From the NCBI GenBank assembly GCA_024276655.1, contig JAJRWU010000130.1, forward strand, positions 1-33,598: DNA of 33,598 nucleotides, read 5' to 3'. The stretch comes from Planctomycetota bacterium (lineage in GTDB: Bacteria; Planctomycetota; Planctomycetia; Pirellulales; Pirellulaceae). The notes under the pieces are model-generated. The model did not search any database, had not been told where the DNA came from, and was given only the letters and a program-made list of their open reading frames with translations. Below are positions 1 to 33,598 of this stretch, one piece after another. Each line of letters starts with the position of its first letter. The stretch's first letter is position 1. Position numbers and translations under genes: made by a program.

Positions 1-72
1 GCTGACACCTTTGCTATCGGAGGGCTTCAACGACCGGGTTACCCCGAGAACATCGCCTCCTCAGCTACATGA

Positions 73-606
73 TTAACGAACAATTATCATGCTCAACTCC
101 TTTCATTTGAGTAGATCAGACAGGCTTCGCCTGACGCACCAAAGTCGCGGAGGGCCGCAGAGGACGGAACCCAGTCATCTCGGCCCCCTTTGATGACGCG
201 ATGCAATGATGGCCACCGCCGAGATTTCGTTTCCTTTCATTTCGTCATTCTCTTCTCGTTTTTTCTTTTCCGTTTCTTCTTTCTCTGCGGCCCTCTGCCC
301 CTTTGCGGACTCTGCGTTTCCCTTCTTCGTAGCCGTATATCAGTTGTTCGCTGTCGGACAGATTGCTATCGCAATTTTCTGCGACGCTGTGAACGTTGCG
401 AAAATAGTCAGACGCGCCAGAGGCGCCGTCTTATCCATTGGTAAATGCTCATCTGCCGCTCGCCACGCCAATAACCCGAATAAACAGCCCCAACAATCGG
501 AAATATCGGCGCGAGTCGCAGGAACAGGGAACCCGCCTTCGAATCAGCCATAGTCGGAATAAGAGCGAAAAAGGCAAACCACTCACCGCAAACACACACT
601 AGACTT
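73..606. other. Gene-poor left edge with short repeats
   Basis: No convincing gene. There is a small hairpin at 121-133 (CAGGC-ttc-GCCTG). A GC-rich word at about 147-163 (GCGGAGGGCCGCAGAGG) recurs inverted at about 280-296 (CTCTGCGGCCCTCTG) and continues into CTCTGCG-like words up to 315, a repeat style common in planctomycete intergenic DNA. Between them lies a pyrimidine-rich tract (about 225-280). A 47-codon minus-strand frame at 408-551 is hydrophobic in its middle but has no recognisable relatives and was not called. Confidence 0.5.
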
Positions 607-669
607 GTGCAACGGCCGATGCCGCCAAGCGGTGCGGTATATTGTGTTCCTATTCGGAGAGTCGAAACG

Positions 670-1818
670 TTGGACGTCCTCGAGATTCAATCGATAGCCG
701 AACTGCGCGAGAACTCCGAACAGTGGGACGCCCTGTGGAGGCGTTCCGACGTCAGTCATCCAACCGCCCGGGCGGAACTCTTAGCGCTCTGGATGCATCA
801 GTTCGCCCCAGAAGCCGGCTTTCGCGCGGTTGTCGTAAAAGAGCAGGGGCAATTTCTGGCCGCTTTGCCACTCTGCAATTCCACGCTGGGCGGCATCACC
901 CGCGCCGCCCTTCCCGGAAACGACTGGTCGCCGGGCGGGGAGTTGCTGGTCGATCAAACAACCGACGCCGCAGCCGCCTTGCGGCGGTTGGCGAACCATC
1001 TGGCTGAAGCCGATTTCTCCATGCTGTGGTTCGATGGCGTGAGAACGGAAACCCCTTCGCTTCGCCAGCTCATGGTAGCGCTCGGGCAACGCGGATTTTC
1101 GCTGGAAGAGCAACATCGGTGTGATGTGGGCATGTTGGAGATCCCGCACGACTGGGAAAAATATGTGCAAACGCTATCACGGAACCATCGGCAGAACATG
1201 CGGCGGAGCGAACGCCAACTGGCCGAGCAAGGCCGCCTGGCGCTGCGTGTTCTTTCCAGTCTGAACGATGCCGACGTCGAACCTGAAATGCGAACAGGAT
1301 TCGACGTGGAGCATCGCAGTTGGAAAGGCGCTGCCGGCTCTTCTGCGCTCGCCACGCCCGGCATGTTCGATTTCTTCGTGCAGCAGGCCCGACAAGCCAA
1401 CCAATGGGGCCAGTTGACGCTTGCGTACTTGGAACTCGACGGACTCGCCATCGCGTTTGAATACGGTTGGACCGCCAAGGGCGTGAACCACTCGTTCAAG
1501 GTCGGGTACGACGCCGCCTTCGCCAAGCACAGCCCCGGCCAACTGCTGATGGGAAAATTGATCGAACATTTCAGCGCCGATCGATCGGTCCATACGATTG
1601 ATTGTCTAGGACCCATCAGCGGCGCGGTGGCCAAATGGCGGCCAGACTCCGCTTCGGTGTCGCGCCTGATTGCGGCGCGTCCGGGGTTGCGAGGGAAAGC
1701 CCTCCTTCAAGGTTACAAAACCGCTCGCGCCTGTGTTCGCCAGTCGCGTCAATGGAAAACCTGGCTCCAGGAAACGTTGCGCCCGCCGACCGGCGGCGCG
1801 CAATCGCGGGCCACGTAA
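670..1818 (+). CDS. GNAT-fold acetyltransferase, CelD/BcsL-like
   Basis: Predicted acyltransferase of the GNAT superfamily of the kind annotated as cellulose-biosynthesis CelD/BcsL or FemAB-like. The 382-residue protein has the two-part layout of that group: an N-terminal half ending in a basic stretch (RNHRQNMRRSERQL) and a C-terminal acetyltransferase half with GLAIAFEYGW and the small-residue run HSPGQLLMGKLIEHF, typical of the acyl-CoA-binding part. The frame is open from a GTG at 607, but I prefer the TTG at 670: GGAGAG lies at 656-661, eight bases before it, and the protein then begins MDVLEIQSIAEL as such proteins usually do. It stands alone and converges on mgtE across a palindrome. 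In this family it modifies extracellular polysaccharide or cell-wall precursors; substrate unknown here. Family call firm, role inferred. Confidence 0.75.
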   Translation: MDVLEIQSIAELRENSEQWDALWRRSDVSHPTARAELLALWMHQFAPEAGFRAVVVKEQGQFLAALPLCNSTLGGITRAALPGNDWSPGGELLVDQTTDAAAALRRLANHLAEADFSMLWFDGVRTETPSLRQLMVALGQRGFSLEEQHRCDVGMLEIPHDWEKYVQTLSRNHRQNMRRSERQLAEQGRLALRVLSSLNDADVEPEMRTGFDVEHRSWKGAAGSSALATPGMFDFFVQQARQANQWGQLTLAYLELDGLAIAFEYGWTAKGVNHSFKVGYDAAFAKHSPGQLLMGKLIEHFSADRSVHTIDCLGPISGAVAKWRPDSASVSRLIAARPGLRGKALLQGYKTARACVRQSRQWKTWLQETLRPPTGGAQSRAT

Positions 1819-1851
1819 GAGCGATGCTCGAATTTGATTTGAACCAGAACA

Positions 1852-1876
1852 GCCCGGCATTTTCAAAATGCCGGGC
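1852..1876. repeat. Palindromic core, family A; probable bidirectional terminator
   Basis: A perfect inverted repeat (GCCCGGCATTTT / AAAATGCCGGGC with one central C) followed by TTTTT on the plus strand. It lies between the convergent acetyltransferase and mgtE genes, where it would work as a terminator for the plus-strand gene. The same core recurs at 8121-8150, 18924-18956 and 30134-30162, so it is also a member of a dispersed repeat family; this copy lacks the outer arms of the 99-bp copies. Confidence 0.75.
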
Positions 1877-1915
1877 TTTTTGTCCGTGCGACCACCGGCA
1901 AGGTAATCGGCCGCG

Positions 1916-3274
1916 CTAGGTCAATAGCAGAATCGCCACGTTGAGATAGATCACGATGCCGAGGATGTCCATGATTCCAGCCACGAACGGATTGCTCATC
2001 ATCGCCGGGTCGAGGCCGAGTCGTTTGAAAATCAAGGGCAGCACCGAGCCGGTGAGCGTTGCACAAACGACAATCAAGAGCAGCGTTAAGGGCAACACGA
2101 GCACGGTCCTCACGGTTTGGGGTTCGCGGATGAACACCATCGCCGCAAAAATGCCACAAATCCCCAACACGCCGCCGAGCATCAGGCCCATGATTCCCTC
2201 GCGGCGCATAATTTGTTTCCAGTCGCTGAGGGTGATATCTCCGCCGCTCAGCGCGGTGATGATCAGTGTCGCGGACTGGCTGCCGCAATTCCCGCCACAG
2301 GAAATAATCAGGGGAATAAACGCGACCAACCATTGCCAGCTTTTGATCCGATCTTGATAGTGCTCCAGCGCGGTTGTGGTCAGCAGCGCGGCGCCGAACA
2401 GAATCACGAGCCAGATGCTGCGTTTCCAAATCAAGGTGAACAAATTCGTTTTCAGGTAGCTGTCTTCCAAGGGCGCCACGGCGCTAATCAGGTGGGCGTC
2501 TTCGGTGGCCTCTTCGAGCATCACGTCGAGCACGTCGTCGTGGGTGATGATTCCCAACATGCGGCGTTGTTCGTCGACCACGGGTATGGCTAGCAGATCA
2601 AACCTCGCGACTTTCTGGGCGACCACTTCCTGGTCGTCGTAGGGGCCGACGGCCACCAAGTCGGATTCCATCAAATCGCCTAATGTGGTGGCTGGTTTTC
2701 CCATTGCCGAAACCAAGGCCCGGGCCGAAACCAAGCCTCGCAAATGATCGTGTTCGGCGACCATATACAGATAGTAAATCGTTTCCAACTCCTCCGCCTG
2801 CCGACCCAACTCCGCCAACGCCTCCTGGACCGACAAACTCTCGCCCAGTTTGGCGAAGTCGGTGGTCATCATGGCGCCGGCCGTTCCCTCCGGATACATC
2901 TGCAAGCGGAGGATATCGCGGCGTTCGACCGCCGGTACGAGTTGCAATAACTCAGCGGCCACCTTGGGATCGGCCTCATTGAGTAAATCGACGCGGTCGT
3001 CGTGGGCCAATTCGGCGATCAGCTCCGCGATTTGCTTCCGGTCTTGTGTTTCCGCGATCGCGACCTGCAGATCGTCGTCGAGATAGGTGAAAATCTCGAC
3101 GCGCGTGGGGGCGTCGGCGTATTGCAACACGGCCCAGGCTTCATCGGGAGAGAGGCATTCCATGAAATGGGCGGTCCGCGCCGGATGCAGCGCCTGGCAA
3201 AACTCCGCCAATTCATCGGCGGCGCCTTGGGCGAGCATTTCGCGAATTTCTGGTAAGTACAGAGTGTTTTTCAT
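1916..3274 (-). CDS. mgtE: Magnesium transporter MgtE
   Basis: Homodimeric Mg2+ channel/transporter of the inner membrane. The 452-residue length is normal for the family. Residues 1-130 form the helical MgtE N domain; residues about 134-255 form a pair of CBS domains that sense Mg2+ (MMTTDF near 135, GIITHDDVLDVM near 241); residues about 280-452 hold five membrane segments. Diagnostic sites are CGGNCGSQSATL at 327-338 and LDPAMMSNPFVAGIMD at 421-436, the latter carrying the pore aspartate region. The start is the ATG at 3274 (MKNTLYLPEI). No M-box or other Mg2+ riboswitch is evident upstream; the 277-base gap before rnhA holds degenerate repeats instead. Monocistronic by position. High certainty. 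Confidence 0.96.
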   Translation of the reverse strand: MKNTLYLPEIREMLAQGAADELAEFCQALHPARTAHFMECLSPDEAWAVLQYADAPTRVEIFTYLDDDLQVAIAETQDRKQIAELIAELAHDDRVDLLNEADPKVAAELLQLVPAVERRDILRLQMYPEGTAGAMMTTDFAKLGESLSVQEALAELGRQAEELETIYYLYMVAEHDHLRGLVSARALVSAMGKPATTLGDLMESDLVAVGPYDDQEVVAQKVARFDLLAIPVVDEQRRMLGIITHDDVLDVMLEEATEDAHLISAVAPLEDSYLKTNLFTLIWKRSIWLVILFGAALLTTTALEHYQDRIKSWQWLVAFIPLIISCGGNCGSQSATLIITALSGGDITLSDWKQIMRREGIMGLMLGGVLGICGIFAAMVFIREPQTVRTVLVLPLTLLLIVVCATLTGSVLPLIFKRLGLDPAMMSNPFVAGIMDILGIVIYLNVAILLLT

Positions 3275-3551
3275 GGTGCCTCGCCCATCGCCGCGTCGCT
3301 GAATCTAAGGTGCCGATTTAAAAGCCGGTCATTTTGGAAATGCCCGGATTTTCCGCGCCGCAAGCGGAAGCTTATTCTTCCTCGGTTTCATCGCTCTTGG
3401 CTGTTAGGCGAGCGGTAGAAAATAACTTGCCCGCACGCAGCGGGAGTCCTTAAGTTTTTTTGGGTTCCCACCTACGCGGGAATGACCGTTTGCTGATTCA
3501 CTCGCTTGCGCTTCGTGCTTGTATTAGGTAATTTTTCATCTGCCGCTCGCC
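3275..3551. repeat. Intergenic gap with two degenerate palindromes
   Basis: At 3317-3353 there is a decayed copy of the family A palindrome (TTTAAAAGCCGGTCATTTT then GGAAATGCCCGGATTTT), with several mismatches between its arms. At 3462-3486 there is a second, unrelated palindrome with arms TTCCC and GGGAA around a CCTACGC-type centre, of the widespread REP-like kind. The last bases of the gap and the end of rnhA (3539-3553) also repeat a 15-base word found at 450-464 (CATCTGCCGCTCGCC). Confidence 0.5.
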
Positions 3552-4022
3552 TTAGCGTCGATTCTGGTAGGCCGCTACGGCTAGTTCGTCGCAGCGCTCG
3601 TTTTCAGGATGGCCGCTGTGCCCCGCCACGCGGGTGTATTTCACTTGATGACGCGATACAACTTCATCGAGCCGCCGCCAGAGTTCTTCATTCTTAACGG
3701 GCTTCCAGGCGCCCCGCTCACGCCGACGCCATTGGTTCATTTTCCATTTGGGCATCCACTCGGTAAGCCCTTTCCCCACATACACGCTGTCGGTGAACAC
3801 TTCCACCTTGCAGGGGCGTTTGAGCGCGCTGAGCCCTTCGATAACGGCCGACAATTCCATGCGGTTGTTGGTGGTGTCGGGCTCGAAGCCGGAACTTTCC
3901 ATTTCCTTTCCGGAGGCCAGGTGCCGCATCACAAACGCCCAGCCGCCAGGTCCTGGGTTGCCGCTACAGGCGCCGTCGGTGAAGAGGTGAACTTCGGGCT
4001 CAAAATCGGAAGCAAGATTCAT
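3552..4022 (-). CDS. rnhA: Ribonuclease HI
   Basis: Endonuclease that cuts the RNA strand of RNA-DNA hybrids (primer removal, R-loop resolution) in the cytoplasm. The protein of 156 residues matches the bacterial RNase HI length. All four metal-binding acids are in place: D in LFTDGACSGNPGPGG, E in NRMELSAVIEGL, D in VFTDSVYVGKGL and D in NERCDELA; the basic handle WMPKWKMNQWRRRERG and the catalytic His loop (VAGHSGHPENE) are present. The reading frame is open for about 95 further codons upstream, overlapping the kinase gene, but only the ATG at 4022 (MNLASDFEPEV) gives a normal N-terminus. It follows the histidine kinase after 29 bases on the same strand and may be co-transcribed. High certainty. 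Confidence 0.95.
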   Translation of the reverse strand: MNLASDFEPEVHLFTDGACSGNPGPGGWAFVMRHLASGKEMESSGFEPDTTNNRMELSAVIEGLSALKRPCKVEVFTDSVYVGKGLTEWMPKWKMNQWRRRERGAWKPVKNEELWRRLDEVVSRHQVKYTRVAGHSGHPENERCDELAVAAYQNRR

Positions 4023-4051
4023 AGGGAATTCCGTTACGAGTAAGGAATTTC

Positions 4052-5695
4052 CTAAGATACGCCCGACCGCCGAATCTCGACAACCTCTGTTTCGCCGTTT
4101 TCGTTCGATTTTGAAGAAGTCGCGGCGGAAGTGTTCGACAGCCGCGCGGGGTCGAGCCGGCGCAGCTTGGTCAGGTCGTCGAGTTTGTGGGCCAGATTCG
4201 AATCGGAATGCGAAATTTCCTCCGCTCTCCAGGGGAGCGTTACGAGAAATCGGCTGCCCTGCCCCAAGACACTGGTCAGCGAGACTTCGCCGCCCAGCAG
4301 CTTGCAAAGCTCCTTGATGATCGAAAGCCCGAGGCCCGTGCCGGAATATTCCCGGGTGAGATTGTCGCCTTGTTGCAGTGAGAGGCCCTGGCGGAACTTT
4401 TCGAAAATCGTCTCCCGATCTTCTTCTGCAATCCCGACCCCCGTATCGGCGACAGCCAACTCCAATTGACCAGCCTTGTTTTTCCGCACCGAGACAACAA
4501 TCCTGCCGCCCTCCGGCGTGAATTTGATCGCGTTGGAAAGCAGGTTGGTGAGGATTTGCTGCACTTTGCTTTGATCTTGGAAGAGCGGAGGCAGGTCGTC
4601 GGCGGTGTCGACATCGAGGTCGATGTTTTTCTCCTCACTCAGCGAGCGGATCATATCGCAATGTGCGCTGACGATCGCCTCGATGCGAAATTCGGAAGGC
4701 CGTACGCCCATTTTTCCGGCTTCCATCTTGGCCAAATCGAGAATGTCGTTGATCATTTCCAGCAACACGCGGCCCGATTTCTGAATATTCTCGGCGTAAC
4801 GCTTCTGCTTGGGGTTCAGAGCGTCGATGCCTTTCAATACGTCGGAGAAACCAATGATGCTGTTGAGCGGCGTGCGAAGTTCGTGGCTCATGTTGGCCAG
4901 GAAGTCGCTCTTGATCTGATTCATTTCATAAAGTTGCATGTTCATCTGCGCGAGTTCGTCGACCTTGCCGTCAAGACTCGTGTTCGCATCGCGCAGTTCG
5001 TCTTGGGCTTCGGTCAGGTGGCGAATCATGCGATTGAAGGAAACAGCCAAGTCCTCGAATTCGTCGTTGGTGTTGATCTCGGCGCGAAGCGACGTATTGC
5101 CGCGGCTGATTTCATCGCTGACATAACGCAAATGGTTCAGCGGCTTGGCGATCACGTAACGCACAATCACCCATAACGCCGCCACGGAAAGCACTACCGT
5201 GCCCAATGCAATGGCCAGCAACATAGACCGATTGTAATTGACGGCATCCTGTACATCCTTGCTAGGAATCACGACCTTCATCGCGATAAACGGAAAGACG
5301 TCTTGCAGGGGAGCGGCTGGGTCTGCGGCGGAAAGAACATTCGGAGATTCGATCGATATGTGGCAGACGCCACAGTTCTGTTGCCAATGCACAACCTGAT
5401 AATACTGGTATTCGTTATCAATCGTTCGAGCTAACGAGGTGGGCTGAAATTTGGGCGGCGGCTCCAATAGCGGCGTTTCGCCCAGACCGACATGGCCTTC
5501 CGCGTTGTCGCCCGCCGCTTCGTATGCGGCAAGCAACCGCTTCTGCACTTCATATTGTTTGTCGTATTCCGCCTGCGCCGCTTTGTGCGCGGCTTGCTCC
5601 TGCTGGAACTCTTGTTCCAGGCGAAGCAGTATTTGCTGTTCCGCATCGTCGGCCGTTAGATGAACATCATCGTGAGGGCTTTCTTTGAGTGACAA
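4052..5695 (-). CDS. Sensor histidine kinase, distal part (haem motif, HAMP, HisKA, HATPase)
   Basis: Main part of a membrane sensor kinase, 547 residues if read from a TTG at 5695. Residues 15-60 are Glu/Gln-rich helix; NCGVCH at 107-112 is a CxxCH c-type haem-attachment motif in the extracytoplasmic region, as in Tll0287-like (DUF3365) sensor domains; a membrane helix spans about 158-180; HAMP about 181-235; coiled coil 225-260; HisKA with H271 in MSHELRTPLNS; HATPase with N box LTNLLSNAIKFT (382-393), G1 DTGVGI (417-422) and G2 GTGLGL (452-457). The sequence upstream of the TTG continues in the same frame beyond a single TAG at 5699-5701 into a membrane-anchored N-terminus, so this is the larger part of one interrupted gene. 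No response regulator gene adjoins it. As it stands the distal protein lacks its first membrane anchor. Confidence 0.85.
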   Translation of the reverse strand: MSLKESPHDDVHLTADDAEQQILLRLEQEFQQEQAAHKAAQAEYDKQYEVQKRLLAAYEAAGDNAEGHVGLGETPLLEPPPKFQPTSLARTIDNEYQYYQVVHWQQNCGVCHISIESPNVLSAADPAAPLQDVFPFIAMKVVIPSKDVQDAVNYNRSMLLAIALGTVVLSVAALWVIVRYVIAKPLNHLRYVSDEISRGNTSLRAEINTNDEFEDLAVSFNRMIRHLTEAQDELRDANTSLDGKVDELAQMNMQLYEMNQIKSDFLANMSHELRTPLNSIIGFSDVLKGIDALNPKQKRYAENIQKSGRVLLEMINDILDLAKMEAGKMGVRPSEFRIEAIVSAHCDMIRSLSEEKNIDLDVDTADDLPPLFQDQSKVQQILTNLLSNAIKFTPEGGRIVVSVRKNKAGQLELAVADTGVGIAEEDRETIFEKFRQGLSLQQGDNLTREYSGTGLGLSIIKELCKLLGGEVSLTSVLGQGSRFLVTLPWRAEEISHSDSNLAHKLDDLTKLRRLDPARLSNTSAATSSKSNENGETEVVEIRRSGVS

Positions 5696-5698
5696 AAA

Positions 5699-5992
5699 CT
5701 ACCATTCGAACTCCAGGTCGACATACATGGAACTCACCGCGGCGGCGAATTTTGGATCTGCGCCCTCCGCATTTACTTGCTCCCATTCACGAAAATGATA
5801 TTGCTGCATGGCGGCATTCGCCAAATGGTGGCCGGCGTCGCGGTTGTTGTCGTTGATGATCCGCTCGGTGGCCGTGCCATACCACCAAAAACTGCCGCCG
5901 ATGAGAATCAGCAGGCAGACCGCGAATAGCAAGAGGCACTTTCGCTCTAAACTGGGTTTGCGCAGAACGCGTTTGATGGAGCGGTAAGACAT
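5699..5992 (-). CDS. N-terminal segment of the same histidine kinase, ended by in-frame TAG
   Basis: A 97-residue reading frame starting at the ATG at 5992: short basic cytoplasmic tail, one membrane helix (about residues 18-38, KCLLLFAVCLLILIGGSFWW), then the beginning of an extracytoplasmic domain (TERIINDNNRDAGHHLANAA). It stops at TAG (5699-5701) after LEFEW, and the same frame then continues without a shift into the haem-motif kinase. The helix plus start of an alpha-helical sensory domain is what a complete Tll0287-like kinase needs at its N-terminus, so this is best viewed as the front of a gene broken by one nonsense codon (about 645 codons in total). Alternatives are a sequencing error or readthrough. 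On its own the fragment would be an inactive membrane peptide. Confidence 0.75.
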   Translation of the reverse strand: MSYRSIKRVLRKPSLERKCLLLFAVCLLILIGGSFWWYGTATERIINDNNRDAGHHLANAAMQQYHFREWEQVNAEGADPKFAAAVSSMYVDLEFEW

Positions 5993-6152
5993 AGCCGGGT
6001 ATCAGACCTTTGCGGCGCCGCAGGAATTCGTAACCCCTTTATCATATAGACCTTGCAAAGGAACGGCCAGAGGAAAACACCCCGGCGGCATCTTCCCATC
6101 TTCCGTCTCGCGCCGATGGCATCTTCCGTCTTGTGAGGGCGTCGCCACGAAA

Positions 6153-7242
<1,090 letters not shown>

Positions 7243-7358
7243 GTCAGTCGACACGACGCCTCTCGCGCATGGGCTTCCTGGGTGTGTGCGCAACCTCCGG
7301 CGTGGCGAAGGATCAGAAATACGCCTGGAGCGAAACCAAGCAGGAGAGTATTTCCTCC

Positions 7359-8081
7359 ATGATCTCGCAGTACATTGATCACGCCGTTTTACACCCGACC
7401 AACACCGAAGACGATCTGCGCGCCGCTTGCAAAAAGGCGCCGCAATGGGGCGTCGCCACGGTTTGCGTTCGCCCCTGCGATGTTGCGCTGGCCGCCGAAT
7501 TGCTGAAGGGAACGTCGGTCGGCGTCAGTACGGTGATCGGTTTTCCTCACGGCGCGAATGCGTCGTGCATCAAGGCGGCGGAGTCAAGGCTGGCCTGCGA
7601 ACAAGGCGCGACCGAACTCGATATGGTCGTGAATATTGGCAGGGTGCATGGCGCCGATTGGGATTATGTCGAGCAAGATATTCGCGCCGTTGTTGAAACA
7701 GGCCGGGAGTTCGGCGCTTTGACAAAAGTCATTTTCGAGAATGCGCTGTTGGTCGGCGACGAACAAAAAATAGAGCTTTGTAAAATCTGCATTAGCGTCG
7801 GCGCCGCGTTCGTGAAAACCTCGACCGGTTTCGGCTTTCACAAAATTCCCGACGGCTACTTCGTGGCCGGCGGCGCCACCGACCACGACCTCCAACTGAT
7901 GCGCGAAAACTGCGGTGATTTGGGCCTCAAGGCCTCCGGCGGGATTCGCACCTACGACGACGCCCTTCGCGTCGTCCAACTTGGCGCCACGCGCATCGGC
8001 ACAAGCGCCACCGAAGCCATCCTCGAAGGGGAGGCTGTTCATCCCGTGACCGCCGTCATGGAAGAAGACGACAACTCCTAG
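7359..8081 (+). CDS. deoC: Deoxyribose-phosphate aldolase
   Basis: Class I aldolase splitting 2-deoxy-D-ribose 5-phosphate into glyceraldehyde 3-phosphate and acetaldehyde (deoxynucleoside catabolism). The 240 residues include TELDMVVNIG with the catalytic Asp (88), KVIFENALL (123-131), the Schiff-base Lys in FVKTSTGFG (K153) and the second Lys in LKASGGIRT (K191). The ATG at 7359 is chosen because GGAGAG at 7343-7348 stands ten bases ahead and the protein then starts MISQYIDHAVLHP, the normal family N-terminus; the frame is open for 30 codons upstream. Its TAG stop ends on the first base of a 99-bp repeat. No other deo gene is present. High certainty. Confidence 0.95.
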   Translation: MISQYIDHAVLHPTNTEDDLRAACKKAPQWGVATVCVRPCDVALAAELLKGTSVGVSTVIGFPHGANASCIKAAESRLACEQGATELDMVVNIGRVHGADWDYVEQDIRAVVETGREFGALTKVIFENALLVGDEQKIELCKICISVGAAFVKTSTGFGFHKIPDGYFVAGGATDHDLQLMRENCGDLGLKASGGIRTYDDALRVVQLGATRIGTSATEAILEGEAVHPVTAVMEEDDNS

Positions 8082-8179
8082 GAATCGGTTCTGAAATAAA
8101 TTACCGGTTGTAGTTCAAAAAGCCCGGCATTTTCAAAATGCCGGGCTTTTAATTCGGTATGCAAATTCAGGACTATTCC
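8081..8179. repeat. 99-bp palindromic element, family A copy 1 (MITE/REPIN-like)
   Basis: Begins GGAATCGGTTCTGAAAT and ends AAATTCAGGACTATTCC, imperfect terminal inverted repeats, with the core hairpin at 8121-8150. The copy at 18895-18993, read on the other strand, has the same length and by eye differs at about 11 positions plus two one-base indels. It is flanked by CTAG on both sides (8078-8081 and 8180-8183), compatible with a short target duplication. It fills the whole space between the stop codons of two convergent genes and could also terminate both transcripts. Confidence 0.8.
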
Positions 8180-9625
8180 CTAGGGTTGTTCCGCCGTCGT
8201 GGCTTGCAAAAAGAACAGCACGCGCACTCTCTTCGTCAGGTCGACTTTTTTTGCGACCGAACGAGCTTTTTTTTCCGCGGCGGCGACGGGCTTCTTGCCC
8301 GGCTGGGGCGCTGGAAAGAAACCATCGATTTCATTTTGCGTCGGCTGCGGCGTTCGCCAGGCAAACCCGTTCTCTGTCCGATTTTTGAAGAAAGCGGTAA
8401 GGTCAAACGATCGGCCCGCCCTATTCTCGCCCGGCGGCGGCGATCCGTCAGCGTTGGGGCGAGACGACGCGTCGGCCAAATAGACCAACCACAACAAGAG
8501 CGAGTCGTATTCGATTGGGTAGGCAGCGGTCGGATAAAATTCGTCAGGACGCGAAGCCAAATCGGCTAGAAGGTCTTCGATTTGCGGCGGCGTCGCGACG
8601 ACCAACACCGCATCAATTTCGCCTTTGGCAATGCGATGGTCTTGCGCAAAAGGCAGTGCTGGCTGACTCTCACCGGTCAGGTGGAGGGAGATTTCCTGCC
8701 GTTTGACCGCCTCATCGAACGCGCCACTGCGAAGCACTTTCGCCGGACTGGCAAGCCGAACGACATAATTCTTCCCGGAAAAATCCAGTTCGAGATCTGC
8801 GCGAGGGGGCAATGAGGTTGCAGCCATTGGAGCGACGCTGTCCGCAGCGCCGCCCGCCAATTTTTGGGGCGTGGCGGTGCGAAGGGTCATGGCCTTAGGA
8901 CGCGCGGCCTTAGGACGCGCGGCCTTAGGACGCGGGGCCTGGGGCTGATGGGGAGCAACGTTTACCGTGCTGGGAGGGGCGTCGGCTGTTGCGATCTCAG
9001 CGGCCGAAGGGTGGGCGTCGCGAGTGTTGGCCGCCGCCCGAGGCGGACGATCAACAGACCGCGCGTTCCGTGAATCGGCAACCGCCCGTTCGGATTCGTG
9101 AGGCGCCGAGGAGGGCGCCGCTAGAGGAGCCGCGGCCGATTCGGGAGCGGGCTCTAAATCGCCGGGCTCTAAATCGCCGGGCTCTAAATCGCTGGTCGTT
9201 TCAAAAGACCCTTTGTCAACAATGCCTGGAGTATCGGATCCGCGCCAAAGCGGCAGCGAGATGAACGCCACAAGGGCAACCGTGGCCGCCATGGCGGACA
9301 TCGCCCAATAAAGGTTTCGCCGTGAACTTTTCGAGGCCGACGGCGCCAAAGGCTTCGAGACGCTCGGCCGATGCTCTGTTTGGCCGCGTTCGTTTTTGCC
9401 CTGTTCACTTTGCTCGATCTTACGCAGGACTTCCGCCGAGAGATCACGACCGACCTGGTAGCGGGGCAACTGCTGGAGCTGCGCGCTGACGATTTGAAGA
9501 TCGTCCAGAATACGGCGGAGGTCGCTGTTGGCCTCCAGCGCGTTCTCGACCCGAGCTCTTTCGTCGGCCGAAAGCTCATCGTCGAGATAAGCACTCAGTA
9601 ATTCTTCGGAAAATACATCATTCAT
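8180..9625 (-). CDS. Anti-sigma-factor-like membrane protein
   Basis: Probable regulator of the ECF sigma factor encoded just upstream. The 481-residue product starts MNDVFSEELLSAYLDDELSA, the pattern of the planctomycete anti-sigma N-terminal domain, though without the Cys pair of a zinc-binding zf-HC2. One membrane helix lies at about 105-127. The extracytoplasmic part has low-complexity segments rich in Pro/Ala/Glu, including LEPGDLEPGDLEP and a triple PKAAR-type run, followed by a more regular C-terminal domain of unknown function ending in RVRVLFFLQ. I chose the ATG at 9625; the frame is open 29 codons further. The stop codon touches the 99-bp repeat. Topology suggests an outside sensor and an inside sigma-binding domain; signal unknown. 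Confidence 0.75.
   Translation of the reverse strand: MNDVFSEELLSAYLDDELSADERARVENALEANSDLRRILDDLQIVSAQLQQLPRYQVGRDLSAEVLRKIEQSEQGKNERGQTEHRPSVSKPLAPSASKSSRRNLYWAMSAMAATVALVAFISLPLWRGSDTPGIVDKGSFETTSDLEPGDLEPGDLEPAPESAAAPLAAPSSAPHESERAVADSRNARSVDRPPRAAANTRDAHPSAAEIATADAPPSTVNVAPHQPQAPRPKAARPKAARPKAMTLRTATPQKLAGGAADSVAPMAATSLPPRADLELDFSGKNYVVRLASPAKVLRSGAFDEAVKRQEISLHLTGESQPALPFAQDHRIAKGEIDAVLVVATPPQIEDLLADLASRPDEFYPTAAYPIEYDSLLLWLVYLADASSRPNADGSPPPGENRAGRSFDLTAFFKNRTENGFAWRTPQPTQNEIDGFFPAPQPGKKPVAAAEKKARSVAKKVDLTKRVRVLFFLQATTAEQP
8891..8935. repeat. Three tandem 15-bp repeats inside the anti-sigma gene
   Basis: Unit GGCCTTAGGACGCGC, three copies (the last with one change), in frame, encoding a repeated Pro-Lys-Ala-Ala-Arg on the minus strand. 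Typical slippage-prone linker sequence. Confidence 0.85.
9149..9193. repeat. Second set of three tandem 15-bp repeats in the same gene
   Basis: Unit GGGCTCTAAATCGCC, three copies (the last with one change), in frame, encoding the repeated Gly-Asp-Leu-Glu-Pro segment shortly after the membrane helix. Confidence 0.85.
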
Positions 9626-9778
9626 AAAACTGACCCATGCGACACCGGCCAATATTCCCTGCCGTTGTCTTTTTCCTCCATTGCGGCGCAACGTAAGCAC
9701 TGCTCGCCACAACCGATTATTTCCTCAATCGCCGAAACCGAATCTGCCGAATCGAAACCGATAAGTCGGAAACCGACA

Positions 9779-10345
9779 TTACTCGGAAAGACGCTCTCGC
9801 ATTCCCTGTTCCAGCTCCTGCCGCAGTTGAATCCTCGCCCGGTGTAAACGGCTGCGAACGGTTCCAATCGGCAAATCGAGAACTTCGGAAATCACTTCGT
9901 AACAGCATCCTTCCATCTCGCGCAACACCAAAATAGCTCGATGTTGTTCATTCAACGCGTCGAGCGCGCGTCTTACTTCTTGGGCTTGTTCCGCTTGTTC
10001 CATCCGGTCGCCCGGCCTTTCTCCGTCGTCGATCGGCTCCAAACCCCGAACCTCGCGCGCTTCGTCGACGGAAGTCGTGGCCCGCTTTCGCCGCTGCTTG
10101 CCCAGGGCGATATTAAAGGCGATCCGATACAACCACGTGTAAAAAGCGCTCTGGCCTTGGAAAGTGCTCAGTTTGACATACGATTTCACCAAGGCTTCCT
10201 GCACAACATCTTCCGCCTCTTCGCGATCGCGAATGAGGTGAAAAATGGTGTTGAACAGACGATCTTGGTGCTTGCGAACCAATTGCTCGAAAGCCGCAGG
10301 ATCTCCATTCAAAACTTCGGCGATGATCTGGGAGTCTTCTAACAC
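9779..10345 (-). CDS. ECF-type RNA polymerase sigma factor
   Basis: Sigma-70 family, extracytoplasmic-function group, 188 residues. Region 2 runs from about residue 20 to 85 (FEQLVRKHQDRLFNTIFHLI, REEAEDVVQEALVKSY, FYTWLYRIAFN), followed by an acidic linker and region 4 (ALDALNEQHRAILVLREMEG, IGTVRSRLHRARIQLR), the promoter -35-binding helix-turn-helix. The start is a GTG at 10345 with GGAG five bases before it. The anti-sigma gene follows on the same strand after 153 bases, the classic arrangement of a sigma factor and its membrane-bound partner. Target promoters are not apparent in the window. High certainty of family. Confidence 0.94.
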   Translation of the reverse strand: MLEDSQIIAEVLNGDPAAFEQLVRKHQDRLFNTIFHLIRDREEAEDVVQEALVKSYVKLSTFQGQSAFYTWLYRIAFNIALGKQRRKRATTSVDEAREVRGLEPIDDGERPGDRMEQAEQAQEVRRALDALNEQHRAILVLREMEGCCYEVISEVLDLPIGTVRSRLHRARIQLRQELEQGMRERLSE

Positions 10346-10832
10346 ACTTGCTCCAGCGAATGGGACGCACTCTGGGGGGGAAAAGTTCCTGGCCCTGGCG
10401 CCTTTTGCAATCTAGGGCTAGAAAAAACCAAGCCCATAGCCATCATCATATTTCGACGCCGCGCTGTCAAACTGTTGCTGCCAGAGAACTTGCGTAATCG
10501 TCGGCAGACTCGCAGCCAGCCCGAGCCGGCGTTTTCGCAGAAGGTCCTGCCAAAAAAACGCCCCGAAAACAACCCCGCAGAGGGGGTGGCTCTGGAGCCG
10601 CCGGAGTGTTTCCATCGGGCCACGCCATCTGGGGTATACTGGCGGCTGCCGTTTTATCCACAACGATGAAAACGCGGAAAAGCACTTCCCGGTTCAGAAG
10701 CCCGGCTTTTTCAAAAAGCCGGGCTTCTCGGGCGCCAACTCGGGATTTAAGAGTTGCATGCTTTCCATTTTGAAACAATTTGCGATTGCCCGCTTGAACG
10801 CGTCGGGCCGAAATCTTGGAAGGAATACGTTT
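10346..10832. other. Divergent intergenic region, sigma factor / sugar ABC operon
   Basis: 487 bases without a convincing gene. TATACT at 10635-10640 on the plus strand could be a -10 for the ABC operon, but no good -35 is visible. The only structured element is the palindrome at 10686-10746. Weak reading frames on the minus strand have no protein-like features. Confidence 0.5.
10686..10746. repeat. Family B palindromic element, copy 1
   Basis: Core hairpin at 10696-10728 with arms AGAAGCCCGGCTTTTT and CAAAAAGCCGGGCTTCT. Outside it TTCCCGGTTC on the left and CAACTCGGGAT on the right form weaker inverted arms. The copy at 17048-17108 matches across the left arm and whole core. It lies upstream of a gene start, so it is not simply a gene-end terminator. 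Confidence 0.75.
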
Positions 10833-11873
10833 ATGAGATGCTCTTTTGTTGTCGGAGCGATGGCGGTGCTGCTGTTGTCGGTCTCGCTTGGCTGCCAAAA
10901 ATCGTCGTCCACCTCGAGTGGCGGCGGGAATTCCGATTCGCGCCCCACGGTGGCCTATGTCACGAATGGAATCGCTTCGTTTTGGGTCGTGGCCGAAAAG
11001 GGAGTGGAAGCCGCCGCCAAGAAATTCGACGCCAACGCCTTGGTGCGCATGCCGCCCAAAGGCCCCGGCAGTCAAAAACGAATGGTGCAGGAACTGCTCA
11101 CCCTCGGCGTGGACGGCATCGCGATTAGTCCTATCAGTTCCGACAACCAAGCCGACTTGCTGCGCGAAATCAGTGAGCGAACAAAGTTGATCACTCACGA
11201 TGCCGACGCTCCGAAGAGCGACCGCATTTGTTATGTCGGCATGGATAATTACGTCGCCGGCCGCGCCTGCGGACGCTTGGTCAAGGAAGCCTTGCCGGAA
11301 GGCGGCACGATCATGATTTTCGTCGGCCGGTTGGAACAAGCCAACGCCAAACTCCGGCGGCAGGGTTTGATTGACGAACTGCTCGACCGCTCCGACGATT
11401 CCTCACGTTACGACCCGCCCAACGCCACGCTCAAGGGCGAGAAATACACCATTCTCGATACCCGCACCGACGGTTTCGATAACTCCAAGGCCAAAGCCAA
11501 CGCGCAAGACGCCATCGTCAAATATCCTGACCTTTCCTGCATGGTGGGCTTGTTCGCTTACAATCCGCCCTTCTGTTTAGACGCCGTTCGCGAAGCGGGT
11601 AAAATCGGCCAGATTAAAATCGTCGCCTTCGACGAAGATTTTGGCACGCTACAAGGAATCGAAGACGGCGAAATTGCCGGGACCGTGGTGCAAAACCCTT
11701 ACCGCTACGGCTATGAATCGGTGCGTATTCTGGCTGGGCTGGCGCGGGGCGATGAATCGGTGCTGCCTGAAGGCGGTTTTCTGGAAATTCCCCATCGGAT
11801 TATCAAAAAAGATAATCTGCAAGAGTTTTGGACCGAACTCAAACACTTGCTCGGCGAACCAGATAGTGAGTAG
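10833..11873 (+). CDS. Sugar ABC transporter substrate-binding lipoprotein
   Basis: Periplasmic-binding-protein-4 (RbsB-like) receptor of an ABC importer, 346 residues. A lipoprotein signal peptide (VLLLSVSLGC, lipid anchor at Cys21) is followed by a Ser/Gly linker and the mature fold: PTVAYVTNGIASFWVVAEKG, VDGIAISPISSDN, VGMDNYVAGRACGRL, CMVGLFAYN and IVAFDEDFGTLQGIEDG, the usual markers of the family. I start at ATG 10833, which has AAGGAA at 10819-10824; an upstream in-frame ATG at 10758 would bury the signal peptide. The next gene overlaps its stop, so the receptor, ATPase and permease form one operon. Ribose or another pentose/hexose is a guess from family only. Confidence 0.9.
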   Translation: MRCSFVVGAMAVLLLSVSLGCQKSSSTSSGGGNSDSRPTVAYVTNGIASFWVVAEKGVEAAAKKFDANALVRMPPKGPGSQKRMVQELLTLGVDGIAISPISSDNQADLLREISERTKLITHDADAPKSDRICYVGMDNYVAGRACGRLVKEALPEGGTIMIFVGRLEQANAKLRRQGLIDELLDRSDDSSRYDPPNATLKGEKYTILDTRTDGFDNSKAKANAQDAIVKYPDLSCMVGLFAYNPPFCLDAVREAGKIGQIKIVAFDEDFGTLQGIEDGEIAGTVVQNPYRYGYESVRILAGLARGDESVLPEGGFLEIPHRIIKKDNLQEFWTELKHLLGEPDSE

Positions 11874-13386
11874 CACCACGCCCCTGCTGGAAGTTCGCGG
11901 CGCCACGAAGCGCTACCCCGGCGTGCTGGCGCTGCGCGATGTGAATCTGTCGCTACAGCCCAGTGAAGTGCTGGCCGTGATTGGCGAAAACGGCGCCGGC
12001 AAAAGCACCTTGATGAAAGTGCTGGCCGGAATTCAAGGGCTCGACGCGGGTGAAATCCTGCTGGATGGAAAGCCGATTCGCATTCGTTCAGTGCAGGCTT
12101 CGCTCGATCTCGGCATCGCGCTGATTCACCAAGAGTTGAACCTGTGTGAAAACCTAGATGTCGCGGCGAATATATTTCTGGGCCGCGAACCGTTACGGCA
12201 TGGCCTGATTCACGAAGCGCGCGCGGCGGAAGCGTCGCGGAAATTTTTGCAGATGGTCGGCCTCGATATTTCTCCCCGCACGCCGCTGCATCAACTCACG
12301 ATTGGCCGCCGGCAGTTGGTGGAAATCGCCAAGGCGCTTTCGATCAATGCGCGCGTGCTGATCATGGATGAGCCCACCTCCAGCCTGACGCAGCATGAAA
12401 CGGAAAACCTGTTTGAAGTGGTCGACCGACTGCGCGAGCGCGGCGTGAGTTTGGTGTATATTTCACACCGGCTGGGGGAAGTCAAGCGTTTGGCCGATCG
12501 GGTGATGGTGTTGCGCGATGGCGAAAACGCGGGTGAAATCAGTAAGCAGGATATCACGCACGATAAGATGGTCGGGCTGATGGTGGGCCGCGATATTTCC
12601 CGATTTTACGACCGGCATCCTCACCCCGCCGGCGATGTGGCCTTGGCGGTTGAGCAGCTTCGCACGCACGCGCACCCCCGCCGCCGTTTGAGTTTTCAAG
12701 TTCGCGCCGGCGAGATTGTGGGGATCGCGGGGTTGGTGGGCGCGGGAAGAACGGAACTTTTGGAAACGCTGTTTGGCGTGGAGCGGCCGCTGGGCGGAAC
12801 GATCAAGGTGCGGGGAGAGGCAACGCGTTTTCGCGCGCCGCGCGAGGCTATTGCGGCGGGCGTGGCGCTGGCGCCGGAAGATCGGAAACAACACGGCTTG
12901 ATTTTGGAATCGTCGGTCGAGGAAAATATCGGCATGGCGGGTTGGTTCCGGCATCGGCTGGCGGGCGGCTTCTTCAACCGCCGTCGTCAGGCAGCCGACG
13001 CCCAAGCCATGATCGAAAAACTTAACATCAAGACGCCGCATGCTCGGCAAATGGCGTTGTATCTTTCCGGCGGCAACCAGCAAAAAGTCGTGCTGGGAAA
13101 ATGGCTCGCCTTGGCGCCGCGCGTGTTGCTGCTCGATGAGCCGACCCGGGGGATTGATGTCGGCGCCAAGGAGGAAATCTATCATCTGATGGATCAGCTG
13201 GCGGCCGAAGGCGTCGCGATTTTGTTCGCCAGCAGCGAAATGGAGGAAGTGCTGGGCGTGTCGGACCGCGTACTGGTCATGCACCAGGGAAGGATCGCGG
13301 GCGAATTGGCGCGGAGCCAACTCACCGAAGAGGCGGTCATGCAATTGGCCACCGGCGCCGAAACCACAACTGTGTCAAACCTTTGA
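11866..13386 (+). CDS. Sugar ABC transporter ATP-binding protein, two nucleotide-binding domains
   Basis: RbsA/MglA/XylG-type ATPase energising the importer from the cytoplasmic face; 506 residues, normal length. First domain: Walker A GENGAGKST (40-48), signature-like LTIGRRQLVEIAKAL, Walker B VLIMDEPTSS. Second domain: the characteristic altered Walker A GLVGAGRTEL, signature YLSGGNQQKVVLGKWL and Walker B VLLLDEPTRGIDVG. The start is the GTG at 11866, which overlaps the binding-protein stop by eight bases, so the two genes are translationally coupled; a frame extension back to 11641 lies inside the preceding gene and is not real. Its stop overlaps the permease start. High certainty. Confidence 0.95.
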   Translation: MSSTTPLLEVRGATKRYPGVLALRDVNLSLQPSEVLAVIGENGAGKSTLMKVLAGIQGLDAGEILLDGKPIRIRSVQASLDLGIALIHQELNLCENLDVAANIFLGREPLRHGLIHEARAAEASRKFLQMVGLDISPRTPLHQLTIGRRQLVEIAKALSINARVLIMDEPTSSLTQHETENLFEVVDRLRERGVSLVYISHRLGEVKRLADRVMVLRDGENAGEISKQDITHDKMVGLMVGRDISRFYDRHPHPAGDVALAVEQLRTHAHPRRRLSFQVRAGEIVGIAGLVGAGRTELLETLFGVERPLGGTIKVRGEATRFRAPREAIAAGVALAPEDRKQHGLILESSVEENIGMAGWFRHRLAGGFFNRRRQAADAQAMIEKLNIKTPHARQMALYLSGGNQQKVVLGKWLALAPRVLLLDEPTRGIDVGAKEEIYHLMDQLAAEGVAILFASSEMEEVLGVSDRVLVMHQGRIAGELARSQLTEEAVMQLATGAETTTVSNL

Positions 13387-14384
13387 GCGAACCATCGACG
13401 AACATGAAGAAAATACTGGGAATCTCCACGCTGCTGGTTGTTATTTGTGTCGCGACATCGGTCATGAACCCCCAGTTCCTTACGGCGTACAACCTACAGA
13501 ACGTCATTCGTTGGACGGGGCTGTTCGGCGTGATTAGCATCGGCGCCGCGTTCGTGATTATTACCGGCGGCATTGATTTGTCGATCGGCTCCTTGATCGG
13601 CCTAACCGGCTGCGTGTTGCCCTTGCTGATCATGCAACATGGCTGGAGCGCGCCGGCGGCGTTGTTGGTCGTGGCGCTGCTGGGGTTGGGCGTCGGGCTG
13701 ACGCACGGCCTGTTGATCACCAAACTCAAATTGCGGCCCTTTGTCGTGACTTTATGTGGACTGATGATCTACCGGGGTTTGGCCCGCTGGCTCACCGGCG
13801 ATCAAACCCAAGGCTTCGGGCAAGAGCACGAAACGCTGCGTCTGCTAGCCACGGGAAAAGTTCCGCTTCCGTTCGTGACCGGTTTCGAGATTCCCTCGCC
13901 CGTGCTCATCATGCTGGCGTTGGGCGTTGCGGCGGCGGTGTTTCTCAACAAAACGGTGTACGGCCGCTACATGCTGGCTCTGGGCCGGAACGAACAGGCC
14001 GCTCGCTACAGCGGAATCAACACCGACGCCATGACGATACTGGCCTACATGATTTGCTCCACCACCGCGGCGCTGGGCGGCGTTCTCTTCGCACTCGATT
14101 TTAACCTTATTCAACCGGCCGGACACGGCGACTTTTACGAACTTTACGCCATTGCGGCGGCCGTCTTGGGCGGATGCAGCTTGCGCGGCGGCGAAGGTTC
14201 GATCGCCGGCGTGATCGTGGGCATCGCCGTGATGCGCGTGCTCTATAATTCGATCAACCTGCTGGGCATCGACACGCAACTGGAGTTCACCATCATTGGC
14301 GTCGTGATTTTAGGCGGCGTCACGGCCGATGAATTAGCCAAGCGATGGGCCGCCAGCCGCCGCGCCGCGGCGGAAAGAGCATGA
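13383..14384 (+). CDS. Sugar ABC transporter permease
   Basis: RbsC-type inner-membrane permease, 333 residues from a TTG that overlaps the ATPase stop (TTGA), or 326 from ATG 13404. It has about nine hydrophobic helices, the family words GAAFVIITGGIDLSIGS, LRPFVVTLCGLMIYRG, LGRNEQAARYSGINTD and LGGCSLRGGEGSIAGVIVG, and a single-permease arrangement as in ribose importers. Third gene of the operon; nothing downstream on the same strand. The operon carries no regulator, sugar kinase or isomerase, so its substrate cannot be fixed from neighbours. Confidence 0.93.
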   Translation: MSEPSTNMKKILGISTLLVVICVATSVMNPQFLTAYNLQNVIRWTGLFGVISIGAAFVIITGGIDLSIGSLIGLTGCVLPLLIMQHGWSAPAALLVVALLGLGVGLTHGLLITKLKLRPFVVTLCGLMIYRGLARWLTGDQTQGFGQEHETLRLLATGKVPLPFVTGFEIPSPVLIMLALGVAAAVFLNKTVYGRYMLALGRNEQAARYSGINTDAMTILAYMICSTTAALGGVLFALDFNLIQPAGHGDFYELYAIAAAVLGGCSLRGGEGSIAGVIVGIAVMRVLYNSINLLGIDTQLEFTIIGVVILGGVTADELAKRWAASRRAAAERA

Positions 14385-14443
14385 GACGCCCATATTCAAA
14401 CCCAGCCGCTAATGCGTGCGCCCCCGGCTCACGGCGTTGTTGT

Positions 14444-15490
14444 TCAATCGTTGGGGGTCTGCTGATCTTCCTCGACTTCACGCAGTAGGTTCTTCACGCC
14501 GCCTCGGTCGGCCAGATAATAACCAAGCCCGATCATGGCCACGAGAATCGTCACCATGCGGAAGCCAAGAGCGACCACAAAGCCCAGGCTTTTCGAGGCG
14601 CCGCTTGGCAACACCGCTTGGTAGAGCAGGTTCAGCGCCGTTTCGAAGGCGCCAAGTCCGCCCGGCACCGGCAGAGCGCCGGCCAGCATCGCGAGCGGCA
14701 CAACCAACAAATGCGCGTTTAATCCTGGTGCGTTTCCTGACAAACCTTGGGCGATGAAAAACACGCCGCAGGCCATCAGCGTATGAACGCCCATACTCAA
14801 CAACAGCGCAATAACCAGCAAATACGCCTTGCGTCGATAGAGCCGCAATGCGGAAACGGTCCGTTCGATGAAGCCGCCGATTTTCGGAATGCGGGCGAGT
14901 GTCTCCCACAGCGGAGAGGTCGTGAAGCCGGGAAGCAGAAACACGCAAACCGCCACACCTCCACAAGCCGACAGAATCATAGAGGTGCGGCCCATGACGC
15001 GAACGGCGGCCAACTGTTCTTCCGACGACGACGCCATCGCCTGCACGTCGACCATCAGGTACGCCAGCGAAACCACGACCACCAGCCCAAAGATGCCGAA
15101 CATGCGGTCGATGACCACGGTGGCGGCTGCTTCGGCGCGTTTTGCGGAGCAGTGCCGGGCGATGAACACCATCCGCACCAAATCGCCTCCCATGACGCCG
15201 AGCGTGAAAAAATTGAACAGGTAGCCCAAGAATCCGAGTCGCAGCGCGTCGCGCCAATGGAAGGGCGTTTCCAAAGCCCGCACCAGCAGCCACCAGCGGA
15301 AAATCGTGACGCAAACGGCGGCGAATGTGAGCGAGGCGCCGACCACCAACAATGGCCATTGCTTGGGCTGGTCGCGCAGAACGCGAAAACTCTCGTTTTG
15401 CGAGGCTTGATAAAACAAAAACGCCAGAAGCGCCGCCGAGACACCGATTTTTGTCGCCGCGAGAAGATATTTTTTCAACAGAAGTTTCAC
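14444..15490 (-). CDS. Flippase-like integral membrane protein (YbhN / UPF0104)
   Basis: Polytopic membrane protein of the lysylphosphatidylglycerol-synthase transmembrane region / YbhN (UPF0104) family, 348 residues. About eight helices are visible, with the family-typical FRWWLLVRALETPFHW, GYLFNFFTLGVMGGDLVRM, VVIDRMFGIFGL and LPVPGGLGAFETALNLL. There is no C-terminal lysyltransferase domain. The start is a GTG at 15490. It follows the sulfatase on the same strand after 52 bases and may share its transcript. Family members move or modify lipids or lipid-linked glycans; function not fixed. Confidence 0.82.
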   Translation of the reverse strand: MKLLLKKYLLAATKIGVSAALLAFLFYQASQNESFRVLRDQPKQWPLLVVGASLTFAAVCVTIFRWWLLVRALETPFHWRDALRLGFLGYLFNFFTLGVMGGDLVRMVFIARHCSAKRAEAAATVVIDRMFGIFGLVVVVSLAYLMVDVQAMASSSEEQLAAVRVMGRTSMILSACGGVAVCVFLLPGFTTSPLWETLARIPKIGGFIERTVSALRLYRRKAYLLVIALLLSMGVHTLMACGVFFIAQGLSGNAPGLNAHLLVVPLAMLAGALPVPGGLGAFETALNLLYQAVLPSGASKSLGFVVALGFRMVTILVAMIGLGYYLADRGGVKNLLREVEEDQQTPND

Positions 15491-15542
15491 TCAATTCACG
15501 GTGCGATTTCATTGGCGATACGCTCTGGCGCCGCCGCTCGTT

Positions 15543-16970
15543 TTACTTGGGCAACGGTTTGGCGAGCGGGTCGTTGGCTTTTCGCTGCCAGGCTTCGAGT
15601 TTTCGGCGGAGGTCGTCTTGCACCGCCGCGACGCCCGCAGCGCCGGAAACATCATGCAACTCATGAGGGTCTTTGGCAAGATCAAAGAGTTGGTAGCGTT
15701 CGAGTTTCGGGTAGTAAATCAATTTCCAACGGTCGCCGCGAATCATGCGTTGCACATCATGGAAATACCCAAACACGTATCGGCGGCTGGCGTTGGTATG
15801 GCCTCGAATCACGTCGGCGAAGCTTTTCGACTCCACGGTCTCTGGTATGGGCGCGCCGACCAATTCGCAAATCGTGGGGTAAATATCTCGCAGATACACT
15901 TGGGCCTTGCTGCGTTGGTTGCGGGGTGCGTTGGCGCCGCTAATGAGGAGCGGCGCGCCGATTGTATGGTCGTACATGTTTTGCTTGCCGCGCAAGCCGT
16001 GGCTGCCGATGGCCAAACCGTGATCGCTGGTGAAAATGATGAGCGTTTTGGCGAGTTGCTTGGTTTCCCGCAGGGCCGCCACCATCCGACCGACCTGCGC
16101 ATCGATGTGCGAAATAACGGCGTAATAAACCGCTAATTCCTCCAGAACGTCTTTGGTGGTGCGCGGCCAGGGCAGCAGTTTTTCATCGCGGCCGTTAAAA
16201 TTTCCATGATCGAACGGGTGTTCCGACAAATAATTCGGCGGCAGCGGCAGACGATTCGCCGCATACTTCCCTTCGTAGCCCGGCGGCATGAGCAGAGGGT
16301 CGTGGGGGCCGGTGAAATTGACGTGCAGAAAAAACGGCTTCTCGCGAGCACGGCGGATGTACTCCACCGCGGCGTCGCCGAAAGTTTGGCTGATATTCGC
16401 CGTGAGCCCCACGCCCCGTTCGGGAAATAGTTTCCGGTCGTCGGTCTGAAAGGCCCAGCCCCGGTAGCCCGTGACAACCCGCCCGTTGGCGTCGCGCTGT
16501 TCGGGCGGGTTTCGCACTCCCGAACCGAACAACGCCAAACTTTCCTCATACCCGCAGGTGGAAGGCCGGCCGCTGGTGTGCCATTTCCCCACGTAACAAG
16601 TCTGATACCCCGCGCGCCCGAGTGCTTGCGGCAACAGAATCAGGTTAGGATCGAGTCGATTGCTCACGCCCGGCAGCACGCCGTTGTGAAAACTACTGCG
16701 GCCGCTCAAGAGTTCCGCCCGACTGGGCACACACAGCGGATACGGGCAGACCGCGCGCGTGAAGACCATGCCGCGCTTGGCTAGGTCGTCGAGGTTCGGC
16801 GTCTTGATAAAACGGTTGCCCAAGGCGCTGATCGTATCTGGCCGTTGGTCGTCGGTCACGATCAAAAGCACATTAAGCCCGTTCGCCGACAACGCCGTCG
16901 CCGAAAATGCCGCCCGTGAGCAGTGGCCAAGGCCCAAAAACACGAGCAGACAAACAATACCGTTTTTCAT
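15543..16970 (-). CDS. Secreted sulfatase (iduronate-2-sulfatase-like)
   Basis: Formylglycine-dependent sulfatase removing sulfate esters from polysaccharides; 475 residues. A signal peptide covers about residues 1-25. Metal-binding DD is at 40-41 (IVTDDQRPD), the formylglycine Cys is C80 in CVPSRAELLSGRS, the pattern CxPxR, and the other metal/catalytic positions appear in GKWHTSG, HVNFTGPHDP and FTSDHGLAIGSHG. Sequence order and LFDLAKDPHELHD near the C-terminus resemble iduronate-2-sulfatase-like planctomycete enzymes. It needs a sulfatase-maturing enzyme encoded elsewhere. Start ATG 16970. Substrate unknown; sulfated marine or plant glycans are the usual targets in this group. Confidence 0.93.
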   Translation of the reverse strand: MKNGIVCLLVFLGLGHCSRAAFSATALSANGLNVLLIVTDDQRPDTISALGNRFIKTPNLDDLAKRGMVFTRAVCPYPLCVPSRAELLSGRSSFHNGVLPGVSNRLDPNLILLPQALGRAGYQTCYVGKWHTSGRPSTCGYEESLALFGSGVRNPPEQRDANGRVVTGYRGWAFQTDDRKLFPERGVGLTANISQTFGDAAVEYIRRAREKPFFLHVNFTGPHDPLLMPPGYEGKYAANRLPLPPNYLSEHPFDHGNFNGRDEKLLPWPRTTKDVLEELAVYYAVISHIDAQVGRMVAALRETKQLAKTLIIFTSDHGLAIGSHGLRGKQNMYDHTIGAPLLISGANAPRNQRSKAQVYLRDIYPTICELVGAPIPETVESKSFADVIRGHTNASRRYVFGYFHDVQRMIRGDRWKLIYYPKLERYQLFDLAKDPHELHDVSGAAGVAAVQDDLRRKLEAWQRKANDPLAKPLPK

Positions 16971-17275
16971 CGAAGTGTCTGACCTATACTGCGTTCACTG
17001 GTTTACGATAATAGAGAACCGGCGTCTGAGAAAGTGTGGGAAATTACTTCCCGGTTCAGAAGCCCGGCTTTTTCAAAAAGCCGGGCTTCTCTCGCCGCCC
17101 ATTCGGGAGCCAGTTGCTCCACACTTCCGAAAACGGCATTTATGCCCAGCGGTCCTTAGACTATCCTAACACGCTATCTGTTCCATCTCGGGCTTTCTTA
17201 GTTTGATTGATCAGGACGCTTGACGCAACAATTGCAAGACTGAACACCACGCCGCACACAAAAGAGATTTCCCCG
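16971..17275. other. Divergent intergenic region, sulfatase / uxs
   Basis: 305 bases without a gene. It holds the family B repeat at 17048-17108. TATACT at 16985-16990 could be a plus-strand -10, but no -35 supports it. Confidence 0.5.
17048..17108. repeat. Family B palindromic element, copy 2
   Basis: Identical to the 10686 copy from TTCCCGGTTC through the entire hairpin (17058-17090); the right arm has diverged (CCCATTCGGGA). Located between two divergent start codons. Confidence 0.75.
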
Positions 17276-18250
17276 ATGAGTAGTATTCAACGCGTGCTGG
17301 TCACGGGCGGCGCCGGTTTTTTGGGGTCGCACCTTTGTGAACGGTTGGTCGACGCCGGACACGATGTCATTTGTCTTGACAACTTCTTCACCAGCCAGAA
17401 AACGAACGTCGCACATTTATTGAAGCACCCGAATTTCGAACTGATTCGACATGATATCACCTCGCCTATTTGGCTGGAGGTCGACCGGATTTACAACCTT
17501 GCTTGCCCCGCCGCGCCCGGCCACTACCAATACAACCCGATCAAAACGCTGAAAACGTCGGTCTTGGGCGCGATCAATGTTCTGGGCATGGCCAAACGCT
17601 GCCGCGCCCGCGTGTTACAGGCTTCCACCAGCGAAGTTTATGGCGACCCGGAAGTGCATCCGCAAACCGAAGCGTATCGGGGCAGCGTGAACCCGATCGG
17701 GCCTCGCGCGTGTTACGACGAAGGCAAACGCGCCGCCGAAACACTCTTCATGGACTACCGCCGCATGAACGGCGTGGAGGTGAAGCTGGTGCGAATTTTC
17801 AACACGTACGGTCCTCGCATGCATCCTTTCGATGGCCGCGTGGTTTCCAATTTCATTCGGCAGGCCTTGGCCGGCGAAGATATCACCTTGTTTGGCGATG
17901 GCGCCCAGACGCGTTCGTTTTGTTATCGCGACGATTTGGTCGAGGCCATGTTGAGAATGATGGAAACACCGGCGGATTTCGTCGGACCGATGAACATTGG
18001 GAACCCGGTTGAATTCAGTATTCGTGAGTTGGCGGAGTTGGTGATCGAACTAACGGGGTCGGCTTCGCAATTGGTGTTGCGTCCGCTTCCCGAAGACGAC
18101 CCCACCCGGCGGCGGCCCGATATCAGCTTGGCGAAAAAGCATATCGATTGGACGCCCAACACGCACCTGCGCGAGGGACTTTTGGCCACCATCGAATGGT
18201 TTCGCGGCATCGACCTTTCCCACTACCGCGCCCCGACGCCGAATTTCTAA
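17276..18250 (+). CDS. uxs: UDP-glucuronate decarboxylase (UDP-xylose synthase)
   Basis: Extended short-chain dehydrogenase converting UDP-glucuronate to UDP-xylose with bound NAD, for polysaccharide synthesis. The 324 residues show [14 protein letters not shown] (11-24) for [15 protein letters not shown], the typical [22 protein letters not shown], the catalytic Tyr/Lys pair in [10 protein letters not shown], and [16 protein letters not shown]. These are the signature words of bacterial UXS rather than of generic epimerases. I start at ATG 17276; an upstream in-frame ATG at 17207 adds 23 residues ahead of the Rossmann fold and is unlikely. A nuclease-like gene follows after 21 bases on the same strand. 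Confidence 0.92.
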
Positions 18251-18271
18251 GGTTTTCAAAGAGGGGCGGTT

Positions 18272-18850
18272 ATGTCGGATCCTCCAAAACGCTCCCGGCG
18301 GGTTCGTCGCAGAGTTCGCCTCTCCTGGCCGGTTATTCTGATTCTCGTCGTGCTCGCGATCGTCAGAATTGCAGGCAAGGTGCAAAAGCCGGCGCCGATG
18401 CCTGCGGCTCATTCCAGCGCGCTGTTGCGTGCGGGCGTTTGGCGGCTGGACCGCGTCGTGGACGGAGACACGATCATTGTTCGCAATCCGAAAGACGCCC
18501 ACGCGCCGCCGATTCGTATTCGTCTGCTCGGCATCGACACGCCAGAAGCCGTAAAACCCAATCATCCCGTCGAGCCCTGGGGACCCGAAGCCACCGCCTT
18601 CACTCGCCACTTCTTGAAAGGCGGCGAACTTCGCATTCGGCTCGACCGGCGCCGCGTCGACCAATACGGACGTTCCTTGGCTTATGTCTTCGTGGGCGAC
18701 GAAATGCTGAACGAAGCGCTTGTCCGCCATGGTCTGGCGCGAGCCAGCCTCTATTCCGGCGATTCCGCCGCCATGGCCCGAAAACTCCGAAAAGCCGAGC
18801 AAGCCGCCAAAAACGCCAAGGCGGGAATTTGGTCGGGCGCCGCCGATTGA
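18272..18850 (+). CDS. Membrane-anchored thermonuclease-like protein (SNase domain)
   Basis: Staphylococcal-nuclease-fold protein of 192 residues. A very basic N-terminus (residues 5-17) precedes one membrane helix (about 18-35); the SNase domain covers about 55-188. Catalytic and Ca2+-site residues are present: VVDGDTI (62-68), RLLGIDTPE (84-92) with Arg84, Asp89 and Glu92, and DQYGRSLAY with Arg134. It therefore looks catalytically intact, acting on nucleic acid outside the membrane. Stop-to-start spacing of 21 bases suggests co-transcription with uxs, though no functional link is obvious. A long stretch of repeats follows. Confidence 0.88.
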   Translation: MSDPPKRSRRVRRRVRLSWPVILILVVLAIVRIAGKVQKPAPMPAAHSSALLRAGVWRLDRVVDGDTIIVRNPKDAHAPPIRIRLLGIDTPEAVKPNHPVEPWGPEATAFTRHFLKGGELRIRLDRRRVDQYGRSLAYVFVGDEMLNEALVRHGLARASLYSGDSAAMARKLRKAEQAAKNAKAGIWSGAAD

Positions 18851-18894
18851 AGCAGGCAAGAGTTCGTTACAAGGCGGAGGCTTGACAGCCATTC

Positions 18895-18993
18895 GGAACA
18901 GTCCCGAAATTACATACCGAATTAAAAGCCCGGCATTTTGAAAATGCCGGGCTTTTTTGAGCTACAACCGGGAACTTATTTCGGGACTGTTCC
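18895..18993. repeat. 99-bp palindromic element, family A copy 2 (MITE/REPIN-like)
   Basis: Starts and ends with a perfect 16-base terminal inverted repeat (GGAACAGTCCCGAAAT and its complement at 18978-18993) around the core hairpin at 18924-18956. In opposite orientation to the 8081 copy and of identical length. The arms are better preserved than in that copy. Its position 44 bases after the nuclease stop allows a secondary use as terminator. Confidence 0.85.
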
Positions 18994-19663
18994 TTAGCCG
19001 GCGGTCAGCGCAGCGCCACCGCCGGTATCGGCCGCGCAATCACTCCCGCATCCCGGCGGGATGCCAGATGCAGCGGTTTGGTAAACGCCTCGAAACAACG
19101 TCGTCATTCGCGCCGCCCACCGTTGGAGTGTACGATGGCCTTCCAAGGCCGTCGAAACGGGATGTTCCGAGGGTGTAGCCGGCAAGGAAATAGAGGCGGT
19201 TTGATCGGAAAATTGTCAATAGTTATTTGTCAATGCTCATTTGTCATTGGAGGGAGTGGCCGTTCCGGCGCAGCGCCGGCGCCGAACCAGTACCGTCAGG
19301 CAAGGACAATGGAGTCAAGGACAATAAGGACAATGGAATCATCGACAAATTATTCGTTGGTCGCCGGCAAATAACAAATGACCATTGACAAATAACTATT
19401 GATAAATGAGGTTCAAGTCTTCTCAATGAATCAGCGGGATGCCGGAATCAGCGGGATGCCGGCTACACCCATGTACCGCGAGCAGACCGACGGCCTTGGA
19501 AGGCCAGCGTACGTTGTCTCCGTACATTTGTGTATGAACGACAGACTCCAACCCAACGGCGCTCCAACTTGTGGGCGGGTGGGGGGGGTGTTAAAATCAC
19601 GCCTTGTTGGCGGCGCGGCCCGCGCCCCCCCTTTCTTTGGCCCCTCTTTCAGGGAACGCCCGC
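18994..19663. other. Repeat-dense intergenic region upstream of the IDH-like gene
   Basis: No gene. In order: a 17-base palindrome GCATCCCGGCGGGATGC (19049-19065); a 25-base repeat (19130-19154) whose inverse is at 19488-19512; GTAGCCGGC near 19173 and its inverse GCCGGCTAC at 19457-19465; an AT-rich word near 19214-19249 (TCAATAGTTATTTGTCAATG) and its inverse within 19368-19408; and a 17-base tandem duplication (GAATCAGCGGGATGCCG, 19428-19461). The last 40 bases carry the ribosome-binding site of the next gene. Confidence 0.7.
19130..19512. repeat. Nested inverted-repeat structure
   Basis: The outer arms (25 bases, one mismatch) contain the self-complementary GGCCTTCCAAGGCC. Inside them two further repeat pairs, GTAGCCGGC and the TTATTTGTCAATG-type word, are inverted in the same nesting order, so about 380 bases could fold back imperfectly. 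The outer arm belongs to the same family as the arms at 20881-20952. Confidence 0.7.
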
Positions 19664-20749
19664 GTGAGCGAGAAGTCGAACTTAAAAATTGCAGTCATCG
19701 GCGGCGATGGCACTGGTCCGGAAGTCACGGCGGAGGCCCTCAAGGTTTTGGCGGCGGTGGCCAAACAGGACGATTTCTCGTTCGAGCTGAAAGATTTTGA
19801 TTTCGGCGGCGAGCGTTATCTGCGCACCGGTGAAACCTTGCCGGCGGGCGCGGTCGACGAATTACGGACCTTCGACGCCATTTTGCTCGGCGCCGTGGGG
19901 CATCCTGACGTACCGCCCGGCGTGCTGGAAAAAGGGCTGCTGCTGGAGCTGCGTTTCCAGTTGGATCAGTACATCAACCTGCGGCCCGTGAAGCTTTTTC
20001 CCGGTGTGGAAACGCCGCTGGCGGGAAAAAAACCGGAAGACATCGACTTCGTTGTGGTGCGTGAAAACACGGAAGACATGTACTGCGGCATCGGCGGTTT
20101 TCTGAAGAAACACACGCCCGATGAAGTCGCCACGCAAACCGCCGTTTACACCCGCAAGGGTTGCGAACGGTGCATTCGCTGGGCCTTCGATTTCACACGC
20201 CGCCGCAACAACCCCAAAGGCAAGCGGCTGACCTTGGTGGCCAAAACAAACGTGCTGACCTTCGGCCACGACCTCTGGGACCGCACCTTTCGCGATGTCG
20301 CTAAGGAATATTCAGACGTCGAAGCCGATTACAATCACGTCGACGCCTGCTGCATGTGGATGGTCAAGAACCCGGAATACTACGACGTCATTGTCACGAC
20401 CAACATGTTCGGCGACATCATCACCGACTTGGCTGGCATTCTACAAGGCGGAATGGGCGTGGCGGCGGGCGGCAACATCAATCCCGACGCTGGCGGCGTG
20501 AGCATGTTCGAACCGATGGGCGGCAGCGCTCCCAAATACACCGGAAAAAACGTGATCAACCCGATTGCCGCCATCAACGCGCTTTCGATGCTCTTGGTGC
20601 AATCTGGTCATGAAGCTTCCGGGCAACGCGTGCTGGCTGCTTTGCAAAAGGTGACGGGCGAAAAAATGAAGAGCCAGGCGGCTGGGAAAATGGGCTACAG
20701 CACCAGCCAGGTCGGCGATTTGGTCGTCGCGGCGTTGAACGACGCCTAG
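19664..20749 (+). CDS. Isocitrate / 3-isopropylmalate dehydrogenase family enzyme
   Basis: NAD(P)-dependent beta-decarboxylating dehydrogenase, 361 residues. Markers are AVIGGDGTGPEVT at the N-terminus, VVRENTEDMYCGIGG (about 130-144), LVAKTNVLTF, the metal-binding NMFGDIITDLAG and MGGSAPKYTGKN with the nucleotide-binding region. RENTED-type sequence at the substrate loop is closer to isocitrate-type enzymes than to typical LeuB, but planctomycete homologues are often named 3-isopropylmalate dehydrogenase; I cannot separate the two roles. No leuA, leuC or leuD is near. The start is the GTG at 19664 with AGGGAA about eight bases before it; 20 extra codons upstream are unlikely. Confidence 0.85.
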   Translation: MSEKSNLKIAVIGGDGTGPEVTAEALKVLAAVAKQDDFSFELKDFDFGGERYLRTGETLPAGAVDELRTFDAILLGAVGHPDVPPGVLEKGLLLELRFQLDQYINLRPVKLFPGVETPLAGKKPEDIDFVVVRENTEDMYCGIGGFLKKHTPDEVATQTAVYTRKGCERCIRWAFDFTRRRNNPKGKRLTLVAKTNVLTFGHDLWDRTFRDVAKEYSDVEADYNHVDACCMWMVKNPEYYDVIVTTNMFGDIITDLAGILQGGMGVAAGGNINPDAGGVSMFEPMGGSAPKYTGKNVINPIAAINALSMLLVQSGHEASGQRVLAALQKVTGEKMKSQAAGKMGYSTSQVGDLVVAALNDA

Positions 20750-20880
20750 CAACATAGCGGCGCCGCTTAAATCCAGATGGGCCGATTTCTCGAATTTCGC
20801 TATATTATCGGGACGCTGCCGAAGAACCATTGGCAATGCGGCGCGACGTCCGACGACTAAGATGGTGTTTGGAAACGAAA

Positions 20881-20952
20881 GTACGATGGCCTTCCGAGGC
20901 CGTCGCACGCCTCGAACCTCTGCAAATCGACGGCCTTGGAAGGCCATCGTAC
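20881..20952. repeat. Long hairpin upstream of signal peptidase gene
   Basis: Two 25-base arms (20881-20905 and 20928-20952, one mismatch) around a 22-base loop, each arm itself containing GGCCTTCC-(G/A)AGGCC-like symmetry. Same family as the arms at 19130 and 19488. It lies 131 bases after the dehydrogenase gene and 57 bases before the next start. Confidence 0.85.
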
Positions 20953-21009
20953 GGTGGAGGCGAGTTTCAAAACGCTTTCCTGAGAAAACGCTAGAGGTCT
21001 ATTTGAGTG

Positions 21010-22719
21010 ATGTCTAAATTAAAGAACAAAAAGAAACCGCCCAACCAACACAAGGCCAAGGCGGCCGAATCGCCGAAGGTTATCCAGCCGCCGCGGTTCA
21101 ATCCTCGAGCGTCTCGTTCGACGCGGGAATTCGTGGAATCGATCGTGATCGCGATTGTGTTGGCGTTTCTTTTCCGGGGATTCGAGGCCGAAGCGTTCGT
21201 GATTCCCACGGGATCCATGGCGCCAACGCTGTACGGCAACCATAAAGACGTGGTTTGCTCGGAGTGCGGCTTTCGCTATTCCACCGGCGCCAGCATTGAA
21301 AACAAAGACAATCTTCGTCCTGAACGCGTCATTGGCACAACGTGCCCGATTTGCCACTATCTGATGGATATCACGCAGCGGCAGCGAACGTATACCGGCG
21401 ATCGCATTCTGGTGGGGAAGTTCGTCGAGCCAAAAGCGTTCGACCGGTGGGATATCATCGTCTTCAAATTTCCGGGCGATGCAAAACAGAATTACATCAA
21501 GCGGCTGATCGGCTTACCGGGCGAGAAGGTCATGGTGCATGGCGGTGATATCTACATTCAATCGCCGGGCGAAAACGAATTCCATATCGCACGGAAACCG
21601 GCCGGCAAAACAAAGGCGATGTTGCAGTTGGTCGACGACAATCGCTTCATCGCGGATTCGATGAAAAAAGTGGGCTGGCCCTCGCGCTGGCAACCTTGGG
21701 CCCGAGAAGGCGTGGCCTCTCCCGCGGCATGGCGCGCCGCCGAAGATGGCCACGCGTATGAAACCGATGGCGCTGGCGGCGAAGCTTGGCTGCGGTACCG
21801 TCATCTTTTTCCAAACTACGACGACTGGGGCGATCTGGCCCAGGGACGGCAACCCCCTGGCCTGATGCGGCGGCGAGGGAAATTGATTACCGATTTCTGC
21901 GCCTACAATGCGATCGCCACCGAATTTTGGCCCGACGAAGTAAAGCATGAAGTTGGCGTGCATTGGGCGCCTGATTTGGCCTTGGAAACAGAGGTGGAGG
22001 TCAAGAGCGCGCAGGGCATGCTGTTGCTCGACATCGTTCAAGGAGGCGTTCACTACGAATGCCAGATCGACATCGCCACCGGCCGAGCGGAATTAACGGC
22101 CGACCGCGGCGCCCAACCGTTCGACGCCCAAGCGGGCGATGCCGGCGCTTCGCCTCCAACCGCCGAAACGTCCATTCGGGGCGCCGGCGTGTACCGCTTG
22201 CGATTCTCCAATGTTGATCGCGGTTTGAAGCTTTGGGTCAACAACAAGCTGATTGTGTTTTCCTCGCCCGCCACCTACACCCTCGATCGTTTGGCGGAGC
22301 CGAAATGGCGGGAAACCGATCCGCTCGACATCGCGCCGGTGGGCGTGGGCGTGCGCGGCGCGGCGGTAAAACTGAACTACCTGCGAGTGCTCCGCGATGT
22401 GTATTATATTGCCATCAGTTATCACTCGCACGGCGCCGATCGCGACAACGATTACGACTTGCCGCAGAATTTCGATACCGAAGAGATCTTCTCAAACCCC
22501 AAAATCTGGGCCACGACCAAACTTTTTGCTTCGCGGCGGCAACGCGTATTCCCCTTGCAAAACGACCAATTCTTTCCCATGGGCGACAACAGTCCCGCCA
22601 GTTCCGACGCCAGGCTCTGGCCCCAAGGCTCTTTCGTCGAACGCGATTTAATGATCGGCAAGGCGTTAATGATTTACTGGCCTTCCCCCCAAGTGACGCG
22701 CATCGGCCTGATTCGCTAG
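21010..22719 (+). CDS. lepB: Signal peptidase I with large internal insert
   Basis: Membrane serine protease that removes signal peptides, 569 residues instead of the usual 200-330. One membrane helix (about 43-57) leads to the catalytic Ser69 in IPTGSMAPTL; a zinc-ribbon-like pair CSEC (83-86) and CPIC (112-115) follows; the catalytic Lys164 is in NYIKRLIGLPGE. The conserved last box FPMGDNSPASSDARLW sits at about 521-536. Between them about 330 residues are inserted, of which 318-465 look like a beta-sandwich (LamG/DUF1080-like: VEVKSAQGMLLLDI, LRFSNVDRGLKLWVNN, VGVRGAAVKLNYLRV). Long planctomycete signal peptidases of this type exist. ATG 21010 is preferred over the adjacent GTG. Confidence 0.9.
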   Translation: MSKLKNKKKPPNQHKAKAAESPKVIQPPRFNPRASRSTREFVESIVIAIVLAFLFRGFEAEAFVIPTGSMAPTLYGNHKDVVCSECGFRYSTGASIENKDNLRPERVIGTTCPICHYLMDITQRQRTYTGDRILVGKFVEPKAFDRWDIIVFKFPGDAKQNYIKRLIGLPGEKVMVHGGDIYIQSPGENEFHIARKPAGKTKAMLQLVDDNRFIADSMKKVGWPSRWQPWAREGVASPAAWRAAEDGHAYETDGAGGEAWLRYRHLFPNYDDWGDLAQGRQPPGLMRRRGKLITDFCAYNAIATEFWPDEVKHEVGVHWAPDLALETEVEVKSAQGMLLLDIVQGGVHYECQIDIATGRAELTADRGAQPFDAQAGDAGASPPTAETSIRGAGVYRLRFSNVDRGLKLWVNNKLIVFSSPATYTLDRLAEPKWRETDPLDIAPVGVGVRGAAVKLNYLRVLRDVYYIAISYHSHGADRDNDYDLPQNFDTEEIFSNPKIWATTKLFASRRQRVFPLQNDQFFPMGDNSPASSDARLWPQGSFVERDLMIGKALMIYWPSPQVTRIGLIR

Positions 22720-22745
22720 TTATATTTCACACGGCCGGCAATGGC

Positions 22746-22835
22746 TCGTTTAACGGCAAGCCGAAGGCGGCTGTGTTTTGAGCCTACGCGTTCGGGCAGA
22801 ACAGAAAACGCAGTCTTCGGCTTGCCGTTAAACGA
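22746..22835. repeat. Inverted repeat with perfect 21-base arms
   Basis: Arms 22746-22766 (TCGTTTAACGGCAAGCCGAA plus G) and 22815-22835 are exact reverse complements around a 48-base loop. It is a different repeat family from the CCCGGC elements. Located 26 bases after the lepB stop, so it can act as a terminator or processing site, but lacks a T tract. Confidence 0.85.
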
Positions 22836-22926
22836 AAAATGCGACATTGGCGCCAGAAAAGATGCAACTGTGTCAACCCTTACCGTGTGGAGCATATTCC
22901 CGCTGTTGGTCATGGAGGATTGGAGA

Positions 22927-23742
22927 ATGACGATTCTGGAAGTCGAGAAGTTGGTGAAATCGTTCGGCCGGCGGCGGGTTGTCGATGGCGTGAGCTTTCA
23001 TGTCAATGTCGGTGAGATTGTCGGCCTCTTGGGTCCCAACGGCGCCGGCAAAACAACCTGTTTTCGCATGGCCTGCGGCATGCTTCGCCCCGATGGCGGC
23101 AGAGTGCGGCTCTCGGGGGTTGATGTGACGAACTGGCCCATGCATCGCCGCGCCGCCGATGGCGGTATGGGATATCTGGCTCAGGAATCGAGCGTGTTTC
23201 GAAAACTGACCACCGAACAAAACCTGTTGGGCATGATGGAACTGCTCGGCTTCAACCGCAAAGCGCGCAAAGCCCGCTGCGAGGAATTGCTGGAACAGTT
23301 CAAAATCACGCACATTCGCCGCTCCAAGGCGGGCAGCCTGTCCGGTGGAGAAAGAAGGCGGTTGGAAATCGCTCGCTGTTTGATCTCTGAACCCGAAATT
23401 ATTCTGCTCGACGAGCCTTTCGCCGGAATCGACCCGGTCACGGTGCAGAGCATACAAAACATCGTGCGTGAACTACGCCAACGCGGTATTTCCATTCTGA
23501 TCACCGACCACCAGGTTCGCGAAACCCTGGAAATTACCGACCGCAGTTATGTGATTCGCGCCGGAAGCGTGCTTTGCGATGGCCAGCCCGACGTCGTGAT
23601 TGCGCACCCCGAAGCGCGCAAATACTATTTCGGCGAAGGCCTCGATTTATCATCGGCGACCGAGGCGGCAACAACAGGCAATGCCCCGGTTGCCGACCCA
23701 GTCGACCAATCCTTGCGTCGTCCCAACGCGCGCAGCGCGTGA
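22927..23742 (+). CDS. lptB: LptB-like ABC transporter ATPase
   Basis: Cytoplasmic ATPase of the lipopolysaccharide export ABC transporter (LptB2FG), 271 residues. Walker A GPNGAGKTT (36-44), Q-loop GYLAQESSVFRKLT with the LptB-typical Ser-Val-Phe-Arg, signature SLSGGERRRLEIARCL, Walker B IILLDEPFAGIDP and switch His in LITDHQVRETL, followed by the LptB-type ITDRSYVIRAG. The C-terminal 30 residues are a variable tail. GGAGG at 22914-22918 stands eight bases before ATG 22927; the frame runs 62 codons upstream through the inverted repeat and is not coding there. Partners LptF/LptG are not in the window. Confidence 0.88.
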   Translation: MTILEVEKLVKSFGRRRVVDGVSFHVNVGEIVGLLGPNGAGKTTCFRMACGMLRPDGGRVRLSGVDVTNWPMHRRAADGGMGYLAQESSVFRKLTTEQNLLGMMELLGFNRKARKARCEELLEQFKITHIRRSKAGSLSGGERRRLEIARCLISEPEIILLDEPFAGIDPVTVQSIQNIVRELRQRGISILITDHQVRETLEITDRSYVIRAGSVLCDGQPDVVIAHPEARKYYFGEGLDLSSATEAATTGNAPVADPVDQSLRRPNARSA

Positions 23743-23787
23743 GCAACCGCGCCGAAATTAAACGCCGCCTGCGTTCGCCGCCGCCCA

Positions 23788-23838
23788 AGAGGCCCGGATT
23801 TTTCAAAACGCCGGGCTTCTAAAACGCCAACTGGGGAT
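23788..23838. repeat. Family B palindromic element, degenerate copy 3
   Basis: Hairpin AGAGGCCCGGATTTTT / AAAACGCCGGGCTTCT with mismatches, followed by CGCCAACTGGGGAT that matches the right arm of the 10686 copy. It separates the LptB-like gene from the deacetylase gene. Confidence 0.65.
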
Positions 23839-23870
23839 CTAATGATTCTCTATTTTCTTGGAGTGTGTTC

Positions 23871-24581
23871 ATGAAGTGTGACTTCTCCGCCGACCGGGTT
23901 CTGGCGGTCGTCGCCCACCCTGATGACGCCGAACTTTTTTGCGCCGGCGCCTTGGCCCGCGCTCGTCGCGATGGCGCGAGCATTGCCGTCTGCGTACTCT
24001 GCCAAGGCGACAAGGGCCAGCCCGATCCGCCCATTGTCGAGCTTGCCTCGGTGCGGCGGGGAGAAATGCAGGAGGCGGCCGCGTTGCTCGACGCCGAACT
24101 ATTCTGGGGCGATATTCCCGATGGCCAACTGGCCGATACGCCCGAAACCCGTGCATTGTTGCTCGAAATCTTTCGGCAGTTCCAACCCACCTTGGTGCTG
24201 GGGCACGCGGCCGAAGATTACCACGCCGATCATCGCGCGGCCAGCGCGCTCACCGAAGCCGCCACCTGGTTCGCCGCCTCGCGCGGCCACGTCACGACAT
24301 CGCCCCCGCTGGCCGCGCCGCCCGCCCTCTGGTGGATGGACACCATCACCATGACCGCCGCCGAGCCGAGTTTGTATCTCGATATCTCGGAGTTCGTCGA
24401 CCTCAAACGCGCCATGCTGGATTGCCATCGCTCGCAATTGGCGCGTGGCGAGAGCGACGACTTTTCACCCTTGCTGGAACACGTGGAGCGATTGTACCAA
24501 ACGCGCGGCGCCCAATCGGGAGTTGCCGCCGCCGAAGCCTTTCGGCCGCACACCGCCTGGAAACGGCTGGCCGCTTGGTGA
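23871..24581 (+). CDS. LmbE/PIG-L family deacetylase
   Basis: Zinc-dependent N-deacetylase fold, 236 residues. The metal site is AHPDDAEL (about 15-22) with a later His in DYHADHRAAS; the strand-helix pattern VLCQGDKGQP, DIPDGQLAD and PTLVLGHAAEDYH follows the family. Substrates in the family include N-acetylglucosaminyl conjugates such as the bacillithiol or mycothiol precursors, but no thiol-pathway partner is nearby, so substrate is open. ATG 23871 is chosen over GTG 23865 because TTGGAG at 23858-23863 gives a seven-base spacing. Confidence 0.88.
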   Translation: MKCDFSADRVLAVVAHPDDAELFCAGALARARRDGASIAVCVLCQGDKGQPDPPIVELASVRRGEMQEAAALLDAELFWGDIPDGQLADTPETRALLLEIFRQFQPTLVLGHAAEDYHADHRAASALTEAATWFAASRGHVTTSPPLAAPPALWWMDTITMTAAEPSLYLDISEFVDLKRAMLDCHRSQLARGESDDFSPLLEHVERLYQTRGAQSGVAAAEAFRPHTAWKRLAAW

Positions 24582-24639
24582 ATTTCCGCGCCGGCCGCAA
24601 GCCGGGCTTCCGAACCGGAAGGTGTATTCCCGCGTTTTG

Positions 24640-26091
24640 TTACTTCGAGTCGGGCTGCCGCTTTGCCCCGCCGGGCGCCACATCGGCCAAGAGTTCGAGA
24701 ACGACGTTCGTGATCTTCTCCGAGGCGCGAATCTCGAGCATGTTGGTCCCCAACCAGGTTTCATACCCGCCCAGCCGATGTTGCCGGGGCGTGGGCAGAT
24801 AACGATTCCAACCGTTGGCCAGTTCGATGGTGAACGTCGTTTTCAGCGGACTGCGCTCTTTGATTTCCAGCCCTATCTCGGCGAATACTTCGCAGGGAAT
24901 CGCGGCAATGCCCACATCGCCGATGCGAATCGCTTGCAAGATAATGTCTTCGGTGGGCGGCATTTCCGCAAGTTCGACCCCGAACGCCGCGTAGGCTTTG
25001 CCGCGGGGCGGCAATTTGGATTCGTCCGACTCGGCCAGGAATTGTTTGGCGAGGGCGAGTTGTTCAGCGTTGGGCTTACGAATGCCGAGCGTTAGTTCGC
25101 GCTGCGCCATCGCCAACGTGATCGCCTTGCGGTGCTTAATTTTTTTGAGTGCTTGCCCTACTGTATCGGCCACATCGCGGGCGACGTAACGTATTTGTTC
25201 AAACGGCTTTTTTCGAGGCTGAGGATCGCGGAAGTTGATGTTGTTGATGTCGCCGCTGGTGCCGTTGGACATAATGCCCACAAACGGCGGGTGGCCGCCA
25301 CTCTCTTGCGGAGCGATGCGCTGTCTGATTTGTCGGGCGAACTCACCGAAGTAATCGGCGGAAACGCCACCCGGCAACACGCCGCCAACATAATGCAAGG
25401 AGTAGTTGGCCAGCAGCGCGATCGGGCGGCCGCCGGCGGCTCGAATCGAGAGGAACGACAATTGCGGGTCGGTCGGTCCGGCGGGGCGGTCGAGCAAGCC
25501 ACGTCCTCGCGGCGGGTTCATGCGAACCTGGTCGGTGATCTCTCCGAATGGATTCGGCGTGATGCCGCCCGGCTTCATGTGCCAGCGACGATTATGAACG
25601 TGTTCCGGAATGTCGACTTGTCCCCAACCGAATTCCGCCGGCTCCAGATTCGCATTGGCCTGTTTGATCGCCTCGACAATTCCACGCTTGAGCACTTCCA
25701 GATACGCTTCATTCGCCTGGGCGAAAAGTCTGTGGAGCGAGGCCGGCGCGGAATGCGTGTGCGTGGCCGACATTAACATCCGATCGGTGGGAATGCCGGT
25801 CTGTTTCGACGCTCGTTGTTTTGCTTCGTCGAACAACGACCTGGGAATGAGGCAACTGTCGACGATCACGAGCGCCAGGCGCGTCTGGCCATCGTCGAGC
25901 ACCAACGCGCGGGCGTGCAACCGATCCCAAGCTTTCTCGGCGCCCCGTTCGCTGAACGAGCCCACCAGATGCACCGGCCATGTGGCGGGTGTGATGTCTT
26001 GCGCGGCGGCGCCAGCGCGGAACTCAGCGGCATGTAGCACGCAGGGAGCGAAGAAGAAGGGGAGCAGCAGCAGGATCAAGGGCGTTTTCAT
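24640..26091 (-). CDS. Secreted neutral/alkaline ceramidase-like hydrolase
   Basis: 483 residues with a signal peptide (about 1-21, LILLLLPFFFAPCVLHA). The mature part begins EFRAGAAAQDITPATWP, the start typical of the neutral/alkaline non-lysosomal ceramidase N-terminal domain, and has the zinc-site words LMSATHTHSAP, ANYSLHYVGG and VGIMSNGTSGDINNINF. Only the N-terminal ceramidase domain is covered; the C-terminal immunoglobulin-like domain of true ceramidases is not obvious, so lipid specificity is doubtful. It follows the GH10-like gene on the same strand after 81 bases and may be co-transcribed. Such proteins are common in planctomycetes. Confidence 0.85.
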   Translation of the reverse strand: MKTPLILLLLPFFFAPCVLHAAEFRAGAAAQDITPATWPVHLVGSFSERGAEKAWDRLHARALVLDDGQTRLALVIVDSCLIPRSLFDEAKQRASKQTGIPTDRMLMSATHTHSAPASLHRLFAQANEAYLEVLKRGIVEAIKQANANLEPAEFGWGQVDIPEHVHNRRWHMKPGGITPNPFGEITDQVRMNPPRGRGLLDRPAGPTDPQLSFLSIRAAGGRPIALLANYSLHYVGGVLPGGVSADYFGEFARQIRQRIAPQESGGHPPFVGIMSNGTSGDINNINFRDPQPRKKPFEQIRYVARDVADTVGQALKKIKHRKAITLAMAQRELTLGIRKPNAEQLALAKQFLAESDESKLPPRGKAYAAFGVELAEMPPTEDIILQAIRIGDVGIAAIPCEVFAEIGLEIKERSPLKTTFTIELANGWNRYLPTPRQHRLGGYETWLGTNMLEIRASEKITNVVLELLADVAPGGAKRQPDSK

Positions 26092-26172
26092 GAGTGGCTC
26101 CGGTGATGACAGTCCGCCAACAGAACGCCGCTCATTGTAACAAGCATTCTCAAGCCGTGCTTCTCTCGCGGC

Positions 26173-27657
26173 CTAGGTGAGATGCGCCCGACGAATTTTC
26201 GCTAACGTCTGCATGAGCGGCTTAGGCGCCCACTTTGCATCGAACACCCCTCCCTGAGAAAATTCGTGCCGAGCGGCGTCGCTGAGTTGCGACCAAATCA
26301 GGCCATGCACCGACTGCTTCGATATAAACATCGTGGCCAAACTCTCCGCCAGCCGGGCCTGTGTTTCAGGCGTGAATTCATTCACGCCGCCAGCCACGGG
26401 AACCGCCCGATTCCAAGCCGAAGCATCTTCCTCACTGCTGCTGGGAATCAGCACCTCGATCAACAAAGGCAACCCAAACTGCGCCCAACGGTCGATTTGG
26501 CGGCTGCATTCCAAAACATCTCGCGCCAGGGAGCCGCCCGGCCAGTAACCATAATTGAGCTCAAGGCCGATTCCCGCCACGCCCAATTCCGCCCGCACCA
26601 AGGCGTCGGCAAAATGAAACGGCGAGAGTTCAATTTGACTATTCGCCAAATACTCCGCCCAGGGCTGGTCGAAATTCACAATCACGGGCGTGCGAGGATC
26701 GGTGCGGCGAACAGCTTCGATCATTCCCACCGCCAAACGAAAACGTTGTTCTTCGCTGAGCACCATCGCCTGGCCGACATTCATCCTGGAAACGGCGGTC
26801 CAGACGTGAACGCGTCCTGAGTAGCGTTGCACGACCGCCTCGGCGAACTTCACGGCGTGGTCGAGAATTCGGTCGAAGTCGCCTTCCCAAAGGAAGAGCC
26901 AATCGGGCAGATCGTGGGCCGACAACCGCAACAAGGGTCCGCTGCAAACCTTGAGGTCGTGCTTTTGGCACCAGCGAATTTGTGCATCGGCAAGTTTCCA
27001 GTCGAATTGCCCGGATTTTTTTTCGATCTGCGACCAACGGAAGGGCGTCATGCATGAATTGAAGGTTGCCAGGAAGGCCTTTTCCGCCGCGGGCGAAAGT
27101 GTGTTCGCCGGTGCTTCCACGGCAAACAACGTGCCCAAGCGAGGCATTTGTTGATGCCGGCAGGCCAACATTTGGCGCGACGATTCTTCCGCCAACAGAA
27201 AAACGCCCTCCAAACTCCGGTCGATCGACAAATCGGCGTGCCGAGCGGCGGCTTGTAAATCTTGTTGCGAGGTGGCGCTGCGGACAAAGCTTTCGGTCGC
27301 TGCTTGAACATATTCCAAAATGCGCGGCGACAACTCCAGCCCCGCCATCTTCCAAGATTCCATCTGGTTGCGAAGCCGATTCAGCGTGCCTCTGGCCAAT
27401 TCGACCGGCAACAGATAGGGCTCGTCTCGCTCGGCCAGGCTGGCGGTCGAGAGCACCATTTCACCGTGGTTGGAAGTCGTCCAGGCGAGGTGGAAATTGC
27501 CGGAGTCGCCGATTTCCCGTTCAACGACCAGACAATCTTCCCGCCAAAATGTTCGACTTTGCCAGGGGATTCCCTCCTGCCCGGCAATGTACGCGGATTC
27601 CAAAGCGCGCGACGGCACTCGTTCGCGGTTCGGCGCCAGGAATTGCATTTGTCCCAT
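26173..27657 (-). CDS. GH10-like protein with altered acid/base site
   Basis: 494 residues. Residues 1-165 form an N-terminal beta-rich part without a recognised name; from about 185 the protein follows the GH10 endo-1,4-beta-xylanase barrel: FNSCMTPFRWSQIEKKSGQFDW matches the xylanase words around the first Trp and Glu, LSAHDLPDWL matches the His/Gln-Pro-Trp strand. At the place of the family acid/base motif (WDVVNE) it reads VWTAVSRMNVGQ, lacking the Glu. The nucleophile strand reads LLIEVLIP, keeping a Glu. No signal peptide is seen. It may be a carbohydrate-binding or altered-mechanism relative. ATG 27657 begins MGQMQFLAPN; upstream bases are AT-rich repeats. Confidence 0.72.
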   Translation of the reverse strand: MGQMQFLAPNRERVPSRALESAYIAGQEGIPWQSRTFWREDCLVVEREIGDSGNFHLAWTTSNHGEMVLSTASLAERDEPYLLPVELARGTLNRLRNQMESWKMAGLELSPRILEYVQAATESFVRSATSQQDLQAAARHADLSIDRSLEGVFLLAEESSRQMLACRHQQMPRLGTLFAVEAPANTLSPAAEKAFLATFNSCMTPFRWSQIEKKSGQFDWKLADAQIRWCQKHDLKVCSGPLLRLSAHDLPDWLFLWEGDFDRILDHAVKFAEAVVQRYSGRVHVWTAVSRMNVGQAMVLSEEQRFRLAVGMIEAVRRTDPRTPVIVNFDQPWAEYLANSQIELSPFHFADALVRAELGVAGIGLELNYGYWPGGSLARDVLECSRQIDRWAQFGLPLLIEVLIPSSSEEDASAWNRAVPVAGGVNEFTPETQARLAESLATMFISKQSVHGLIWSQLSDAARHEFSQGGVFDAKWAPKPLMQTLAKIRRAHLT

Positions 27658-28009
27658 GTGAAAAAAACGTCCATGTGAAAAAACGTCTGTCGAACTAATC
27701 GCCTGTCAAATAAATGTCTGTCGAATAAATATCCTGAGTCGATTCTAAAGGCACAAGGGCGTGTGCTCGTATTCAAGCCGGTTCGACCGGAAAACGCGCG
27801 CCCGTTCCGCTGCCGCACTCTGGCCACCGAACCGACTGGCGTGATATACTGCCCGCCGCTTCATGGCGTCTCGCTCTTTTAGGAGAGGCTCTGAATGTGA
27901 CGCTCTGGAAGTAATGTGACGCTCTGAAAGTATTGTCGGCTCCCGGCGCGGGTGATCGGCATTATTGTTGGCGCCCCCCACCCATCCATTCACTGCTACG
28001 GAGTTTAGC
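27658..28009. other. Divergent intergenic region, GH10-like / purC
   Basis: Near 27655-27690 a CATGTGAAAAAA-CGTC word is duplicated, followed by 15-base-spaced repeats of TGTC(A/G)AA(C/T)TAA type to about 27730. TG-A-TATACT at 27842-27850 is an extended -10 pointing to purC. At 27894-27931 a 19-base unit (AATGTGACGCTCTGGAAGT) is present twice in tandem with one change. No gene. Confidence 0.5.
27842..27850 (+). promoter_or_regulatory. Possible extended -10 for purC
   Basis: TGATATACT; no convincing -35, as allowed for extended -10 promoters. It would leave a leader of about 150 bases. No purine riboswitch fold was recognised in that leader. Confidence 0.3.
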
Positions 28010-28897
28010 ATGAGCAACGCCGTCTTGGAAACAAGGTTAGCTGATATCCCCGTTCGACGAGGTAAAGTGCGCGATGTGTACGACCTCGGCGACGCCCTGC
28101 TGATCGTGAGCACCGATCGAATCAGCGCATTCGACTGGGTTTTGCCCAGCGGCATTCCCGACAAAGGGCGAGTGCTGACCCAAATCAGCCGCTATTGGTT
28201 CGATTTGCTCGATACGCCGAATCACATGCTCAGTGTCGACGTGCCGAGTTTCAACCTGCCCGACGGCGTCGACCTCGACATCCTCGCCGGACGCTCCATG
28301 CTCTGCCGCAAGGCGGAAGTCGTGCCGATTGAGTGCGTGATCCGAGGGTATTTGGTGGGTTCTGGCTGGAAGGAATACCAACGCGATGGCAGTGTGTGCG
28401 GCATTTCACTGCCTGCGGGCATGACGCAATGCGGACAGCTTGCCGAGCCCATTTTCACGCCGGCCACTAAAGCGGAAGAAGGGCACGACGAAAACATTTC
28501 CTTCGACAAAATGGTCGACGCCGTGGGCCGCGAAACTGCCGAAACGCTGCGCGAGCGGAGCATGGATATTTACCTCCGCGGCGCCAAAATCGCCCGCGAA
28601 AAAGGGATCATCATCGCCGACACCAAATTCGAATGGGGCTGGGTCGATGGCGAGTTGATCTTGATCGACGAAGTGCTCACCCCCGATAGCTCCCGCTTCT
28701 GGCCCGCCGATCAATACGCCCCCGGCAAAAACCAGCCCTCGTTCGACAAACAGTTCGTCCGCGATTGGCTGGAGGAAACCACCTGGGATAAAGAAAGCAC
28801 GCCGCCGGCGCTGCCCGAACAAATCATCGCCAAAACACGCGAAAAATACATCACCGCCTACGAACAACTCACCGGCGAGACGTTCGCCTGGACGTAA
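28010..28897 (+). CDS. purC: Phosphoribosylaminoimidazole-succinocarboxamide synthase
   Basis: SAICAR synthetase of de novo purine synthesis, joining CAIR and aspartate with ATP. The 295 residues match the longer, yeast-Ade1-like form of the enzyme. Clear family words: RRGKVRDVYDLGDALLIVST, DRISAFDWVLPSGIPDKG, VECVIRGYLVGSGWKEY-type sequence (reads PIECVIRGYLVGSGWKEYQ), DTKFEWGWVDGELILIDEVL and TPDSSRFWPADQY. GGAG at 28000-28003 precedes ATG 28010; the frame extends 15 codons upstream without support. Monocistronic by position. High certainty. Confidence 0.96.
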   Translation: MSNAVLETRLADIPVRRGKVRDVYDLGDALLIVSTDRISAFDWVLPSGIPDKGRVLTQISRYWFDLLDTPNHMLSVDVPSFNLPDGVDLDILAGRSMLCRKAEVVPIECVIRGYLVGSGWKEYQRDGSVCGISLPAGMTQCGQLAEPIFTPATKAEEGHDENISFDKMVDAVGRETAETLRERSMDIYLRGAKIAREKGIIIADTKFEWGWVDGELILIDEVLTPDSSRFWPADQYAPGKNQPSFDKQFVRDWLEETTWDKESTPPALPEQIIAKTREKYITAYEQLTGETFAWT

Positions 28898-29313
28898 CCG
28901 GTGTTGAAGTAAACACTTGCGTTCGTTGGGATGTACGAGTTAGGATATGAAACTTGAGAGGTTTTCACGGACTCCTCACGATTTCGAGGCGCCAACAGCG
29001 TCCCCCCGGTAGATGTCAGGTGGCAAGAAATGTCCAAAAGAACCGGATTTTTCTTTATCTTGGAATTGAAAATGTTACAATCCGAAACGTCTAGGCATAG
29101 GGTGTTAGTAGGCCGAAACCCAAACTTTTGGCGTTTGCTCGCCTGGAGTGACATTTTCGGCAGCCTTGCCTTTTCGAGTTGGGGCGGTGTTTTCTGTCGG
29201 GGCGGTGTTTGCTGTCGGGGCGGTGGTTTCTGTCGTTGCCGGGTTTTCTGGCATCACGGGGTTCCGCCAAACCATTTTTGTTTTTAGGTCTGTTTTTTTG
29301 GGAGTGGCGTGTC
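28898..29313. other. Leader region upstream of the cold-shock gene
   Basis: 416 bases with no supported gene. The part from about 29035 is AT-rich with TACAAT near 29074, a possible -10. At 29182-29235 there are three 18-base tandem repeats. A T-rich stretch and GGGAG lie just before the csp start. A long structured leader is usual for cold-shock genes; no specific riboregulator fold was recognised. In-frame upstream extension of the csp reading frame through the repeats starts only at a TTG and looks non-protein-like. Confidence 0.5.
29182..29235. repeat. Three tandem 18-bp repeats in the csp leader
   Basis: Unit GGGCGGTGTTTTCTGTCG, three copies with one or two substitutions each. Period divisible by three, but no reading frame through it is convincing. 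Confidence 0.85.
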
Positions 29314-29511
29314 ATGCCACAGGGTACAATCAAGAAGTTAGTCACTGACAAGGGTTTTGGTTTCATTTCGGCAGATGGAGGCGATGTTTTCTTCCATCAC
29401 TCGGCCGTCGAAGGCACGACGTTCGAAGAGCTTCGAGAGGGACAAACCGTGGAGTACCAAAACGGCCAGGGGCCCAAAGGTCCTCGTGCTGAAAATGTCT
29501 GCGTGATCTAA
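29314..29511 (+). CDS. csp: Cold-shock domain protein
   Basis: Single-strand nucleic-acid-binding chaperone of the CspA family, 65 residues, complete. Both RNA-binding motifs are intact: KGFGFIS (RNP1) and VFFHHSAV (RNP2); it begins MPQGTIKKLVTDKG, as many non-enteric family members do. GGGAG lies about eight bases before ATG 29314. A real terminator follows. The long leader suggests post-transcriptional control, as known for the family; cold induction itself is not shown by the sequence. Confidence 0.95.
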   Translation: MPQGTIKKLVTDKGFGFISADGGDVFFHHSAVEGTTFEELREGQTVEYQNGQGPKGPRAENVCVI

Positions 29512-29538
29512 GCTTCGCTCGCACACCAGCGAAAAGAA

Positions 29539-29567
29539 AGCCCTTGGAGGATGCCAGGGGCTTTTTT
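29539..29567 (+). terminator. Rho-independent terminator of csp
   Basis: Stem AGCCCTTGG / CCAGGGGCT (one G-T pair) with a six-base loop, then a run of six T. Twenty-seven bases after the csp stop. The reverse strand also has a T-rich tail, so it may serve the convergent gene too. Confidence 0.85.
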
Positions 29568-29576
29568 ATTTTCTTG

Positions 29577-30044
29577 TCAGACGACAACCTCGACGAAGTA
29601 ATGTCGGATCGCCAAGCCGGCAGCCACCATGGCGGCCCCCAAAAAGCCGGTCAGCACCGCGGGTCGGCACGTCCGCCACTCCATGATGACGTAATAGACC
29701 AAATAGAAACCGCAGATCGCGCAAAGGAAGCCGTCTAGAATTTCGTCTTGAAAGGCCAGTACAACCGCCCAAATGAAACCCGCGCTGATTAAGCCCTCGC
29801 CCAGGTAAATGAATGCAATCGCGCCCCAACTGCGATCAGCAGTGGTCGCTATGAGCAGGAAAAGGCCGACCAAGGCGGCAGCGAGGAAAAACCAACTCGG
29901 CAAGAGCGCCTGGTTCGGCGCCTGCTGTTCCGGCGTTGCAAGCGACACGGTGTAGCCGAGTTCACTCTCGTAACCACACTCGTTGCAGAACGTCGCGCGG
30001 TGAGGCATGGAGGCGCCGCATTGGGAACAGGTCGTCTTCTTCAA
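29577..30044 (-). CDS. Zinc-ribbon integral membrane protein
   Basis: 155-residue protein of unknown function. An N-terminal zinc ribbon is formed by Cys6, Cys9, Cys20 and Cys23 (CSQCG and CNECG), followed by a short linker and about four membrane helices (near 49-66, 73-96, 103-120, 128-148). The start is a TTG at 30044 giving MKKTTCSQCGASMPHRA; the ribosome-binding site is weak (AGTAGG), so the start is likely rather than certain. It converges on csp. Proteins of this plan are common and uncharacterised. Confidence 0.72.
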   Translation of the reverse strand: MKKTTCSQCGASMPHRATFCNECGYESELGYTVSLATPEQQAPNQALLPSWFFLAAALVGLFLLIATTADRSWGAIAFIYLGEGLISAGFIWAVVLAFQDEILDGFLCAICGFYLVYYVIMEWRTCRPAVLTGFLGAAMVAAGLAIRHYFVEVVV

Positions 30045-30126
30045 GGTGCTGCCTACTCTTTAGGCGAATGATCGCGTGTGTTTTCGGCGAAGACCGTCAG
30101 GAAAGAATGCGTTCGCGGTTGGTGGG

Positions 30127-30183
30127 AGGAAAATCCCGGCATTTTCAAAATGCCGGGCTTTTAATTCGAGGAAAATCCCGGCA
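30127..30183. repeat. Family A palindrome with flanking direct repeat, copy 3
   Basis: The core hairpin (30134-30162) and right side to TTTTAATTCG match the 99-bp copies; the outer arms are missing. A 16-base direct repeat GAGGAAAATCCCGGCA occurs at 30127-30142 and again at 30168-30183, overlapping the left arm of the hairpin, which suggests a local duplication or slippage. Confidence 0.75.
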
Positions 30184-30202
30184 AATAATTTCCACGCAGC
30201 AG

Positions 30203-31510
30203 CTAGAGCGTCCAACCTTTGCGGTATTCCTTGTGTACAAATTGCTCGGCTTGGGGCGCGCCTACTGGTTTAAGATTCTTGGCGTCCCATTCGATGTCGC
30301 ACCCAGAGCGATAAGCCACCGTTCCCAACAATACGGCTTCGGTGAGGGCGCCGGAATAGTTGAAGTTGCAAGTGGTTTGACCATTGGTCTTGATCGCCTG
30401 CACCCACTCGGCGTGGTGCCCGATCGATTTGGGAATATACGGTTCGGGGCGTTTGAAATCAACGAATTTGTCTTCCGGCAGGAGTAAATGCTTGCCGTAG
30501 TCGGAAATCAGCATGCCCTTTTCGCCAATGAAGAGTTGGCCGTTGCCCCATTTCAACGGCGAGCCGTCTTTCCGCTTGAGCGTGTTGAGAATTTCCGGAC
30601 GGCGCCCGCCATCGTACCAAGTCATTTCGACCGGCGGCAAATCGCCTCGCGCCGGGTACTTGTATTCGACGACCAAACCGGCCGTCGTCGCGATAGGATC
30701 GTATGTCGGTCCGCTGGCTTTGCAGTGGGTGGGGTGGCGAAGCTTGAGCGCCCAATGGGCAAGGTCCATGTAATGGCAGCCGAAATCTCCCAAACCGCCG
30801 GTGCCGTAATCCCAGAAATCTCGCCAACGGGCGGGATGCACGCCCACCGAATAAGGCCGTTTGGGCGCGGGGCCCAGCCACAGGTCCCAATCAACATGCG
30901 CAGGCTGCGGCTTGGTGACGAATTTGGCGCCGCTGTAATTAACACCCACCCACACATGCACTTCCCGCACCTTGCCAATAGCGCCGGTTTCAATCAATTC
31001 CACCACCCGGCGGTAATTATCGAGGGCGTGAATTTGCGTGCCCATCTGCGTGACAAGATGATTCTTTTTGGCCAGTTCCGCCAGTGTTCTGGCTTCGAAG
31101 ACGGTGTGCGTGAGCGGTTTTTCGCAATAGACGTGCTTCCCCATTCGCATGGCCATGGCGGCGGCCGGCGCGTGGGTGTGGTCGGCCGTTCCGACCACCA
31201 CGGCGTCGAGCTTATCGCCTTCTTTTTCCAGCATCACGCGGAAATCTCGGTAGCGCCGCGCGGCGGAATATCGTTTGCCGGCTTGCTCCAGATACTTCGC
31301 ATCGATATCGACCAAGGCCACCATGTTCTGGCTCGCGACGCCGCCCAAATCGGCCCCCGCCCGATTCGCCGTGCCTATTCCGCCAATGTTGAGCCGCTCA
31401 TTCGGCGACTTCGATTCAGCCGCCGCCAGCGAACCATGAAAGCCAACCGCGGCAGTCGCGGCAAGGGCCGATGTTTGCAGAACCTGACGACGTGTGACTC
31501 GAGTGGCCAT
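30203..31510 (-). CDS. Tat-exported Gfo/Idh/MocA family oxidoreductase
   Basis: NAD(P)-dependent oxidoreductase of the Gfo/Idh/MocA family, 435 residues. The N-terminus TRRQVLQTSALAATAAVGF is a twin-arginine signal, so the protein is folded with cofactor and exported. The Rossmann part follows (LNIGGIGTANRAGADLGG, VALVDID, VVVGTADHTHAP) with the family Glu-Lys-Pro in VYCEKPLTH and the typical C-terminal WDLWLGPAPKRPY and DFGCHYMDLAHW. Planctomycetes encode many such exported enzymes, presumably for sugar oxidation outside the cytoplasm. ATG 31510 gives the Tat signal directly; the frame extends 33 codons upstream without support. Sugar substrate unknown. Confidence 0.92.
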   Translation of the reverse strand: MATRVTRRQVLQTSALAATAAVGFHGSLAAAESKSPNERLNIGGIGTANRAGADLGGVASQNMVALVDIDAKYLEQAGKRYSAARRYRDFRVMLEKEGDKLDAVVVGTADHTHAPAAAMAMRMGKHVYCEKPLTHTVFEARTLAELAKKNHLVTQMGTQIHALDNYRRVVELIETGAIGKVREVHVWVGVNYSGAKFVTKPQPAHVDWDLWLGPAPKRPYSVGVHPARWRDFWDYGTGGLGDFGCHYMDLAHWALKLRHPTHCKASGPTYDPIATTAGLVVEYKYPARGDLPPVEMTWYDGGRRPEILNTLKRKDGSPLKWGNGQLFIGEKGMLISDYGKHLLLPEDKFVDFKRPEPYIPKSIGHHAEWVQAIKTNGQTTCNFNYSGALTEAVLLGTVAYRSGCDIEWDAKNLKPVGAPQAEQFVHKEYRKGWTL

Positions 31511-31584
31511 GGTGCTTTCTCGAATTTCAAGTAGGAACCTCAATCGGCCGCGAACCAAGGTTTTGGGTTGTGGGATCAGGGAGC

Positions 31585-31615
31585 GAAAAAAACGCGGCGT
31601 TTGCTCCACCGCCGC
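31585..31615 (-). terminator. Possible terminator on the minus strand
   Basis: Read on the minus strand: GCGGCG, a ten-base loop, CGCCGC, then seven T or more. It would stop transcripts arriving from the right before the oxidoreductase gene. Confidence 0.45.
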
Positions 31616-31725
31616 TTACCATAATCACCCAGAGCCTGCATTGCAAGCAAACGGCGCGAATGCCAAGCCGCCTCGCCCACGCGGAATTTTCAGCGGCGTA
31701 GTAGGGTCCGCTATACGGATCGGAA

Positions 31726-31872
31726 TCACTCCCCAACGTTGCGATTGAGTTTGGAAATGGTGACGAGGTGTTCCCGGCCGCTCCCCCAATTCAATTCGTA
31801 AACGCCTTTTTCGACCCAAACGGTAAAGAAAAAGGTTCCTCCGGGAACATGAGCGCGGCGATCGTTGGGGAT
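31726..31872 (-). pseudogene. Remnant of a REP-associated tyrosine transposase (RAYT)
   Basis: The minus-strand translation contains IPNDRRAHVPGGTFFFTV, which matches the conserved N-terminus of RAYT/TnpA-REP proteins (usual form YRRaxvpGGtyFFTVV). After it the frame continues for about 35 codons without family likeness and stops; the HUH and catalytic Tyr motifs are absent. It is a fragment of about 18 recognisable residues in a protein normally about 150-250 long. RAYTs mobilise short palindromic repeats, of which the window has many. Confidence 0.65.
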
Positions 31873-32255
31873 TGGGCAGCGGTTTGTCTCATACGACCAC
31901 TTCGAAATACGCCTCGATGATCTCCATTGCAACACGGTGGGAATTGGTTTGCACTGTTGAAGTAGAACCTCGGTCCGCTACGTCGCTTTCAACAGGATTC
32001 TCCACCCCCATCCGGTATCCGTCAATCTTGGGCTATCGCAGACAGTCTCTTGGCCGAAAATGGACGCTACGATTGAAACTTGGGAAACTAATGACGGGTA
32101 ATACTCGCGTTGAGAGACACTTGCGCGATACTATCACAAGGGAGAGGGTGAACGGTTCGAAACCTGCGTTCATCGCTAAAGACCCCAAGATCATCCAGTA
32201 GCGAAAATAGCCGAATGAATTGGCGTCGCATTCTACGTGCAAAGGGAGCAGCCGA

Positions 32256-33272
32256 GTGAAACTTGCCCAAGTATCGATACCTGCGTGCATTGCTCTTTCC
32301 ATTATCCTGATCGGATGCTCCAGCAATACGAGTGATTCGACCGAAAGCGTCAATGCGGTCGAACTATCGGCTACTGAGCGATCATTCAAGCTGGGCATGG
32401 TGCCTATGCCGCAGGATTGGTCAGAGGAGAACATTTCCGCTGCGTATCAACTGTCGGCCCAAACGGGCGAAGTCGTTTCCTTGTCGCAAAAACTCGGCTG
32501 GACATCCGATGAATTCCTCCAGCGTTACGAAAACGACGTTGCCCTTGCCAGGAAACACGGCCTCGAAGTATTTATCTCGATTGACGTTCTCGAAGACGAC
32601 CGAAAGGAAATCGCACAATTGCCGGATAAACTACAGGGCAAAGGATTCTCAGACGCTACTCTTCGTCAATACTACATCGACGAAGTGACGGAGATCGCGG
32701 ACAGGTATCGCCCCGAAAACCTTGCTCTTGCGATCGAGATCAATGGGTATCACCTGTCTCACCCCGAAGACTTTCCCAATTATGTCTCCTTGTACAAACA
32801 GGCGTTTCGCTCAGTCAAATCGGTCTCGCCAGAAACCAACGTCGCTGTTTCTTTTCAATATGAAACCATGGTCGGCGAGGGTCAATGGGATTTGCTCAGC
32901 ATGTTCGGCGGTCAACTTGAGATGCTTTGTTTGACAACGTACCCGGAATTTCTGTACGGCGATTCATTGAGCGACTTGCCTGACAACCATTATTCCATCC
33001 TCGAAAATATCGGTACCCTGCCGACCGTCTTCATGGAAATTGGGTGGCGCGGGGAAAACAGCGAAGACGGTGAACGACAACAGGCTGAATTCATAAAACG
33101 CTTCTTCGATCTGACGGCCGACATCAATTTGTCACTCGGCATCTGGGCTCTCCTGCATGATTGGCAAGGAGGCGGGATATTCGAGACGATGGGGCTGATC
33201 GATGCCAAGGGCAGAAAGAAACCTGCCTGGGAAGTTGTCAGGGCAATGCATGAGTTACCCCTGAAACAATGA
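32256..33272 (+). CDS. TIM-barrel glycosidase-like lipoprotein
   Basis: 338-residue lipoprotein: signal peptide ending LSIILIGC (lipid anchor Cys21), then a Ser/Thr-rich linker and a beta/alpha-barrel-like domain. LALAIEINGYHL (Glu161) and TVFMEIGWRG (Glu261) are spaced as the acid/base and nucleophile strands of clan GH-A glycosidases, resembling GH53-like proteins; I cannot assign a family. The start is a GTG at 32256 with AAGGGAG at 32242-32248 seven bases before it, a very good site. GC is about 50 percent by eye, lower than the neighbouring core genes, and it lies among transposase remnants, suggesting acquisition by transfer. Confidence 0.7.
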   Translation: MKLAQVSIPACIALSIILIGCSSNTSDSTESVNAVELSATERSFKLGMVPMPQDWSEENISAAYQLSAQTGEVVSLSQKLGWTSDEFLQRYENDVALARKHGLEVFISIDVLEDDRKEIAQLPDKLQGKGFSDATLRQYYIDEVTEIADRYRPENLALAIEINGYHLSHPEDFPNYVSLYKQAFRSVKSVSPETNVAVSFQYETMVGEGQWDLLSMFGGQLEMLCLTTYPEFLYGDSLSDLPDNHYSILENIGTLPTVFMEIGWRGENSEDGERQQAEFIKRFFDLTADINLSLGIWALLHDWQGGGIFETMGLIDAKGRKKPAWEVVRAMHELPLKQ

Positions 33273-33342
33273 ACCGTCGGCACATCTCTTCGCGGTAACT
33301 GCTAGAACAGAAGAATTCCCAGGGATCGTTGAGTCTTCCGAA

Positions 33343-33390
33343 TCACAGTTCCTTGATGCGGATGTTGCGAAACTCGACGGCGGGGTGGCA
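33343..33390 (-). pseudogene. C-terminal tail of a DUF1080 (3-keto-disaccharide hydrolase) gene
   Basis: Minus-strand translation gives HPAVEFRNIRIKEL followed by TGA (33343-33345). PxEFRNIRIKEL-stop is the hallmark C-terminus of DUF1080 proteins. Upstream the frame meets a stop at 33394-33396, so only about 15 codons remain; the rest appears to have been lost or displaced, with an IS3-family element starting close by. Confidence 0.65.
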
Positions 33391-33425
33391 CCGTTACCTT
33401 TATATTTGCGATGTTTTTTGTGTGC

Positions 33426-33442
33426 CACTGGCTTTGCCAGTG
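33426..33442. repeat. Short palindrome CACTGGC-ttt-GCCAGTG
   Basis: Perfect seven-base arms with a three-base loop, between the DUF1080 tail and the IS3 transposase. A different palindrome family from those elsewhere in the window. Confidence 0.6.
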
Positions 33443-33506
33443 CATTTTGAGCAACGTAGTGAGGTGGCGCCGCTTTCACGGACAGGCGAGTCTCTAGGAA
33501 TATCAC

Positions 33507-33598
33507 CTAGATGGCCTCGAACTGGCTTGGCGCCAAGTACCCGATTGAAGAGTGCTTTCGTTGCGTATTGTAATAGGCAATGAAAGCTCGAATTTCCC
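33507..33598 (-). mobile_element. IS3-family transposase, C-terminal end (partial)
   Basis: The minus strand encodes EIRAFIAYYNTQRKHSSIGY, then LAPSQFEAI and a TAG stop at 33507-33509, running off the right edge. YYNxxRxHSSIGYLxPxxFE is the conserved end of the IS3-family orfB (DDE integrase, rve_3). Only about 30 codons are visible. The left terminal inverted repeat of the element should lie between 33390 and 33506 but could not be fixed without the other end. Confidence 0.88.

Follow-up and report, generated by a model that had tools for sequence, protein, structure and literature searches.

A RAYT remnant with REP ends, probably part of a multiplied and internally deleted unit

What a short piece of a REP-associated tyrosine transposase (RAYT) represents at this locus, and whether it is connected with the abundant palindromes of the same genome, is the question raised by this stretch of DNA. 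The window, i.e. the whole stretch that was analysed, is contig C49 (33,598 bases) of the 5.96-Mb draft genome G000. A minus-strand frame at 31935-31726 (69 aa) contains CPIPNDRRAHVPGGTFFFTV, in which the original prediction recognised the N-terminal motif of RAYTs; an intact paralogue was proposed as the source of two palindrome families, A and B. The fragment quite probably belongs to a RAYT unit (Delta) that is non-autonomous, has undergone an internal deletion and has been multiplied in this genus. This dispersed element has a length of 281 bp in the window, is delimited by the GTAG tetranucleotides of the left REP and of the right half REP, and is composed as follows:

31701 to 31981, minus strand: the Delta element as a whole; from repeat matches in G000 and in G001, its sole congener in the genome set, and from alignment
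31701 to 31721, plus strand: REP-C following the RAYT remnant on its 3' side, GTAGGGTCCGCTATACGGATC, with two mismatches; from a pattern match
31726 to 31818, minus strand: RAYT C-terminus WVEKGVYELNWGSGREHLVTISKLNRNVGE and stop, in frame; from translation, alignment and BLASTP
31819 to 31872, minus strand: RAYT N-terminus IPNDRRAHVPGGTFFFTV, residues 1-18, ATG replaced; from translation and BLASTP
31873 to 31971, minus strand: RAYT leader, resembling the interior of the short alpha elements; from repeat search and alignment, the leader copy at C26 being used in the shuffle test
31972 to 31981, minus strand: half REP-C GTAGCGGACC on the 5' side, lacking 11 bp of the palindrome; from sequence and alignment

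The motif in the window is identical to the N-terminus of an intact 186-aa relative in 14 of 24 residues (BLASTP E 9e-8, single comparison). After FFFTV, the frame continues as the RAYT C-terminus (WVEKGVYELNWG..., 31818-31726), which aligns with a C-terminal wreck at C224 (75.8% over 33 residues) and also with the C-terminal part of the intact relative; a purely N-terminal fragment was therefore rejected. The window frame alone matched no Pfam or NCBIfam family, and the identification as RAYT thus rests on its relatives. The RAYT piece at C26 matched the NCBIfam family NF047646 with E 1.7e-17 and the piece at C224 with E 1.1e-12, both remaining, as fragments, under the family cut-off of 80 bits, and the intact relative L167 reached 178 bits. 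A chance match was rejected as well, because copies were found within G000 at C306 and C167 with E 1.6e-105 and 5.5e-92, respectively. The predicted N-terminal motif was thus confirmed by the identity to the intact relative and by the match of the C26 piece.

In total, 48 RAYT residues (residues 1-18 and the last approximately 30) are present in the window. In comparison to the intact 186-aa relative, approximately 139 internal residues (about 19-157 of 186) between FFFTV and HRWVEKG are missing. The HUH motif and the catalytic tyrosine fall inside the deleted stretch and the RAYT start has no ATG, which bears out the earlier view that the fragment is dead. Judged by its sequence, the window copy is a remnant and not a RAYT gene. 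Both RAYT ends share one frame in the window, as a small protein retained for a function of its own would have it, but such a protein is extremely improbable. The C-terminal part is in frame only because of one extra base at the junction, which is absent from the other five Delta copies described below; in the four copies that were translated (C306, C167, G001 C20 and one at G001 C31), the N-terminal part enters another frame after FFFTV. Furthermore, alignment of the six deleted copies revealed 7 extra bases near the RAYT start of the window copy. As the extra junction base is unique to the window copy, the 69-aa frame was rejected as a gene.

A repeat search with window positions 31690-32010 against the own genome detected near copies at C306:10000-10269 (90%) and C167:24433-24687 (88%), beside two pieces at C26, one at C224 and further short end matches. 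Alignment showed an identical deletion in six copies, namely C49, C306, C167, G001 C20 and two at G001 C31. The junction reads TTTACGGTTGGGTCGAAAAAGG in five of them, and the window copy deviates by a substitution and the extra base. The copy at G001 C20 is among the five; with 87% identity to the window copy in the element and 95-96% in the flanks it is the ortholog of the latter. The borders of the deletion have AC[C/G]GTT in common, which is visible in the wrecks at C26 and C224. Of these, the former retains the N-terminal half down to HLHTILN and the latter the C-terminal part; both represent other wrecks of the same RAYT gene.

The flanks of C49, C306 and C167 had nothing in common at E 1e-3 when up to 700 bases on either side were compared (249 for one side of C167), so that these copies occupy three clearly unrelated loci in G000. 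According to Blast, the similarity between non-orthologous copies stops at the REPs or about a dozen bp or less from them. These observations show that a RAYT gene bounded by REP-C lost approximately 139 codons, while its leader, both gene ends and the REP-C ends were retained, and that the same deletion occurs at three unrelated loci and in the congener.

It is unlikely that Delta was spread among REP-rich intergenic regions through homologous recombination or gene conversion, without RAYT-driven transposition. Recombination between copies may happen, since two Delta copies of G001 bracket 1.9 kb where G000 has one (C306), and half REPs recur at several element ends. The copies are also old (87-92% identity to the window copy), and therefore copying by recombination may be possible. 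However, unrelated flanks at C49, C306 and C167 and a similarity ending near the REPs are to be expected if a bounded unit was inserted. As they belong to one locus, the two C31 copies of G001 may not be independent of each other; they enclose ORFs of 150 and 252 aa (L129 904-3353). No clean empty site for Delta or the alpha elements was found among ten sites tested with joined flanks in both congeners. The sole two-sided comparison was the alpha element at C306, where G001 carries another insert of 449 bp; C62 and C26 gave one-sided comparisons, and the other sites had no counterpart or were not resolved.

The ends of the unit are formed by REP-C (GTAGGGTCCGCTATGCGGACC), which consists of GTAG followed by GGTCCGC-TRT-GCGGACC. 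The original prediction that no matching palindrome flanks the remnant was wrong: GTAGGGTCCGCTATACGGATC at 31701-31721 lies 4 bp beyond the stop of the remnant frame, and the half REP-C at 31972-31981 lies on the other side. With at most one mismatch, REP-C was detected in 5 of 60 genomes (G000, 21 sites; G001, 13; G018, 46; G050, 2; G046, 1), and a reversed-pattern control for G000 and G001 gave 0 sites. Only this count was used, because at up to three mismatches G000 gives 37 sites versus 13 in the control. The Delta copies at C306 and G001 C31:22570 possess two full inverted REP-C. Delta is thus flanked by inverted GTAG REPs, of which the window copy retains one with two mismatches and one half.

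Directly 5' of the tetranucleotide, AGCRAC occurs in 11 of 24 rows from G000 and 6 of 12 from G001, in comparison to 0 of 7 from G018 and 0 of 25 from other genomes. Half REPs (GTAGCGGACC, without 11 bp of the hairpin) are located at several element ends (window 31972-31981, L020, L021, L017, L162 and L163), and the left REP of the window locus is full-length in G000 and a half REP in the G001 ortholog. An 8-mer, ACGTTGCT / AGCGACGT, adjoins REP-C ends in tandem and spans the AGCRAC-GTAG boundary (L020 at about 130-215, L019 after 446, L017 at about 235-265). Additionally, the end of a repeated sequence (...CCTTCACAGGCGTA) directly adjoins REP-C at four sites (L023 1-120, L024 1-130, L025 455-584, L138 near 936-990), at which the REP has CTAG in place of GTAG; three of the four contigs terminate within about 130 bp of it. 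This end looks like that of an insertion element targeting REP-C; the body of the putative element was not found.

Intact relatives were sought with the 66-aa piece from C26 at E 1e-8 in 396 genomes of the order, which were drawn from a larger group, and matches occurred in 63 of them. Neither G000 nor G001 (assemblies 96% and 93% complete) yielded an intact RAYT of the fragment's kind at this threshold, G000 having only the C26 wreck and G001 no match, and hence a cognate RAYT in the same genome, as REPINs have, was not found for either. RAYT matches in G000 numbered four, two of them among the matches listed. The closest intact relatives are L196 (74% identity), L167 (73%) and L197 (72%). 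In all three, the gene is bordered on either side by GTAGGGTCCGCTGTGCGGACC or a variant of it, with the arms GGTCCGC/GCGGACC in L167 and L197 (the upstream palindrome of L197 being imperfect) and GGTCTGC/GCAGACC in L196. Of the 186 residues of L167, 169 were covered by an alignment with 4er8, a solved protein that bears the name TnpArep (E 3.1e-36; one solved sequence matched).

Altogether, 35 relatives were examined, 30 of them full length. Strict GTAG hairpins were present on both sides in 18 of the 30 and on neither side in 5, and the hairpin density was 4.04/kb beside the gene (62 sites in 15.3 kb) versus 0.29/kb farther away (20 sites in 68.0 kb). That RAYTs accompany palindromes, as had been stated at the outset, is borne out by these relatives with GTAG-type palindromes on both sides. 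In G018 (99% complete), no cognate-RAYT relative was detected at E 1e-8 beside the 46 REP-C sites, which indicates a REP population without its RAYT; a RAYT relative with the same palindrome (L168) was found in G113, which belongs to the same genus as G018.

Families A and B are both abundant in G000 and G001, and an intact paralogue of the fragment's RAYT might on this ground be regarded as their common source. This is very unlikely, as REP-C, and not A or B, flanks the fragment's RAYT kind. Family A (AGCCCGGCNTTTTNAAAANGCCGGGCT, up to three mismatches) was found at 691 places in G000, 427 in G001, four in G024 and none in the other 57 of 60 genomes, i.e. in 3 of 60 genomes; with about one copy per 8.6 kb in G000, this palindrome is nearly confined to the genus. 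Seven of its eight copies in the window are intergenic with respect to ORFs of at least 100 aa that were called mechanically. In six of the eight, GTAG and CTAC are both absent from the roughly 15 nt around the foot, the copy at 8118 has GTAG a few bases off the foot and the copy at 18924 has CTAC a few bases off, so that these eight copies show no consistent GTAG foot as a GTAG REP has. The copy at 18924 is located inside a larger inverted repeat (GGAACAGTCCCGAAAT..., window 18895-18993). Family A was present in one of nine RAYT-like loci read in G000 and G001, at a distance of 1.1 kb from the gene. A, B and REP-C were all absent within 3.2-3.3 kb at the RAYT-like or Y1 genes C50:2046, C129:4886, C126:17012 and C94:19045 of G000, and no tie of family A to any RAYT was found in the RAYT loci examined.

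Family B (GTACGATGGCCTTCCAAGGCCGTCG) occurs in 10 of 60 genomes, with 97 matches in G000 and 147 in G001, both strands counted. Inverted B-type palindromes are located on both sides of three RAYTs of 255-264 aa in G024 (C401 and C85) and G014 (C5). This RAYT kind gave nine matches, of which five were scanned: the three flanked by B, L243 with another palindrome and L241 with none. The one B-flanked RAYT that was scored reached 63.8 bits, below the cut-off of NF047646, and the kind was absent from G000, G001, G016, G006 and G018 at E 1e-10. Family B therefore flanks a RAYT different from the fragment's kind, in other genera.

The link between the fragment's RAYT and these families was to fall if genomes rich in the palindromes had no intact RAYT or if their RAYTs were flanked only by another repeat. 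For family A this is largely what was found, since its 691 and 427 copies coexist with no intact RAYT of the fragment's kind at E 1e-8, the remnants have REP-C at their flanks, and yet another palindrome flanks an intact RAYT of 180 aa that belongs to another kind (G001 C140:14488-14904, 114.9 bits). For family B a link to a RAYT does exist, though to another one. The fourth palindrome, GGCCCAGGTTCTTGAACCTGGGC, lies outside the C140 open frame by 26 and 23 bp (L130 384-405 and 995-1016), has two more copies within 2 kb and was not found in the window.

Beside Delta, seven short alpha elements were identified (C62, C168, C306, C28 and C50; G001 C120 and C35). Each has REP-C, complete or as a half, at one end and an inverted REP-C at the other, with some 80 bp between them; the total is about 110-145 bp, and there is no gene. 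Those at C28, C50 and C35 have an extra partial REP. The alpha interior resembles the RAYT leader of C26 (z 13.8 to 18.7 for the three of the seven that were tested, none of 2000 mononucleotide shuffles being as good). The interior of the one beta element tested (C199) did not match the leader (z 1.2; an equally good score was reached by 316 of 2000 shuffles), and thus not all short REPINs of the genus derive from this leader. The leaders of the intact relatives L196, L167, L197 and L168 are unlike that of the genus. Three elements in all were folded as single strands, with z values of -4.80 for the Delta copy C31:22570, -9.39 for the G001 alpha element C120 and -0.68 for the window copy, both REPs of which are damaged and which folds no better than shuffles. 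Ends of group II introns (RF00029, 58 bits) were detected near the contig starts of C168 and C115 (L021 52-132 and L234 52-132).

The multiplication of the internally deleted unit is most plausibly explained as follows. A RAYT unit would have lost its middle, its ends remaining usable, and the deleted unit would have been copied in trans by a sister RAYT of the same kind. This sister RAYT would since have been lost, or would lie outside the assemblies; that G000 and G001 yielded neither an intact gene of its kind nor a clean empty site speaks against such a history. By analogy with REPtrons, this RAYT would bind REP-C ends in single-stranded form and cleave close to GTAG; TnpA-REP enzymes are described as recognising the single-stranded REP with its GTAG foot and cutting at adjoining dinucleotides (PMC8266576). 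The alpha elements likely arose by further deletion to leader and REP ends. With both its ends decayed, the window copy has probably become immobile.

It is possible, though somewhat less likely than not, that the RAYT unit (REP-gene-REP) itself was mobile in this genus and that REPINs were born by stepwise internal deletion, from the gene unit via Delta with both gene ends to alpha with the leader only. The similarity of the leaders alone gives no direction for this series, and its order is our proposal. Such a mobile unit, if true, would run counter to the literature, in which RAYTs are regarded as apparently single-copy genes that do not mobilise themselves (PMC3116915), and the stepwise series, if true, would display one origin of REPINs directly. 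For Bertels and Rainey, descent of REPINs from palindromes beside an ancestral IS200-like element is one possibility (PMC3116915), and an internally deleted RAYT that is multiplied and ends in REPs is an intermediate of the kind which this idea predicts. The genus offers a testable series in this respect, i.e. RAYT wreck, Delta and leader-only REPIN. In addition, REP populations (C, and also B) exist in genomes in which no intact cognate RAYT was found.

RAYTs, REPs, REPINs and pseudogenised RAYTs are already known, deletions being mentioned among the last (PMC3686654). No description of a multiplied, internally deleted RAYT was found in titles and abstract openings of mainly open-access literature, which was covered in part, and it thus represents an undescribed variant in the literature searched. 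Delta is similar to a MITE derived from an internally deleted insertion sequence in that the ends are kept, the transposase gene is broken and several copies exist. The ends of MITEs are DDE-type terminal inverted repeats, whereas those of Delta are REP hairpins of a Y1 HUH enzyme. With the REPtron, in which GTAG REPs lie on both sides of a RAYT or TnpA-REP gene (Nunvar 2010, PMC2817692; Di Nocera 2013, PMC3733652), it shares the RAYT sequence, the GTAG tetranucleotide and the short palindrome, and the intact relatives have REPs on both sides, which are inverted in several; unlike in a REPtron, the gene of Delta has no middle and is multicopy, and no intact gene of its kind was found in G000 or G001. 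The REPIN as described by Bertels and Rainey (2011, PMC3116915) likewise has two inverted REPs around a spacer and is non-autonomous, and the alpha elements fit this description. The hairpin formed by REPINs has a counterpart in the folds of the Delta copy C31:22570 and the alpha element C120, and none in that of the window copy. In most REP dimers the spacer is stated to measure 20-100 bp (PMC3733652); the spacer of Delta, in contrast to that of a REPIN, comprises approximately 240 bp and is recognisable as the leader and both ends of a RAYT gene.
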